The notes beneath the pieces were generated by a model. That model ran no database searches. It had not been told where the DNA came from and saw only the letters and a list, made by a program, of their open reading frames with translations. The translations under genes and the position numbers were made by a program. From positions 2,338,395 to 2,402,394 of the forward strand of contig CP070702.1 in NCBI GenBank assembly GCA_020349905.1: a DNA stretch of 64,000 bases. Direction: 5' to 3'. Of the stretch, positions 1 through 64,000 are shown piece by piece. Positions within the stretch are counted from its first letter, which is position 1; each line of letters opens with the position of its first letter. This stretch comes from Candidatus Eiseniibacteriota bacterium. Its GTDB lineage: Bacteria > Eisenbacteria > RBG-16-71-46 > JAFGJU01.

Positions 1-1
1 G

Positions 2-322
2 ACAAACACGGACATCCAGCTGGCCTTCGAGAGTACGAACACCCTGGAAGGTTTTGAGACGGTGAACGGACTACAGTGCGCGAAGGTCGCCGCAGTCGTA
101 ACGGGTACCCTGGAGGGTACGGGCAAAGAGGGAGAGGCAGACCTTACCTTCGAAGGGAAGGTGGACGGCAGCGACACTTGGTACTTCGCCTTCAACGAGG
201 GAAGTTACGTGAAGCTTCTATCTGAGGCTGCCGTGGAAGGCAAGGTTCTGGTTGCGGGTCCCCAGGAGATGACAATACCCACGAACAATTCCATCAAGAT
301 CGAGATAAACCTGCTGCAGTAG
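2..322 (+). CDS. C-terminal part of a hypothetical beta-rich protein (5' end outside window)
   Basis: The reading frame is open from the first complete codon at base 2 and ends at TAG 320-322, so only about 106 residues are seen and the start lies upstream. A GTG at 62 could serve as a start, but the coding frame runs cleanly through the window edge, so truncation by the window is more likely. The sequence alternates hydrophobic and polar residues, with Gly/Glu/Thr turns, as in an extracellular beta-sandwich or lipoprotein. It has one cysteine and no catalytic motif. I do not recognise the family. The next gene starts about 86 bases downstream. Confidence 0.6.
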   Translation, partial: TNTDIQLAFESTNTLEGFETVNGLQCAKVAAVVTGTLEGTGKEGEADLTFEGKVDGSDTWYFAFNEGSYVKLLSEAAVEGKVLVAGPQEMTIPTNNSIKIEINLLQ

Positions 323-408
323 GTTGAGCCAACTACCCGAAGAGGGCGGACGTAAAACAGTCCTCAGGTCCGGAAAACCACTGAAAGACTTTGAGCCCCG
401 AGCGGAAA

Positions 409-1191
409 ATGAAGAGGGAGCGATCCGGCCAACTGATGAGAGACTTCTGGGACGCCAAGGCCCTGGAAAATGCAATGTACTATGTTTCGTCCTATCGGGG
501 CTACGACCAGCGGAGTCCTGAGGAGTTCTGGCAGTGGGGGAGGACTCTTGCGGAGCGATTCTTGAGGGAGTCGGGCATCAGGTTTACGGGGGAGGAGTCG
601 GTCCTGGAAATCGGCTGCGGGATAGGCCGGATGACGGCCTACTTCGCTGAGCGTTTCAGGCAAGTGAGCGCCGTGGACGTATCTCCCCGCATGATAGAGC
701 AAGCAAGAAGCAACCTCGATAGATACTCGAACGTGAGCCTCCTGGTGTGCAACGGGTACGACCTGAATGACTTTGAGGACGCCCGGTTTGATTTTGTCTT
801 CTCCTACATAACTTTTCAGCACATCCCGGATGCCGCCATTACCGCGCGCTATATTGGGGAGGCGGGACGTGTCCTGAGGGACGGGGGGCACTTCTACTTC
901 CAGGTGAACAATTTGCCCCAGGGCGTTAGAGAGCGGTTGCGAGTGCGCTCCAGGTTGAGGGCGTTGTTGGGACGGGTGGGCGATTCGGAAGAGGCGCCTT
1001 CCTTCGGACTCTCTCGCGGGCCGACAGACCTGGAGAATCCCGCGTGGCGAGGTTCGAGGGTCTCCGTGGAACGGTTGAAGCGGGCATGCCGGAGGGGCTA
1101 CCTCGAGATTCTCGGCATGGAAGGTGAGGGGACGCAGTATCTCTGGGTGAAGGCCGCAAGAAAGGCCAGGGGCGACAGAGGTGTTTCATGA
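409..1191 (+). CDS. class I SAM-dependent methyltransferase
   Basis: This is a probable small-molecule or lipid methyltransferase of the Methyltransf_11/25 type. Motif I (VLEIGCGIGRMT) is at about residues 65-76, followed by the acidic end of strand 2 (AVDVSP) and a motif IV region (FDFVFSYITFQHI). Together these give the Rossmann SAM fold. I chose ATG 409. An in-frame TTG at 391 would add six residues, and neither start has a strong ribosome site. The stop overlaps the next start (ATGA at 1188-1191), so translation is probably coupled to the hydrolase. The substrate cannot be read from the sequence. Confidence 0.85.
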   Translation: MKRERSGQLMRDFWDAKALENAMYYVSSYRGYDQRSPEEFWQWGRTLAERFLRESGIRFTGEESVLEIGCGIGRMTAYFAERFRQVSAVDVSPRMIEQARSNLDRYSNVSLLVCNGYDLNDFEDARFDFVFSYITFQHIPDAAITARYIGEAGRVLRDGGHFYFQVNNLPQGVRERLRVRSRLRALLGRVGDSEEAPSFGLSRGPTDLENPAWRGSRVSVERLKRACRRGYLEILGMEGEGTQYLWVKAARKARGDRGVS

Positions 1192-2006
1192 AGGGGGTCA
1201 AGCGGGGAACCGTTCAAGCGTTCGATGGCGTTCACATCTCCTACGAGATGGAAGGTGAAGGGCCCGCTCTGGTTCTGATTCACGGATGGTCGCTGAATCT
1301 GAAGATGTGGGACGACCAGGTACCGGCCTTCAGCCGTCGTTACCAGGTCGTTCGATACGACCGAAGGGGTTTTGGGCTCTCCGGCGGAAAGGAAGGCTCG
1401 GGGCACGACGTGGACGACCTTTCCGTATTGCTCTCGTTGCTGGGTATCCAGAGGACTCACGTTCTGGGAATGTCGCAGGGAGCGCTGACCGCGCTCGGCT
1501 TCGCGCTCGCCCATCCCGGCAGTCTCAGCGGCCTGGTCCTTCAGGGGCCGCAGCCGCCCAGGGACTTCGGTCTGCGCTGGAACGGAGCGGACAGGTATCC
1601 TCTTCAAGAGTACCGTGAGCTTGCCAGAAGGAAAGGACTGCAGGCGTTTCGCCGGGCTTGGCTGGAACACCCGCTCCTCTCTATTCCGGCGCACAGGCCA
1701 GAGCTCAAGGCACGTCTTGAGGTTCTCCTGGAGTGCTACTCGGGCGATTCACTGCTGGCTCCGGGCCCCAGGTCTGGAGAGGATGCGCTGCCGAGCATGG
1801 GGCGTATCCCGGAGATCCTGGCACCCGCGCTGGTGGTGGTGGGGAACCAGGAGATTCCCTATTTCAGAATAGCCGCCGACGCGCTGGTTTATGCGCTGCC
1901 CCATGCAAGTAAGGCAGTAATTGAGGGCGGAGGCCATCTCATCAACCTTATCGAGCCGGAGAAATACAATGAGCTTGTCATGCAATTCCTCGCTGACCTC
2001 GATTAG
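1188..2006 (+). CDS. alpha/beta-fold hydrolase
   Basis: A 272-residue alpha/beta hydrolase of the esterase/lactonase/peroxidase-like group. The oxyanion-hole motif IHGWS is near residue 32, the nucleophile elbow GMSQG places Ser96, and the catalytic His lies in GGGHLIN near the C terminus. At the usual acid position after strand 6 the sequence reads VVGNQE, so Glu may replace the common Asp. There is no signal peptide, so it is cytoplasmic. It overlaps the upstream methyltransferase by 4 bases and its 3' end overlaps the next gene by about 38 bases, indicating one operon. The substrate is unknown. Confidence 0.85.
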   Translation: MKGVKRGTVQAFDGVHISYEMEGEGPALVLIHGWSLNLKMWDDQVPAFSRRYQVVRYDRRGFGLSGGKEGSGHDVDDLSVLLSLLGIQRTHVLGMSQGALTALGFALAHPGSLSGLVLQGPQPPRDFGLRWNGADRYPLQEYRELARRKGLQAFRRAWLEHPLLSIPAHRPELKARLEVLLECYSGDSLLAPGPRSGEDALPSMGRIPEILAPALVVVGNQEIPYFRIAADALVYALPHASKAVIEGGGHLINLIEPEKYNELVMQFLADLD

Positions 2007-3246
2007 GATCACGTCGTCGGAACTTCAAACTCGCGCCGGCAAGCTGCTGGAACACGTCACAGAGAAGCGGTTGAGCGGTGTTGTCCTGTTTGACAACTAC
2101 TACATCCTGTACCTGACAGGCTTTGCCTTCATTCCCACTGAGCGGCCCATCGCCTTCCTCATGAACGCGCGGGGAGAGAAGGCCATGTTTGTGCCGCGCC
2201 TGGAACGAGAGCACGCGGTATCAGAAACCGGCTTCGAGCGAGTGGTCGACTACGTCGAGTATCCGTGCGACCCTCACCCATTCCAGATACTCAAGAAGAC
2301 CTTGGACAGCATGGGAATCTCGGGAGACATAGGGGCCGACAACGACGGCTATCCCTGGATCTACGGCTACAGGGGCCCCTCGCTTTCGGAGTTGACGGGG
2401 GCGAACGTGATCAAGGTCAGCGCCTTCCTGGAAGACGCGATGATGATCAAGAGCGAGGCGGAAGTCAACCTCATCCGAGAGAGCGTGAAATGGGGAAACC
2501 TCGCACACCGGCTGCTCCAGAGATATACAAAGGTCGGGGCGACGGAGACGGAAGTGAGTCTCCGGGCCAGCCACGAGGCTACGCTCGCGATGTTAGACAC
2601 GCTGGGGCCTCTCTACCGCTCGCAGAGCTTGTTTCACGAAGGGGCATCGGCCGGCTATCGAGGGCAGATAGGTCGAAACGCGGCAATCCCCCACGCGCTG
2701 GCGAACAACATCACGTTCCAGGCGGGAGACGTGCTAGTAACAGGTGCAGGGGCCGTGGTGTGGGGTTACACGTCGGAGCTGGAACGGACAATGGTGGTCG
2801 GTCGACCCTCTGAGGGACAGCGCGAAATGTTTGCGCACATGAAGAAGGCACAGGAAGTAGCATTCGACGCCCTGCGCCCCGGGGCTCGATGCTCGGACGT
2901 GGACCGGGCGGTGCGCCTCTATTACGAAGAGAACTCCCTGCCGGTTGCGAGCCCTGCCCCAGGCGGCCAGCAGCGAAGGGAGAGTGACTCAGATTTCAGA
3001 GGGCTCATGCCCTTCTGGAAGCATCATACCGGCCACGCCATCGGGCTTCGCATGCACGAAGGCCCCTTTCTGGACGTGGGTGACCACACCGTGATTCGAC
3101 CCAGGATGGTCTTCACGGTGGAACCCGGCTTTTACGCTCCGGATATGGGAGGTTTTCGCCATTCGGACACCCTGGTGGTCCTGGATGACGGCATTGAAAT
3201 CCTGACTTATTATCCGCGTGAACTCGAGAGCCTGATAATCGACTGA
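1969..3246 (+). CDS. M24-family (pita-bread fold) Xaa-Pro aminopeptidase-like protein with altered metal site
   Basis: Creatinase-type N domain followed by an M24 pita-bread domain, 425 residues. I use ATG 1969, preceded by GGAG at about 1958, although the frame is open further upstream inside the hydrolase. Three of the five canonical metal ligands are not conserved. The first Asp position is Gly259 (DVLVTGAGA), the second is Glu270 (YTSELERT), and the last Glu is Ser399 (FRHSD). His356 (GHAIG) and Glu385 (TVEPGFY) remain. Family members without a full ligand set include the metal-free creatinases. It may therefore be a C-N hydrolase or another non-peptidase, and the Xaa-Pro peptidase label should be read as fold only. 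Confidence 0.85.
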   Translation: MSLSCNSSLTSIRITSSELQTRAGKLLEHVTEKRLSGVVLFDNYYILYLTGFAFIPTERPIAFLMNARGEKAMFVPRLEREHAVSETGFERVVDYVEYPCDPHPFQILKKTLDSMGISGDIGADNDGYPWIYGYRGPSLSELTGANVIKVSAFLEDAMMIKSEAEVNLIRESVKWGNLAHRLLQRYTKVGATETEVSLRASHEATLAMLDTLGPLYRSQSLFHEGASAGYRGQIGRNAAIPHALANNITFQAGDVLVTGAGAVVWGYTSELERTMVVGRPSEGQREMFAHMKKAQEVAFDALRPGARCSDVDRAVRLYYEENSLPVASPAPGGQQRRESDSDFRGLMPFWKHHTGHAIGLRMHEGPFLDVGDHTVIRPRMVFTVEPGFYAPDMGGFRHSDTLVVLDDGIEILTYYPRELESLIID

Positions 3247-3259
3247 GACGGCGGTGCCA

Positions 3260-4135
3260 ATGAGTCACGAGTGCAAGTTCCTTTCCAGGGATTCTCTTCC
3301 CCAGTTGTATCGAAGCTTCTGCGAAGCCTTCTCTGACTATGTGCTGGACATGAGCCACGTTACGGAGGAGAAGTTTCTCAGCCGCGTGACGAAGAACGGC
3401 ATTAGCCTGGAGTCATCAGTGGGTGCGTTCGACGGGAACAAGATGGTCGGATTCACCATGGTAGGTCTGGACGAGTTCGACGGCGTCAGCTCTGCCTTTG
3501 ACATCGGTACGGGCATCATCAAGGCCTACAGGGGTAGAGGCATAGCGAGGGAGATGTTTGACTTCGCCACTCCACGCCTGAGAGAGCAGGGCGTGCGGAG
3601 ATTCGTGCTCGAGGTCATCCAGACAAACGAGCCCGCAGTGAGAGCTTACAAGAGGGCAGGCTTCAAGGTGGTCCGTGAATTCGACTGCCTGGAGCTGATG
3701 CCGGGAGACGCCCGTTGCGACCGGGGCGGGCGTCCGCCCGTCACGGTTATGCCGGTAGAGAGAGATGAGCTGCCCTCGTTTTCCAGTTTCTTGGACTGGC
3801 GGCCTTCGTGGGAGAACAGCTTCTCTTCCATCAGGCGGATTCCGGATGAAGTCTTGCTGCTGGGCGCGGTCCACGAAAGTGAACGCATCGGCCTCGCCGT
3901 CCATTACCTGGCTTCGAACTGGATCATGTGCCTTGCGGTGCGCAGGGATTTCCGCAGACGAGGCGTGGCGACAGAACTTCTCCGGCACCTGCTGGACGGG
4001 CTCACAGAGACCGCCAGCGCGGTGAAGCTCGTCAACGTCGAGCGTTCGGACGCGGCCATGCTGAGCTTCGCGGAGAAGGTGGGGTTCAAGCTCTTCGCGA
4101 GGCAGTTCGAGATGTCGCTGGAGCTATTGCCCTGA
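3260..4135 (+). CDS. tandem-GNAT N-acetyltransferase
   Basis: About 291 residues with two GNAT modules. The N-terminal module has the acetyl-CoA pyrophosphate loop in an AYRGRGIAREM-like segment near residue 95. The C-terminal module has a second one (RRDFRRRGVATELL) near residue 235. Each is followed by the typical helix and the F/GF strand (RAGFKVV and KVGFKLF). ATG 3260 is chosen, with a GTG 6 bases upstream as alternative. It lies 13 bases after the M24 gene, so it probably belongs to the same operon. The acceptor substrate is unknown. A promoter-like sequence about 100 bases after the stop suggests the operon ends here. Confidence 0.8.
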   Translation: MSHECKFLSRDSLPQLYRSFCEAFSDYVLDMSHVTEEKFLSRVTKNGISLESSVGAFDGNKMVGFTMVGLDEFDGVSSAFDIGTGIIKAYRGRGIAREMFDFATPRLREQGVRRFVLEVIQTNEPAVRAYKRAGFKVVREFDCLELMPGDARCDRGGRPPVTVMPVERDELPSFSSFLDWRPSWENSFSSIRRIPDEVLLLGAVHESERIGLAVHYLASNWIMCLAVRRDFRRRGVATELLRHLLDGLTETASAVKLVNVERSDAAMLSFAEKVGFKLFARQFEMSLELLP

Positions 4136-4235
4136 TTCCCATTTCCTGCCTCTCGGGCGGCGGAGCCACGCGAGAAGCAGGACCCGCCCGGAGCCGCCAG
4201 CCAGGGCCGACTTGCCTGGCCCCGACCTTTTGAAA

Positions 4236-4264
4236 TTGCATCAAGCCATGAATTGGCATATAGT
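4236..4264 (+). promoter_or_regulatory. putative sigma70-type promoter for the secreted protein at 4368
   Basis: TTGCAT at 4236-4241, a 17-base spacer and TATAGT at 4259-4264 (5 of 6 matches to the -10 consensus). It lies about 100 bases before ATG 4368 and after the last gene of the preceding operon. The -35 box is weak (only TTG conserved), so this is a consensus-based prediction. Confidence 0.4.
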
Positions 4265-4367
4265 TGTCCATATTTCTTCTTGGCGGCCGGGATGGCAGGC
4301 TCAGAGAGCAGGCCGGGGCAGGGTTGACGAGAGTAGAACACGGCAGAGCAGCGAGAGAGGAGGACCC

Positions 4368-5114
4368 ATGAGAGCGCTTGTCCTGATACTGGGGACGCTG
4401 CTTGTGTGCGCGTCTTCGGCCAGTGCGGATGTCTGCTTGAAGCACCACATCCATACTGACGGCTATTATTTCGGGGGTGAGACGAGCCCGCCGGAGGACT
4501 CGGACTACGAGGTTTGGCTTGCCGGCAGCAAGATGTCCGTGGTGCTCGAAACCAGAACCGTTGTGTTTGACCTGGATGCGAATCTGCTCACCTTCATAAA
4601 CCACGACGACTCTACTTACGCAGAGACCACTCTGCCGCTGGATTGGCGGAATCTCCTTTCTGAAGCCGATGCCGCGAGAGTACTCATGTTCCAGACCGAG
4701 GGCACGGTCAAGGATCCCGGCGAGGCCAGAGAGACGCGGAAGGTCGGAGAACGGGAATGCGTCGGACAGGAGATGACCACCTGGATTCCCTACGAGGGAA
4801 CCAGGTACAACGAGACCGACACGAGAATGTGGCTATCGACTGACATACCCTTTGACCTGGAGACATACGAAGCACTGAAGACGCACAACCTGAGGCTGGT
4901 CAACTTGAAGGAGGGATTGCTGGAGGAGCTCAAGGAAGCCAGGGGCTACCCGATGGCCGAGGAGAGCGATAGATACATAAAGGGCTTCAGCATCAGGTCC
5001 ACGGACGAGGTTGTGGAGATTTCCGAAGAGGAACCGGCCTACGACGTGTATTCTGCGCCAGAAGGGTTCAGCAAGAAGGACAAGCTCTCCTTGCAGGACC
5101 TAAGGGGGAGGTAA
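4368..5114 (+). CDS. secreted hypothetical protein, DUF4412-like
   Basis: 248 residues. ATG 4368 follows a strong ribosome site (GAGAGGAGG) and begins a clean signal peptide (MRALVLILGTLLVCASSASA), so the export start is well supported. The mature part is a beta-rich protein with strand-like segments such as YEVWLAGSKMSVV and TVVFDLDANLLTFIN. This resembles the LolA-like/DUF4412 group of periplasmic proteins that describe a stored metal or lipid state, but I only infer the fold. It ends with a charged helix-like region and lysine-rich tail. No catalytic residues are apparent. Confidence 0.7.
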   Translation: MRALVLILGTLLVCASSASADVCLKHHIHTDGYYFGGETSPPEDSDYEVWLAGSKMSVVLETRTVVFDLDANLLTFINHDDSTYAETTLPLDWRNLLSEADAARVLMFQTEGTVKDPGEARETRKVGERECVGQEMTTWIPYEGTRYNETDTRMWLSTDIPFDLETYEALKTHNLRLVNLKEGLLEELKEARGYPMAEESDRYIKGFSIRSTDEVVEISEEEPAYDVYSAPEGFSKKDKLSLQDLRGR

Positions 5115-5180
5115 TCTTTTTCGCTCCCAGGGCTTGAACGGCGCGACCCGGATAATCAGCCCGAAAACTTGGAGGAGAAG

Positions 5181-6428
5181 ATGAGGAAGAAGTCGACGGA
5201 AGGTAGAAGAAGTTTCTTGAAGAAGGGAGCGTTCGGCCTGGCGGGCCTGGCGGTTCTTCCCTCCGTGCTTACAAGGGACTCCCGTGCTCAAACCGGCGAG
5301 GCGTCAGCAGTCACGGATACCACCAGGGTCGCCAAGAAGCACGCCCTGATGACGCGAACCCTCGGCAGGACCGGGCTTACCCTTCCCATTCTCAGCATAG
5401 GGGCCATGACGACAGACAATCCAGAGGTGCTGAAAGCCGCTCTGGAGGCAGGTATCGTGCACATCGACACGGCGCACGCCTACCAGAGAGGACGGAACGA
5501 AGAGATGATCGGTGAGATCGTCAAGGGTCGGCCGCGGGATTCGTTCGTGATTGCTACGAAGGTCAGTGGACCTGGGGACAGTAGGACGGGCATGTTCACG
5601 AAGGACGCCACCTCGGAGATGTTCGCAGAGAGGTTCGAGACCAGCCTCAAGCGGCTGGGGCTGGACTACGTGGATATTCTCTACATACACGACGTCGTCC
5701 GCAAAGAAGCAGTGACATACGAGCCGTTTCTTTCTGTATTGGAGAAGCTCAAGAAGGAGGGGAAGACCCGCTTCATAGGTGTCACGACTCACGGCAACGA
5801 GCCCGAGGTAATCAGGGCGGCGGTGGAGAGCAAGGTTCACGACGTTGTCCTGACTGCCTACAATTTCCGGCAGCCTCACATCAAGGAGATGGATGAGGCA
5901 ATGGCGGCCGCCGCAAAGGCGGGCGTAGGGATCGTCGCCATGAAGACCCAGGCTGGGATTTATTGGGACAGGGAGAGGAAGAATCCAATCAACATGAAGG
6001 CCGCCCTGAAGTGGGTTCTCCGGAACGAGAACGTTCATACCGCGATCCCAGGCATGACCACGTTCGACCAGCTGGAGACGAACCTATCCGCAGTGGAGGA
6101 ATTCTCCCTGACGCCCGAAGAGAAGGAGGACCTCAAGCTGGGTCAGAGGATGGGTATGCTGGGCCTGTACTGCCGGCAGTGCGGGACGTGCGTGTCTCAG
6201 TGCGGCAGGAATCTTGAGATTCCGACCCTTATGCGAAGTTACATGTACGTGTACGGCTATAGGAATCTGGCCGCCGCGAAGGACGCGATGGAGACCGTTG
6301 CCCTGTCCAGGGTGCCTTGCGACAGCTGCAGTACGTGCAGCGTCAACTGCCCGATGGGGTTTGACGTAAAGGGCAGAATACAGGACGTGGCACGAATCCA
6401 GAACATCCCATACGATTTCGTCGCCTGA
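5181..6428 (+). CDS. Tat-exported aldo/keto reductase with C-terminal double 4Fe-4S motif
   Basis: 415 residues, start ATG 5181 behind GGAGGAG at 5171. The N terminus is a twin-arginine signal (GRRSFLKK at residues 8-15 plus a hydrophobic stretch). The aldo/keto reductase barrel has its tetrad Asp96, Tyr101, Lys127 and His170. The C-terminal part has two CxxCxxCxxxC motifs (Cys331/334/337/341 and Cys380/383/386/390), typical of two 4Fe-4S clusters. It therefore probably couples NAD(P)H or substrate oxidation to electron transfer outside the cytoplasm, or is folded with cofactors before Tat export. The physiological substrate is unknown. The next gene, glnS, starts 53 bases later. Confidence 0.88.
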   Translation: MRKKSTEGRRSFLKKGAFGLAGLAVLPSVLTRDSRAQTGEASAVTDTTRVAKKHALMTRTLGRTGLTLPILSIGAMTTDNPEVLKAALEAGIVHIDTAHAYQRGRNEEMIGEIVKGRPRDSFVIATKVSGPGDSRTGMFTKDATSEMFAERFETSLKRLGLDYVDILYIHDVVRKEAVTYEPFLSVLEKLKKEGKTRFIGVTTHGNEPEVIRAAVESKVHDVVLTAYNFRQPHIKEMDEAMAAAAKAGVGIVAMKTQAGIYWDRERKNPINMKAALKWVLRNENVHTAIPGMTTFDQLETNLSAVEEFSLTPEEKEDLKLGQRMGMLGLYCRQCGTCVSQCGRNLEIPTLMRSYMYVYGYRNLAAAKDAMETVALSRVPCDSCSTCSVNCPMGFDVKGRIQDVARIQNIPYDFVA

Positions 6429-6481
6429 AGTATCGCGACAAGATTTTGCGGGCTGAACGCGTCTGAGCGAGTGAGGACTCA

Positions 6482-8176
6482 ATGGCTGACGTCGGCGCCA
6501 AGTCATCGACCAACTTCATAAAGGAGATCATTGACGCGGACCTGAAGGTGGGGAAGAACGAGGGCCGGGTGCACACAAGGTTTCCTCCCGAGCCGAACGG
6601 CTATCTCCATCTCGGTCACGCCAAGTCTATCTGCCTCAATTTCGGTCTGGCCATCGAATACGGAGGGCTCTGCAATCTGCGGTTTGATGACACGAACCCC
6701 ACCAAGGAGGAGCCCGAATATGTCGAATCCATCATCGGGGATATCAAATGGCTGGGGTTCGATTGGGGTGACCGGCTGTTCTACGCATCCAGCTACTTCG
6801 ACCAGCTCTACGAGTTCGCGGTGAAATTGATTAAGCACGGGAAGGCGTACGTTTGCGACCTTAGCGCGGAGGAGATACGCAAGACAAGGGGCACGTTGAC
6901 GGCGCCGGGCACGAACAGCCCCTTTCGGGACCGTACCCCGGAGGAGAACCTCGACCTGTTCGAGCGCATGAGAGCCGGGGAGTTCCCGGACGGCTCTCGG
7001 GTCCTTCGCGCCAAGATCGACATGGCATCCGGTAACCTGAACATGCGGGACCCGGTCATGTATAGAATCCTCAGGGCCTCGCATCACCGGACCGGGGACA
7101 AGTGGTGCATCTATCCAACCTACGACTTCACCCACGGGCAATCTGACTCCATCGAGGGCATAACTCACTCCATCTGCACGCTCGAGTTCGAGGCCCACAG
7201 GCCGTTGTACGATTGGTACGTGGAGGCGCTCGGGATACACCATCCGCAGCAGATCGAATTTGCCCCCCTGAATCTCAGCCACACGGTTCTCAGCAAGCGG
7301 AAGCTGCTGCGGCTGGTGGCAGAGGGATGCGTTGGTGGATGGGACGACCCACGAATGCCCACGATATCCGGAATGCGTAGACGAGGCTACACGCCGGAGG
7401 CAGTTCGCGCGTTCTGTGAACGCATCGGGGTGGCGAAGAGGGAAAGCCTGGTGGACACGGCGCTGCTCGAGCACTGCGTTCGAGAGGACCTGAACAGGCG
7501 GGCTCCGCGTGTCATGGCTGTCATCCGCCCACTTCGGGTGGTTATCGACAACTACCCGGAGGGCCAGGTGGAAGAGCTGGAGGCCATCAACAATCCGGAG
7601 GACCCGGCGCAGGGCACACGGGAGGTCCCTTTCTCCCGAGTGCTGTACGTCGAACAGGATGACTTTCGCGAGGATCCTCCGGGAAAGTTCTTCCGGTTGT
7701 CACCGGGGCGAGAGGTACGTTTGCGGTATGCCTACTACATCACCTGCGTGGATGTTGTTAAGGATGCTGCGACCGGGGACGTGATAGAGCTGCACTGTAC
7801 GTATGACCCTGAGACGCGGGGAGGTTGGGCCCCCGATGGACGGAAGGTGAAAGGGACGCTTCACTGGGTGTCGGCCGAACACGCCCTGGACGGCGAAGTG
7901 AGACTCTACGACCACCTGTTTACGAAGCCTGATCCCGTTGACGTTGAAGGCGCGGACTGGCTTTCCAATCTGAATCCCCGCTCTCTGGAGGTCCTGACTG
8001 GCTGCAAGTTTGAACCCAGCCTCGCCGGAGCGAAACCGGGCTATCGGTGTCAGTTTGAAAGACAGGGCTACTTCTGCGCAGACAAAGACTCTTCCGGGAA
8101 GAGCCTCGTTTTCAATCGTACCGTGTCACTGCGCGACACGTGGGCAAAGATCGAGAAGACCCAAGCAGGACGTTGA
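6482..8176 (+). CDS. glnS: glutaminyl-tRNA synthetase
   Basis: Full-length class I GlnRS, 564 residues (E. coli enzyme about 554). The HIGH-type motif is HLGH at residues 43-46 within [13 protein letters not shown], and the KMSKS-type motif is VLSKRKL. The catalytic domain also contains the RFDDTNP segment, and the C-terminal beta-barrel anticodon-binding domains follow. It charges tRNA-Gln directly with glutamine in the cytoplasm. Its presence suggests the organism need not rely on transamidation for Gln-tRNA. The start ATG 6482 is 53 bases after the reductase. The dehydratase follows within 35 bases, so they may be co-transcribed. Confidence 0.97.
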
Positions 8177-8209
8177 TCCTTGAGGGCAGGGAAGACACGA
8201 GTCGACCGG

Positions 8210-9163
8210 ATGACTGCCGACCCCACTATAGAAGACATCAGGACGGCATCTGAACGTATTAGATCGTTCATTCACTGCACGCCAGTTCTCACCTGTGAAG
8301 CCCTCAACCGGATGAGCGGGGCAAGCCTGTTCTTCAAGTGCGAGAATTTTCAGAAGGCCGGGGTATTCAAGATCAGAGGCGCCGCCAATGCCGTCTTCTC
8401 CCTGAGAGAAGAAGACGTCTCGAATGGGGTGGCCACGCACTCTTCGGGCAATCACGCGGCTGCCCTTGCCCTCGCCGCGCACTGGAGAGGCACCAGGGCG
8501 TTCGTTGTAATGCCCAGGACCGCGCCTGGGGTGAAGAAAGAGGCGGTTGCAGGGTACGGCGCCGAGATAGTCTTTTGCGAGCCCACGCTCAGGTCCAGGG
8601 AAGAGACCCTGGGGGAGGTCGTCGCGCGCACGGGAGCCGTGGTCGTGCACCCGTACAACGACCATCGCGTGATCTGTGGGCAGGGAACGGCTGCGCTGGA
8701 GCTTTGCCAGGAAGTCAGCGAACTGGATGTTGTCATGACCCCGGTGGGCGGTGGTGGGCTGGTGAGCGGGACTGCCATCGTCGTCTCGTCTCTTTCACCG
8801 CGAACCGAGGTCGTGGCCGCGGAGCCCGAGAGGGCCGACGACGCGTATCGGTCGCTTCAGGCCGGGAGGATCCTGCCCTCAGAGAATCCCGATACGATTG
8901 CAGACGGTCTTCTCACGTCTCTCGGCGACCTGACGTTTCCGATTATCCAGCGTCACGTCAGAAACATCGTCACGGTCAGCGAGGAGTCAATCGTGGCCGG
9001 CATGCGCTGCGTCTGGGAGAGAATGAAGGTCGTGATTGAACCGTCCGCCGCGGTCCCGGTGGGCGCACTGCTTGGCAATCGCGAGCTTTTCGCAGGGAAA
9101 AGGGTGGGCGTTATCCTGTCGGGCGGGAACGCTGACCTGACGAACCTGCCCTGGGTTCGCTGA
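8210..9163 (+). CDS. threonine/serine dehydratase (PLP fold type II)
   Basis: Pyridoxal-phosphate enzyme of the threonine dehydratase/serine racemase family, about 317 residues without a regulatory ACT domain. The Schiff-base Lys lies in the FKIRGAAN motif (residue 54 from ATG 8210). The substrate loop is SSGNHAA, and the phosphate-binding tetraglycine is GGGGL. It would deaminate threonine or serine to 2-oxobutanoate or pyruvate, or racemise serine. Its short, catabolic-type length fits amino acid degradation. A TTG at 8180 would extend it by ten residues. A compact hairpin with a short T run follows the stop. Confidence 0.88.
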   Translation: MTADPTIEDIRTASERIRSFIHCTPVLTCEALNRMSGASLFFKCENFQKAGVFKIRGAANAVFSLREEDVSNGVATHSSGNHAAALALAAHWRGTRAFVVMPRTAPGVKKEAVAGYGAEIVFCEPTLRSREETLGEVVARTGAVVVHPYNDHRVICGQGTAALELCQEVSELDVVMTPVGGGGLVSGTAIVVSSLSPRTEVVAAEPERADDAYRSLQAGRILPSENPDTIADGLLTSLGDLTFPIIQRHVRNIVTVSEESIVAGMRCVWERMKVVIEPSAAVPVGALLGNRELFAGKRVGVILSGGNADLTNLPWVR

Positions 9164-9165
9164 GC

Positions 9166-9186
9166 CTTACGTTCGACGTAAGTTTT
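9166..9186 (+). terminator. short intrinsic terminator-like hairpin
   Basis: CTTACGT (9166-9172), a 3-base loop TCG, and ACGTAAG (9176-9182), then TTTT. The perfect 7-bp stem with a T run lies 3 bases after the dehydratase stop and 34 bases before the next start. It is a good candidate for a small Rho-independent terminator or attenuator. Confidence 0.55.
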
Positions 9187-9220
9187 CCGTTCCCTCTCCC
9201 GGTAAAAGGAGGTAGCTGCA

Positions 9221-11359
9221 ATGTTCAGAGAAACCGCATCGTTCTCGAGGCGTGCCACGTTCTTTCAAGCCTCGCTGTCACTCGCTGCGGCGTTCGTCTT
9301 TCTGCTCTCTGTCATTCCTGCACAGGCTGGGTCTCATTCGGCGCCGGTTACGCGCCAGGACAACGTGGCGGACATTCTACACGACGTCGAAATCGTGGAC
9401 CCGTATCGCTGGCTGGAAGACCAGGAGAGTCCAGAGACCCGCGCGTGGATCGAGACGCAGAACGCCTACACCCAGTCGTTCATGGAGAACATCCCGGTGC
9501 GGGAGGAGCTGAGGGAGCGCTACACCGAGCTACTCAGAACGGAGCGCATCGGCATGCCCATAGAGCGCAACGGGCGCTACTTCTTTGCGAAGAGGGCGGC
9601 GGACCAGGATCTGTACCTCATCTACCTGCGTGAGGGGCTCGATGGTGAAGACCAGGTTCTCGTGGATCCCCATCCGATGAGCGACGACGGAACGACAAGC
9701 GTTGGCCTTCTGGACGTCTCGCAGGACGGGAAGCTGATGCTGTATCAGGTTCGCGAGGGAGGCGAGGACGAAGTAGTCGTGAAGATGTACGACGTCGACG
9801 GCCGAACGCACTTGAAGGACGAGATGCCGAAAGCGCTCTACTTCGGGCTGTCTCTCCTCCCAGACAAGAGCGGCTTCTACTACTCTCGCCACGATACCTC
9901 TGGCTCGCGCGTCTACTTCCATACCATCGGGACGGCCATCTCGGAAGACGGATACGTTTTCGGTGAGGGCTACGGACCCGAGATGGGAATCGGCTCCGAC
10001 GTCTCAGAAGACGGAAAGCACCTCGTCATCACTGTCTTCCACGGATCGGCTGCACTGAAGACGGAGGTCTATTACAAGAATCTGGCCGAGGGGGGCCCCG
10101 TCACGACCATCGTGAACGACGTCGACGCAAGGTTTATTCCCCAGGTGGGGGGGGATTGCATCTTTGTTCAGACCTATTGGAACGCTCCCAACGGCCGCAT
10201 ACTGGCAATAGACCTGAATAACCCGTCGCGCGAGAACTGGCGGGAGTTGATTCCGGAAACGAAGGCCGTGATGGAGGAGTTCACCCTCGCCGGCGGGAAG
10301 ATATTCGTCAACTACCTGGAAAACGTGGCTTCTAAGGTCAAGGTATTCGAGTCTGACGGGAAGTACGTTCGCGACATCGCCTTCCCCACGATTGGCTCCG
10401 TGGGGAGCGTCAAGGGAAGGTGGGGGCATGACGAGACCTTCTTCATGTTCTCGTCGTTTCACGTTCCGACTACCATCTTCCGGTACGCCACCAGCACGGG
10501 CACGCAGGAAGTCTGGGCACGGTTGGACGTGCGGGTCGATACGGAAAGAGTGAGGGTCGAGCAGGTTTGGTACGAGTCCAATGACGGCACCAAGGTGCCG
10601 ATGTTTATTGTGCACCGTGATGACCTGAAACTCGACGGAGACAACCCCACCGTGCTTGTGGGATACGGCGGCTTCAATGTCAGTTTCACACCTTTCTTTT
10701 CCGCTACGGCGGTGAACTGGGTGGAGCACGGAGGTATATTCGCCCTTGCCAACCTTAGGGGCGGAGGGGAATTCGGTGAAGAGTGGCACCGGGCCGGGAT
10801 GCTGGAAAAGAAGCAGAACGTTTTCGATGACTTCATCGCGGCCGCCGAGTGGCTGATAGAAAGCAAATACACCAACCCGTCCAGGCTGGCGATACTCGGG
10901 GGGAGTAACGGAGGTCTGCTCGTGGGTGCGGCTCTTGTTCAGCGCCCGGAGCTTTTCAAAGCCGTGGTCTGTACGTACCCCTTGTTGGACATGCTCAGGT
11001 TCCAGAGGTTTCTACTGGCAAAGCTGTGGGTTTCCGAGTACGGCTCACCCGAAGACCCGGAGCATTTCAAGTTCATCCGCGCGTACTCTCCTTACCACAA
11101 CGTGAAGAAGGGTACGAAATACCCTGCCACGCTCTTCGTCACTGGCGATTCCGACACGCGCGTGGCCCCTCTCCACGCTCGCAAGATGACCGCGCTGCTT
11201 CAGGCATCGACCGGCTCTGACGCTCCGGTGCTCTTGCGATACGAGAGCACTGCTGGCCACTCGGGTGGGGGTTCGGTGACGAGGGACATCGAAGAGGCCA
11301 CTGACGAAACGACGTTTCTCTGCTGGCAGCTTGGAGTGCAAGAGATTGGTGAGGACTAG
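9221..11359 (+). CDS. secreted prolyl oligopeptidase, family S9A
   Basis: 712 residues. ATG 9221 follows a near-perfect ribosome site (AAAGGAGGT). An N-terminal hydrophobic signal (residues about 12-37, ending in AQA) implies export. The prolyl-oligopeptidase N-terminal segment (VDPYRWLED) and a seven-bladed propeller precede the alpha/beta hydrolase domain. Ser562 lies in GGSNGGL, the catalytic Asp in GDSDTRV, and the His in STAGHSGG. It cleaves short peptides after proline. Typical cytosolic POPs lack a signal peptide, so this is a periplasmic version consistent with the other exported peptidases in the window. Confidence 0.93.
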   Translation: MFRETASFSRRATFFQASLSLAAAFVFLLSVIPAQAGSHSAPVTRQDNVADILHDVEIVDPYRWLEDQESPETRAWIETQNAYTQSFMENIPVREELRERYTELLRTERIGMPIERNGRYFFAKRAADQDLYLIYLREGLDGEDQVLVDPHPMSDDGTTSVGLLDVSQDGKLMLYQVREGGEDEVVVKMYDVDGRTHLKDEMPKALYFGLSLLPDKSGFYYSRHDTSGSRVYFHTIGTAISEDGYVFGEGYGPEMGIGSDVSEDGKHLVITVFHGSAALKTEVYYKNLAEGGPVTTIVNDVDARFIPQVGGDCIFVQTYWNAPNGRILAIDLNNPSRENWRELIPETKAVMEEFTLAGGKIFVNYLENVASKVKVFESDGKYVRDIAFPTIGSVGSVKGRWGHDETFFMFSSFHVPTTIFRYATSTGTQEVWARLDVRVDTERVRVEQVWYESNDGTKVPMFIVHRDDLKLDGDNPTVLVGYGGFNVSFTPFFSATAVNWVEHGGIFALANLRGGGEFGEEWHRAGMLEKKQNVFDDFIAAAEWLIESKYTNPSRLAILGGSNGGLLVGAALVQRPELFKAVVCTYPLLDMLRFQRFLLAKLWVSEYGSPEDPEHFKFIRAYSPYHNVKKGTKYPATLFVTGDSDTRVAPLHARKMTALLQASTGSDAPVLLRYESTAGHSGGGSVTRDIEEATDETTFLCWQLGVQEIGED

Positions 11360-11388
11360 TCGTGGACGTGGCGCGCATGGATTGCTTT

Positions 11389-11418
11389 TTGACAGGTTAG
11401 CGCGAGGGAGTGTATGTT
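11389..11418 (+). promoter_or_regulatory. putative sigma70 promoter just upstream of the GIY-YIG-like gene
   Basis: TTGACA at 11389-11394 (perfect -35), an 18-base spacer, and TATGTT at 11413-11418. The expected transcription start (about 11425) lies only a few bases before GTG 11429. The transcript would be almost leaderless. Confidence 0.45.
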
Positions 11419-11428
11419 GTGAGGCATC

Positions 11429-11755
11429 GTGGAAAAGGCGAGGGTCCATAACGTCTACGTGGTCGAGCTGGACAAGGATGTGCTGAAGGAGCGGAAGTTC
11501 CTGGAGGCGAATTCGGGCCACGACCCGGAGAAAGCATGCCTGTACGTGGGCATGACAGGGTTGAGCCCTGACGAGCGGTTCAAGAATCACAAGGAAGGCC
11601 GCAAGGCCAACAAGTATGTCAAAAAGTACGGCCTCTGGCTGAGACGTCGAATCTACACGAAATACAACCCCATGACGTACGAGGAGGCCCAACGGATGGA
11701 AGCCTGGCTGGCCCGGCGGCTGCGCGCGAAGGGCCACGCTGTCTGGCAGAATTAG
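11429..11755 (+). CDS. GIY-YIG-like nuclease-fold protein
   Basis: 108 residues, GTG start. The segment VYVVEL followed by CLYVGMTGLSPDERFKNH resembles the two-strand GIY-YIG core (first strand VYVVEL; second strand LYVGMT, then an Arg/His-bearing helix). A conserved-looking basic block (KANKYVKKYGLWLRRR) follows. Stand-alone GIY-YIG proteins of this size occur widely and their biological role is mostly unknown. The core Tyr in the first strand is present, but I cannot confirm every catalytic position. It sits alone between two peptidase genes and probably has its own promoter. Confidence 0.6.
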   Translation: MEKARVHNVYVVELDKDVLKERKFLEANSGHDPEKACLYVGMTGLSPDERFKNHKEGRKANKYVKKYGLWLRRRIYTKYNPMTYEEAQRMEAWLARRLRAKGHAVWQN

Positions 11756-11833
11756 CGGATCTGACTTCTGGTCACGGCGTTTCGCTGCGTCCACTTGCGG
11801 CCGCATCGGTTCATTCGCGCGGAGGCAGAGAAA

Positions 11834-13948
11834 ATGAAGATGATCTGGCTGCTCACAAGCTCTTCTTTGCTGACCCTCACCTTCAGCCTCCTACTTTGTT
11901 CCTGTATGTCTCAAGAGTCAAATCCCTTCTTCAGCGAGTCTGAGACGCCCTTTGGCGTTCCCCCGTTCGACGTCATCAAGGAACGGCACTATCTGCCGGC
12001 GTTCAAAGAAGGGATGGCACAGCAGCAGAGAGAGATTGAAGTCATCGTGAAGAACACTGGGGCTCCCACATTTGAAAACATTGTCGAAGCGCTTGCAGCA
12101 AGTGGAGCGCTCCTGACAAAGGTGCGGAGCGTCTTCTACCATATGAATTCCGCCCACACGAATGAACAGATGCAGAAGATCGCCGAGCAGGTGGCGCCGC
12201 TGCTTTCCAGGCACGAAGACGACATCCGGCTGAACGTGGAGCTCTTCCGGAGAATAGAAGCCATACACGCTCGAAGGGACTCTCTCGGCCTCACTCCCGA
12301 ACAGGGGATGCTTCTGGAAAAATACTACAAGGACTTCGTGAGGGGCGGAGTCCAGCTGGATGAGGATAAGAAGGCCCGACTGAGAGAGATAAACAAGGAG
12401 CTGTCTCTTCTGACTCTCAAATTCGGCAAGAACATTCTCAAGGAGGACAATGCGTTCGAGCTGGTCATCCAGAACGAGGAGGACCTTACCGGGCTGCCAG
12501 AGGCGGTGGTCGAAGCTGCTGCTGAGGCGGCGGCGGAGCGAGGAAAGAAGGGAAAGTGGGTATTCACGCTGCACTACCCAAGCATGACGCCGTTTCTGCG
12601 GTACGCAGAGAACAGGGAACTTCGAGAGAAGCTCTTCAGGGCCTACGTGAGTCGGGGCAGCAACCCGAACAAGTTGAATACGAAGGGGCTCGTGGCCGAG
12701 ATTGCCGCTCTTCGCCTCGAGAAGGCGAATCTGCTGGGCTACAAGACCTACGCCGAGTTTGCCCTGGAAGAGAACATGGCGAAGGATGCCGCCGGCGTCT
12801 ATAAATTGCTGGACGAGATATGGGAACCGGCCCTCAGGACGGCCCGAAGAGAGGCGGCGGAGCTGCAGGCGCTGATCCAAGAGGAAGGACAGGACTTCGA
12901 GCTGCAACCGTGGGATTGGCCGTTCTATGCCGAGAAGCTGCGGAAGGCAAGGTACGATCTGGACGACAGGATGCTGAGGCCGTACTTCGCCCTGGAAAGT
13001 GTGCGAGACGGTGCGTTCGCGGTTGCAAACAAGCTGTACGGAATCACGTTCGAAGAACGGACGGACGTTCCAGTATATCAGGAAGACGTGAGGGTGTTCG
13101 AAGTAAAGGAAGCAGACGGAACGCATATCGGCATTTTCTACACAGACTATTTCCCGAGGGCCAGTAAGAGGGGTGGAGCCTGGATGGGTTCCTGCAGGAA
13201 GCAATCCCGGCAGGGAGGTGTGGAAGTCACTCCCGTCGTTCACAACGTCTGTAACTTCTCCATGCCGACTGCTGACAGCCCTGCGTTGCTGAGTCTCGAG
13301 GAAGTCCGCACACTCTTCCACGAATTCGGCCACGCCCTGCACGGGCTACTCTCCAACACCACGTATCGCCGCCTCTCTGGCTCGGAAGTGGCCACGGATT
13401 TCGTGGAGCTGCCGTCTCAGATCATGGAGAACTGGGCAGTGGAACCCGAAGTACTCAGGGCGTACGCAAAGCACTACGAGACGGGCGAGGTCATCCCCCA
13501 GGAGCTGATAGACAGCATCCACAACGCCCGCTACTTCAACCAGGGTTTTGCCTCGGTCGAGTATCTGGCCGCCTGCTATCTTGACATGGACTGGCACACC
13601 ATAACGGCGGCCGAGAAGCTGGCGGTCGACGAGTTCGAGGAAAGCTGTATGAGGCGTATCGGCCTCATCCCGCAGATCGTGGTGAGATATCGAAGCCCCT
13701 ACTTCCGGCACGTCTTCTCCGGTGGCTATTCTGCCGGCTATTACAGCTACGTCTGGGCAGAGGTGCTGGACACGGACGCCTTTCAGGCATTCAAGGAGAC
13801 CAGCCTGTTCGACCAGACCACGGCCCGCTCCTTCAGGGACAACATCCTGTCCACGGGCGGGACGGAAGAACCGATGACGCTTTACAGGCGCTTCAGGGGA
13901 ACGGAGCCCAAGGTGGATGCTCTTCTCAAGGAGAAGGGCTTCGACTGA
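11834..13948 (+). CDS. M3-family metallopeptidase lipoprotein (oligopeptidase A / Dcp type)
   Basis: 704 residues from ATG 11834, behind GGAGG. The N terminus is a lipoprotein signal (LLLCSC lipobox around residue 22), so it is probably anchored in a membrane facing the periplasm. The catalytic zinc motif is HEFGH at residues 496-500, in the family context LFHEFGHALHG. The third ligand Glu is expected in the downstream SQIMENW segment. The length matches peptidyl-dipeptidase Dcp/OpdA. Known family members are usually cytoplasmic, and exported Dcp-type enzymes occur in several Gram-negative groups. It would degrade oligopeptides made by other exported peptidases. Confidence 0.92.
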   Translation: MKMIWLLTSSSLLTLTFSLLLCSCMSQESNPFFSESETPFGVPPFDVIKERHYLPAFKEGMAQQQREIEVIVKNTGAPTFENIVEALAASGALLTKVRSVFYHMNSAHTNEQMQKIAEQVAPLLSRHEDDIRLNVELFRRIEAIHARRDSLGLTPEQGMLLEKYYKDFVRGGVQLDEDKKARLREINKELSLLTLKFGKNILKEDNAFELVIQNEEDLTGLPEAVVEAAAEAAAERGKKGKWVFTLHYPSMTPFLRYAENRELREKLFRAYVSRGSNPNKLNTKGLVAEIAALRLEKANLLGYKTYAEFALEENMAKDAAGVYKLLDEIWEPALRTARREAAELQALIQEEGQDFELQPWDWPFYAEKLRKARYDLDDRMLRPYFALESVRDGAFAVANKLYGITFEERTDVPVYQEDVRVFEVKEADGTHIGIFYTDYFPRASKRGGAWMGSCRKQSRQGGVEVTPVVHNVCNFSMPTADSPALLSLEEVRTLFHEFGHALHGLLSNTTYRRLSGSEVATDFVELPSQIMENWAVEPEVLRAYAKHYETGEVIPQELIDSIHNARYFNQGFASVEYLAACYLDMDWHTITAAEKLAVDEFEESCMRRIGLIPQIVVRYRSPYFRHVFSGGYSAGYYSYVWAEVLDTDAFQAFKETSLFDQTTARSFRDNILSTGGTEEPMTLYRRFRGTEPKVDALLKEKGFD

Positions 13949-13954
13949 GCCGAG

Positions 13955-14485
13955 ATGTCGCGTTCAGGAGCCGACAGGGTGTTGTTGCTGAGCGGCCTTC
14001 CTGGGGTCGGCAAGACCACCGCTGTCCGGAAGGTGGCCGCGGCGCTGGCCCGACACAGGCTGCGCGGTTTCACCACCGAAGAGGTTCGGGTTCGCGGCCG
14101 CCGCCAGGGCTTTCGGCTTGAGACCTTAGACGGGCACGTGGCCACGCTCGCCCACACGGACATCAGGTCGTCGTGCAGGGTGGGCAGGTACGGAGTGGAC
14201 ATCGACGCCCTGAACCGGATTGTGGACCTGACGCTGCATCATGACGCGTCTGTGGAACTCTACGTGGTGGATGAAATCGGGAAGATGGAGTGTCTCTCGC
14301 AGAAGTTTGTGTGCGCGATGGAGTCGCTCCTGGATTCGGAGGCCAGAATCCTGGCCACGATTCCGGTCAGGGGAACCGAGTTCATAAGACGGGTGAGACG
14401 GCATCCCGCGGCCAAACTGTGGGAGATAACGCGCGAGAATCGTGACGAAATCCCCGGTCGAGTCCTGGACTGGGTAGGAAGGTAG
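13955..14485 (+). CDS. THEP1-family nucleoside-triphosphatase
   Basis: 176 residues, typical length for the family. The Walker A motif GLPGVGKTT is near residue 14. The Walker B/sensor segment YVVDEIGKMEC is the signature of the THEP1/NTPase_1 family (archaeal-bacterial NTPase, also human cancer-related NTPase). The start lies 6 bases after the stop of the M3 peptidase, so they are probably one transcript, although no functional link is known. It hydrolyses NTPs in vitro in characterised members, with uncertain physiological role. Confidence 0.88.
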   Translation: MSRSGADRVLLLSGLPGVGKTTAVRKVAAALARHRLRGFTTEEVRVRGRRQGFRLETLDGHVATLAHTDIRSSCRVGRYGVDIDALNRIVDLTLHHDASVELYVVDEIGKMECLSQKFVCAMESLLDSEARILATIPVRGTEFIRRVRRHPAAKLWEITRENRDEIPGRVLDWVGR

Positions 14486-14584
14486 TGGCGTCTGCCCCGC
14501 TCAAGGTCGGGAACGAGAAGGCCGGCGCGGAGGTTCAACCTCTTTCCGGTTAGCTGTTTGTGGGCAATCCACCTGAGAAGAGAG

Positions 14585-14618
14585 AGGGAGAAACCAAGTT
14601 GAGGGAGAAACCAAGTTG
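14585..14618 (+). repeat. perfect 17-bp tandem duplication of a ribosome site plus TTG start
   Basis: The unit agggagaaaccaagttg occurs at 14585-14601 and again, directly adjoining, at 14602-14618. Each copy contains an AGGGAG ribosome site and ends in TTG. The second TTG (14616) starts the downstream serine hydrolase. The first TTG (14599) is in another frame. Confidence 0.95.
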
Positions 14619-14622
14619 CTGA
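14599..14622 (+). CDS. possible 7-codon leader ORF created by the tandem duplication
   Basis: TTG 14599 in the first repeat copy opens a frame reading MREKPSC and ends with TGA at 14620-14622, just past the real start at 14616. The spacing to AGGGAG is the same as for the real gene. If used, it would make ribosomes terminate on top of the serine hydrolase start. There is no direct evidence of translation. Confidence 0.25.
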   Translation: MREKPSC

Positions 14623-16172
14623 AGCTGTCTCTCGCGTTCGTCATTCTGGTGGTTCTCACTCTGGTGCCGTGGTGTGCGCCACCTCAAGGGCTCGAAGCGA
14701 CGGGGCGAACGATGGCCGCGGCGGAGCAGGCGCCCGCCTCTTTCGCCTGGGAGAGGTCGACCCCGGAAGAGCAGGGGATGGACTCTGAGAGGCTGGCGGA
14801 CATGGTGGAGACTATCAAGAAACACGGCCACAGGATAAGGAGCGTGACCGTCATCCGTAACGGCCTCATGGTGGCGGACGCGACTTTCGCGCCTTTTCAG
14901 CCCGACACATGGCACATCGTTCACTCCTGCACAAAGAGCATCATGTCCGCTCTCATCGGCATCGCCATTGAAGAGGGCCACATCGGGAGCGTGGAGACTC
15001 CTCTCTTGGATTTCTTCCCCGAGAAGGTTCCGGCCACGCCCGACGAGAGAAAACGGGGCATCACGCTCAAGCATCTCTTGAGCATGTCCGCGGGTCTCAG
15101 AACGGAGGACTCCTATCTCTACCGGTGGCGAGGCCTGAGAGAACTTGGTGAGAGCAGCGACTGGATCCAACACATAATCGACCTACCGATGTCCGAGGCA
15201 CCGGGTACGCGGTTCGAGTACAGCAACTGCGTCGCCTTTCTTCTCGCGGCCATCCTCCAGAAGACAACGGGCTCCAGCGCTCTGTCGTTCGCAAAGGAGC
15301 ATCTGTTCGGTCCCCTCGGTATTACCGAGGTGGATTGGAGGTTTGGACCGCAGGGGATAAACCTGGGCTGGAGCGGCATCAGTATGAAACCCCACGACAT
15401 CGCAAAGATCGGGTTGCTTTACCTCAACGAAGGTCGGTGGGGTGGCGAGCAAGTGGTCCCGGAAGAGTGGGTAGAGGAATCCACGAAGAGCCAGATTCAC
15501 TCCGGCACGCTGTCCGACAAATACGGTTATCAGTGGTGGATCGACGACGCCGGATACTTCATGATGTTGGGGTCAGGAGGCCAGTTCGTCATCGTTCATC
15601 CCGGGAAGAACATGGTTGTCGTGTTCTTGAGCGTGCTCGAGTCGGACGATTTCTTCACACCCGAAATGCTGTTCAGGAACTTCGTGGTTCCGGCCGCAGT
15701 GTCGTCGGACCCCCTGCCTGCAAACCCGAAAGGCGTGGCCAGGCTCGAGGCCCTGTCCGAAGCCGTTGCGGCTACCGCAGCCGAAGCCGTGGCCCAGCTG
15801 CCCGAAGCGGCCGGTCGAGTGTCGGGACGAACGTACGCGTTCGACCCCAACCCGGTTGGTTTTAAAAAGTTCTGTCTGATCTTCGAGCCCGGCAAGAGCG
15901 AGGCGCAACTGGCAGTATCCTTTGGGCCCAAGAACGTCCAGGTATCACTCGGGCTGGATAACGTGCATCGAATCACGCGGTCCGAGGGTTTCCTGCGAGC
16001 GTACAGAGGATACTGGAAGGACGAGCGCACGTTCATCATCGACTACGAAGTGATAGACTACACGGAGAGGGGGGGAGCCCGACTGACTTTTGGCGGGGAC
16101 AGCGTTACCGTCATGATCGAGGATGTTATCGAGGGCGAGAGTCACGAGCTCATAGGTAGGCTTCAGGACTGA
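14616..16172 (+). CDS. exported serine hydrolase, class C beta-lactamase/transpeptidase fold
   Basis: 518 residues, TTG start. The N-terminal hydrophobic segment (MLKLSLAFVILVVLTLVPW) indicates export. The first catalytic motif is Ser104-Cys-Thr-Lys107 (SxxK). The second motif is a YSN segment (FEYSNCV), and the third-motif region reads GSGGQ rather than KTG, as in esterase-like members. A C-terminal beta domain of about 130 residues follows the catalytic domain. The family includes beta-lactamases, D-aminopeptidases and esterases, so an amidase or esterase role in the periplasm is likely, but not resistance by default. The start is affected by a perfect duplication immediately upstream. Confidence 0.85.
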   Translation: MLKLSLAFVILVVLTLVPWCAPPQGLEATGRTMAAAEQAPASFAWERSTPEEQGMDSERLADMVETIKKHGHRIRSVTVIRNGLMVADATFAPFQPDTWHIVHSCTKSIMSALIGIAIEEGHIGSVETPLLDFFPEKVPATPDERKRGITLKHLLSMSAGLRTEDSYLYRWRGLRELGESSDWIQHIIDLPMSEAPGTRFEYSNCVAFLLAAILQKTTGSSALSFAKEHLFGPLGITEVDWRFGPQGINLGWSGISMKPHDIAKIGLLYLNEGRWGGEQVVPEEWVEESTKSQIHSGTLSDKYGYQWWIDDAGYFMMLGSGGQFVIVHPGKNMVVVFLSVLESDDFFTPEMLFRNFVVPAAVSSDPLPANPKGVARLEALSEAVAATAAEAVAQLPEAAGRVSGRTYAFDPNPVGFKKFCLIFEPGKSEAQLAVSFGPKNVQVSLGLDNVHRITRSEGFLRAYRGYWKDERTFIIDYEVIDYTERGGARLTFGGDSVTVMIEDVIEGESHELIGRLQD

Positions 16173-16227
16173 AGCGTGGAAAGCACGGTGCACTCCTGAC
16201 GCTTCCAAGTAACTTTGGGAGGTAGAA

Positions 16228-16536
16228 ATGGCCCTGAAGAAAGTAGTGAGGCGAATCGGAGTTTTCTCCTGCGGGAAGATCCTGGCCGCCCTATACGCCG
16301 CGTTTGGTCTGTTGGCCGGCGCCATGTTCTCCATCTTCTCCCTCTTCGGAGCCGTGTTGGGCGCGGGGGCGGAGGGCTTTCCTTCTCCGATTCTGGGCAT
16401 GTTCTTTGGGGTAGGAGCGATTTTGATTCTTCCCGTGATGTACGGAATCATGGGTTTCATAGGCGGCGCGCTCACGGCCCTGATCTACAACGGGGTGGCA
16501 GGCATTGCGGGGGGGCTGGAGATCGACTTCGATTGA
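16228..16536 (+). CDS. small membrane protein, DUF3566-like
   Basis: 102 residues, ATG behind GGGAGGT. A basic N terminus is followed by two to three hydrophobic segments rich in Gly/Ala/Phe (residues 18-45 and 53-90) and a short acidic tail (GGLEIDFD). The end pattern (ALIYNGVAGIAGGLEID) resembles the DUF3566 group of small bacterial and archaeal membrane proteins with a YN...GG-type C terminus. The function is unknown. It is an independent small gene between two exported enzymes. Confidence 0.7.
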   Translation: MALKKVVRRIGVFSCGKILAALYAAFGLLAGAMFSIFSLFGAVLGAGAEGFPSPILGMFFGVGAILILPVMYGIMGFIGGALTALIYNGVAGIAGGLEIDFD

Positions 16537-16600
16537 TTTCTTGCGGTCGAAGCACAGCCGAGCCAGTCACATGTGATCGAGCTGGGTGAATTGTGGACGA

Positions 16601-16622
16601 GCCCGGCGAATTGTAGCCGGGC
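16601..16622 (+). other. GC-rich hairpin directly before a ribosome site
   Basis: GCCCGGC (16601-16607), 8-base loop gaattgta, GCCGGGC (16616-16622). It ends a few bases before the GGGGG ribosome site and 17 bases before ATG 16640. The structure could influence translation of the propeller protein or end upstream transcripts. No T run follows. Confidence 0.4.
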
Positions 16623-16639
16623 CGAGCGGGGGAAATGAG

Positions 16640-18535
16640 ATGAATGCAGTCTGGGGCCGTGTCGGAGCCCCCGTTGCCGTGATGCTTCTGCTCGCAATGT
16701 TGTCCTCTACCTCTGTTGCTGGAGCGGCGGAGGTCATTGACTTCGAGTCCGATTCCTGGGTCTTGCGGGATGCTGAAGTGGTCGATCACCTGGGCAGAAA
16801 GTGTCTTGTGGGCTTCGCCTGCCTGGAGGGCGTTCAGTTCGAGGACGGAGTAATCGAGGTGGACATCGCCGTTGACGGGAGCCGGTCATATCCCGGCCTC
16901 GTCTTCAGGATTCAGTCAGAGGAGAACTACGAGCGCTTTTACATACGCCCGCACAGGGCAGGTCTCTATCCCGACGCACTTCAGTACACTCCCGTCTTCA
17001 ACGGCATCGCCGGCTGGCAGCTCTATAACGGCGACGGTTACACGGCAGGCGCTGAGCTTCCGGCCAACGAGTGGGTGCGCGTGAGATTGGAGGTCCAGGG
17101 ATCTCGGGCACGCGTCTTCATCGGCGGTTCCGACAGGCCGGCCCTCGTAATCAACGAGCTGAAACACCGCTCCGGAAAGGGAACCATCGGTGTGTTCGGA
17201 CCTCGCGACGGAACAGCACATTTCTCTGAATTCAGATACAGTACAGATGCGGTCCGGACGTTTGACTCGCCCCCTCCGTCCGAGACTCCACCTGGAATCG
17301 TTTCCCAATGGCAACTCTCTCAAGCTTACAAGCTAAGTGATATAGACCGGGAAACGTATCCCGGAGCGGGCAGTCTGCAGGAGATGGAATGGCAAGAGAT
17401 AAGCAGCGAGCCCTCCGGTCTGGTAGACGTCGCCAGATACGTCAAGAGGGTCGGCAGGGAACCGGACTGCGTGCTGGCGAGGACGGTGATACGTTCCGAC
17501 GCACACGAGACCAGGAAGTTCCTCTTTGGCTACAGCGATCAAGTCAGCGTCTTCCTCAACGGGAAGCTTCTCTTCTCAGCCAGCAGCCAATATCGCGAGA
17601 GAGACCCCTCCTTCCTGGGGATAATCGGACTGCACGATGCTGTCTATCTGCCTCTTGAGGAAGGTGAGAACGAACTCTTGCTCTTGGTGACGGAGGTGTT
17701 CGGAGGCTGGGGATTCATGTGTCAGGACGCCAGTGCGGTATTCCTCGGAAAGGGGGTCGAGAGCGCCTGGGAGACGGGGAGCCAGTTTCTCGTTCCGGAA
17801 TCCGCCGTCTATGATCCCGTCAGCAATGCCCTGTATGTCTCCAATTACGACATGTTCGGAAGGAGCGCGGGGGAAGAGAGGCAATTCATTTCTAAACTTT
17901 CCGTTGACGGGACTGTCGAGACCCTGAAGTGGATACAGGGTCTGAACAGGCCGACCGGCATGGCCATGTTTGGCGACAAGCTTTTCGTGGTGGAGAGGGG
18001 AAACCTCGTGGAGGTCGAGGCAGCGTCCGGCCAGATACTGCAGAGGTATCCGCTGCCGCAGCCGGTATTCCCAAACGACGTGGCGATTGATGAATCGGGA
18101 AACGCCTATGTATCAGACACCGCCAAGAACGTCATCTACAGGTCTTCTGACGGAGCGTTCGAGATTTGGCTGTCTGGCGACGAGATCTCTATGCCCAACG
18201 GCCTGCACGTCCAAGACAACAGTCTCATTGTCGGGAACAGTGGTGACGGGTGTCTCAAATCCGTGGACCTGGACAGCAAAGAGATCAGGACTATTGCCAG
18301 GCTGGGGTCCGGAATAATCGACGGAATTAGAAGCGATGGGCACGGCAACTACATAGTCTCACACTGGGAGGGGAGGGTGTATCGAATCACTGCCGGCGGT
18401 GAAACAACCAAGCTGCTGGACACGAGTGTCCGCGGGTTCAGCTGTGCTGATATTGAATACGTTGTCGAGAAGAAGCTGCTGGTCGTCCCCACGTTTGCGG
18501 ACAACAGGGTGGCGGCCTACGAATTGCGTGATTAG
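16640..18535 (+). CDS. secreted lectin-like plus SMP-30/NHL-type beta-propeller protein
   Basis: 631 residues. ATG 16640 follows GGGGGAA and starts a signal peptide ending at VAGAA. Residues about 30-210 look like a concanavalin-type jelly-roll module of the 3-keto-disaccharide hydrolase/laminin-G-like group. A middle beta domain with YSDQVSVFLNGKLLF resembles a galactose-binding-like module. The last 230 residues are an SMP-30/gluconolactonase-type propeller with repeated blades (NDVAIDESGNAYVSDT, DGIRSDGHGNYIVSHW). It probably acts outside the cell on a sugar or lactone, or is only a binding protein. No catalytic site is certain. Confidence 0.75.
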   Translation: MNAVWGRVGAPVAVMLLLAMLSSTSVAGAAEVIDFESDSWVLRDAEVVDHLGRKCLVGFACLEGVQFEDGVIEVDIAVDGSRSYPGLVFRIQSEENYERFYIRPHRAGLYPDALQYTPVFNGIAGWQLYNGDGYTAGAELPANEWVRVRLEVQGSRARVFIGGSDRPALVINELKHRSGKGTIGVFGPRDGTAHFSEFRYSTDAVRTFDSPPPSETPPGIVSQWQLSQAYKLSDIDRETYPGAGSLQEMEWQEISSEPSGLVDVARYVKRVGREPDCVLARTVIRSDAHETRKFLFGYSDQVSVFLNGKLLFSASSQYRERDPSFLGIIGLHDAVYLPLEEGENELLLLVTEVFGGWGFMCQDASAVFLGKGVESAWETGSQFLVPESAVYDPVSNALYVSNYDMFGRSAGEERQFISKLSVDGTVETLKWIQGLNRPTGMAMFGDKLFVVERGNLVEVEAASGQILQRYPLPQPVFPNDVAIDESGNAYVSDTAKNVIYRSSDGAFEIWLSGDEISMPNGLHVQDNSLIVGNSGDGCLKSVDLDSKEIRTIARLGSGIIDGIRSDGHGNYIVSHWEGRVYRITAGGETTKLLDTSVRGFSCADIEYVVEKKLLVVPTFADNRVAAYELRD

Positions 18536-18643
18536 CGGTCCGGCGCAGGCGTGGCCTCCGATGTGAAAGGTCAGCCCGGCGATTCGGTCCGCGATGAGTG
18601 CTGGAAGCCTCATCGGGTCTTCCACTTCCTGGAGTCAATACTC

Positions 18644-19771
18644 ATGTCCGACTTTCAGCCCTTCGTTATGGAACGCACGATGTCCAAATTCGAGCAGACG
18701 GTGGAGTACAACCTGTCCGAGAGCGGCGTGCATCCGGTCCCGCTGAGCGAGCTTCTGGCGGACGACCCAGATCATATCAACTGTCTGCTGGCCACGGGCC
18801 TGAACTATCCTCACGTAAACGGGCTTCCCGAATTGCGCGACCGCATCGCGGCACTGTACGACGGCGCCAGACCGGAGAACGTCCTGGTGACAGTTGGCGC
18901 GGCGGAAGCGAACTACCTGACGGTCCGAACGCTTCTCTCCGCGGGAGACGAAATCGTTGTCATGCTTCCCAACTACATGCAGATCTGGGGAATTGCCAAG
19001 AATCACGGACTCGAGGTCAGAACATTTAACCTGAGAGAAGAGATAGGATGGGCGCCGGACTTGAGCGAGCTTTCGGAGGCCGTGACGCCAAAGACCAAGC
19101 TCATCGCCGTGTGTAATCCCAACAATCCCACTGGCCGGATTCTGACTGAGGAAGAGATGGACGCCGTGGTTGCGGCTTCAGAGCGGGCGGGTGCGTGGCT
19201 CCTGGCAGACGAAGTCTACAGAGGCGCAGAGCGAGTGGCGATTGAGGAAAGTCCCTCTTTCTACGGCCGCTACGAGAAGACGGTGGCCGTGGGAAGTCTC
19301 AGCAAGGCCTACGGCCTTCCGGGCCTCCGCATCGGCTGGGTCGTGTGCCCGACCCCGATCGTAGACGAGATCTGGGCAAGGCACGAGTACGTGGCCATCA
19401 GTGCGTCTATGTTGTCCAACAAGCTGGCCGAAATCGCGCTCTCGGATGAGGTCCGGCCTCGTCTCATCAAGCGTACGCGCGATTTCATCCGGGGCGGCTA
19501 TTCCATCCTGGAACGGTGGATGGAGACCCACGGGAACGTGTTGAGCCTGACGCCTCCGCAGGCCGGTGCGATAGCGTTTGTTCGCTACAATCTGGACGTG
19601 AGCTCGACCGTCTTTACGGAGCGGCTGCGTAAGGAGAAGAGTGTGCTCATCGTCCCCGGCGAACACTTCGGTATGGACAAGCTCGTGCGTATCAGTTTCG
19701 GTCTGCCTCAGGACTATCTGGTTCCCGCTCTGGACAGGATTCACGAGTTGATAACTGCCCTCAAGAGTTAG
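18644..19771 (+). CDS. class I/II PLP-dependent aminotransferase
   Basis: 375 residues from ATG 18644 (GGAG 11 bases upstream; the frame is open earlier but non-coding in character). It belongs to fold type I. The PLP Lys is Lys221 in SLSKAYGLPGLRIGW. The NPNNPTG loop and the ADEVY motif are intact, and a C-terminal RISFG contains the carboxylate-binding Arg. It probably transaminates an amino acid such as aspartate, alanine or an aromatic acid. The next gene is an aromatic-amino-acid-type decarboxylase, which fits amino acid catabolism, but substrate specificity is not readable. Confidence 0.9.
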   Translation: MSDFQPFVMERTMSKFEQTVEYNLSESGVHPVPLSELLADDPDHINCLLATGLNYPHVNGLPELRDRIAALYDGARPENVLVTVGAAEANYLTVRTLLSAGDEIVVMLPNYMQIWGIAKNHGLEVRTFNLREEIGWAPDLSELSEAVTPKTKLIAVCNPNNPTGRILTEEEMDAVVAASERAGAWLLADEVYRGAERVAIEESPSFYGRYEKTVAVGSLSKAYGLPGLRIGWVVCPTPIVDEIWARHEYVAISASMLSNKLAEIALSDEVRPRLIKRTRDFIRGGYSILERWMETHGNVLSLTPPQAGAIAFVRYNLDVSSTVFTERLRKEKSVLIVPGEHFGMDKLVRISFGLPQDYLVPALDRIHELITALKS

Positions 19772-19856
19772 CCGCTGTTGTTGGCCCCGGGACTTTATCA
19801 GAACAGGGGCCGGTAACGGGTGGACTAAGTGGGACTCACCGGGAGAAGGTGCGCAG

Positions 19857-21296
19857 ATGTCTGACGAGAAGAGTTTTCACATGACGCCCGAGCAGTTTCG
19901 TCAGTACGGCCGTGCGGTCGTGGACTGGATTGCTGACTACTATGGGAAAATCGAGTCGCTTCCCGTTCTTTCCAGGGTGAAGCCGGGCGAGATCCGAGCG
20001 ATGCTTCCTGCAGAGCCGCCTGCTCGCGGCGAGACATTCGAGCACATCATGAAGGACATGGAGAAGCTCATTCTCCCGGGCGTAACGCACTGGCAATCTC
20101 CGAACTTCTTCGCCTTCTTTCCCTGCAACGCCTCCGCCCCCTCCATACTGGGAGAGCTCTTCTCGGCCGGCCTCGGTGTGCAGGGAATGTTGTGGACGAC
20201 GAGCCCGGCGTGCACGGAGCTGGAGACGCTCGTGCTGGATTGGCTGGCAGACATGCTGGGCCTGCCCGACAGATTCAAGTCGGGCAGCAAGGGAGGCGGG
20301 GTCATCCAGGACACCGCCTCGGGTGCCTCTCTCTGCGCTCTCATCGCGGCACGAGAACTCGCAAGCGGCGGCAGGAGCAACGAGGAGGGCTGCGACGGCC
20401 GCCTCGTGGCCTACGCATCAAAAGAAGCTCATTCCTCCATAGAAAAGGCGGTGAAGATAGCCGGCCTGGGGCGCGATAACCTGAGATTGATAGACGTGGA
20501 CGAGCGGTTGGCCCTTCGTCCCGAGGCGCTGAAGGTGCAAATTGTGCGCGACCGGGCGGCCGGTCTCATTCCCTGCTTCGTATGTGCCACCGTCGGCACG
20601 ACCTCCTCCAACGCCATCGACCCGCTGCCAGAGATAGGCCGGATATGCCGCCAGGAAAACCTCTGGCTCCACGTTGACGCGGCGATGTCGGGAACCGCTG
20701 CCATCTGTCCGGAGTACCGCCACATCCACGAGGGAATGGAACACGCGGACAGCTACTGCTTTAATCCTCACAAGTGGATGTTCACCAACTTCGACTGCGA
20801 CTGCTTCTACGTTTCGGACCGGGCGGCGCTGATACAGAGCCTGAGCATACTTCCGGAGTACCTGCGAAACAAGGCCACCGAGTCCGGTGCCGTCATAGAC
20901 TATCGTGATTGGCACATTCCCCTGGGGCGACGCTTTCGCTCGCTCAAACTGTGGTTCGTCATCCGCCATTACGGCGTTGAGGGCCTCAGATACCACATCA
21001 AGCGACACGTCGAACTGGCTCAGGAATTCGCAGGGTGGGTGGAGCAAAGCGAGGAGTTCGAGCTTGCGGTGCCTCCGCCGCTCAACCTGGTCTGTTTTCG
21101 TCACGTCGCAGGGGACAGCTTCAACGAGCGGTTGCTTGAACGCCTGAACCAGAGCGGGAAACTCTACCTCACGCACACGCTCTTGAAAGGGGCGTACACG
21201 CTTCGATTCTGCGTGGGGCAGACTCACACCGATGAGAGACACGTGCGAGAGGCATGGAAGCAGATTCAGTCAGTTGCAGCAGAGATTGAGAGGTAA
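19857..21296 (+). CDS. aromatic-L-amino-acid-type pyridoxal-dependent decarboxylase
   Basis: 479 residues, ATG behind GGGAGAAGG. It is a group II PLP decarboxylase like AADC, tyrosine decarboxylase and tryptophan decarboxylase. Lys306 in NPHKWMFTNFDC binds PLP. The substrate-side motif THWQSPNFFAFFP is at about residue 80, and VDAAMSGTA holds the ring-contact Asp. The loop Tyr that separates decarboxylases from aldehyde synthases is present (PEYLRNKA). It would convert an aromatic amino acid to its amine. The length and motif order match the family fully. It is preceded closely by an aminotransferase. Confidence 0.93.
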   Translation: MSDEKSFHMTPEQFRQYGRAVVDWIADYYGKIESLPVLSRVKPGEIRAMLPAEPPARGETFEHIMKDMEKLILPGVTHWQSPNFFAFFPCNASAPSILGELFSAGLGVQGMLWTTSPACTELETLVLDWLADMLGLPDRFKSGSKGGGVIQDTASGASLCALIAARELASGGRSNEEGCDGRLVAYASKEAHSSIEKAVKIAGLGRDNLRLIDVDERLALRPEALKVQIVRDRAAGLIPCFVCATVGTTSSNAIDPLPEIGRICRQENLWLHVDAAMSGTAAICPEYRHIHEGMEHADSYCFNPHKWMFTNFDCDCFYVSDRAALIQSLSILPEYLRNKATESGAVIDYRDWHIPLGRRFRSLKLWFVIRHYGVEGLRYHIKRHVELAQEFAGWVEQSEEFELAVPPPLNLVCFRHVAGDSFNERLLERLNQSGKLYLTHTLLKGAYTLRFCVGQTHTDERHVREAWKQIQSVAAEIER

Positions 21297-21307
21297 CGCC
21301 GGAGCTT

Positions 21308-21796
21308 ATGAACTTCACCGTCGAAAGGATGAGCCCCCGGGACTGGGACGCCGTGAAGGCCATATACCGCGAGGGAATCTCCATGGGCATAGCCACGTTT
21401 GAAAAGGACGTTCCTGTCTGGGAAGAATGGGACCGCTCTCACCTGTCCGGGCTCAGGCTCGTTGCGCGGGCTTCTGATAAGGTCGTCGGATGGGCGGCCC
21501 TCAGTCCGGTCTCCGGCAGGTGTGTGTGCGCAGGTGTGGCCGAGGTAAGTTTGTACGTAAGTTCATCGGCCCGCGGCAAGGGCGTGGGGAGGGCCCTTCT
21601 CCAGGCGCTGGTCCGAGGCTCGGAAGAGTCGGGCATCTGGACGCTGCAGGCAGGCATCTTCCCTGAGAACGTGGCCAGCACCGCCGTTCACGAGTCGTGC
21701 GGCTTCCGGAGGGTGGGCGTCAGGGAGAAGCTCGGCCAGCTGGACGGTGTGTGGAAAGACGTCGTTCTGATGGAACGGCGCAGCAGGAGAATCTGA
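21308..21796 (+). CDS. GNAT acetyltransferase, phosphinothricin acetyltransferase-like
   Basis: 162 residues, matching the PAT/Bar group. The start MNFTVERM, the segment GIATFEKDVPVWEEW and the acetyl-CoA loop SSARGKGVGRALL follow the order of the group, as does the C-terminal CGFRRVGVREKLGQLDGVWKD. Family members acetylate amines of amino acid-like molecules, including methionine derivatives. Resistance to phosphinothricin is only one activity of the family and should not be assumed. It starts 11 bases after the decarboxylase and its TGA overlaps the ATG of the GH97 gene, so these genes are co-transcribed. Confidence 0.85.
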   Translation: MNFTVERMSPRDWDAVKAIYREGISMGIATFEKDVPVWEEWDRSHLSGLRLVARASDKVVGWAALSPVSGRCVCAGVAEVSLYVSSSARGKGVGRALLQALVRGSEESGIWTLQAGIFPENVASTAVHESCGFRRVGVREKLGQLDGVWKDVVLMERRSRRI

Positions 21797-23913
21797 TGTC
21801 GAGAGGTCTTGCGTCGAAGCTCATGGTTTCAGGCACTCGCCACAGAGTTGCCGCGTTCACGGGTCTTTTTACCTTCTCATCTCTGCTTCTCCTATCCGTT
21901 CTCCTTGCGGGTCAGGCTGTGGCAGCCGAGAGCGAGGCCCGTCTCGAGATTTTCTCTCCGGATGAAAGCATCGTCGTGGCGTTCATGCTGAAGCAGGGCG
22001 CTCCTTTCTACGAGATAAAGCGCTCCGGCGTTGAAATCATCCGCCCCTCCCGCATGGGCTTCCAGTTCAAGAACGCGGCGCCGCTGGACGGAGACTTTGC
22101 GGTTGCTGACAGCCGCGCGAGCAGTTTCGACGAGACCTGGGTCCAACCATGGGGAGAGGTCAAGGAAATCCGGAACCGATACAACGAGCTCAGGGTGGAG
22201 CTGGAAGAGACCTCGGCCGCGAGGCGCAGGATGACCGTGGTATTCCGGGTCTACGACTGCGGGGTCGGGTTTCGTTACGAACTGCCCCGGCAAGAGAATC
22301 TTAAGGACGTCGAGATAATGGACGAGAAAACCGAGTTCGCTCTGACGGGCCCGCACGACGCGTGGTGGATTCCCGCCTACAGGGACAATCGCTACGAGTA
22401 TCTGTACACGAAGTCCTCGCTCGCCGAAATGGACACGGTTCACACGCCTCTCACAATGCAGACTGCGGACGGCTTCTTCCTGAGCATTCACGAGGCCGCC
22501 CTGACGGACTACGCCAGCATGACCGTCGCAAGCAAGGGGGACAATGTGCTTAAGTGCGACCTGGTTCCCTGGTCCGATGGGGTCAGGGTGAAGGCCTCCA
22601 CCCCGTTCGTGACTCCCTGGCGCACCTTGCAGATTGCAGAGAACCCCGGAGAGCTTATCACCTGCTACCTCATCCTGAACCTCAACGAACCCTGCGTGCT
22701 GGAAGACGTCTCGTGGCTCAGGCCGGGGAAGTACGCCGGCATCTGGTGGGGCATGCACATAGGCAAATACACCTGGGGTTCCGGCGACAGGCACGGGGCC
22801 ACAACAGCTAACGTAAAGAAATACATAGACTTCGCCGCGGAAAACGGCTTCCTGGGTGTGCTGGTGGAGGGCTGGAATCTGGGTTGGGACAGCGAGTGGT
22901 GGTTGGGGGGAAGCGTGTTTGACTTCACCACTCCCTACGACGACTTCGGCATCGAGGAGCTGAGCCGCTACGCCGCGGCAAAGGGGGTCAAAATCATAGG
23001 CCACCACGAAACCAGCGCGGCCATCGAGAACTACGAGAGCCAGGTGGACGCGGCCTTCAGTTTTTGCAGACGATACGGCATCGATGTCGTGAAGACCGGC
23101 TACGTCGGCACGCGAGTGAGCGAGACGGAGTGGCATCACGGGCAGTACATGGTCCGTCACTGTCGCAAGATCGTGGAGAAGGCCGCGAAGAACAGGATCA
23201 TGCTGGACGTTCACGAGCCGGTGAAGGACACGGGCATAAGACGCACCTACCCGAACATGATGACTCGAGAGGGCGCCAGAGGCATGGAGTACGACGCGTG
23301 GAGTGTTGACGGTGGGAATCCGCCAGACCATTCGACAATTTTGCCCTTCACGAGAATGCTGAGCGGCCCGTTCGATTTCACGCCCGGCATCTTCGACCTG
23401 CACTTCGAAGAGCTGCGCCCCGACAACAGGGTGAACACCACTCTGGCCAAACAACTTGCCTACTACCTCGTAATCTACAGCCCCCTTCAAATGGTGGCGG
23501 ATCTCCCAGAGAATTACGAGAACCAGCCGGCCTTCAAGTTCATCGTGGACGTGCCCGCTGACTGGAGTGAAACGAGGGTCCTGAACGCTCAGATAGGCGA
23601 CTACGTGACAATTGCCCGGCGGGAGAGAGACGGCCAGGACTGGTACGTGGGGAGCATAACGGACGAGCAGCCTCGCCAGCTGGAAGCACACCTGGATTTT
23701 CTGCAAGCGGGCAAGAAATACGTGGCCGAAATCTACGCCGACGCTACGGACGCAGACTGGAACAGCAATCCGTACGCGATGAACATACACAGTGCCCTCG
23801 TCGACTCTGATACCGTGATCAGGCTTGCGCTCGCACCGGGGGGCGGCCAGGCCGTGCGCATTCGCCCGGCGTCGGAAGCAGAAGCAGGCGACGTGGCCCC
23901 ATACAGCCCGTGA
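21796..23913 (+). CDS. exported GH97 alpha-glucosidase (SusB type)
   Basis: 705 residues from ATG 21796, overlapping the previous stop (TGATG), with GGAGA upstream. The signal peptide ends at AVAAE. The GH97 N-terminal, TIM-barrel and C-terminal domains follow. The four glutamates expected in inverting alpha-glucosidases of the family are present in order: HHETS, DVHEPV, TREGA and RGMEY. The retaining alpha-galactosidase Asp is replaced by Gly (VVKTGYVG). It is therefore best read as a calcium-dependent inverting alpha-glucosidase acting on malto-oligosaccharides in the periplasm. This links it to the starch locus about 5 kb downstream. Confidence 0.93.
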   Translation: MSRGLASKLMVSGTRHRVAAFTGLFTFSSLLLLSVLLAGQAVAAESEARLEIFSPDESIVVAFMLKQGAPFYEIKRSGVEIIRPSRMGFQFKNAAPLDGDFAVADSRASSFDETWVQPWGEVKEIRNRYNELRVELEETSAARRRMTVVFRVYDCGVGFRYELPRQENLKDVEIMDEKTEFALTGPHDAWWIPAYRDNRYEYLYTKSSLAEMDTVHTPLTMQTADGFFLSIHEAALTDYASMTVASKGDNVLKCDLVPWSDGVRVKASTPFVTPWRTLQIAENPGELITCYLILNLNEPCVLEDVSWLRPGKYAGIWWGMHIGKYTWGSGDRHGATTANVKKYIDFAAENGFLGVLVEGWNLGWDSEWWLGGSVFDFTTPYDDFGIEELSRYAAAKGVKIIGHHETSAAIENYESQVDAAFSFCRRYGIDVVKTGYVGTRVSETEWHHGQYMVRHCRKIVEKAAKNRIMLDVHEPVKDTGIRRTYPNMMTREGARGMEYDAWSVDGGNPPDHSTILPFTRMLSGPFDFTPGIFDLHFEELRPDNRVNTTLAKQLAYYLVIYSPLQMVADLPENYENQPAFKFIVDVPADWSETRVLNAQIGDYVTIARRERDGQDWYVGSITDEQPRQLEAHLDFLQAGKKYVAEIYADATDADWNSNPYAMNIHSALVDSDTVIRLALAPGGGQAVRIRPASEAEAGDVAPYSP

Positions 23914-23983
23914 GGACGGCCGGCACCAGTTATGGGTATCGGCGGGCGTGGAGCAGAATGGGACCACACGGAGAAGGGGCAAG

Positions 23984-24007
23984 ATGAGAATAAGATACTT
24001 CAAGTGA
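23984..24007 (+). CDS. possible 7-codon leader peptide coupled to the GNAT gene
   Basis: ATG 23984 lies 4 bases after a strong ribosome site (GGAGAAGGGG at 23970-23979) and encodes MRIRYFK. Its TGA (24005-24007) overlaps GTG 24004, the most likely start of the acetyltransferase, in a GTGA arrangement. The larger gene has no ribosome site of its own, so translation may be coupled. A one-base sequencing or assembly error joining the two frames is the alternative. Confidence 0.4.
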   Translation: MRIRYFK

Positions 24008-24825
24008 GCAGAACCGACGTGCGAATCGTAGACCTCACAGACGAACACATGCACTTCGTGGCCTCCTGCACTCACGTGGATAAGTTGGACGAGGAGACAG
24101 AGAAGGTGGTGGCGGTCAGGGAGGCCTGGCTGAGAAAGGCTCTGGCGAAGGGGCTTAGAATGAAAGTGGCGGTGGAGGGAGGTACGCCTCTTGGATTCGC
24201 CCACTGCCTGCCAATAGAGCTCGAAACCTGGGGTATGTCGGGCAAGGATTTGATGACGGTTCCTTGTCTCACGCTGAAGTACGATCGAGTCTACAGAGAG
24301 GAGCGGGGAAGCGGTCTGGGAAGAGCTCTCATGAAGAGCGTGGAGCAGGAGGCAAAGAAGAGTAAGAAGGGTGTGGCGGTGCTGGCATACGCACACGACT
24401 TCTGGTTCATGCCCGCCTCCTTCTTCTCGAGGCTGAGGTACGAGGAAGTCCTGAGAGAGGGTGACACCGTCATAATGCTCAAGGCGTTTGCGCCTGTAGA
24501 GCCGCCGTTTATGCACAGACCGCAGTACCGGCCGAGCCCTGTTGAGGGCAAGGTCACGGTCGAAGCATTCTGGAATCCCATTTGTGCAACGTCCATCGCC
24601 GAGATACACCGGGTGCGGGACGTCTGCTCCGAGTTTGGAGAAGAAGTGATTCTGAAGGAGTTCAACACGGGAGACAAAGGGATACTGGACACTTACCAGA
24701 TCTCCCGGGCTCTCTTCATAGACGGGGCGTCGAGGTGCTGGGGATACGCCGCCCCGCGCGATGAGCTGAGGACCGTTATAGAGCAGGCGCTGGAGGAGAA
24801 GCGCCGCGGGAGGAGTCGCACATGA
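24004..24825 (+). CDS. GNAT acetyltransferase with C-terminal YoaP-like/thioredoxin-like region
   Basis: 273 residues from GTG 24004. ATG 23932 in the same frame is possible, but the intervening bases look non-coding. The N-terminal GNAT domain contains the acetyl-CoA loop EERGSGLGRALMKSV. The C-terminal 80 residues (VEAFWNPICATSIAEIHR, then ILKEFNTGDKGILDTYQIS) resemble the YoaP-like extension, which has a thioredoxin-like strand-helix pattern and a Cys near the usual CxxC position. The role is unknown. It overlaps the FMN reductase start by four bases (ATGA), so the pair is translated together and may share a metabolite. Confidence 0.75.
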   Translation: MSRTDVRIVDLTDEHMHFVASCTHVDKLDEETEKVVAVREAWLRKALAKGLRMKVAVEGGTPLGFAHCLPIELETWGMSGKDLMTVPCLTLKYDRVYREERGSGLGRALMKSVEQEAKKSKKGVAVLAYAHDFWFMPASFFSRLRYEEVLREGDTVIMLKAFAPVEPPFMHRPQYRPSPVEGKVTVEAFWNPICATSIAEIHRVRDVCSEFGEEVILKEFNTGDKGILDTYQISRALFIDGASRCWGYAAPRDELRTVIEQALEEKRRGRSRT

Positions 24826-25397
24826 GAATCGCAACATTGCTGGGGAGTCCCAGGAAGAAGGGAAACACAGCCACCGTGCTCGGCCTCTTCGAACAGCTCG
24901 TGGCCCAGGACCACGAAGTGGACCGAATGGACATTGCGTTCCAGAATGTTAAAGGATGTCTTGGATGCTATGAGTGTCAGGCTGTGACGGACGAGCCCGG
25001 ATGTGTTCAGGATGATGACGCCGTCTCGTTGTTCGGGCGGTTGATTCGCTCTGACGCCGTAGTGTATGCGACCCCTCTTTACTGTTGGTGTTTCCCTGCG
25101 CAGATGAAGGCCCTCATAGATAGATCCTTATGTCTGGCAACTGGGTACGGCTCCAAGAAGCACAAGTCATTGATGGAAGGAAAGAAGCTGGCGCTTCTGG
25201 TCACTTGTGACGGGCCCGTGGAGGACAACGCCGACTTCATCCAGGGGGTCTTCGACAGGGTGTGCGGCTTCTTGAAGGGAGTAGTCGTGGGAAAGTACAT
25301 CGTTCCCTCGTGCACGACTCCCGGAGCAGTGATAGATACTGGCACGGCCGTGGCAAGACAAATGGCAAAGGACATCGTGGGAGCACCGCTGGGTTGA
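24822..25397 (+). CDS. NADPH-dependent FMN reductase / flavodoxin-like oxidoreductase
   Basis: 191 residues of the iron-sulfur flavoprotein/NAD(P)H reductase family. The FMN phosphate loop is LLGSPRKKGNT near the N terminus. A cysteine-containing segment CLGCYECQAVTDEPGC matches the multi-Cys region of Isf-like and multimeric flavodoxin proteins. The flavin-binding strand ATPLYCWCFPAQMK follows. It would reduce flavin or a quinone-like substrate in the cytoplasm. It shares a translation unit with the upstream GNAT protein. Confidence 0.88.
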   Translation: MRIATLLGSPRKKGNTATVLGLFEQLVAQDHEVDRMDIAFQNVKGCLGCYECQAVTDEPGCVQDDDAVSLFGRLIRSDAVVYATPLYCWCFPAQMKALIDRSLCLATGYGSKKHKSLMEGKKLALLVTCDGPVEDNADFIQGVFDRVCGFLKGVVVGKYIVPSCTTPGAVIDTGTAVARQMAKDIVGAPLG

Positions 25398-25458
25398 ACG
25401 GCCCGCCGCGTCGGGCTTGTGAAAGCGATGTGTCACATCCACTCGAGGGGTGAGCTGA

Positions 25459-28400
25459 TTGAAGATTCGAATACTCTTCTCAGTAGCGCTCGCATTCAGC
25501 TTGGGTGCGAGTTTCTTCTGCGTGAACGGTCGTTGCGCTTACAGTCCCGCAGGGATGGTCGGTGGTTTTCCTCAGGTTTCAGGGATACCCAAAGCAGGGG
25601 GCTACTCGACGTACGAACCCGAGAATCTCTACAAGTATATAAACGGCGCGGCGGACATCTATCTGGGCTACGGCTTCCAGGAGCTGGCCGTACAGATATA
25701 CGAGAACGAGGCAGGCCAGTCCTTGACAATCGAAGTGTACCGTCACGTGGATTCGAGGAACGGCTTCGGCATCTACGCGTCCGAGAGACCGGTAGAAGGT
25801 GATTTTCTCGACATCGGGGTCCAGGGTTACTACGAGGAGGGCATCCTCAATTTCGTCCGGGGAAGCTACTACGTCAAGCTGAACGCGTTCGACCTCGGTG
25901 AAGCGGAAAAGGCGGTGCTGACGGATGTCGCGAACAGCCTGGTGGGGCGGCTGGAGGGGGAACTTCATCTTCCTAGAATCGTGGGCCTCTTTCCTGAGAA
26001 GGGGAGAGTTCCCGATTCCGAACGTTTCATTCCCGGCGACTTTATGGGCTATTCGTTTCTTCAGAATGCCTTCACATGCGACTACGAAGTCTCAGGTGCG
26101 AAGTTCAAACTCTTTGTGATAGAGGAGAGTGATTCGGCCAGGTGTGACGAGGTGCTCAGAAATTACGCAACAGCGGTGAAGAGCCCGCAGACTCGTGTGG
26201 CGCAAGGCCTCCTCACTTTCGAGGATCCTCACCACGGTACGGTGGGTCTTCTCTGGAGAGGCAAGTTCATCTGGGGTGTTCTGGGACTCGATAGGGCCGA
26301 CCTGCGAACCGAATACCTTGATCGAATCAGGGCAGCGAGCGAGCAGAAACTGACCATCGAGCGCCTCCACAGTGATCCCAACCTCAACGGTCCTCGCCTC
26401 CGCGAAGTGAAGTTCTCCCCTGACGGCAGCCGCGTGACGTTTCTCAAGAGCCGACCGGAGGAACAGAAGAGGTACGACCTCTGGGAATACAGCCTGGCGG
26501 ACAGCGCCCTCCGGCTGCTCGTGGATTCCCGTTCTCTTCTGCCGGGGGACGAGAGACTGTCGGACGAGGAGAGGGCGAGACGCGAGCGGAAGCGCCTGTT
26601 CGCGGCCGGCATCGCGGAGTACTCGTGGTCCGATGACGGCCGGATGCTGCTCTTTCCCCTGGGCGGCGAAGTATACACGTATGACCTGAGTTCACCTCCG
26701 GAGCGGGCCACCAAACGTCTGACTTCGACTCCCGAATTCGAAACGGACGCACAGTTTTCTCCGCGGGGACGCTACGTCTCCTTCATACGCGAGCAAGACC
26801 TCTTCGTTATCGACTTGGGAACCGGCAAGGAGAGGCAGCTCACGCTGGACGGGGAGGGGCCGATAAGGAACGGAATGGCCGAATTCATAGCCCAGGAGGA
26901 GATGGGCAGGCACACGGGCTACTGGTGGTCGGAGGACGAAAAGTACGTCGCGTTCACCCGGACTGACGAGACTAAGGTTCAGCTTTCGCGGCGCATGGAG
27001 ATATACGCCGACACCTTCGAGGTCTTCGACCAGCGGTATCCCAGGACCGGCACGCCCAACGTGCTTATCAAGCTGGGCGTGGTGGAGCTTGCGTCGGGAA
27101 AGATACGCTGGATAGGGCTCGGGGAGGAACAGGACATCTACCTTGCCCGGGTGGACTGGCTCCCAGACAACCGCCGCCTTGCAATCCAGCGCCAGTCGCG
27201 GGGCCAGAAGTCCCTGGACCTGCTGTTTGCCGACGCGCTGTCCGGAAAGGCCCGAGTCGTGCTGAGCGAGTCCAGCCAGACTTGGATACACCTCCACGAC
27301 GACCTGAAGTTTCTCAAGACCAGGCCTCAGTTCATCTGGGCCTCGGAACGGGATGGCCACAAGCATCTATATCTCTACGCACTCGACGGAGCACTGCTGC
27401 GTGCTCTGACAGCAGGTAACTGGGACGTCGGGGAGCTGCGCGGCGTGGACGAAGAAGCGGGGCTCATCTATTTCGATGGTTCCCTTACCAGTCCTCTCGA
27501 GAACCACCTCTACATCACATCCATGACGTCGGAACAAGTGACGCCGCCTGAGCGCCTCACGCTGGCCGAAGGCTGGCACACGCCGGACGTGGAAGAGCAC
27601 TGCCGGTTCTTCGTGGACCACTTCTCTTCTCCGGACACGCCTCCCCAGGTAAGCCTTAACCGCATGGACGGTTCGCGCATCGTCTACCTGGAGGAAAACG
27701 CCCTGGATGAGAACCATCCCTACTATCCGTACCTCGCCGACCACCGCCCTGCAGAGTTCGGTAGCATCCGGGCTGGCAACGGTTTAGTTCTCTATTTCCG
27801 GCTCACGAAACCAGCCTCCTTCGACCCGACAAGGAAATATCCGGTGCTCGTTAACGTGTACGGCGGGCCGGGTGGCCAGGTCGTGAGGAAATCCTGGCGC
27901 GGTCAGGGAGACCTCTGGAGCCAGTACATGGTTCAGCAGGGATACGTCGTCTTTGCCCTGGACGGGCGGGGGTCTGCCAATCGGGGGAGAGCGTTCGGGG
28001 ACGTTCTCTACCGTTCCTTCGGCAGCGTGGAAGTGGAAGACCAGGTCAGGGGTGTGGAGTTCCTGAAGAGCTTGCCCTACGTTGACGGCGAGCGGATAGG
28101 AATCTACGGTCACAGCTACGGGGGTTACGTTGTGCTGATGGCCATGATGAAGGCTCCGGGCGTCTTTGCTGCAGGAGTCTCTTCCGCCCCTGTCACGGAC
28201 TGGCTTCTCTATGACACTCACTACACGGAGCGCTACCTCGGCCACCCGGAACACGACCCCGAGGCCTACCGGAAGAGCAGCGTGTTTTCTCACCTGGATG
28301 GTCTCGAGGGGGAGCTGCTCGTGATTCATGGCATGGCAGACGACAACGTTCTCTTCACGAACAGCTGCAAGCTGTACAAAGCACTCCAGGACAGGGGAGT

Positions 28401-28521
28401 CGCCTTCGGGATGATGAACTATCCCGGCAGCAAGCACAGCCTCTGGGGGAAGGAAGTCGCCACGCACGTGGGGAAGACCAAGGCTCGCTTCTTCGACGAG
28501 AACCTGCGTGCCGATCGGTGA
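25459..28521 (+). CDS. secreted fusion: DUF6599-like domain plus dipeptidyl peptidase IV (S9B)
   Basis: 1020 residues, TTG start behind GAGGGG. A signal peptide is followed by a DUF6599-like domain at about residues 45-290 (KYINGAADIYLGYGFQELAV and the EVYRHVDSRNGFGIYASER region). The DPP-IV propeller begins at about residue 298 (LTIERLHSDP). It contains the double-Glu segment AQEEMGRHTGYWW that anchors the substrate amino terminus. The alpha/beta domain has Ser886 in GHSYGGY, the Asp in MADDNV, and the His in SKHSLWG. DPP-IV enzymes release X-Pro or X-Ala dipeptides from peptide N termini. The N-terminal domain is not part of the known enzyme family. Confidence 0.9.
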   Translation: MKIRILFSVALAFSLGASFFCVNGRCAYSPAGMVGGFPQVSGIPKAGGYSTYEPENLYKYINGAADIYLGYGFQELAVQIYENEAGQSLTIEVYRHVDSRNGFGIYASERPVEGDFLDIGVQGYYEEGILNFVRGSYYVKLNAFDLGEAEKAVLTDVANSLVGRLEGELHLPRIVGLFPEKGRVPDSERFIPGDFMGYSFLQNAFTCDYEVSGAKFKLFVIEESDSARCDEVLRNYATAVKSPQTRVAQGLLTFEDPHHGTVGLLWRGKFIWGVLGLDRADLRTEYLDRIRAASEQKLTIERLHSDPNLNGPRLREVKFSPDGSRVTFLKSRPEEQKRYDLWEYSLADSALRLLVDSRSLLPGDERLSDEERARRERKRLFAAGIAEYSWSDDGRMLLFPLGGEVYTYDLSSPPERATKRLTSTPEFETDAQFSPRGRYVSFIREQDLFVIDLGTGKERQLTLDGEGPIRNGMAEFIAQEEMGRHTGYWWSEDEKYVAFTRTDETKVQLSRRMEIYADTFEVFDQRYPRTGTPNVLIKLGVVELASGKIRWIGLGEEQDIYLARVDWLPDNRRLAIQRQSRGQKSLDLLFADALSGKARVVLSESSQTWIHLHDDLKFLKTRPQFIWASERDGHKHLYLYALDGALLRALTAGNWDVGELRGVDEEAGLIYFDGSLTSPLENHLYITSMTSEQVTPPERLTLAEGWHTPDVEEHCRFFVDHFSSPDTPPQVSLNRMDGSRIVYLEENALDENHPYYPYLADHRPAEFGSIRAGNGLVLYFRLTKPASFDPTRKYPVLVNVYGGPGGQVVRKSWRGQGDLWSQYMVQQGYVVFALDGRGSANRGRAFGDVLYRSFGSVEVEDQVRGVEFLKSLPYVDGERIGIYGHSYGGYVVLMAMMKAPGVFAAGVSSAPVTDWLLYDTHYTERYLGHPEHDPEAYRKSSVFSHLDGLEGELLVIHGMADDNVLFTNSCKLYKALQDRGVAFGMMNYPGSKHSLWGKEVATHVGKTKARFFDENLRADR

Positions 28522-28644
28522 TAACTTTCACAGTGGGTGAGGACGTCCTCTGGTCGCGGCAGTCACGGCTTCCACGGTCGCGCCTTGCTGTTCGGGAGTC
28601 CGATTTCTTGCGTTTTCCACCCCCTCCACATGTCGGCTTTCTTG

Positions 28645-28673
28645 TTGACATTTCGTGACTTTAGTGGTATCAT
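28645..28673 (+). promoter_or_regulatory. strong sigma70-type promoter for the starch-binding protein gene
   Basis: TTGACA at 28645-28650, a 17-base spacer, and TATCAT at 28668-28673: a perfect -35, a 5/6 -10 and ideal spacing. The flanking bases closely resemble the promoter at 37512-37540 (23 identical of 33 aligned from CTTGTTG), which serves the GH57 gene. The two units may thus share control. Confidence 0.65.
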
Positions 28674-28767
28674 ACAGCGGCTTGGAGAGTACCAGGGCCT
28701 TTAAGTTTTAGCGAGATTGGACCGGTCTAATAACCGCTCAGATTACTCTTGCTTTTAGTTGTCCTAC

Positions 28768-28808
28768 AAGGAGGTGAGGGGAAGCCCAACTTGGTAAAAC
28801 GTTCATAG
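28768..28808 (+). promoter_or_regulatory. orphan perfect ribosome site with possible 5-codon leader ORF
   Basis: AAGGAGGTGA at 28768-28777 is fully complementary to the 3' end of 16S rRNA, but the only short frame behind it is TTG 28791 (MVKRS, stop TAG 28806-28808). That TTG is 13 bases from the site. The real gene has its own ribosome site about 70 bases later. It could be a leader peptide or a ribosome-standby site. Confidence 0.35.
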
Positions 28809-28856
28809 AAAGCTACTTAGGCATGTGCAACCCGAGGTTGAAAGGAGTCTTTGGAG

Positions 28857-29705
28857 ATGAAGGCGAAAGTTTTCTTGCTTGTCTCGGTCGCCCTGCTGCT
28901 CTCGGCGTCGGCGGCCTACGCCGTCATCGGCTGGAGCGGAAACGTGTGGCCGTGTAATAACGCGACGTACGCGGAGGATCAGAACATCGACGTCTATATC
29001 GAGGTCTGGAAAGAGGGCGTCACAGATGGCGAGGGACAGGGTGCGGGCATTACTGTGAGACTCTTTTACAAGCAGGCCGGCGCCGCTGACTACGACAGCG
29101 TTGACATGACGTACAACGTGGACAAGGGGAACAACGACGAGTACAAGGGCACCATCCCGAGTGCTGCTCTGGAGGGCGGCGTTCAGGAGGTGTTTGAGTG
29201 CGTGGTCATTGACGACACCGACGGCACCAGGTGCCCGCCGACCAGTCTCTACGGCTGCGGAGGCGACCAGTGCACCAACTCTCCTCCCTTCTATCTCAAT
29301 ATCACCCCTGCCACGAAGATAGAAGTGCTTGTGAAGTTCAGACTGTGTCTTTCGGACACCTTCGAGACGGTGGGTGACGTGTGCGTGACCGGAGGTCCCC
29401 CTGAATTGACGGGATGGGGGAGCGGAGTGGTGATGGTCAGGCCCTGTCCGACAGTGAGCCCCAAGTACTACGAGATGGACGTCCTGTTCCCTGCCGGCAG
29501 CAATCCTTCCGTTCAGTACAAGTACAGGAAGAACGGCTGCGACGAGTGGGAAGACGGGGCAAACCACTCGTGCACCATCGACGATTCCGGCCCGTTCCAG
29601 GTGCTGCCCGTGGACGGATGGGAGTACATTATGCCTGACTGCCCAACGTGCGCGACCGACGTGGAAGACAGTACCTGGGGAAGGATCAAGGTCCTTTACA
29701 GGTAG
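28857..29705 (+). CDS. secreted Cys-containing protein with C-terminal starch-binding-like domain
   Basis: 282 residues, ATG 28857 behind AAAGGAG. The signal peptide ends at SAAYA. The N-terminal 110 residues form a beta-sandwich with Ig-like character (IEVWKEGVTDGEG, VRLFYKQAGAADYD). The C-terminal 95 residues resemble a CBM20/E-set module (VCVTGGPPELTGWG, then VQYKYRKNGCDEWEDG). There are many cysteines, which suggests disulfides outside the cytoplasm. No enzymatic motif is visible, so it is probably a binding or surface protein. It belongs with the following secreted protein and the alpha-glucan enzymes. Confidence 0.7.
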   Translation: MKAKVFLLVSVALLLSASAAYAVIGWSGNVWPCNNATYAEDQNIDVYIEVWKEGVTDGEGQGAGITVRLFYKQAGAADYDSVDMTYNVDKGNNDEYKGTIPSAALEGGVQEVFECVVIDDTDGTRCPPTSLYGCGGDQCTNSPPFYLNITPATKIEVLVKFRLCLSDTFETVGDVCVTGGPPELTGWGSGVVMVRPCPTVSPKYYEMDVLFPAGSNPSVQYKYRKNGCDEWEDGANHSCTIDDSGPFQVLPVDGWEYIMPDCPTCATDVEDSTWGRIKVLYR

Positions 29706-29789
29706 GTGCTGAAGGCGACATCGATACCGCTACGGTAAAGCTAGCGTGAACTAGATAGGCCGGCCTCTTCAGGGCTGGCGCAAGTGGCT

Positions 29790-29818
29790 GCAGCGAAGGG
29801 CCACGCGCCCTTCGCTGC
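29790..29818 (+). terminator. 12-bp perfect hairpin between two secreted-protein genes
   Basis: GCAGCGAAGGGC (29790-29801), loop cacgc, GCCCTTCGCTGC (29807-29818). It has a 12-bp stem and 5-base loop, but no T run follows (TCCTGTG). It is either a terminator of unusual type, a partial attenuator, or an mRNA-stabilising element for the upstream gene. Confidence 0.55.
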
Positions 29819-29855
29819 TCCTGTGTGGCTTCCACATCCATGGAGGTGATGGCTG

Positions 29856-31892
29856 ATGAAGGGAAGATTGATGGCTCTTCTCTGTCTCAGCTTTGTTCTC
29901 TTCTTCTGCCAGCAGGCCTGGGGGGCTGGATTCGGAACGCCGGTTCTGGACGGAAGTCTCGACGCCTGCTACGGAACGGCGGAAGCAACAGACCAGAGCG
30001 GTGACGGGAACGGGAACGCTGTCATGGATCTTCTTGAGCTCTACGTCTGCAACGACGCCAACTACTGGTACTTCTACTTCACCATCAACGGTGACATAGG
30101 AACTTCGAACTGGGGAAAGTACGTCATTTACATTGACACCACGAACGACGCCAACGGCGCCACGTCGGACGCGTGGGGTCGCAGCGTCGTGGTGACCGAT
30201 CCCCATAAGCCGGAGTTCGGTCTCTATACCTGGGTCGACGCTCTCCCCTACGACCCCAGCGACACGCAGGTGCATGCCTGGACGGGCTCGAGCTGGAGCA
30301 GCGCCGGCACGCTGGACGGGGTCGGAAGGAGCGCCGGTTCTATTTCTGCCCTGGAGTGGAAGATCGCCAAAACCACTCTGGGTAGTCCCACCCAGATCTG
30401 GTGCGAGGTCTGGAGCACCGGGGGTGGAACGTCGGACAACGCTCAGGACACCATAAACGACCCGGCCGAGGACTGGAACGCGACCGATTGGTCGAGCCTG
30501 GCCACGCTTCTGAACTCGACGAACGTGCCGGAAACGGCTGGCGGAGACACGGACCCTCCGACAGTGGTGGGGGCCTCCAGTCATCCCGCTCCGCACAACA
30601 CCATCGAGGTGGAGTTCAACGAGTTCGTGGACCTCACGACATCGCAGGTGGCCGGAAACTACACCGTGAATTCCGGTGCGGTCACGGTCGTCTCTGCTAC
30701 CAGGGGCGACCCGGACTCCTCCAAGGTCACTCTGACGCTAGGTTCTAACCTTCCGTTCGGAGGGAGCAACGACGTTCTGGTCGTGAACGTCCAGGACATC
30801 GCCGGCAATCCCATCGTGAATAACGGCACCACAAACGTGGCGTGCTTCTGCCTCTCCCAGGTGATATTCGAGGTTCACATGAACCTTCACCTGCGCACGC
30901 ATTCGATACCACCCATCGACACCGTCGCGATTGAGGGAAACGTCTATCCGCTCACGTGGGACCCGACGTGCGACATGTACGCCCGGGACAACGGCGTTCC
31001 TCCGGACGTGGCGGCAGGCGACAGCATCTACACCGTTGCTGTCGATTTCTCGCGGCCGTCGGACTGTGCGACTGGAACCGACACCACCTGGGTGGAGTTC
31101 GAGTACACTCACCAGTGCAGCGAGTGGGAAGGCGGGCATCACTACTACGCCGACCCGGGGCTGACTTGCGGCACAGGTGTGGACACTTTCTCAGTGTGGT
31201 GGGCGGACGTCGCGCCGGACGATTACACCACGAAACCCATCGACGTCATCTTCCACGTGGACATGAGCTCTCTGAGCCCCGGCGCGCTTGATACTGTCGG
31301 GCTCAACGGAAGCCAGTATCCGCTGAACTGGAACGTTCCACCTACAACGTTCCTGGCTGACGACGGCGTGTTTCCGGATTCCTTCCCGGCCGACGACCAT
31401 TTTGCGGTCAGGGTCCGGTTCCCGGTTAATACCTGGAAGTGGGTTGAGTACAAGTACCTGTTCAACAGCGCGTACGAGTGCTCACTGGCCGGTAACAGGG
31501 ACGTGTTCCTGAACGATGCGGTCTACGACACGGTGGGTGTCAACCCGCTCATCCTGCCGCTCGCCGAGTGGGAGGATTACTGCACGGTCGGGATCATCGA
31601 GACCCCGGAAACCAGGGCTTTCAAGCTGGACCAGAACGCTCCGAACCCGTTCAATCCCGTGACAACTTTCAGGTTCACACTTCCCAAGGCCGCCCACACC
31701 ATGCTCACGGTGTACGATGCCTCCGGTAGAGTGGTGCGAACGCTGGTGGACGAGAGACTCGACCAGGGTCCGCACGAGATGAGCTGGAACGGCACTGGAG
31801 AGTACGGCAGTAGAGTCGCGAGCGGGGTCTACTTCTACGAGCTCAAGTCAGAGGGGATGCGAACGACGAGGAAGCTAGTTATAGTCTACTGA
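29856..31892 (+). CDS. secreted multidomain protein with carbohydrate-binding-like modules and C-terminal sorting domain
   Basis: 678 residues, ATG behind GGAGGTGATG, with a signal peptide ending at AWGA. Order of modules: a DOMON/CBM9-like domain (residues about 24-220; TPVLDGSLD, LYVCNDANYWYFYF). An SbsA-like Ig domain (about 228-325; PAPHNTIEVEFNEFVD). Two CBM20/E-set-like modules (about 330-455 and 460-570), both with GNVYPLTW/GSQYPLNW and V..EY.Y segments. A FlgD/Ig-like sorting domain (PNPFNPVTTF, then RTLVDERLDQG). No catalytic site is apparent. It probably binds starch or glycogen at the cell surface. It lies 150 bases after the other starch-binding-like gene. Confidence 0.8.
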   Translation: MKGRLMALLCLSFVLFFCQQAWGAGFGTPVLDGSLDACYGTAEATDQSGDGNGNAVMDLLELYVCNDANYWYFYFTINGDIGTSNWGKYVIYIDTTNDANGATSDAWGRSVVVTDPHKPEFGLYTWVDALPYDPSDTQVHAWTGSSWSSAGTLDGVGRSAGSISALEWKIAKTTLGSPTQIWCEVWSTGGGTSDNAQDTINDPAEDWNATDWSSLATLLNSTNVPETAGGDTDPPTVVGASSHPAPHNTIEVEFNEFVDLTTSQVAGNYTVNSGAVTVVSATRGDPDSSKVTLTLGSNLPFGGSNDVLVVNVQDIAGNPIVNNGTTNVACFCLSQVIFEVHMNLHLRTHSIPPIDTVAIEGNVYPLTWDPTCDMYARDNGVPPDVAAGDSIYTVAVDFSRPSDCATGTDTTWVEFEYTHQCSEWEGGHHYYADPGLTCGTGVDTFSVWWADVAPDDYTTKPIDVIFHVDMSSLSPGALDTVGLNGSQYPLNWNVPPTTFLADDGVFPDSFPADDHFAVRVRFPVNTWKWVEYKYLFNSAYECSLAGNRDVFLNDAVYDTVGVNPLILPLAEWEDYCTVGIIETPETRAFKLDQNAPNPFNPVTTFRFTLPKAAHTMLTVYDASGRVVRTLVDERLDQGPHEMSWNGTGEYGSRVASGVYFYELKSEGMRTTRKLVIVY

Positions 31893-31957
31893 TTCACAGC
31901 CAACGAGTGATACACAACCAACGAGAGGCGGGCTCGAACAGTTTCCCGAGGCCCCCC

Positions 31958-31985
31958 ACGGGACCGGCCATCCAGCCGGTCCCGT
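31958..31985 (+). terminator. bidirectional terminator between convergent genes
   Basis: ACGGGACCGGC (31958-31968), loop catcca, GCCGGTCCCGT (31975-31985): an 11-bp perfect stem with 6-base loop. It stands between the convergent stops at 31892 and 32014, a position that fits a shared terminator. The flanking bases have only a weak T run (CTCTTT). Confidence 0.7.
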
Positions 31986-32013
31986 CTCTTTGCACTGCCT
32001 TCTTGAGTCTCCG

Positions 32014-34215
32014 CTATTCTTCGGCGAGCAGCACGAGACCGCTCTTGGCTTGCATGACAGGAATCGTAAGTTTCCCGTTCTCGAGAGTGAACGTCTTTCC
32101 GCTGAAGTGGTCTCGGAAGGTCTTTCCGTCAGGCACGCCATTGCCGTGCATGAAAAGCATCTGTGAGACGTCAATCTCCGCAGGCTGCTTGGACCGGTCG
32201 TTGTTGATGGCGACGACGGCAAGCTCCCCCTCGCACTCCCTGGCGAAGGCATAGACGTTACGATTCCTGTCACAGAGCAGTGTGAAGAAATCTCCGTAGC
32301 GCAGGCCGGGGTGATTGTTTCTGAGCGTCACCAATCCCCTGTAGTACTCCAGAAGCTCGGCGTCCTGCCTCTCGGCATCCCACTTGAAGGTCCTCCTGCA
32401 GTCAGGGTCCTTGCCTCCCTTGAGGCCTATCTCGTCGCCGTAGTAAATGCACGGAGCACCCGGGTAGGTCATCTGGAAGAGGACCGCCAGTTTGAGCTTG
32501 GCGGTGTCGCCGCCACAAAGGGTGAGGAACCGCTCGGTGTCGTGACTGCCCAGGAGGTTGAACATGACCTCGTTGACCGAGTCGCAATAGTCGACCCTGG
32601 TGTGTCCGAGGGTTTCGTCGAAGCGCTCGGGGTCCATGGCCTCGGACGCGAAGAAGTCGATGAGGGCACCCCTGAACCTGTAGTTCATCACGGCGTCAAA
32701 TTCGTCGCCGCCCAGCCAGGCGGCCCCGTTGTCCCATATCTCTCCCAGAAGATACTTCTCTTCCCCGATGGCCTTTACCTTCTTACGGAATTCCTTCCAG
32801 AAACCGTGGGGAACCTCGTTCGGCACGTCCAGCCTCCAACCGTCTATGCTCACCTCCCTCGTCCAGAAGTCGGTGACACCGAATATGTACTCTCTCACCC
32901 CGGGATTGTCCGTCCGCAGCTTGGGGAGGTCGGCAAACCCCCACCAGCAGTCGTAGTTGGGCTTGGGCTCCTTCACCACGGGAAAACCGTGGATCGTGTA
33001 CCAATCGACGTAACGCGAGGCCCGGCCGTTCTTCACGATGTCCTGGAAGGCCCAGAACTCGTAGCCAGAGTGGTTGAACACCCCGTCCAGCACGATCCGG
33101 ATGCCTCGCCTGTGCGCTTCCTCCAGGAGGCTCTTGAAAGTCTCCAGCGTCCCGAAGTGTGGGTCAATTTTCATGTAGTCCGCTGTGTTGTACTTGTGAT
33201 TGGAGGTGGCTTCGAATATCGGATTGAAGTAGATGCCTCCGATCCCCAGGCTGTCGAGATAGCCCAGACCGTCCAGGACCCCCTGGAGGTCTCCCCCGAA
33301 GAAGTTGAAATACGCCGGCGCTGCGTCCCAGAGCTCCACACCCGGAGGGTCGTTCGTCAGGTCACCGTTTCTGAAGCGCTCGGCGAAGATCTGGTAGAAG
33401 ACACGCCCCTTCACCCAGTCCGGGGTGGGGAAGTACGTGGCCTCGCTGAGGGAGAAGACAAAGGGATTAACGTTCTCGAGGGTCGCCGTGTGTGAGTCGT
33501 CGGAGAGGTAGTACAGCAGTTCGGAGCCGTCCCTGGCCTTGAAGACGTATCTCACGGGTGAGGCGGGCGCCGAAACCTGCGCCCTGAAGTACTCGAAGAC
33601 GCCGTCCTGCGCAAACCACTTCATGGGGATTTCCGTGAACTTTACCTCCTCTGAGCCCGTCGTGGACTCAGTTTCGCCCGGCACCACGACCACGGCGCAC
33701 CCTTCCACGTCGTTCTTCTTGACCCGCAGCCTCAGAGAGACCGTCACACTGTCCCGCCACTGTGCATACGGTATCTCCGGAACGTGATAGAGCGCCTCGG
33801 CCAGTATCTTGCCGTCGCCTCTCCTGGCCGGCTGCTTGAACCTCTCGTAATCACCCACCCTGAGTACGGAGTTGTATCCCCCGAACCCGTCCGGGACCTT
33901 GAGCTCCACCTTGGGGTCGTGGAACCATTCTCGGCCGTCCACAACGAACTTGTAGCGGTATTCGCCTTCCAGCAGTTCGATGGACACGGTCCACGCGCCT
34001 GCCGCCGGATCAAACTCCATCGGCTGGGCACCGGGGTCCCAGTTGTTGAACGTGCCGGCCAGCGTCACCGTCTTGGCCGGAATGGGCGGGGAAAAGGCAA
34101 ACGTCACGCGAAACTTTCGCGCCGCCTCCGAGCAGGGGGCGAAGATGGCGAGCGAGAGAGCTAGCGCTCCCAGAATGAGAATTTCACGTGACCGCGTTTT
34201 CCTGACTGCTCTCAT
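32014..34215 (-). CDS. secreted GH13 neopullulanase/cyclomaltodextrinase-type amylase with CBM48-like domain
   Basis: 733 residues. The start codon at 34215 follows GAGGAGGG (on the minus strand) and opens a signal peptide ending at CSEAA. A CBM48/AMPK-like module (residues about 30-115; VTLAGTFNNWDP) is followed by a CBM34-like beta domain and the TIM barrel. Region I reads LDGVFNH. The nucleophile is Asp463 in GWRLDVPNEV, the acid is Glu492 in LLGEIWD, and Asp559 is in LGSHDTE. The DVPNEV pattern is typical of the GH13_20 cyclomaltodextrinase/neopullulanase group. It would hydrolyse alpha-1,4 and some alpha-1,6 bonds of malto-oligosaccharides, cyclodextrin or pullulan in the periplasm. Confidence 0.93.
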   Translation of the reverse strand: MRAVRKTRSREILILGALALSLAIFAPCSEAARKFRVTFAFSPPIPAKTVTLAGTFNNWDPGAQPMEFDPAAGAWTVSIELLEGEYRYKFVVDGREWFHDPKVELKVPDGFGGYNSVLRVGDYERFKQPARRGDGKILAEALYHVPEIPYAQWRDSVTVSLRLRVKKNDVEGCAVVVVPGETESTTGSEEVKFTEIPMKWFAQDGVFEYFRAQVSAPASPVRYVFKARDGSELLYYLSDDSHTATLENVNPFVFSLSEATYFPTPDWVKGRVFYQIFAERFRNGDLTNDPPGVELWDAAPAYFNFFGGDLQGVLDGLGYLDSLGIGGIYFNPIFEATSNHKYNTADYMKIDPHFGTLETFKSLLEEAHRRGIRIVLDGVFNHSGYEFWAFQDIVKNGRASRYVDWYTIHGFPVVKEPKPNYDCWWGFADLPKLRTDNPGVREYIFGVTDFWTREVSIDGWRLDVPNEVPHGFWKEFRKKVKAIGEEKYLLGEIWDNGAAWLGGDEFDAVMNYRFRGALIDFFASEAMDPERFDETLGHTRVDYCDSVNEVMFNLLGSHDTERFLTLCGGDTAKLKLAVLFQMTYPGAPCIYYGDEIGLKGGKDPDCRRTFKWDAERQDAELLEYYRGLVTLRNNHPGLRYGDFFTLLCDRNRNVYAFARECEGELAVVAINNDRSKQPAEIDVSQMLFMHGNGVPDGKTFRDHFSGKTFTLENGKLTIPVMQAKSGLVLLAEE

Positions 34216-34391
34216 CTTTCCCTCCTCGTGGATTGCAGAACGGGTCAGCATCGCAGAGGCGTCGGTTCCTCGAGCGAGCGCTCTCTCGTCGTGCAGGGCA
34301 CGTCGCTGTATCCTGTGTGTTCGTTGCCCCTGCCTTCGAAACTCAACGTCGACCTCACATGCAGGGACCGCGCCCTCTCGAGACATAGTAT

Positions 34392-34421
34392 AGTGTAATC
34401 GCAACGAGAATGCGGCGTCAA
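34392..34421 (-). promoter_or_regulatory. putative promoter for the GH13 gene
   Basis: On the minus strand, TTGACG (34421-34416), an 18-base spacer and TACACT (34397-34392). It is about 177 bases upstream of the GH13 start and six bases from the -35 box of the divergent UPF0182 promoter. The -10 box is moderate, so the call is tentative. Confidence 0.4.
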
Positions 34422-34427
34422 TTTTGC

Positions 34428-34456
34428 TTGACCCTCCGGGCGTAGTCTGTTGAAAT
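34428..34456 (+). promoter_or_regulatory. putative promoter for the UPF0182 gene
   Basis: TTGACC (34428-34433), a 17-base spacer and TGAAAT (34451-34456), about 84 bases before ATG 34540. Its -35 box is back to back with that of the divergent GH13 promoter. The -10 match is weak (4 of 6). Confidence 0.35.
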
Positions 34457-34539
34457 TGCCTGCGTCAGAGACTGTTCTTCGAACGCTTGCAGTCAACCGC
34501 TTCACACAGGCCCGAGATCCCAGCCCAGAGGAGGCCGAA

Positions 34540-37362
34540 ATGCTTTCCTTCTTCATATTTCTCGGCTACGTCGCCTGCCTTCTCCCTGTCATCTTCGCCG
34601 CCAGGAGGGGGGTGCTTGGTGCCGTTCACGTCATCGTCTCAGGCTTCCTGGCCGGCGCGCTCACCGTGCTCCTTGTGGCTCTGCGCATCTACACCGAGGT
34701 CCTTTGGTTTGAAGAGCTGGGCCAGGTGGAGAGATACTGGACGGTGTTCGTCACGAAGCTCTGGCTGTTCGTAGCGGGATTTGTGGCCAGCCTTGCGTTC
34801 TTCTACGTGCAGAAGCTCGTGACCACGGTGCGTGCTCCTGCGGACGCGAAGCAAGGGATGAGGCTGCCTCACGCGGTCTACTTTCTCTACGCCATGATAG
34901 TCTCCATCATACTTGGGAACACCGCGTCCGGATGGTGGGAGAAGGTGCTCCTCTACATGAACCGCGTGCCCTTCGGGCTGGATGACCCCATATTCGGCAA
35001 GGACGCTTCCTTCTACGTCTTCGCGCTGCCGTTCTTCTCCGAGCTGAAGTCTTACATACTGGGCCTCCTCATCCTGTCTACTCTCGGCGTTCTGGGATTG
35101 TATGCCGTCCAGCTGGGCCTCAGGCCTGACACGCTTTCCAGAACGGTGGTGTTCGAGAGGGGATTTCCTATCGAACGCCGCCAGACTCTGTTCAGACTGG
35201 TCACCCACATGTCTATCCAGGGGATTCTCTTCGTGTGCCTGTTCGTCTTTCAGACGCTCCTTGCCATCTGGGATCTCGTCTACTCGGAAAGGGGCGCAGT
35301 TTTTGGGGCCGGCTACACCGACGTGCATGTTCAGGTGGGTGCGTACAAGTTTTTCATGGGAGCTCTCGTTCTGGTGGCGGCGGTCTTTCTTCTGTCTGCC
35401 GTGAGCCGCTCTCATCGCCGTACCTTCGGAGCGGCTTCCATCGCCCTGGGCATCCTGCTCCTCACGTGGCTCATCGGAGTCAAGGCGGTGCCGGCTATCG
35501 TGCAGCAGTACGTGGTCAGCCCGAACGAGCTGGACAAGGAGAGACCCTACATCGAGTACAACATTGCCTACACGCGAAAGGCCTTCGGCCTGGATAGCGA
35601 CAGGATCGTGTCGGTAGATTTCCCCGTGAAGGACGGCATCACGCCGCTCAATCTCAGAGAGGACGAGGCCACGCTGCAGAGCATACGGCTCTGGGATTGG
35701 AGGGTGCTGGAAGCCACCTACAACCAGAACCAGTCCTTCCGCCTCTACTACAGGTTCCTCGACGTGGACATCGACCGCTACCTCATAGACGGGACTCCGG
35801 TCCAGGTGATGCTCTCCGCGAGAGAGCTGGACCAGAGGAGGCTGGCCGAGAAGTCGAAGACGTGGCAGAACCTGCGGCTTGTGTACACGCACGGATACGG
35901 AGCCTGCCTGAACCCGGTGAACATCTTCACGCCCGAGGGCCTGCCAGAGTACTGGACCAAGGACATCCCGCCCGCAAGCAAGTTCCCGGAGCTGCGTCTC
36001 GACCGTCCCGAGATCTACTACGGGGAGGCGCCGAACCACCACGTGTTCGTTAAGACCAGCCACGCGGAGTTTGACTATCCGCGGGGAGCCGAGAACGTGA
36101 CCGCGTTCTACGAAGGAAAGGGTGGGGTGGAGTTGGGAGGTGGCCTGAGAAAGCTCGCGTTCGCCCTTCGCTTCGACGGGCTCAGGCTTCTCACTTCCGG
36201 AGAGCTGGGGCCTCAGAGCCGCATCATGTTCAGGCGTCCCATTCAGGTCAGGGTTCCGACGCTTGCCCCGTTTCTGGTCTATGACCACGATCCCTACCAG
36301 GTCATTGCTGGCGGCAAGCTGTGGTTTATCTGGGACGCGTACACGGTTTCTGACCACTTCCCTTATGCAGAACGTTACTACTACCGGAGAGCCCGGGGAG
36401 GCAGGATAAACTACATACGCAATTCAGTGAAGGTGGTCGTGAACGCTTACGACGGAACGGTCGATTTCTACGTCTTCGAGGACTCCGACCCGATCGTCCA
36501 GGCCTACGCCAGGGCCTTTCCGACGCTCTTCAAACCGGGCAGCGAGATGCCCGAATTCCTCAGAGTCCATACGCGTTACCCCGAGGACTTCTTGAAGATA
36601 CAGGCGGACATATATTCCGTGTATCACATGAACGACCCCAACGTCTTCTACAACCGGGAGGACGCCTGGGAGATCGCCTGGGAAACGTACCAGGGCGACA
36701 CCAGAGAAGTGCTGCCGTACTACGTCGTCATCACGGTGCCCGGAGAGAAACAACAGGAATTCATACAGATGATTCCGTTCACACCTCTCACGACGGACCG
36801 CAGCAATCCCAAACACAACATGGTCGCGTGGCTTGCAGGACGATGCGACGGGGAGAAGTACGGAGAGATCCTGGTCTACAACTTCCCAAAGGAAAGACTC
36901 GTGTACGGTCCTATGCAAGTAGAGATTCGCATCAACCAGAACGACACTATAAGCAAGGACTTCACCCTCTGGAACCAGCAGGGTTCCCGCGTGATCCAGG
37001 GTAACCTGCTTGTGATACCGCTGGCAGACAACAGGCTTCTTTACGTGGAACCCGTCTACCTGCAGGCCACGGTGGGAAAGATGCCGGAGCTCAAGCGCGT
37101 CATCACGTCGTCCGGGGACGATCTGACCTACAGCACCTCTTTCGAGACGTCGCTGAGACAGTTGGTGCGGGGTGAGGGAGTGGCTGTCCACGAGGCCACT
37201 GGCCTTGTAGAAGCGCTCACGGTGAGCGAACAGGCGCGCCGGGCCGCCGAACACTTCCGAAGATACGAGCAGCTGACCGGGCAGGGGAAGATGGCCGAGG
37301 CAGGTGCGGAGCTGGAACGTCTCAGGGAAGCCCTGGAGGCCCTGAAACGCGCCGCAGAATAG
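34540..37362 (+). CDS. UPF0182 family membrane protein
   Basis: 940 residues. ATG 34540 is preceded by AGGAGG; the frame is open upstream but shows no coding character. The N-terminal 330 residues contain about seven hydrophobic segments. The C-terminal 600 residues form a large extracytoplasmic soluble domain with the family segment YIEYNIAYTRKAFGLD. The C-terminal acidic helix (REALEALKRAAE) also fits UPF0182. The function is unknown in the family. The gene is divergent from the amylase and upstream of a GH57 enzyme, but genome neighbourhoods of UPF0182 vary and do not yet give a role. Confidence 0.88.
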   Translation: MLSFFIFLGYVACLLPVIFAARRGVLGAVHVIVSGFLAGALTVLLVALRIYTEVLWFEELGQVERYWTVFVTKLWLFVAGFVASLAFFYVQKLVTTVRAPADAKQGMRLPHAVYFLYAMIVSIILGNTASGWWEKVLLYMNRVPFGLDDPIFGKDASFYVFALPFFSELKSYILGLLILSTLGVLGLYAVQLGLRPDTLSRTVVFERGFPIERRQTLFRLVTHMSIQGILFVCLFVFQTLLAIWDLVYSERGAVFGAGYTDVHVQVGAYKFFMGALVLVAAVFLLSAVSRSHRRTFGAASIALGILLLTWLIGVKAVPAIVQQYVVSPNELDKERPYIEYNIAYTRKAFGLDSDRIVSVDFPVKDGITPLNLREDEATLQSIRLWDWRVLEATYNQNQSFRLYYRFLDVDIDRYLIDGTPVQVMLSARELDQRRLAEKSKTWQNLRLVYTHGYGACLNPVNIFTPEGLPEYWTKDIPPASKFPELRLDRPEIYYGEAPNHHVFVKTSHAEFDYPRGAENVTAFYEGKGGVELGGGLRKLAFALRFDGLRLLTSGELGPQSRIMFRRPIQVRVPTLAPFLVYDHDPYQVIAGGKLWFIWDAYTVSDHFPYAERYYYRRARGGRINYIRNSVKVVVNAYDGTVDFYVFEDSDPIVQAYARAFPTLFKPGSEMPEFLRVHTRYPEDFLKIQADIYSVYHMNDPNVFYNREDAWEIAWETYQGDTREVLPYYVVITVPGEKQQEFIQMIPFTPLTTDRSNPKHNMVAWLAGRCDGEKYGEILVYNFPKERLVYGPMQVEIRINQNDTISKDFTLWNQQGSRVIQGNLLVIPLADNRLLYVEPVYLQATVGKMPELKRVITSSGDDLTYSTSFETSLRQLVRGEGVAVHEATGLVEALTVSEQARRAAEHFRRYEQLTGQGKMAEAGAELERLREALEALKRAAE

Positions 37363-37399
37363 GGACGTGAGGCGGAGAGCGCGGGCAGCCACGCTGCGC

Positions 37400-37415
37400 T
37401 GACACTTTCGTGTCA
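37400..37415 (+). other. small hairpin after the UPF0182 gene
   Basis: TGACAC (37400-37405), TTTC, GTGTCA (37410-37415): a 6-bp stem with a tetraloop, 38 bases after the stop. It could be a processing or weak terminator site. No T run follows. Confidence 0.3.
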
Positions 37416-37511
37416 AATCCGCGTTCTTGTGAGAGCGGCGTTTTCTCGCGACAGCGTCAGCCCCCTTGTGTCGAATTGGCCTTCCCGTAGGCGCTCGCAC
37501 TCCACTTCTTG

Positions 37512-37540
37512 TTGCTATTTCGCGGGTTATGGGATATAAT
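37512..37540 (+). promoter_or_regulatory. sigma70 promoter giving a nearly leaderless GH57 transcript
   Basis: TTGCTA (37512-37517), a 17-base spacer, and a perfect TATAAT (37535-37540). The predicted start of transcription (about 37547) lies only about 4 bases before ATG 37551, and no ribosome site is present. Its sequence resembles the promoter at 28645-28673. Confidence 0.55.
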
Positions 37541-37550
37541 TGAGCTTGTT

Positions 37551-40500
37551 ATGACAGCCCGCAGTGTTTCGGCAGCTTTGATATTGCTCCTGGCTGGCTT
37601 GTGCCTTTCTGCTGTTCCGTCCTTCCCGGCCGTTGTTACCTCCCTGTCAGATGCAGAAGGCGACGACTACGGTCCCGGCACTTACACCTATCCTGGCAAC
37701 AGCGTCTTCACGGCCGGCTCCTTCGACGTGACCGAGTTTAAGGTGAGCGTGGAGGGCAGCCGCGTGGAATTCGTGGTGGACGTGGCCGCCGAGCTGGAAG
37801 ACCCCTGGGGTTCTGGAGCCGGCTTCAGCATTCAGAGCATCGACATCTACATCGACACGGATGGAGTCGAAGGCTCGGGAGCGACGTGGACCCTTGACGG
37901 AAGAAACGCCCGCATTTCCCCCGTAAACGCCTGGGAAATCGCCCTGTGGTGTGCGCCTCCGTTCGACGATTTCCGGAGCCAGATCGTCTATCCTGGTGGG
38001 GGCACGGACACAGTCGGCGTCAGGATCGACGTGGACCAGGCGCAGGGCAGGATCACCCTGTCTGTCCCGAAGGCAACGATAGGCACCCCGTCAGGAAGCT
38101 GGCGCTATGTCGTGCTGATGCTGGGGCAGAACGGATACGAAACCGGGAGGATACGACCGGTAAGAAGGGTGGCCAGCGAATGGTACTTCGGAGGAGGTAG
38201 CGACGGGAACAGCGACTCGAACATCATCGACGTGGTCACTGTCGCGGGTCTTTCTCAGGAGGGAATGCTGGCCAACTACGACCCCGTCACGTCCCAGGTG
38301 TGCGTGCTCTTTGCAGAACCCGACGGCGTCGTCCCGTCCATAATCCACACGCCGGTGAGCGAGGCAGAGGCGAACCTCCCGTTGCGGCTTGATGCGACGG
38401 TCGTGGACAGCGTCGTAGTAGAGGTCCAGGCCCGATATCGACAGGCGGGCGAGTCTCAGTTCAACGTGCTTGACCTGGCCCGCACGGGAATCGGGACCTG
38501 GGGCGGCGAAATACCCGGAGAAGAGGTGACGGAGGGCACGCTGGAGTACTTTCTGTTCGCCGACGACGGGGCGCTGTCCTCCACGCTACCGTCCGACACT
38601 CTGGCCCCCTTCACAGTCAGCGTGGTACCCGACGTCACTTCCCCCGTGATATCCGAGGTGGACGCAAGCCCGTCGACGTTCTACCCTGACGGCGACGGTT
38701 TCAAAGATTCCACTGTCATCTCCTGGCGTCTGTCAGAGCCGTGCTTCACGAGCGTGCGCATACAGGACACTCTGGGACAGGTCGTGCGCCTGCTCGTGGA
38801 CTCCTTACTCCTCAGCTCCGGCACCTCCAGCGCGGAGTGGGACGGTAGGGACGACGGCAGCCAGTTGGCAGGCGACGGAACGTATACTGTGGTGCTCTCG
38901 GCCACCGATCTGTCGGGAAAGGACGCGGCACGAGAGAGCACGTTCGTCGCACTCGGCAGCTCTCCGCCCTCCAAGAAGATAGACGCCGTCTTCCTGTTTC
39001 ACTTCAACCAGAACCTGGTCCCGTACGCAAAGGTGGCTTCCACCGCGTGCTACGTGGGCCTGCTTCAGACTCTTCGCGCGCATCCGACTCTCAAGTTCAT
39101 GATACACATGTCCGGCTGCCTGCTTCACAGCCTGCTCTGGATGGACAGCAGAGCTGTCGAGCTCACGATGGAGGGAGTCTCGGCAGGGCAGTTCGAGATA
39201 GTGGGAAGCACGTACGGACAGAACATAATGTACTCCACTCGCGTCGCTCCGGACGACTTTCAATTCAACGACGAGCAGATAAAGACCCACAGGGAACTCA
39301 TCCAGAAGACCTTCGGGGTAACGCCGGTGAGCTTCTGGAATCCAGAGAGAACCTGGACTCAGAACTTTGTCCAGCTCCTTGCAGACAACGGGTACGAGAA
39401 CGTCCAGGTGGAAGACCACATTCTGTTCGACAGCGGGATAACCGGAAGCGAGTACCTCGTGAGGACTACTTCGTACAACGGAAGGACCGTCAACGTGTTC
39501 GACGACGACAAGTCGTTCGAGGGGACCGTGAACTACGCCATAGACAGCGGAGATTACCAGGCGGTCATCGACTTCCTGCACGCCCGTTATAGCGAGGACG
39601 TGAACGACGAGTTCGCCGTATGCTACCACGAGGACGCCGAGGCCACGGGGCTCTGGGACTACGAGAGCGGAGAGCATCCGTCGGTGGACTGGTCCAACCT
39701 GGACGCCCTGTTGACCGCCCTGGAATCCGACACCCTGATAAACGTGACCACGTACTCCGAATACATGGCGGCCCACGGCGCCTCGGGTTCCGTTGGGACC
39801 ATCGTGGACGGGGCCGCGTCGTGGATGGGAGGCTCTGCCTGGTTCGATGAGAACGCGAGCCCGACCGGCGATGCTTACAGGCAGTTCTTCGACGAGATAA
39901 GGGACACGGTGAACGCCGTGAGGCAGGAGCTCGCGTCCGCTGCCGGGGACACCACCTCTGCGTCGAGGCTTCTGGAGCACGCCTGGTTTAATATCGTTGC
40001 ATACCAGTACGAGTTCCTCGTGCACGGACAGGTGACGCACGTGGGCTACACCGACTGGGAGATGGCTCGAACGGCATACGCTGCAGCCAGGGCTGCACGG
40101 GAGGCCATCCTGATGCAGCCGAGAGAATACGTGGAGGACCTGAATCAGGACGGTGTGGATGAGGTCGTGGTAGTGAACGAATCCGAGATGCTGGTGTTTT
40201 CCACCATGGGAGGCAAGCTGCTCTACTGGTTCAATCTCACCGAGGGAGTGGAGGAACTGGGTGGGGAGAACTTCATGTACTACAACGAGGCCTTCGTGGA
40301 CGAGGCTCATTACGTTCCCCGGCTCGCAGGAGGGACGGACGTCTACACGTGGCTTTCCGGAAACAACATACTTCCCGAGGTCTTCGACTGGGAATTCGAG
40401 GTCAGAAGGCGGGCCTTCGAGGATTCAGTCCTGGTGGACGGCGTGTACGCCGGTAACCTCAGGGGGAGCATCTTCTCACCGGTCACGGTTGCAGGCGGAG

Positions 40501-41264
40501 TGGAATTCTCGCTCAACACCGCAAACTTCATCTTGACGAAGTCGTACTCGCTGAGCGGCGGCACGCTTGAGGTTTCGTACGTCTTCTTCAACAAGCAGCC
40601 CTACGCCCGGACCTTCAGCCTTCACTCCGAGACCGCTCCCTGCCCGTCCTGCCTGGAGGCCATGGACGGCGGCATAGGGAGCCTCAAGTACTGGACCGGA
40701 GCCGACACTCTGTCCTACGTGGCTCCCGGCGTGATAGGAGTGACCAACACGTTGACGGACCACTCGCTTCGCTACGAGTTCGTCTCTGAGCCGGTAGGCC
40801 TTTCCGGACAGGAGACTCTTTTCGGGCTGGAGCTCACACCGGAATTCAGCGCCGTGATTCCGGGACTCGGCCAGGCGAGCTTCGACTTCAGCGTGGTGAG
40901 AAGTGTGGGGAGCATCGGCGTGCCGACCGAGAGCCCTCCGCCCCCCTCGGTGCTTCTGAAGGGATGTTCACCGAATCCCTTTGCTGGCTCCGTGTCGTTG
41001 AGCTTCACGGTCGCGGTAGGGGGCGAAGGCGCCCGCCTCAGCGCCGATGGCGCCGGCCGGGCCAGGCGCGTGTCCTTGAGGGTGTTCGACGTCACGTCCA
41101 GATTCGTAAGGACCATCGTGGACGGCGAGCTTCCTCCCGGCAGTTACGAAGTCGAATGGGACGGAAGAAACGAGAGGGGTAGAAAAGTACCTTCAGGGAT
41201 CTATTTCGTTCGCCTGGAAGCAGACGGAGAGACGGCGGCCGGCAAAGTGGTCAAGATACGGTGA
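37551..41264 (+). CDS. secreted multidomain GH57 glycoside hydrolase with C-terminal sorting domain
   Basis: 1237 residues, ATG 37551, with a signal peptide ending around SFPAV. Residues about 36-260 resemble the glucodextranase C-terminal/DOMON-like domain found with amylopullulanases (DGDDYGPGTYTYP-like start). Ig and FlgD-like modules lie at about 265-470. The GH57 catalytic domain starts at about 475 with the first motif HFNQN. Glu599 in FWNPERTW is the likely nucleophile, and Asp695 in HEDAEATG the likely acid. A long beta-rich region and a FlgD-like sorting domain (about 1145-1237; CSPNPFAG, PSGIYFVRLE) finish the protein. It would act outside the cell on starch, pullulan or branched alpha-glucan. 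The exact specificity is inferred. Confidence 0.88.
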   Translation: MTARSVSAALILLLAGLCLSAVPSFPAVVTSLSDAEGDDYGPGTYTYPGNSVFTAGSFDVTEFKVSVEGSRVEFVVDVAAELEDPWGSGAGFSIQSIDIYIDTDGVEGSGATWTLDGRNARISPVNAWEIALWCAPPFDDFRSQIVYPGGGTDTVGVRIDVDQAQGRITLSVPKATIGTPSGSWRYVVLMLGQNGYETGRIRPVRRVASEWYFGGGSDGNSDSNIIDVVTVAGLSQEGMLANYDPVTSQVCVLFAEPDGVVPSIIHTPVSEAEANLPLRLDATVVDSVVVEVQARYRQAGESQFNVLDLARTGIGTWGGEIPGEEVTEGTLEYFLFADDGALSSTLPSDTLAPFTVSVVPDVTSPVISEVDASPSTFYPDGDGFKDSTVISWRLSEPCFTSVRIQDTLGQVVRLLVDSLLLSSGTSSAEWDGRDDGSQLAGDGTYTVVLSATDLSGKDAARESTFVALGSSPPSKKIDAVFLFHFNQNLVPYAKVASTACYVGLLQTLRAHPTLKFMIHMSGCLLHSLLWMDSRAVELTMEGVSAGQFEIVGSTYGQNIMYSTRVAPDDFQFNDEQIKTHRELIQKTFGVTPVSFWNPERTWTQNFVQLLADNGYENVQVEDHILFDSGITGSEYLVRTTSYNGRTVNVFDDDKSFEGTVNYAIDSGDYQAVIDFLHARYSEDVNDEFAVCYHEDAEATGLWDYESGEHPSVDWSNLDALLTALESDTLINVTTYSEYMAAHGASGSVGTIVDGAASWMGGSAWFDENASPTGDAYRQFFDEIRDTVNAVRQELASAAGDTTSASRLLEHAWFNIVAYQYEFLVHGQVTHVGYTDWEMARTAYAAARAAREAILMQPREYVEDLNQDGVDEVVVVNESEMLVFSTMGGKLLYWFNLTEGVEELGGENFMYYNEAFVDEAHYVPRLAGGTDVYTWLSGNNILPEVFDWEFEVRRRAFEDSVLVDGVYAGNLRGSIFSPVTVAGGVEFSLNTANFILTKSYSLSGGTLEVSYVFFNKQPYARTFSLHSETAPCPSCLEAMDGGIGSLKYWTGADTLSYVAPGVIGVTNTLTDHSLRYEFVSEPVGLSGQETLFGLELTPEFSAVIPGLGQASFDFSVVRSVGSIGVPTESPPPPSVLLKGCSPNPFAGSVSLSFTVAVGGEGARLSADGAGRARRVSLRVFDVTSRFVRTIVDGELPPGSYEVEWDGRNERGRKVPSGIYFVRLEADGETAAGKVVKIR

Positions 41265-41298
41265 GTCAGAACGGTTTCTGGGTGCTGGCTCAGAGGCC

Positions 41299-42369
41299 TC
41301 AGTATTCCTTCGCCTCTTCCTTTCCGTCCAGGACCCTAAAGGCCCCCTCGGCCAGGGCCTGCAATTCTCTCTCGCCGGGAAATACGTGCACAGGGCCCAG
41401 GAAGGCCACGTATTCCGTAATCCAGTCGGTCAACTTGCCTGAATGAGTCATCCCTCCTGTCAGGATGATGCCGTCCACCTGCCCCTTCATGGCCGCTGCC
41501 ATCGCGCCGATTTCCTTGGCAATCTGATACACCATGGCACCGAAAACAAGTCTCGCCCTCTCGTCCCCTGCTTCGATGCGACGCAGCACCTCTTCCACGT
41601 CCGCGGTTCCCAGGTATGCCTTGAGCCCGCTCTCTTTCGACAGGATGTTGAGGAGCTCCTTCTCATCGTACTTGCCCGAGAAACAGAGCTTCACGAGCGG
41701 GCCGATGGGGAGTGTGCCGGCCCGGTTGGGCGTGAAGGGCCCCGCTGCTAGCAGGGCGTTGTTGAGGTCCGAGAGCCTGCCCTTTTTCAGTGCACACACC
41801 GAGATCCCGCCGCCCAGATGCGCCACGACCAGGTTTAGTTCAGTGAGGGGCCTTCCCAGCTGCTCAGCCAGGGCAGCCGCCGTTGAACGTATGTTGAGAG
41901 CGTGGCAGAGACTCGTCCTTTCGATGAGAGGGTGCCCGGAGATACGGGCCTCCGGAATCAGATTGTCCACCGTGACAGGGTCTACTATGAAAGCAGGCAC
42001 TCCAAATTGCTCGGAGAACCTGTCGGCTATGATGGCGCCGAGATTACTCACGTGATTCGCGTGCCTGCACGTCCTGAGCTCTTCCAGCATCGTCGGGGAC
42101 ACCCTGTAGGTCCCTTCCTCCAGCGGGCGGAGCGGTCCTCCTCTTCCCACCACGCCGACGACTTTCACGGAACCGGGAAGGTTCTCCTTCAAACACTCGG
42201 AGATGACTTCCCACCGAAGGTCGAGCTGTTCCGTCACTAGGTCGAATTTCGCCAGCTCCGATGCGTCGTGCTTCACGTTGGTCTCGAAGACGGAACCTTC
42301 CCTGGAATAGATGGCGAGCTTTGTGGAAGTTGACCCCGGATTGATGACGAGCACGACTTCTTTCTTCAT
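41299..42369 (-). CDS. buk: butyrate kinase
   Basis: 356 residues of the acetokinase/ASKHA family with butyrate kinase features. The N-terminal phosphate loop is NPGSTSTKLAIY, HANHVSNLGAIIA is the family segment, the core motif is AHLGGGISVCA, and ILTGGMTHSG lies near the C terminus. The length is close to that of characterised Buk proteins (about 355). An AGGAGAT ribosome site lies upstream of the ATG at 42369 (minus strand). It interconverts butyryl-phosphate and butyrate with ATP in the cytoplasm; branched-chain acyl substrates are possible. No phosphotransbutyrylase gene is in the window. It is convergent with the GH57 gene and divergent from the phosphatase. Confidence 0.93.
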   Translation of the reverse strand: MKKEVVLVINPGSTSTKLAIYSREGSVFETNVKHDASELAKFDLVTEQLDLRWEVISECLKENLPGSVKVVGVVGRGGPLRPLEEGTYRVSPTMLEELRTCRHANHVSNLGAIIADRFSEQFGVPAFIVDPVTVDNLIPEARISGHPLIERTSLCHALNIRSTAAALAEQLGRPLTELNLVVAHLGGGISVCALKKGRLSDLNNALLAAGPFTPNRAGTLPIGPLVKLCFSGKYDEKELLNILSKESGLKAYLGTADVEEVLRRIEAGDERARLVFGAMVYQIAKEIGAMAAAMKGQVDGIILTGGMTHSGKLTDWITEYVAFLGPVHVFPGERELQALAEGAFRVLDGKEEAKEY

Positions 42370-42706
42370 TCCTATCTCCTGTTATCGAGCCTCTTCGCCC
42401 ATTCGGGCTTCCCGACCGCATCGACGCGCGTCACAGACCCGCCTGCGGCCTGCCTCGCCACGTGAGGTGGCGGAGGTGAATCTAGCAAAAACACTGCCTT
42501 GGGGCAACAGGAAGAGGGCGGAAAGGCAGAAGTTGAGGTCGTCAGCGCACGGCGTTGACGCTGCCGAGGGGCGGTGCTAGGATACTCTGGAGTACCGAAG
42601 CGCAGGCTGTTTGGAGTAACCTTGTCAATGTCTGCCACGTAGTTGTATTTGAGGGCCACGAGTTTTAATACGTCACACCTGGCAGTCATGAGGAACCCAT
42701 AGCGTA
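42370..42706 (+). other. 337-base divergent intergenic region (buk / phosphatase)
   Basis: No gene is seen. It holds a hairpin at 42453-42476 (CGCCAC, loop GTGAG, GTGGCG with flanking CCT/AGG and one bulged G). A plus-strand promoter candidate lies at 42555-42583. Another short stem (TGCC/GGCA with a TTGG loop) lies near 42510. No clear minus-strand promoter for buk could be picked out. Confidence 0.5.
42555..42583 (+). promoter_or_regulatory. putative promoter for the SpoIIE-type phosphatase
   Basis: TTGACG (42555-42560), a 17-base spacer and TAGGAT (42578-42583), about 124 bases before ATG 42707. Both boxes are good but not perfect matches to the sigma70 consensus. Confidence 0.45.
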
Positions 42707-44941
42707 ATGGTCGCACCCGCGCTACTTTCTACAGTCTTCTTCCTGCTGGGAGCGCTCATCTTCCTCCTGGGCATGATCATCTTCAGGGAGGCGCCGCGCC
42801 AGCGAGTGAACCTGGCCGTGTCCATGATGCTCTTCTCCGCGGGTTTCGGTGCTGTGCTGGGTGCTTCCGGGTTGGTCGCGGAGAGCCAGTCTCTTGACAG
42901 CAGGGCCTATGGCTACTTCGTGCGTACGTTCGCCTATCTCTGGGAGTTCTTCTTTCCGTTCCTTTTTCTCTTTGCGCTGCTCTATCCTCGAGAGCGTCGA
43001 ATTCTCTCCAGGGTCCCGGGACTGGAACTGTTGATATTCGTCCCGCACGCATTCCACTTCATTTTCGTCCTCATAACGGCCCAGACCGGAGGGGAGTTCG
43101 AGGTGGCGACGGCCGCAGAACGTATTCCCTACTCGCGCTCTATCTTGGAGCTGGGAGCCCTCTTCCTGAGACTCGTCTATCGCTGGCACCTCAGCCTTTT
43201 CTCGTTCGTGAACCTGGCCTTCGCCGCGTCGTCGGTGGTGCTGTTGTGGCAGGGCTACTGGAGGGGAAAGAGTCCCGCGCTCAGGCAGCAGATGCTGGTC
43301 GTGTTCCTCGGAATCGGGACGTGCGTGGGACTCTACGGAGTGGCTGTTCTCATCCCGCAGGCGTTCGGAAGGACGGTTCCCCTGGGCCTCAGGTCGTCTC
43401 TCATGGTCCTCTCGCTCACCATCGGAAGCGCGGCAATTGCTTATTCTGTAGTAAGATACAAGTTCCTGGACACTCGACTCATCGCGCGGCGCAGCGTTCT
43501 CTACGGAGTCGTCTCCGTCATCTTCATAGGAGCCTATCTGACGGTCATAAAGCAACTGGACAGAGCGTTTCAAGGATTCACGGGAACCGAGACCGCCGTA
43601 TTCGAGACGGTCTTTCTGGTTCTGGCTCTCATAATGTTTCAGCCCGTCATAGGGAGGTTGGAGGCGTACCTGGAAGAGTTCCTGATGAGGCATCGGACGG
43701 ACTACAGAAACGTGCTTCGCAGCCTGAGCAGAGACATTGTCACTGTCCTGGACATCAACGAGCTTTCGGGCAGGTTGCTCGGTTCCCTCCGCGAATCTCT
43801 CGTGGCAACCAGCGGGACGCTGGCCGTCGTGGACAAGGACACCCAGATGCTCAGATTGGTCGACTCGTTCGGAATCGACGCTGTTAAGATTAGGCAGGAG
43901 AGGCCGGCGGCGATTCTGGGCGACGTGGCCACTCACGTTACGCTGCTTTCCAGAAAAGAAGCCCTCTCCATGATCCCTGACAGGACACAGAGGGAATCCA
44001 TGCAAGAGTTCCTGACGGCCGCCTCCGCAGAGTGGCTGCTTCCTTTGATGCACCAGGAAGAGATTCTGGGCGCTCTCACGCTGGGCCGAAAGGTGCTGCC
44101 GACGCGCTTTCACTCAGAGGACAGGCAGCTTCTGGAGAGCCTTGGAAGCCAGCTCTCTCTGGCTGTAAAGAACTCGTTCCTGTACAAGGAGACGCTGGGA
44201 AAGAAGCTCATGGAAGAGGAGCTCCTGTTCGCTCGAAAGATCCAGTCCTCTTTCCTGCCGAGAGAGTTTCCGAGCTTCGAAAAGCTGGACCTCTACGGTA
44301 AGAACGTTCCCAGCAGATTCGTCGGAGGAGACTACTTCGACGTCATCCCCCTGGGCAACGGCAGATTCCTCATGGCCATCGGAGACGTCTCGGGCAAGGG
44401 AGTGCCCGCTGCCCTCCTCATGTCAATGCTGCAGGCCTCTCTCCGGACACAGAGCATGGACCCAAAGCCCCTTGACCATGCTGTGAGGACGCTGAACTCG
44501 CTCGTCGTGGACATGACCGCGCCCGAACAGTTTGCCACCTTCTTCCTGGGGATGATCGATGTCGCGAGTATGACTTTCACCTACTGCAACGCTGGCCACT
44601 GTTATCCCATACTGGGCGGCGCCGGCGTCGGCTCTTCGGTTCTCAGCGAGGGGGACCTGGTGTTGGGGGTACTGAAAGATGCCTCCTTCAGCGAGCACAG
44701 GGTGAAGCTCTCGGAAGGGCATCTTCTTGTGCTCTACACCGACGGTGTTACAGAGGCCTCGGGGAGCGACAGAGAAGAGTACGGGGAGAAACGTCTCAGA
44801 GCCCTCGTTGACTCCCTTCCGCCCTCTCTGGGCGCCAGAGAAGTCGTTCAGACGGTGGAGAAGGCCGTCCTGGAATTCTCGAACAGCAGCGAGCTCTCCG
44901 ACGACATGACCGTGCTGGCCCTGAGGGTGCTCTCATCTTAG
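42707..44941 (+). CDS. membrane-bound GAF-SpoIIE (PP2C-type) serine phosphatase
   Basis: 744 residues. The first 310 residues have about eight hydrophobic helices, like the membrane sensor regions of bacterial signalling proteins. A GAF-like domain covers about 350-490 (TLAVVDKDTQMLRLVD, then GALTLGRKV). The C-terminal SpoIIE/PP2C domain has the metal-binding Asp motifs VGGDYFDV and GDVSGKG, then LYTDGVTEA and SDDMTVLAL, so it should be active. It would dephosphorylate Ser/Thr proteins, possibly an anti-sigma-factor antagonist, in response to a membrane or small-molecule signal. No partner genes of the sigma-regulator type are next to it. The start ATG 42707 has only a weak ribosome site. Confidence 0.9.
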   Translation: MVAPALLSTVFFLLGALIFLLGMIIFREAPRQRVNLAVSMMLFSAGFGAVLGASGLVAESQSLDSRAYGYFVRTFAYLWEFFFPFLFLFALLYPRERRILSRVPGLELLIFVPHAFHFIFVLITAQTGGEFEVATAAERIPYSRSILELGALFLRLVYRWHLSLFSFVNLAFAASSVVLLWQGYWRGKSPALRQQMLVVFLGIGTCVGLYGVAVLIPQAFGRTVPLGLRSSLMVLSLTIGSAAIAYSVVRYKFLDTRLIARRSVLYGVVSVIFIGAYLTVIKQLDRAFQGFTGTETAVFETVFLVLALIMFQPVIGRLEAYLEEFLMRHRTDYRNVLRSLSRDIVTVLDINELSGRLLGSLRESLVATSGTLAVVDKDTQMLRLVDSFGIDAVKIRQERPAAILGDVATHVTLLSRKEALSMIPDRTQRESMQEFLTAASAEWLLPLMHQEEILGALTLGRKVLPTRFHSEDRQLLESLGSQLSLAVKNSFLYKETLGKKLMEEELLFARKIQSSFLPREFPSFEKLDLYGKNVPSRFVGGDYFDVIPLGNGRFLMAIGDVSGKGVPAALLMSMLQASLRTQSMDPKPLDHAVRTLNSLVVDMTAPEQFATFFLGMIDVASMTFTYCNAGHCYPILGGAGVGSSVLSEGDLVLGVLKDASFSEHRVKLSEGHLLVLYTDGVTEASGSDREEYGEKRLRALVDSLPPSLGAREVVQTVEKAVLEFSNSSELSDDMTVLALRVLSS

Positions 44942-44980
44942 AGGCCGTTCTACCCGGGCCCGCTGTGCCCGGGCGCCTCT
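44940..44980 (+). terminator. two-tier hairpin overlapping the phosphatase stop codon
   Basis: Outer arms AGAGGC (44940-44945) and GCCTCT (44975-44980) enclose inner arms CCCGGGC (44953-44959) and GCCCGGG (44967-44973) with a 7-base loop. The outer arm starts inside the TAG stop. There is no T run. It is a plausible end-of-transcript structure. Confidence 0.5.
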
Positions 44981-45302
44981 AGTCCGGCCCGCCCCCCGAG
45001 CCCTGTGTGCCAACCCTGAGCGCCGATCCCACAGGCGCTGGCGCCTGACCCAGCGCGGCTCATGTCCGTTGCAGTTATTGAAGATAGAGTCCAATTTGCT
45101 TGACACCTCTCCCGCAAATGGACTAGAATGAGAGTAGAGCCTGTGGCCTTGAGCGGACTTGGCTGTGAGACGGAGTTTGAGCACCCCATGATGTAGTGTA
45201 GGGGTTGATGCCGACTGTATCTGGGTCTGCACGAGAAGCTCTCGTTTCGCCGAGGCCCTACGGCCTTGATTTCACCGGGGTTATGGGTGGGGGGTGTAGA
45301 GT
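44981..45302 (+). other. 322-base intergenic leader before the repeat-propeller gene
   Basis: No gene is seen. It contains a promoter at 45100-45129, giving a leader of about 165 bases. A G-rich ribosome site (GGGTGGGGGGTG) lies just before ATG 45303. Nothing else could be identified. Confidence 0.5.
45100..45129 (+). promoter_or_regulatory. putative sigma70 promoter for the repeat-propeller and M6 protease genes
   Basis: Perfect TTGACA (45100-45105), an 18-base spacer and TAGAAT (45124-45129, 5/6). It precedes the two-gene unit 45303-50058 and is about 170 bases from the first ATG. Confidence 0.55.
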
Positions 45303-47054
45303 ATGAAATCGGCGGCTTTGTCGTTCCTGGCCCTGGTACTGCTTCTTCTGACCCCGCCGCTTTGTTCTGAGGCTTCCTGGACTCCAGATGCGCGCCTGTC
45401 CAGCACTACGGGGCGTTCGGGACTCTCGGAGGGCAACGCGCACTGCGTCGCGCTAGACCCCCTCGGGAACATCCACATGGTGTGGCACGACGACACCGGG
45501 GGGAATTACGACGTTCAGTACTACACCTGCGACTCGCTGAGCACGTCGCCGGTTGTGCCAAGGAATCTGACCGGCAATCCGGGGGCGTCGCTCGACCCGT
45601 CGATCGCAATAGCGGGAGACAGCATCGTCGTGGTCGTGTGGACGGACGATTCCGGGAGCGTGTCGCCGTCGATTCTGTTCGCGCGGTTCTTCCCGAACGC
45701 GGACACGATGCTCGACTACGGCGTCGTGAATACCGGGGCTCGCATGTGCTCGAATCCGTGCGTGGCCGTTGGGCGGGACAGCTCTGTACACGTCGTCTGG
45801 TCCGAAAACACTGCCGAGATGTCGGACGTTCTCTACAGAAAGTGGAGGGGTGATTGGCTCGGAGACCCGCTCAACTTGAGCGTGAGCTTGAGTACGTCCG
45901 TGAACGCGTCCGTGGTCGTGGACGGGTCCGGGAACGTTCACGTCGCCTGGGCCGATAACGTCCTGGGCTACTACGAGATATTCTACAGGAAGTACACTGA
46001 CGGTCTGGGCTGGGGCGCTCGCTACCAGGTCAGCACAAGCGGCTCTCTCGCCTGGAGCCCCTCCATGGGAGCCGACGAGCAAGGGAACGCTTACGTCATC
46101 TGGTCCGACAGAAGACACGGGAATTTTGAGATATACTTCCGCCGGTTCCTTGCGGGCATCGGGTGGGCAAGCCAGAAGAGGATCACCTACAACCCCGCCA
46201 TATCGGCGAACCCGTCCCTGGCGGTGGACTGTGCGGGGAACCTGTACATCGTGTGGGAGGACTTCAGGGACGGCAACGACGAGATCTACTATCGAAGAAT
46301 AACCAACAGCGACGGGCCCGGTTGGGATCCGATCGAGACGAGGCTCACCACGCAGGGGGCGACATCGTGGGACGCCTCGGTCGCGGCCGATTCATCGGGA
46401 AACGTGCACGTATTGTGGGCCGACAGCAGGGACGGGAACTTCGAGATATACTACAAGCTCGGTGTAAACCCTATCCCGGTGAACGTCGAGGTTCTCTCAT
46501 TCCAGGCAGCATGCACGGCCGAAGGTATACTGCTCACCTGGAGCCTGGCCTCGGACGCTCCCGCAGCTTTTGTGGATGTGTTCAGGAGCACGAGCTTTGA
46601 AGGAGACCGGGAGAAGCTCACCGAAATCTCGCTGCTTGGAGAGAGTGAGTATATGGACGCCGCAGTTGTAGACGGGGAGGAGTATTTCTACTTCCTGGGC
46701 ATCTGGGACGGTGCGTCGGATGAGCATGCCTTTTTCGGTCCGCTGGGCGTCAGATTCCAGCGCCCATACGCCCTGGTTTCTCCGGCGATGAGGGTGTGGC
46801 CGAACCCGGCTACCGGGGCGTTCAACGTAGAGTTTGCCGCCGAGAAGCGCGGTCTTCCGTACCGGCTTCTGCTGCTCGATGTCGGAGGCAGAGCGATAAG
46901 GACGATAGCCTCGGGCTGTACGCCGGAGGGCCTGAGCCACGTTCCGTGCGAAGTTGCGGGCGGTCGCGCCGGGGGGCTTGCTCCTGGGGTGTACGTTGTC
47001 TCTTTGGAGGTCGGTTCCACGCGGCTCGAGAAGAAGCTGGTGGTGCTGAAGTAG
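45303..47054 (+). CDS. secreted repeat beta-propeller protein with C-terminal sorting domain
   Basis: 583 residues, ATG behind a GGGGGG-type ribosome site. The signal peptide ends at CSEAS. Residues about 30-390 comprise six or seven repeats with the core (S/A)xxVxxxGNxxVxWxDxxxGxxEIxYRR, as in BNR-like or sialidase-like propellers without catalytic residues. Examples are NIHMVWHDDTGGNYDVQYY and NLYIVWEDFRDGNDEIYYRR. A fibronectin-like module (about 395-490) and a FlgD-like sorting domain (about 495-583; VWPNPATGAF, GVYVVSLEV) follow. It is a probable surface adhesin or binding protein. The M6 protease starts two bases after it, so the two are co-translated. Confidence 0.8.
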   Translation: MKSAALSFLALVLLLLTPPLCSEASWTPDARLSSTTGRSGLSEGNAHCVALDPLGNIHMVWHDDTGGNYDVQYYTCDSLSTSPVVPRNLTGNPGASLDPSIAIAGDSIVVVVWTDDSGSVSPSILFARFFPNADTMLDYGVVNTGARMCSNPCVAVGRDSSVHVVWSENTAEMSDVLYRKWRGDWLGDPLNLSVSLSTSVNASVVVDGSGNVHVAWADNVLGYYEIFYRKYTDGLGWGARYQVSTSGSLAWSPSMGADEQGNAYVIWSDRRHGNFEIYFRRFLAGIGWASQKRITYNPAISANPSLAVDCAGNLYIVWEDFRDGNDEIYYRRITNSDGPGWDPIETRLTTQGATSWDASVAADSSGNVHVLWADSRDGNFEIYYKLGVNPIPVNVEVLSFQAACTAEGILLTWSLASDAPAAFVDVFRSTSFEGDREKLTEISLLGESEYMDAAVVDGEEYFYFLGIWDGASDEHAFFGPLGVRFQRPYALVSPAMRVWPNPATGAFNVEFAAEKRGLPYRLLLLDVGGRAIRTIASGCTPEGLSHVPCEVAGGRAGGLAPGVYVVSLEVGSTRLEKKLVVLK

Positions 47055-47055
47055 T

Positions 47056-50000
47056 ATGGAAACGGCCGGAGTCAATTCATTTTTGTGCTCGAGCGGAGAG
47101 ATGGATAACCGTGGCAGAGTCATAGCCCGGACTGGAGGCCCTTCGGGAGCACGCGGGCTCAGCGTGACGCTTGGCAGCCGGCTATTCTGGGGTGCAGTCG
47201 TTGTCCTGACAGCCTTGGTCCTGGCCGCGCCGCCTCTGCAGGGAGTCCCCATTCGTCCCGACCTAGTAGAGCGCCTTCGGGAGGAGGGAAGGCTCGAGGG
47301 ATTCCTCGAGTCACAGCGCAGGATTAACGACAGCGCCTACGAGCGTGGTCTCAACGTGCCCTCCGAACGGCCTCTCTTCGCGGGGGAAGGCAGGCCGGTC
47401 AGCTCCGCCGACACCGTCCGGCTCAGAGCTCTCGTCCTGCTTGTGGACTTCTACGATAACCAAGCTGACAGCTTGAATTTCTCCCGTGACTACTACGAGA
47501 ACCTGCTGTTCGGTATCGGACAGAGTCCCTGGGGAAGCTTCCGGGAATACTACCTCGAGAATTCCAACGGTAGGCTGGATGTGACCGGCGCGGTTGCTGG
47601 CTGGTACAGGATGCCGGAGCTCTACAGCTTCTACGTGGCGGGCAAGAGAGGGTTGGGAGTCTATCCTCGCAATGCACAGAAGATGGCTGAAGACGCCGTG
47701 CGGGCAGCTGACTGGGACGTCAACTTCTCGAACTTCGACAACGATGGCCCCGACGGCATACCTGATTCGGGGGACGACGACGGCAACATAGACGCGCTCT
47801 TCATAGTCCACGCCGGCCCCGGCTTCGAGGAGTCGCTGGACACCAACGACGTGCATTCACACAGGTGGACCCTGCTGTACCCGCTCAACGTGGACGGAAT
47901 ACTGGTGAGTTCTTACATGATGCAGCCCGAAAACGGCAGGACCGGAGTCTTCTGCCACGAGTTCGGTCACACTCTGGGCCTGGCCGACCTCTATGACAGG
48001 GACTACAGCTCGCGCGGACTCGGTGGCTGGTCGCTGATGGCTTACGGTGCCTGGAGCGCCTTCGGTCTCAGGCCGTCTCATCTCGACGCCTGGAGCAAGA
48101 TAAGAGTGGGGTTCGTTGAACCCCTCGTGCCCTCCCAGAACCTGGAAGGAGTCTCGTTTCCACCCGTCGAACAGGAACCGGTCATATACAAGCTCTGGGA
48201 CAGCGGAACCGGGGGCTCGGAGTACTTCCTTGTGGAGCGGAGGGAGAAGATCGGATTCGACGATTATTTGCCCGGCGGTGGGCTTCTCATCTACCACGTG
48301 GACGAGACCGTGGTCAACAACGACAGGGCATTTCACTACAGGGTCGCGCTCGAGCAGGCAGACGGGCTCTGGAATCTGGAGAGCAACGTCAATGTGGGGG
48401 ACGCAGGTGACCCGTATCCGGGAACTTCGGACAACACGGTCTTCGGCTACGAGACCGAGCCCAGCAGCATCGGCTACGGCGGGATGGACTCCCGCGTGAG
48501 GGTCTTCAACATAGCCCCGATGGGCAGCGAGCTGACTGCGGACATCTGGGTCCAGCAGGGTCCTCAGCTTTCCGTCAGTCGCTTCGAGGTCGTTGACAGC
48601 ACCGGCAACCTGGACGGGAATCCGGACCCCGGGGAGACGGTTTCGCTCAAGGTCTATCTGAGGAACGACGCCAGCATAGCCGTCGGTGTGAGGGCCATTC
48701 TTCTGCCCCACTCATCCTCGGTCACAATGGGAAACGATCTCGCCTATTTCGGCACCATTCCGCTGAATGGTGAGCAGTGGTCTTATCCATCCTTCACTTT
48801 CACCGTATCTGACACGGTCTCGTCCGATCCCTTCGGTGCCTGGTTCGACCTCAACATCTGGTCTACCTCCGGGTACATGACCACGGACAGCATACTCATA
48901 GGTGTGGGGGACGTGTTGGGGTTCGAGGACGACATGGAGAGCCCCAACGGATGGCAGCACTATCCGGTGCGCGTGGGCTGGCTCGACGAGTGGCACGTGA
49001 GCGACAGAATGGCCTACGAGGGAAGCTTCAGTTGGGCCTGCGCGAAGTCTGACTCTACCGGCTACTCCCCCCGCAACGCGGCGGCCCTGGAGACTCCTGT
49101 CGTGCTCGTCGGGAAGGACGCCAGGCTCATCTTCTATCACTGGATGGACGCACAGGCCGAGACGTCGGCAGCCTCCGACGGAGGGTTCGTCGAGGTTTCG
49201 TCCAACGGCTCGCAGTGGGAGGTGCTTGAACCTCTGGGCGGCTATCCCTGCTGGCTCAAGGAACAGGAGGGGCTTCCGGCTGGAAGCACCGGGGTCTACT
49301 CCGGCAGCAGCACTGAGTGGGAACGGGCGGAGTTCAGCCTGGACTCGTACGTCAATTCCACCATCAGGCTGAGGTTCAGATTCGTGAGCAACTCCGACTC
49401 ACTCGGTGGTGAGGGCTGGTACGTCGATTCTCTCTCTGTCGTCACCTCGCCGACTCCAGTTTGGATTGGCTCACTGGCCGCCGAAGAAGTGGACGGATGC
49501 GTGGTGCTCTCGTGGCGGGCGGCGAGCGAGCTGGGGAAGGCCCCGTTTTCCGTGTGGAGGTCTCCGGGTCTTGACGGCACTTCTGGAATGCACCTGGTCA
49601 GCGACGAACCGATAGTCTCAGACCAGCGCTACGAGTTCAGGGATTGTCGCGTGGCGGCTGGCACGGAGTATCTGTACTGGGTCGGTGTGGAGGGGAGCTC
49701 CGTTCTTCTCTCGGGGCCCGTGGCAATTAGAGTCTCCGAACGCACTCGAGCCGCGCCCGGGCTCGAGATGGTTTCGCCCAATCCCGTGACCGGCCTGCTG
49801 AAGTTGTTGCTGTGGTTGCCGCCGGGTGGCGCGGAGGGAGACGTTTCGCTCATCGTCTTCGACGTGTCTGGGCGGGCCGTCAGGACGCTCTACAGCAGCA
49901 GGGGCGCCCCCGCAGAGGAGCCCGTGCGTGTGGAGTGGGACACGAAGGATTACTCTGGAACGAGGGTCAGCCCCGGAGTATACTTCGTGAGACTACAGTG

Positions 50001-50058
50001 GCCACGCGGAATTGTCGCGACCAAGGTCGTGGTTCTTGCAACATCGGATGGATACTGA
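47056..50058 (+). CDS. secreted M6-family (InhA-like) metalloprotease with C-terminal sorting domain
   Basis: 1000 residues; ATG 47056 or ATG 47101 are both possible starts, one base after the previous TAG for the first. A hydrophobic export segment lies at about residues 42-65. The M6 catalytic domain has HEFGH at 301-305, extended to LGLADLYD, the family-type zinc site. Preceding it is the segment LVLLVDFYDN, and after it the Met-turn-like region GWSLMAYGAW. A CARDB-like and an M6/jelly-roll module follow. The last about 90 residues are a FlgD-like sorting domain (SPNPVTGLLKLL, GVYFVRLQ). It would digest proteins outside the cell. Confidence 0.9.
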   Translation: METAGVNSFLCSSGEMDNRGRVIARTGGPSGARGLSVTLGSRLFWGAVVVLTALVLAAPPLQGVPIRPDLVERLREEGRLEGFLESQRRINDSAYERGLNVPSERPLFAGEGRPVSSADTVRLRALVLLVDFYDNQADSLNFSRDYYENLLFGIGQSPWGSFREYYLENSNGRLDVTGAVAGWYRMPELYSFYVAGKRGLGVYPRNAQKMAEDAVRAADWDVNFSNFDNDGPDGIPDSGDDDGNIDALFIVHAGPGFEESLDTNDVHSHRWTLLYPLNVDGILVSSYMMQPENGRTGVFCHEFGHTLGLADLYDRDYSSRGLGGWSLMAYGAWSAFGLRPSHLDAWSKIRVGFVEPLVPSQNLEGVSFPPVEQEPVIYKLWDSGTGGSEYFLVERREKIGFDDYLPGGGLLIYHVDETVVNNDRAFHYRVALEQADGLWNLESNVNVGDAGDPYPGTSDNTVFGYETEPSSIGYGGMDSRVRVFNIAPMGSELTADIWVQQGPQLSVSRFEVVDSTGNLDGNPDPGETVSLKVYLRNDASIAVGVRAILLPHSSSVTMGNDLAYFGTIPLNGEQWSYPSFTFTVSDTVSSDPFGAWFDLNIWSTSGYMTTDSILIGVGDVLGFEDDMESPNGWQHYPVRVGWLDEWHVSDRMAYEGSFSWACAKSDSTGYSPRNAAALETPVVLVGKDARLIFYHWMDAQAETSAASDGGFVEVSSNGSQWEVLEPLGGYPCWLKEQEGLPAGSTGVYSGSSTEWERAEFSLDSYVNSTIRLRFRFVSNSDSLGGEGWYVDSLSVVTSPTPVWIGSLAAEEVDGCVVLSWRAASELGKAPFSVWRSPGLDGTSGMHLVSDEPIVSDQRYEFRDCRVAAGTEYLYWVGVEGSSVLLSGPVAIRVSERTRAAPGLEMVSPNPVTGLLKLLLWLPPGGAEGDVSLIVFDVSGRAVRTLYSSRGAPAEEPVRVEWDTKDYSGTRVSPGVYFVRLQWPRGIVATKVVVLATSDGY

Positions 50059-50151
50059 CAAGTGGGGTGAAATGAATTGAGGTGATTCGACCCTGCCCGC
50101 GTGGATACGCGAAAGGTAGAATTGAAGTAGGACTCAGCTCTTTGGTGTAAG

Positions 50152-50988
50152 ATGGAAACGCAATTGGGGCCGATGTGGACAGAGGGGGAGAGGGACGCTA
50201 AGAGCGTCAGTCGTACCGATGACAGCAAAGGGCTTTTTCTTTTGCTTTCATCACTGTCCCTTCTGCTGTTGCTGGCAATGCTCTGGCTTCTGTTCTTCCT
50301 CCTTGAGCCTCGCCTATCAAGCCTGGACGGGAGGGTCACGACCGCGGTGGGACTGGCGTTCACGTTGGCCGGGGTCATGGCGGCTGCTCTTGCCGGGTCT
50401 GAGCTCCTGTCGGCAGCGTCCGGGGTGATTCTGCTTCCCCGGTTTCTGAGTCGAAACTGCGCCACCCGCTTTCTGCTTCCGCTCTCCGAGAAACTCGGAG
50501 GGCTGATGGGCATTTCTGCCGACAGGGTCAAGGGAGCGTTCCTGGAATTCAACAACGCTCTCATAGCGGCCGGGGCCCTTCGCGTGCTCCCTGGGCGCGT
50601 GCTGGTTCTCCTGCCTCACTGCCTGCAGAAATCCGATTGCCCGCAGAACCTGGAGGGCGATATCCGCAACTGTGCAGATTGTGGAGCTTGTGCCGTGTCG
50701 GAGTTGAAACAGCTTCTCTCGCAGTGCTCGGTTCACAGCCGAATCGTGGGGGGTGGTCGTTTCGCCCTTCAGACGGTCAAGGAATTCAACCCGGATGCGA
50801 TCGTTGGTGTGGCGTGCGAGAGGGAGCTGGTGGCTGCTGTTAGAGAGATGAAGCGAGTCCCGGTGCTTGCTGTCACTAACTGGAGACCCGAGGGACCCTG
50901 CAGAAACACTCGCGTCGTCATAGAGAAGGTTGAAGACGCGCTCCGGATTCTCTTGAAGGATTCGAAATCGGAGTGTACCATGCACTAA
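50152..50988 (+). CDS. DUF116 family membrane-anchored Cys-rich protein
   Basis: 278 residues. Two hydrophobic segments near the N terminus (residues about 27-50 and 64-86) anchor the protein. The C-terminal region carries the DUF116 cysteine pattern (LPHCLQKSDCPQNL, RNCADCGACAVSEL, GVACERELVA), suggesting a metal or Fe-S site. The family function is unknown. It precedes an Fe-S scaffold gene by about 25 bases, so it may be an Fe-S protein supplied by that neighbour. I give no enzymatic name. Confidence 0.88.
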   Translation: METQLGPMWTEGERDAKSVSRTDDSKGLFLLLSSLSLLLLLAMLWLLFFLLEPRLSSLDGRVTTAVGLAFTLAGVMAAALAGSELLSAASGVILLPRFLSRNCATRFLLPLSEKLGGLMGISADRVKGAFLEFNNALIAAGALRVLPGRVLVLLPHCLQKSDCPQNLEGDIRNCADCGACAVSELKQLLSQCSVHSRIVGGGRFALQTVKEFNPDAIVGVACERELVAAVREMKRVPVLAVTNWRPEGPCRNTRVVIEKVEDALRILLKDSKSECTMH

Positions 50989-51012
50989 TCAGGCCGGAAG
51001 GAGGTGTGTGAC

Positions 51013-51234
51013 TTGAAGGAAAAGGTTGAAGCGGCACTGAGCAAGATCAGGCCCAATCTCATGCGGGACGGCGGCGACATCGAGCTGGTAGGCATCGAAG
51101 GTGGCACCGTCAAGGTGAGACTGAAGGGAGCGTGTGCGGGTTGTCCCGCCTCGATGATGACGCTCAAGATGGTGGTGGAGGAGAACCTCAAACGCGAGGT
51201 ACCCGGGGTTACGAGCGTCGTGGCGGTCGGATAA
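51013..51234 (+). CDS. NifU-like C-terminal domain (Nfu) iron-sulfur scaffold protein
   Basis: 73 residues in its best form. The ribosome site AAGGAGGTG (50998-51006) overlaps the GTG at 51004, so TTG 51013, six bases downstream, is the likely start. The Nfu-type domain has MRDGGDIELVGIE at residues 17-29 and the cluster-binding Cys41-Ala-Gly-Cys44. It would assemble or carry 4Fe-4S clusters to target proteins in the cytoplasm. It is followed within 50 bases by a thiamine-binding protein gene. It is a short stand-alone version, without the NifU N-terminal scaffold domain. Confidence 0.9.
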   Translation: MKEKVEAALSKIRPNLMRDGGDIELVGIEGGTVKVRLKGACAGCPASMMTLKMVVEENLKREVPGVTSVVAVG

Positions 51235-51282
51235 TCTGCCATCTTGATGCCCACCGAAGTTCCGGCGAAGGAGGTGTCAGGT

Positions 51283-51582
51283 ATGCCGGTTTGCGAAGTA
51301 AGCGTTGTTCCGGTCGGAACAGGTAGCCCCAGCGTCAGTGAGTACGTCGTGGAGGCACAGCGCATAATAAAGCAGAGCGGTCTCAAATCGCACCTGAGCC
51401 CCATGTGCACGTGCGTTGAGGGTGAACTGCCCCAGATTCTTCAGCTCGTAAGCGACATGCACGAAGCCTGTTTTCGCAAAGGTGCAAAGAGAGTCCTTAC
51501 GAGTCTCAAGATCGACGACAGGCGGGACAAGCCGCTCACGATGGGCGGGAAGATAAGTTCGGTCGAAAAGAAACTTGGATGA
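51283..51582 (+). CDS. MTH1187 family (UPF0045/DUF77) thiamine-binding protein
   Basis: 99 residues. ATG 51283 is preceded by AAGGAGGTG; the frame is open to 51244 but the ribosome site decides for 51283. The family segments EVSVVPVGTGSPSVSEYV and LSPMCTCVEGELPQIL are present. The C-terminal KIDDRRDKPLTMGGKISSVEKKL is also typical. Homologues form ferredoxin-like-fold tetramers that bind thiamine or similar ligands; their pathway is not clear. It lies between the Fe-S scaffold and the isoaspartate methyltransferase, with short gaps. Confidence 0.88.
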   Translation: MPVCEVSVVPVGTGSPSVSEYVVEAQRIIKQSGLKSHLSPMCTCVEGELPQILQLVSDMHEACFRKGAKRVLTSLKIDDRRDKPLTMGGKISSVEKKLG

Positions 51583-51600
51583 AGCAGGTGAACTTGAGCC

Positions 51601-52347
51601 ATGTCGAGGCGAGTTATGGCCCTGGGCATTCTTTTCGCAATTGCTTTCCTGGGCTTCCTTTCGTGCAAGTCGGGTGACGACGACAAGGACCGAGGTAGGG
51701 CGGGAGGCAGGGACGCATTTGAAGCCGAGCGCAGCAGGATGGTGGACGAGCAGATATTCAGGCGCGGCGTCAAAGATGTCCGTGTCCTCGCGGCGATGCG
51801 AAAGGTGCCTAGACACGAGTTCGTGCCGGAATCGTATAGGAAGTACGCCTACGCGGACGAACCGCTCCCCATAGGAGAGGGACAGACCATCTCCCAGCCC
51901 TACATCGTTGCCCTGATGACCGAGACCCTGAGTATCGGCAAGGACTCCAGGGTCTTGGAGGTCGGAACGGGTTCGGGGTACCAGGCGGCGGTGCTGGCTG
52001 AAATAGCAGAGGAAGTGTATTCCATAGAGATCGTGGAGCCGCTCGCGGAGAGAGCGGAGGAGACGCTGAAGAGGCTCGGATACCGGAACGTGCACGTCCG
52101 CGTCGGAGACGGCTATCGAGGCTGGCCGGAGAAGGCTCCGTTCGACGCGATAATAGTGACAGCCGCTCCGGACCACATCCCTCAGCCGCTTATTGATCAA
52201 CTCAAAGTGGGCGGAAGACTCTCGATTCCTGTCGGAGACGTCTATCAGGAGCTCATCCTGGTGACAAAGACAGACAGCGGAATTGTTAAGAAGGACGTTT
52301 TACCGGTGAGGTTCGTTCCCATGACGGGTGAGGCGGAGGAAAAGTAG
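51601..52347 (+). CDS. pcm: protein-L-isoaspartate O-methyltransferase with lipoprotein-like signal
   Basis: 248 residues. The C-terminal 205 residues are a complete PIMT. They include [28 protein letters not shown]-type start, the active-site loop [11 protein letters not shown], and SAM motif [12 protein letters not shown]. It converts isoaspartyl residues in damaged proteins to the methyl ester for repair. The N terminus is unusual: a hydrophobic segment followed by FLSC (residue about 22) and a charged tail (KSGDDDKDR), so the enzyme seems exported and lipid-anchored. It lies just upstream of rtcB, with an overlapping region (rtcB-frame ORF from 52328). Confidence 0.9.
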
Positions 52348-52384
52348 TTCTCCTCAAGAACCGAGAAGAGGCGAGGTGAGACCG

Positions 52385-53836
52385 TTGGCGAACGAGGGCG
52401 ATTTGAGATTCGAAAAGCTTGATGATTACAGGTGGATGATTCCCAAGGCCGGAGGCATGCGGGTGCCGGGAATAATCTACGCCGACGAGAAGATGATGGC
52501 TCAGATACGGACAGACAAAAGCCCGCAGCAGGTGGCCAACGTGGCGCACCTGCCCGGCATCGTCAAGAACTCGCTGGCCATGCCGGACATACACTGGGGC
52601 TACGGTTTTCCCATCGGCGGCGTGGCGGCCACCGACGTTGAAGAAGGAGTCATCTCTCCCGGGGGGGTCGGCTACGACATAAACTGCGGGGTCAGACTGG
52701 TGACCACGGGCATGGAGCTGGAGGAGGTGCGTCCCAGGATAAAGGAGCTCGTCGCGGCCCTCTTCCGGAACATCCCCAGCGGGGTGGGCTCGAGGGGCAA
52801 GCTCAAGCTCTCCCGGAAGGAGGAGAGAAAGGTGCTGCTCGAAGGCTCCAGGTGGGCGATACAGAACGGGTACGGTCTTCCTGAAGACCTTGAGTCCACC
52901 GAGGAAGCCGGTTTCATGGCCGGGGCGAACCCCGAGGTCGTGAGCGACAGGGCCTACGAACGGGGCAAAGACCAGCTGGGCACGTTGGGTTCCGGCAATC
53001 ATTTCCTCGAGGTCGGTTACGTGGAGAAGATATTCGAGCCCGAGATTGCCGAGCGATTCGGCCTCCGGCTCAACCAGGTAACCGTCATCATTCATTCTGG
53101 CTCCAGGGGGTTCGGTTACCAGATCTGTGACGATTTCCTCCACGTGATGACGAAGGAGTACGACAAGCTGGGAATTCAGCTTCCAGACCGGCAGCTGGCG
53201 TGCGCCTACATCAACTCGGACCGCGGAAGAGAGTACATGGGCGCCATGGCGTGCGCCGTGAACTACGCGTACACCAACAGACAGGTCCTCCTGCACTGGA
53301 CAAGGGAGACCTTCGAGAGATTCTTCAACGCTGGCCCAAATGCTCTGGGCATGCGCCTGCTGTACGACCTTGGACACAACGTGGCCAGGAGGGAGAAGCA
53401 CACGGTGGACGGCAAGCAGATGGCCGTCTGTGTCCACAGGAAGGGAGCCGCCAGAGCCTTCCCTCCCGGCGACGAAAGGGTCCCTGAGAAATACAGGGAC
53501 GTCGGACAGCCTGTGCTGATTCCTGGGGACATGGGGACCTGCTCGTACCTGCTGGTGGGCACCTCTAGGGCCATGGAAGAGACCTTCGGCAGCACCTGCC
53601 ACGGTGCGGGTAGACAGATGAGCCGCAAACAGGCGATGCGCAGCGCCAAGGGCCGGTCCATAGCGAAGGACCTGGAAGGAAAGGGCATCTTCGTGATGTC
53701 TGCCAGTCGGGCCACACTGGCGGAAGAGATGCCTGAAGCCTACAAGGACGTTTCCGACGTCGTTGGAGTGGTGGACCGCGCAGGGATATCCAAGAAGGTG
53801 GCTCGAACCGTGCCCATAGGCGTGGTAAAAGGATGA
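52385..53836 (+). CDS. rtcB: RtcB RNA-splicing ligase
   Basis: 483 residues from TTG 52385, behind AGGTGAG. This length matches archaeal-type RtcB (about 482), and the longer GTG 52328 frame would add a non-family N terminus. The Mn-binding site includes the family DINCGVR and GSGNHFLEV motifs and HSGSRGFG. The guanylation His is His406 in TCHGAGR (His404 in the Pyrococcus enzyme). It joins RNA 2',3'-cyclic phosphate to 5'-OH ends with GTP. The archease gene lies close downstream, as in many RtcB operons. Bacterial RtcB is linked to RNA repair and ribosome recovery. Confidence 0.95.
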   Translation: MANEGDLRFEKLDDYRWMIPKAGGMRVPGIIYADEKMMAQIRTDKSPQQVANVAHLPGIVKNSLAMPDIHWGYGFPIGGVAATDVEEGVISPGGVGYDINCGVRLVTTGMELEEVRPRIKELVAALFRNIPSGVGSRGKLKLSRKEERKVLLEGSRWAIQNGYGLPEDLESTEEAGFMAGANPEVVSDRAYERGKDQLGTLGSGNHFLEVGYVEKIFEPEIAERFGLRLNQVTVIIHSGSRGFGYQICDDFLHVMTKEYDKLGIQLPDRQLACAYINSDRGREYMGAMACAVNYAYTNRQVLLHWTRETFERFFNAGPNALGMRLLYDLGHNVARREKHTVDGKQMAVCVHRKGAARAFPPGDERVPEKYRDVGQPVLIPGDMGTCSYLLVGTSRAMEETFGSTCHGAGRQMSRKQAMRSAKGRSIAKDLEGKGIFVMSASRATLAEEMPEAYKDVSDVVGVVDRAGISKKVARTVPIGVVKG

Positions 53837-54085
53837 TCGCGGAGCGACGCGGAGCTCGAGTCCTCGGCGGGCACTCCGGATGCTCGCCGGAGGCCGCCGC
53901 GCCCAGTCCTGAGGCCTTCCGCTACGTGAAAGGATTGGCGGCATCCCTTCCTCATCAACAGCCCCGTGTTCGGCATTCGCATCGACTTGAACCTCGGGAA
54001 CGCCATCGGAACGTTCTCGATTTCGCGCGAGGTTCACATTGAAGAAGAAGAGTCCCAAGAGCGGCCGGAGGTTGCCTCTGCCTGA
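53833..54085 (+). pseudogene. possible frameshifted small gene between rtcB and archease
   Basis: ATG 53833 overlaps the rtcB stop (ATGA) and opens a frame with GC-rich third positions up to about 53931 (FRYVK). The same frame then becomes arginine/histidine-rich. A second frame is open from 53930 to a TGA at 54083-54085. It reads a protein-like sequence (DWRHPFLINSPVFGIRI, then LGNAIGTFSISREVHIEEE). A +1 shift at AAAGGAT (53929-53935) would join both into about 83 residues. The first frame alone continues to 54042. I do not recognise the product. It may be a broken gene, a sequencing indel or programmed frameshifting. Confidence 0.4.
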
Positions 54086-54101
54086 GAAGGCAGGGGGACC
54101 C

Positions 54102-54602
54102 ATGGGCACCAAGAGGGGTGCGAAGGGTTACAGGAGACGGGACTCCGGGGTCGAGGACCTCGCTGCTCACGAAATCTCGGCCGATGCACCCGCTTACGAA
54201 ATCATCGACCACACCGCGGACCTGGGCATAAGAGTGTACGGCGAGAGCCTTGAAAAAGTGTTCGAAAACGCCGGTCTCGCTGTGTTTGACCTCCTGGTCG
54301 ACTTCAGATGCATCAGACCCACCTCGCAGATGAGCCTCTCGATGGAAGCCGAGGATGTCGAGGCGCTTCTCGTGCAATGGCTGCGCGAGCTTTTGCACCT
54401 GTTCTACGGTCAGAAACGGCTCTTCCGCGCTTTCGAGATTATCAGGCTGACGCAGACGTGCCTTTCGGTGACCGGATGGGGGGAGCGCTTTGACCCCAAG
54501 AGGCACATCGTTCTTGCCGAAATCAAGGCCGTTACTTATCATGAGCTCGCCGTGAGCAGAACCGAATCGGGATGGGTCGCACAGGTTATTTTCGACGTGT
54601 AG
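54102..54602 (+). CDS. archease (RtcB activator)
   Basis: 166 residues from ATG 54102 (GGGGGA upstream). TTG 54039, with GAGG before it, would extend the N terminus by 21 basic residues. The archease domain begins with YEIIDHTADLGIRVYG at about residue 32, the family's conserved acidic/His metal site. It continues with FENAGLAVFDLLVD and the C-terminal LAEIKAVTYHELAV. Archease helps RtcB undergo multiple-turnover guanylation and widens its NTP use. Gene order rtcB-archease is widespread. The extra N-terminal Lys/Arg-rich part is unusual. Confidence 0.9.
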   Translation: MGTKRGAKGYRRRDSGVEDLAAHEISADAPAYEIIDHTADLGIRVYGESLEKVFENAGLAVFDLLVDFRCIRPTSQMSLSMEAEDVEALLVQWLRELLHLFYGQKRLFRAFEIIRLTQTCLSVTGWGERFDPKRHIVLAEIKAVTYHELAVSRTESGWVAQVIFDV

Positions 54603-54666
54603 GGCCGTCCTGGAGATGTGGGAGACGTGCGGCGGCTCCTGGCACGGGAACACAGAGTGGGGGAGC

Positions 54667-56837
<2,171 letters not shown>

Positions 56838-56868
56838 CAGGGGGAAAGGCCCCCATGCAGGAGGGTGA

Positions 56869-57993
56869 ATGAGGCGGGGATTCGATCTCTTTTCGGTGGC
56901 GGGAATAAAGATTTCCGTCAACTACACGTGGTTCATCATTCTGGGCCTGGTAATCTGGAGCCTGGCAGCAAGCCATTTCCCTGAAGTCTATCCAGATTTC
57001 GACACGTTCACGACGTGGCTCATAAGCGTAGTGGCCGCCCTGCTGCTCTTTGTTTCCGTTCTGCTTCACGAGCTGTCACATTCGATCGTGGGGAACAGGC
57101 TGGGACTGGGCATAAGAGGAATCACGCTCTTTATCTTCGGCGGAATCGCACATCTCGGGAAAGAGCCCGAAGACCCCGCCACCGAGGTCAAAGTGGCGGC
57201 GGCTGGACCTGTCTGCAGCCTCCTGCTGGCCGCTCTGTTTCTGGCTCTTTATCTGATTCTCTTCGCCGCACAGGGCGACAGTCCGCTGGTCGCTGTCCTC
57301 CAATACCTGTGGTTCATCAATGCGGCGCTCCTGGTCTTCAATCTCGTCCCCGGGTTTCCGCTGGACGGAGGAAGAGTCCTGCGCGCCATTCTCTGGAAGA
57401 AAACCGGCGACGTGCGCAGGGCGACGAGAATCGCCTCCAACTTCGGAAAGGGCTTCGCGTTCCTGCTCATACTGCTGGGCCTGCTCCAAGTTTTCATATT
57501 CAGGAACTTGGGAGGCATATGGTTCGTTCTCATCGGAATGTTCCTGCAGCAGACAGCGGAAGGAAGCTACAGGCAGGTGCTCGTGAGAAACGTTCTCTCC
57601 GGGCTCAAGGTGCGCGAGACAATGACCACTGAGGTGGTGTCAGTTGACTCATCGGTGAGGCTCGACGAGCTTGTGGAATCCTACTTCTTCAAATATAGAT
57701 TCAATAGCTTCCCGGTCGTTGAGGGAAGCAAGCTCGTGGGCATCGTTGACATTCACCAGGTGAAACAGATACCCAGAGAACAGTGGGCATCCATGACCCC
57801 CAAAGATGTGATGCATCCCATATCAGAAGAACTTGTGCTGCGTCCCGACGATGATACCGTGGAAGCCCTGACGAAGATGCTGAAGAGCGGTTGGGGAAAG
57901 CTGCCGGTCGTGGCGGGCGACAGGCTCGTGGGGATCCTGACGAGAAGGGACGTCATGGCCTTACTCAAGATCAAGACGGACCTCGGAACCTAG
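56869..57993 (+). CDS. M50 site-2 protease family protein with two CBS domains
   Basis: 374 residues, ATG behind GGAGGGTGA. The metalloprotease motif is HELSH at residues 67-71, inside a hydrophobic helix. The second metal/substrate motif is PGFPLDGGR with Asp166. Several transmembrane helices cover residues 12-205. Two CBS domains (about 240-300 and 305-365) follow on the cytoplasmic side and may sense adenine nucleotides. This SpoIVFB/Rip3-like architecture is common in bacteria and archaea. It would cleave membrane-embedded substrates such as anti-sigma factors, but none is adjacent. It follows ligA by 31 bases. Confidence 0.92.
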   Translation: MRRGFDLFSVAGIKISVNYTWFIILGLVIWSLAASHFPEVYPDFDTFTTWLISVVAALLLFVSVLLHELSHSIVGNRLGLGIRGITLFIFGGIAHLGKEPEDPATEVKVAAAGPVCSLLLAALFLALYLILFAAQGDSPLVAVLQYLWFINAALLVFNLVPGFPLDGGRVLRAILWKKTGDVRRATRIASNFGKGFAFLLILLGLLQVFIFRNLGGIWFVLIGMFLQQTAEGSYRQVLVRNVLSGLKVRETMTTEVVSVDSSVRLDELVESYFFKYRFNSFPVVEGSKLVGIVDIHQVKQIPREQWASMTPKDVMHPISEELVLRPDDDTVEALTKMLKSGWGKLPVVAGDRLVGILTRRDVMALLKIKTDLGT

Positions 57994-58002
57994 GAGTGTT
58001 GC

Positions 58003-59265
58003 TTGCTTCCCGAATCTGCGGCCGGTAACAGCGTCTCCAAAGCCATCCACGCTATCTGGACCTTCCCCAGCGTGGTCTTCTCCGCGTTCGTGCTGGCCTG
58101 GGCGGCAGAGAGCGCCCAGTTTCTGGTCTCTCAGGCCCTGGCTCTGGCCGTGCTGGCCTGGCTGCAGACTCTCCCCGAGTTTGCGGTGGAGGCAGTGATT
58201 GCCTGGGAGAGGAACGTCCCGCTCATCACGGCCAACTTCACCGGTTCCCTGCGTCTGCTGGTGGGGGTGGGGTGGCCGCTAATATACCTCGTGGCGGCAA
58301 TATCTGCCAGGCGGCGCGGGCTCAGTTCTCCCGGCGGCCCTCGGTCTGATTGGGGTGCGTCCGGTTCGGGAAGGGGCTCCGGGCAGGAGGCCGAAGGCCG
58401 TTTCTTCAGGACCATCCATCTCGACCGGGAACACGCAATAGAGGTGATGGGTCTGGTTCCCCCTCTGCTTTACTTCTGGGTCATATACTTCAAGGGGACG
58501 CTCAACATGATAGACAGCGTCGTCCTCGTGATGATGTACGTGGTCTATCTTCTCATCTTGAGGAACGTGCCTCCTCAGGACCCGGAGACGCTGCACGAAA
58601 TTTCCAGGATTCCCAGGAACATCCTCTCCATGACGAAAGTGAAGAGGAATCTCGTGATAACGCTGCTGTTCGTCGGCGGGGGCGCGGCTCTTTTCTTCAT
58701 AGCCCGGCCGTTTCTTCACAGCATGCTCGGCATAGCCGTGAGCCTAGGAGTCTCGCAGTTTGTGTTCGTTCAGTGGGTCGCCCCGTTTCTCTCGGAATTC
58801 CCCGAGAAAGTGAGCGCCTTCTATTGGGCCAGGACAGTCAAGAGGGCGCCCATGGGTCTCATGAACATGGTTTCTTCCAACATTAACCAGTGGACACTGC
58901 TGGTGGGCATGATACCTATCGTCTACAGCATCAGCTCGGGCGGCTACGCGGCGGTCGTTTTCGACGACCATCAGAAGATGGAAATCCTGCTCACGATGGC
59001 GCAGTCCATCCTGGGTTTCCTGCTTCTGGCAAACATGAAGTTCAAGGCCCACGAGGCGCTCGGCCTCTTCGGTCTGTGGTTCATCCAGTTCGTGAGGCCG
59101 GGTCTCAGGGAAGAGATAACCGTGGTGTATTTCGGGTGGGCGGTACTTGAATGTTTCCTGGCTCTCTCGGGACGAAAAAGACTGGTTGCTTTCCGGGAAT
59201 TCCTCAACCTCTGGAGGCGACACTCGCTGGGAAGGGGGCTGCTGCCCAGGCGGGCCAGTGACTGA
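58003..59265 (+). CDS. CaCA-family cation exchanger-like membrane protein
   Basis: 420 residues, TTG start behind TAGGAG (overlapping the previous stop). About ten hydrophobic segments form two halves. The alpha-1-type repeat reads LQTLPEFAVEAVIAW (acidic residue in the membrane). The alpha-2-type repeat reads QWVAPFLSEFPEKVSAFYWAR and SSNINQWTL. These are the ion-binding motifs of Na+/Ca2+ or H+/Ca2+ exchangers. A poorly conserved cytoplasmic loop at residues about 105-130 is Gly/Ser/Arg-rich. It probably exports Ca2+ or a similar cation in exchange for Na+ or H+. The exact ions are unknown. Confidence 0.8.
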   Translation: MLPESAAGNSVSKAIHAIWTFPSVVFSAFVLAWAAESAQFLVSQALALAVLAWLQTLPEFAVEAVIAWERNVPLITANFTGSLRLLVGVGWPLIYLVAAISARRRGLSSPGGPRSDWGASGSGRGSGQEAEGRFFRTIHLDREHAIEVMGLVPPLLYFWVIYFKGTLNMIDSVVLVMMYVVYLLILRNVPPQDPETLHEISRIPRNILSMTKVKRNLVITLLFVGGGAALFFIARPFLHSMLGIAVSLGVSQFVFVQWVAPFLSEFPEKVSAFYWARTVKRAPMGLMNMVSSNINQWTLLVGMIPIVYSISSGGYAAVVFDDHQKMEILLTMAQSILGFLLLANMKFKAHEALGLFGLWFIQFVRPGLREEITVVYFGWAVLECFLALSGRKRLVAFREFLNLWRRHSLGRGLLPRRASD

Positions 59266-59355
59266 GCCATACCCGGCCGCCGTTGGCAGTCCTGCAACAC
59301 TGGATGCTCCCCGTTCCCACGCGCGCCACGTTTATGCGGTCAGTCGATTACCCCG

Positions 59356-60999
59356 TCAGTCGACGAGCTCGGACTCCGGAACGTCTGCCTTCTTGGTCTC
59401 CAGGAGGAACTGGTCGGGACGCGCTCCCACCACCTCGCGGAGCCAGGATTCCGGGTAACCCATCTCCTGCGGCTCACCCGCCTCGTCCTTGACGTAACCG
59501 TCGTTGTATTTCGTTATGAGATGCTCACCCAACTGCCGCCATCGTGCCACAACCATCTCCCCTTGAGTCACGGAGTAGTCCGTGAGATAGCGCCTGAGCA
59601 TCTCGGGATTAGACTTCGCCAGCTCCAGCGCGGTCTTCTCTATTGCGGGCTGCACCTCCAGCAACTTGCCTTCGATGTCGCGCTGCAAGGCCAGGATCTC
59701 GGGCAGCATGTATGAGTACTTCAAGTTTGCGAAATTGGCCGCAAAATTGAACACCCACCAGGCGGAGTCCCACGAGAACTTGCCCAGGGTTCCGACCGTG
59801 AAGGATTCGGGCACGGAATCGATGCCGCAGTACAGCGGGAAGTAGCACGTGGTGTAGGTATCGTCCACCCCGTACCAGAGCACGCCCCCGACCGGGTCGG
59901 GGAGCCAGGACCTGGACTGGGACACGAACGAGAAGCCCGTCTGCTGCGTGGAAATGGGACGCTCCCACGCGTACTCGACGCTGTCCACCATCCAGTGCAT
60001 GGGCCGCCAGCGATTCGGAGTACCGTACGGGCCTGCGTCTACACCCTTCGTCATGTCGTAGTCCGTCCCCTCGTAGTGGTCGCGCATGAGCGAGAAGACG
60101 TCTGCCAGCGACAGCTTCTTGTCCGGCTTGACCCACAGTGGATACGGTTGAGCCCCCGGGACGGCCCGGTGATAGTCGGCAGAGAGCTTAAGGGACGGGG
60201 CCGCGCGGTGGAATATGCTCCAGACCCGCGCCTCGGCGTAACGCTGGTTCTTGGGAGTCGCCGGGCAATACGCCTCGCAGAACCTGAACGGTTCACCGGA
60301 TTTCGGATCGTAGTAGCCCTTCTCGACGGCGAAGGAGACCACGTTTTCGGAGTAGACGCAGTTCTCGGGGTCGTTCATCGGAAACTGGCCTACGCGTGCC
60401 TTGTTGGCGTGAGACGAGATGTACCCGTCGGGCACCCTCACTGCCACCCATATCGCCCCGCGTCCGCCGGGACCGGGGCCTATCATCTCCAGTATCCAGG
60501 CCTCGCGTGTGTCGGCGATTGAGAAGGATTCGCCGGTCGAGCGATAGCCGTACTCTTCGACCAGGTCTGTCATCACCCTGACGGCCTCTCTGGCCGTCTT
60601 GGCCCTCTCCAGAGCCAGCTGCATCATCGTCCAGTAGTGAAGAAGCCCGTCGGGATTGCGAAGCTCCTCCCGGCCCCCGAAGGTGGTCTCGCTGATGGCC
60701 AACTGATGCTCGTTTATGAGCCCCACGTGTGAGTAAGTGTGCTCGACCTGCTTGACCTTTCCGAGCAGTTTTCCGCTCCAATCCTTGACTTCCAGCGAAT
60801 CTCCAGGCTCGTAGGCGGCCGCAGGTGCGCGTCTTAGAATCGGATGGAATTCTCCATCGCAGGTGTAAGTTATCATCACCGAGCCGTCCACGCTGGCTCC
60901 TCTGGTGACGAGGAGGTTCGTGCAGGCCGCGGCCTGCGCACCCCAGGGAAGAAGGAAGACAAACAGGCACATCCACTCCGCGAGTAGCAGTCTCTTCAT
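59356..60999 (-). CDS. secreted C69-family dipeptidase (Ntn hydrolase)
   Basis: 547 residues from the start codon at 60999, behind GGAGGAG (minus strand). The frame extends another 300 bases upstream, but that part is GC-rich and non-coding in character. The signal peptide ends at AQAAA, and cleavage would expose Cys26 (CTNLLVTRGAS) as the N-terminal nucleophile of this Ntn-hydrolase family. The conserved segment THVGLINEHQLAISETTFGG-type (YSHVGLINEHQ, AISETTFGG) and the EMIGPG region support the family. It cleaves dipeptides outside the cytoplasm. It is convergent with the exchanger gene. Confidence 0.9.
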   Translation of the reverse strand: MKRLLLAEWMCLFVFLLPWGAQAAACTNLLVTRGASVDGSVMITYTCDGEFHPILRRAPAAAYEPGDSLEVKDWSGKLLGKVKQVEHTYSHVGLINEHQLAISETTFGGREELRNPDGLLHYWTMMQLALERAKTAREAVRVMTDLVEEYGYRSTGESFSIADTREAWILEMIGPGPGGRGAIWVAVRVPDGYISSHANKARVGQFPMNDPENCVYSENVVSFAVEKGYYDPKSGEPFRFCEAYCPATPKNQRYAEARVWSIFHRAAPSLKLSADYHRAVPGAQPYPLWVKPDKKLSLADVFSLMRDHYEGTDYDMTKGVDAGPYGTPNRWRPMHWMVDSVEYAWERPISTQQTGFSFVSQSRSWLPDPVGGVLWYGVDDTYTTCYFPLYCGIDSVPESFTVGTLGKFSWDSAWWVFNFAANFANLKYSYMLPEILALQRDIEGKLLEVQPAIEKTALELAKSNPEMLRRYLTDYSVTQGEMVVARWRQLGEHLITKYNDGYVKDEAGEPQEMGYPESWLREVVGARPDQFLLETKKADVPESELVD

Positions 61000-61460
61000 G
61001 GCTCCTCCACAGGAATTGCGCCGTCCTGTCGGGTGGCAAACCGCGCCCGGTTCACCGCCCACTTTGGGCACGCCCCACGCGCTTCGACGTCGCGCGCGGC
61101 CGGGCTCCCGGCCCCGGGCACGGGAAAGCATACACGAGCGCCCGGCCATTTCAAGGCCAAAGGCGGCAGCCACGGCCGCTGAGCAGGGAACTGGCGGCAC
61201 GGTAGAGCTGGCGACCGCGGGAGTCGCGGCCGGGCGGTGGCCTCGACGCGCGTACGCCGCTCCCCGCCCCTGAACGCGCGGAGCCGGAGCTCCCAAAAAT
61301 CGGCAGCAGCGCTACCGAAAAATCTTGACTTTGGGCCACAAATGTGTGAAAAAAGAAGGTTGAGTATACGTGTTCTGTCCTTGCTCAGACCGCCGCTGAG
61401 CCCGGGACAGCCAGGGTTCGGTGTTCATTCACGTGTGGGACTTAAAACTGAGGAGGTCTT
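61000..61460. other. 461-base divergent intergenic region (C69 dipeptidase / citrate synthase)
   Basis: Bases 61000-61320 are extremely GC-rich and hold no convincing gene despite open frames on both strands. Bases 61321-61440 are AT-richer and include TTGACT (61325-61330) and TATACG (61365-61370), but the spacing does not make a clear promoter. GAGGAGG lies just before the citrate synthase ATG. I find no RNA gene. Confidence 0.5.
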
Positions 61461-62768
61461 ATGTCCAAACTGCACGCGAAGTTGAAGAAGAAGATCGAGG
61501 AATGGCGTCCGAGGACAACCAAGCTCTTGAAGGACCACGCCGACGTCAAGCTGTCCGAGGTGACGATCGGACAGGCCATCGGGGGCGCCAGGGGCGTGAA
61601 GTGCCTGGTTACAGACATCTCGTACCTGGACCCAATGGAAGGCATTCGTTTCAGGGGATACACGATTCCTGAGACCCTCAAGGCCCTGCCCAAGGTTCCG
61701 GGTAAGGAGATGCCCTACGTTGAAGGGTTCCAGTTCTTGCTTCTGACGGGTGACATCCCGACCGAAGACGAGACGCTCGAGCTGGTCGAGGAGTTCAAGA
61801 AGCGCTCGAAGACTCCGAAATACGTCTTTGACCTGCTCAAAGCGCTGCCGAAGGACTCGCATCCCATGGCCATGTTCTCTGCTGCAATAGTTGCCATGCA
61901 GAGGGAATCTGCCTTCGTGAAGGCTTACAACGCGGGCATGAGCAAGATGGACTACTGGGAACCGACGCTGGAAGACGCGTTGAACCTGTGGGCCAAGCTT
62001 CCCGAGATAGCGGCTTTCATCTACCGCTGGAAATACAAGAACGGCGACATCATCGCCTCTGATCCGAAGCTGGACATGGGCGGCAACTTCGCCCACATGA
62101 TGGGAATCGGTGCCCCTTACGATGATGTGGCGAGGCTGTATTTCATACTGCACAGCGACCACGAGAGCGGAAACGTCAGCGCCCACACCGGCCATCTGGT
62201 GGCGAGCGCTCTTTCCGACATGTACTACGCCATCTCAGCCATGTTGAACGGCCTGGCCGGACCCCTGCACGGGTTGGCGAACGAAGAGGTGCTGCGCTGG
62301 ATTCAGGGAGTGATGCAGGAGATGGGCGGGAAGGTACCGTCCGAAGAGGAGATGAAGAAGTTCGTTTGGGACACCCTGGAATCCGGAAAGGTGGTCCCGG
62401 GATTCGGTCACGCGGTTTTGAGGAAGACCGACCCGCGCTACACCGCGCAGCGTGACTTCTGCCTCAAGCACCTGCCCGAAGACCCCATCTTTAAGTACGT
62501 GGACCTACTCTACAAGGTCGTTCCGCCGATTCTAGTGGAGCAGGGCAAGGCCAAGAATCCTTGGCCCAACGTTGACGCTCAGTCGGGCGTCATCCAGTGG
62601 TACTACGGGCTTACCGAGTACGAGTTCTACACGGTCCTTTTCGGCATCGGCCGCGCGCTGGGTGTCGGGGCGAACGTCATATGGGACCGTGCCCTAGGCT
62701 ATCCCATCGAAAGGCCCAAGTCCGTCACCACGGCCATGCTTGAGGAGGCGGTCGGAGGGAAGAAGTAG
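61461..62768 (+). CDS. citrate synthase, long (eukaryotic/mitochondrial-like) type
   Basis: 435 residues, ATG behind GAGGAGG. The sequence follows the mitochondrial-type enzyme rather than the E. coli GltA type. It has a long helical N terminus, then YGG-like GGARGVK and LDPMEGIRFRGYTIPE. The catalytic residues are His in GPLHGLAN, His in PGFGHAVLRKTDPRY, and Asp in NVDAQSGV. It makes citrate from oxaloacetate and acetyl-CoA, the first step of the TCA cycle in the cytoplasm. Similar long enzymes occur in several FCB-group bacteria. The gene stands alone, with a terminator-like hairpin after it. Confidence 0.95.
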   Translation: MSKLHAKLKKKIEEWRPRTTKLLKDHADVKLSEVTIGQAIGGARGVKCLVTDISYLDPMEGIRFRGYTIPETLKALPKVPGKEMPYVEGFQFLLLTGDIPTEDETLELVEEFKKRSKTPKYVFDLLKALPKDSHPMAMFSAAIVAMQRESAFVKAYNAGMSKMDYWEPTLEDALNLWAKLPEIAAFIYRWKYKNGDIIASDPKLDMGGNFAHMMGIGAPYDDVARLYFILHSDHESGNVSAHTGHLVASALSDMYYAISAMLNGLAGPLHGLANEEVLRWIQGVMQEMGGKVPSEEEMKKFVWDTLESGKVVPGFGHAVLRKTDPRYTAQRDFCLKHLPEDPIFKYVDLLYKVVPPILVEQGKAKNPWPNVDAQSGVIQWYYGLTEYEFYTVLFGIGRALGVGANVIWDRALGYPIERPKSVTTAMLEEAVGGKK

Positions 62769-62795
62769 CAGTTCGTTCTCACGTTTTCCACGCGA

Positions 62796-62828
62796 TGAGG
62801 CCAGTCGAGCGCATGCCGGCTGGCCTCA
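62796..62828 (+). terminator. terminator-like hairpin after citrate synthase
   Basis: TGAGGCCAG (62796-62804), a 15-base loop, CTGGCCTCA (62820-62828): a 9-bp perfect stem, followed by CTGTTTCT. It is 27 bases after the stop. Confidence 0.55.
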
Positions 62829-62976
62829 CTGTTTCTAACTCCTCAAGGGCCACCGGTCGTCGAGATGCTCCTGGATCGACGCGACGCCCCTGGACCGGCG
62901 CTGGCGCTCCCCCACGGGCGATGCCCTAAATGATTGAAACAGCGCGAGAACGTCTCTTCGCAGCGGCAAAATGGGA

Positions 62977-63006
62977 TTGACACTAAGCGCGGTAGGATGT
63001 TACGCT
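62977..63006 (+). promoter_or_regulatory. putative promoter of the cobalamin operon
   Basis: Perfect TTGACA (62977-62982), an 18-base spacer and TACGCT (63001-63006; T-A-----T conserved). The predicted transcription start is about 50 bases before ATG 63064. Overlapping it are inverted arms CTAAGCG (62983-62989) and CGCTTAG (63003-63009), which touch both promoter boxes. Confidence 0.45.
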
Positions 63007-63009
63007 TAG
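62983..63009 (+). repeat. operator-like inverted repeat in the promoter of the cobalamin operon
   Basis: Perfect 7-bp arms CTAAGCG and CGCTTAG separated by 13 bases. One arm abuts the -35 box and the other overlaps the -10 box. This is the position of a repressor site. The arms could also fold into an RNA hairpin, but they lie largely upstream of the expected transcription start. Confidence 0.45.
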
Positions 63010-63063
63010 CTGTTTTGCGTGGCGCGACATGCTCTTCCTCGAGCTTCGACGAGCCGGAGACAC

Positions 63064-63597
63064 ATGACCAGGAAACGGCTGGAAAGAGGAACCGTGCACC
63101 TCTTCACGGGCAACGGTAAGGGAAAGACTACCGCTGCCCTGGGAGCGGGCCTCAGAGCGGCAGGGCACGGATATCGCGTCCTAATGGTGCAGTTCATGAA
63201 AGGCCGGCGCTACGGGGAACTTGCGGCGGTCAAACACGTGGCCGGTTTCGAAATAGCCCAGTACGGCCTGGACAGCTTTGTTGAGAAGGGGCGGCCTTCC
63301 CCCGAAGACCTCAGGTTGGCCCGCGAAGGTTTCCAGAAGGCCTTCGAAGCCGTAAGTTCGGGCCAGTACGACGTCGTCATCCTTGACGAGGTGAACGTGG
63401 CCGTTGACTACGGATTGCTCGGCCTGGATGAAGTCCTGAAGCTCGTGCGCACGAAGCCTCAGAACCTGGAGCTGATACTGACCGGCAGGTACGCTCATCA
63501 GAAGCTCATCGATTCCGCCGATACCGTGACGGAGATGGTCGAAGTGAAGCATCATCACGGTGCCGGGGTCGAAGCCAGGGAAGGCATCGAGTACTGA
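63064..63597 (+). CDS. cobO: cob(I)yrinic acid a,c-diamide adenosyltransferase (CobO/BtuR type)
   Basis: 177 residues from ATG 63064, behind GGAG; the frame is open from 63019 but without a ribosome site. The family P-loop is FTGNGKGKTTAALG near residue 14, followed by VQFMKG, YDVVILDEVNVAVDYGL and ILTGRYA. It attaches the 5'-deoxyadenosyl group of ATP to reduced corrinoids to make adenosylcobalamin. The downstream meaB gene is associated with methylmalonyl-CoA mutase, which needs this coenzyme, so both probably belong to one operon that continues outside the window. Confidence 0.93.
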   Translation: MTRKRLERGTVHLFTGNGKGKTTAALGAGLRAAGHGYRVLMVQFMKGRRYGELAAVKHVAGFEIAQYGLDSFVEKGRPSPEDLRLAREGFQKAFEAVSSGQYDVVILDEVNVAVDYGLLGLDEVLKLVRTKPQNLELILTGRYAHQKLIDSADTVTEMVEVKHHHGAGVEAREGIEY

Positions 63598-63707
63598 ACG
63601 CAGACGCGGGGCGCAAGCATGCTGTGCCCTGCGAGCAGTCACGTATCGCCCCAAAGTGAGGTCGCCGATACTGGCAGCGCGCACAGCCAGGACGCGGGAT
63701 AATCGCG

Positions 63708-64000
63708 GTGGAAGAACGGACGAAAGAGCTTCTCAGAAGGTTTGCAAACGCGGACAGGGTGGCACTCTCCCGGATACTCAGCATGGTCGAGAACGGGCAC
63801 CCTGATTCGCCGATGATCCTTGACAATCTCTACCCTCGCACAGGGAAAGCGCTGCGGGTCGGACTCACGGGCCCGCCCGGAGCCGGAAAGAGCACGCTCG
63901 CTGAGAAACTGGCCTCCGAGATGCGTAAGCGCTCTTTCAAGGTGGGCATAGTGGCAGTTGACCCCACGAGCCCCTTCTCAGGGGGGGCTCTTCTGGGCGA
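63708..64000 (+). CDS. meaB: MeaB/ArgK family GTPase (3' end outside window)
   Basis: The first about 97 codons are visible, from GTG 63708; the frame is open at the window edge. The P-loop GPPGAGKST and the preceding GKALRVGLT, followed by KVGIVAVDPTSPFSGGALLG, are the diagnostic MeaB motif order. MeaB loads adenosylcobalamin into methylmalonyl-CoA mutase and protects it, using GTP. It stands 110 bases after cobO. A methylmalonyl-CoA mutase gene is expected next to it but cannot be seen. Confidence 0.93.
   Translation, partial: MEERTKELLRRFANADRVALSRILSMVENGHPDSPMILDNLYPRTGKALRVGLTGPPGAGKSTLAEKLASEMRKRSFKVGIVAVDPTSPFSGGALLG

Follow-up and report, generated by a model that had tools for sequence, protein, structure and literature searches.

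The closest described relatives of the peptidase reported here are the periplasmic S9B enzymes PmDAP IV and SmDAP IV (PDB 5yp1 and 2ecf), which start right behind the signal peptide. In PmDAP IV, a double-Glu motif fixes the substrate N-terminus, a loop carrying Arg106 marks the SmDAP IV type, and the backbone NH at Asn614 contributes to the oxyanion hole (PMC5807507). The DUF6599 family (PF20244) is uncharacterised, and our literature search found no paper that names it. Here, in a 64,000-nucleotide stretch of a Candidatus Eiseniibacteriota genome (the window; all positions refer to it), we analysed a gene in which a DUF6599 protein is joined to a dipeptidyl peptidase IV (DPP-IV), a rare domain fusion and a variant of a known peptidase. 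The gene cassette from which the added domain appears to stem, with an exported aldo/keto reductase (AKR), is described as a unit newly here.

Anatomy of the fused gene

The fusion gene was a single unbroken frame from a TTG start to a stop, 1020 codons long, with no internal stop and no N, and its product begins with a predicted signal peptide (Table 1). Pfam searches identified DUF6599 at aa 48-222 (E 2.9e-43; 148 bits, curated cut-off 27), the DPPIV_N propeller at aa 400-729 (E 6e-94; 315 bits, cut-off 22) and the Peptidase_S9 hydrolase at aa 822-1017 (E 2.7e-55; 188 bits, cut-off 22.6). The best PDB match was PmDAP IV (5yp1), aligned over aa 293-1003 with E 6e-234 and beginning close to the mature N-terminus of that enzyme. 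A chance or noncoding frame was excluded by the Pfam and PDB matches together with the conserved residues, and an ordinary S9B N-terminus was excluded since 5yp1 aligned only from aa 293. These results agree with the preliminary description, which from the letters alone had proposed one uninterrupted frame with a signal peptide, a DUF6599-type domain and a complete S9B enzyme from about residue 298; the boundary it gave is off by a few residues at most. At about 270 residues, the added part exceeds the span of the Pfam DUF6599 model.

Table 1 Features of the fusion gene and the cassette remnant in the window
Feature	Position	Strand	Basis
Cassette gene 1: secreted protein of ~248 aa, no Pfam family; frame from 4212, probable start 4368	4368..5114	+	Relatives in L058/L059
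Cassette gene 2: AKR, Tat-type RRSFLKK signal, C-terminal 4Fe-4S motifs	5169..6428	+	Pfam Aldo_ket_red, Fer4_17
glnS-like gene in the DUF6599 slot of the cassette	6482..8176	+	Identified by reading the sequence
Putative Shine-Dalgarno-like GAGGGGTGAG ahead of the TTG start	25445..25454	+	Read from sequence
Fusion gene: signal peptide, DUF6599, S9B DPP-IV; 1020 aa	25459..28521	+	Frame, Pfam, PDB match
Predicted signal peptide region, aa 1-26	25459..25536	+	Hydropathy maximum ~aa 5-20
Complete DUF6599 domain, aa 27-291	25537..26331	+	Pfam, end-to-end alignment with stand-alone relatives, AlphaFold2 model
Junction, aa 291-297 (RAASEQK): C-terminal DUF6599 helix meets mature DPP-IV start, no inner signal peptide	26329..26349	+	Comparison with L009, PmDAP IV, C-termini of L056-L059
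S9B DPP-IV, aa 298-1020: propeller, then alpha/beta hydrolase	26350..28518	+	Pfam, PDB match
R379, equivalent to PmDAP IV Arg106; loop marking SmDAP IV type	26593..26595	+	Residue mapping, PMC5807507
E480-E481, double-Glu motif	26896..26901	+	Residue mapping, PMC5807507
S886, catalytic serine (GHSYGG)	28114..28116	+	Residue mapping
D961, catalytic aspartate	28339..28341	+	Residue mapping
H993, catalytic histidine	28435..28437	+	Residue mapping

Residue roles in the DPP-IV half were assigned by mapping the fusion onto PmDAP IV (PMC5807507). Like PmDAP IV and SmDAP IV, the fusion covered the whole length from the mature N-terminus, with propeller and hydrolase above their cut-offs, and possessed the Ser-Asp-His triad, the double-Glu motif, the Arg106-type loop, the Asn691 position and the S1 pocket. 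Y801 corresponds to the oxyanion tyrosine, N963 and most S1 pocket residues were retained, and one pocket residue was changed, the position of Asn614 being Tyr in the fusion. Because the catalytic and binding residues are conserved, the DPP-IV half should be active as an enzyme. The usual, non-defining S9B trait of a peptidase placed directly behind the signal peptide was lost, with DUF6599 standing in between. That S9B enzymes normally start there, as the preliminary description stated, is true of PmDAP IV and of two unfused DPP-IVs, encoded in genomes of the same family and both equipped with a signal peptide of their own. These were 63% (L009, genome G002) and 58% (L023, genome G001; partial) identical to the DPP-IV half, which, judged by such comparisons, is vertically inherited and native to the lineage. 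Other S9 proteins of the same genome reached ~30% identity in the hydrolase part alone, so that the fusion is the only S9B DPP-IV found in the genome.

The DUF6599 half (aa 27-291) aligned end to end with secreted stand-alone relatives at 43-46% identity; those of 287-321 aa from Bacteroidetes, KSB1 and Gemmatimonadota MAGs and one further bacterium were 44-46% identical over the matched part. The DUF6599 half shared the family core ENLY.YINGAA..YL.YGFQEL and FGIY, and is a full-length chain with a signal peptide, present as a domain and not as a separate gene. An AlphaFold2 model of the domain (pLDDT 92.8, pTM 0.89; 23 sequences) confidently predicts a compact independent unit of two similar halves, each modelled as strand-strand-helix, then strands, then a helix. 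Foldseek returned no significant solved or viral relative of this fold, so no mechanism follows from the structure; faint, non-significant likeness was seen to RseB, TP0453, Dip2269, TplEi and PA3488. The full-length AlphaFold2 model, for which only one DPP-IV relative served as an alignment row, reached pTM 0.47, and its DPP-IV half was too poor for reading how the domains are arranged.

By comparison of the fusion with the unfused DPP-IV of G002 and with PmDAP IV, the join sits at the signal-peptidase site of DPP-IV: where the G002 enzyme has ...SMGHASE-LTLERVCSDPDLNGPRLRE and PmDAP IV has AHAEKLTLE, the sequence of the fusion is ...YLDRIRAASEQKLTIERLHSDPNLNGPRLRE. In stand-alone DUF6599 proteins, a helix closes the chain a few residues beyond the position equivalent to aa 291. 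Both mature chains are thus practically whole, and what is missing is the inner signal peptide and a stop. This anatomy bears on whether two genes were merged by faulty assembly or sequencing, as might be suspected of a single-contig, possibly metagenome-assembled genome of 90.65% estimated completeness. A frameshift would leave intergenic and inner signal-peptide codons, of which none stood at the join; an exact in-frame deletion through error is improbable, and the frame carries neither a stop nor an N. The seamless join, with just the inner signal peptide lost, therefore argues against a frameshift or assembly join, which we rejected as highly improbable; the fusion of DUF6599 with DPP-IV is almost certainly real.

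The company of DUF6599 and the rarity of the fusion

Family mates G001 and G002 carry DPP-IV without DUF6599. Among 47 genomes of the phylum, all of one class, DUF6599 occurred in 11 and its fusion to an S9 peptidase in one. The survey was extended to 291 genomes from the phylum to which G050 belongs, as well as 385 widely drawn genomes, and ~240 DUF6599 matches were listed in all. Most frames were of ~300 aa, and the long ones were inspected; no further peptidase fusion was present among the matches listed. Long candidates (L038-L042, L099-L104, L107, L108) were, as judged by reading and Pfam search, noncoding upstream extensions or long N-termini of the proteins themselves. The expectation in the preliminary description that DUF6599 proteins stand alone held for those seen, except for one other real fusion (L098:2534-4888), in which a polyferredoxin membrane protein with multiple 4Fe-4S domains bears DUF6599 at its C-terminus; this fusion supports a link between the family and redox proteins. 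DUF6599 was absent from the viral contigs searched, and the plasmid records searched gave no match. In a viral-collection contig, a complete DPP-IV gene (L109:338-2566) lay beside phage-like genes; the locus may be host DNA from the edge of a prophage.

Stand-alone DUF6599 genes nearly always had the same kinds of neighbour. An AKR or DUF362 gene, mostly adjoining, lay within ~3 kb in 20/22 named loci and in 17/20 loci of the wide sample (one locus is common to both sets), against a chance expectation of ~3% per locus, given that a genome of this size holds ~ten genes of these kinds. Pfam assigned 18 neighbours equally to Aldo_ket_red (9) and DUF362 (9). Many carried a twin-arginine motif, and the AKRs were often of the Tat type with 4Fe-4S sites. 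The adjacency recurs across many phyla (L056-L077, L110-L129, L044) and points to an exported redox system not described before. The second DUF6599 of the genome (L044:3311-5459; G000:C1 near 1654000) stands directly behind a Tat-signal DUF362 gene, and G002 carries a closely related DUF6599 (L043).

Two loci among the closest relatives of the fused domain, L058 and L059, share one gene order: a secreted protein of ~245 aa without a Pfam family, a Tat-AKR with 4Fe-4S motifs, and DUF6599. The first two of these genes are present in the window. The window AKR was 61% and 59% identical to the AKRs of L058 and L059, respectively, and the protein before it, which had no Pfam match, was 42% identical to the L058 gene upstream of AKR and 33% to its L059 counterpart. 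These small secreted proteins form a family with an HTDxYY motif (window 4368-5114, L058:2345-3073, L059:3858-4592). Unlike in L058 and L059, the third cassette gene is here 19 kb off and forms the N-terminal half of DPP-IV; the fused copy, downstream on the same strand, is the only DUF6599 of the cassette subfamily in the genome. The evidence points to an origin of the domain in the exported AKR cassette, the other two genes of which remain in the window. Two further peptidase genes, for a prolyl oligopeptidase (S9A) and, behind it, an M3 oligopeptidase, lie between cassette and fusion (9221-13948).

The window AKR was found in one of 46 genomes of the class, with none other at E 1e-40, and the cassette was therefore probably acquired by the lineage. 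In trees, this AKR grouped with L058/L059 (100/99) and the DUF6599 of the fusion with L056-L059 (93/91), on a longish branch (0.85). The trees are compatible with an order of events that we infer, in which acquisition was followed by movement of the third gene and its fusion to the native DPP-IV. GC3 was 0.66 in the DUF6599 part against 0.69-0.78 in the window genes compared; the other two cassette genes, at 0.75 and 0.76, are not low, so that composition does not decide the origin.

Readings of the fusion

We consider it about an even chance (probability about 0.5) that DPP-IV captured the third member of the cassette, which would now be a docking or partner domain tying the peptidase to the exported reductase system. 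The sequence itself shows a native S9B gene fused in frame, at its signal-peptidase site, with an entire secreted DUF6599 protein of a type that elsewhere belongs to the AKR cassette. On the docking reading, the N-terminal signal peptide would carry the product into the periplasm; there DPP-IV would cut off Xaa-Pro and Xaa-Ala dipeptides in the usual way, and DUF6599 would still recognise the reductase system. Gating of the substrate tunnel by DUF6599 is not expected. The preliminary interpretation is supported in part, in the identity of the added domain and in the usual separate state of the two proteins; its further suggestion, that the domain may target or regulate the peptidase through a surface partner or peptides, is a conjecture, and the evidence points instead to an origin in the AKR cassette. 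Our explanation as a whole is favoured by the single frame with its three Pfam families, the vertical descent of DPP-IV and its intact residues, the full-length DUF6599 part with its compact modelled domain, the adjacency of DUF6599 to AKR and DUF362 genes, the retained cassette genes, the rarity of this AKR in the class, the trees and the polyferredoxin fusion; the genome has only two AKR genes in total, and the chance of one this near is ~3%. The adjacency itself shows association, not docking. Against docking, the fusion is no longer beside the AKR: no AKR or DUF362 gene lies within ~3 kb of it, and the AKR of the right kind is 19 kb away. The DUF6599 part, given its long branch, may have changed its role.

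It is possible, though we doubt it, that the fusion is real and the DUF6599 half a passive or ligand-binding module, serving stability, peptide or lipid binding, or envelope retention, with no link to AKR. The lack of an adjacent AKR would fit, as would the make-up of the domain, two alpha/beta repeats whose likeness to periplasmic or lipoprotein folds (RseB, TP0453, Dip2269) is weak and non-significant; the strong tie between DUF6599 and AKR or DUF362 genes and the cassette retained in the same window speak against it. A neutral or recent accidental joining, with both halves working as before and no functional meaning in their union, is unlikely. It would take no more than the deletion of a stop and a signal peptide, and one genome only among those sampled has the fusion; because of this single occurrence, selection for the fusion cannot be seen. 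However, both halves are intact and free of decay, and the genome is without a second S9B DPP-IV or a second close DUF6599, from which it follows that the fusion must serve both roles.

The docking reading has a broader form, which we offer tentatively: DUF6599 would be a dedicated extracytoplasmic partner of undescribed Tat-exported AKR/DUF362 redox systems in many phyla, to which the fusion recruits a dipeptidyl peptidase. The fusion itself is an oddity of one lineage. Its main value is a functional lead for DUF6599, which travels with AKRs, often of the Tat type, and with DUF362 proteins in many phyla, and it may reveal which proteins this uncharacterised family works with. It is a natural covalent bait for asking whether a peptidase works with a redox system; if DUF6599 is indeed the partner of such a system, the trimming of peptides and a redox reaction in the periplasm would act in one complex.
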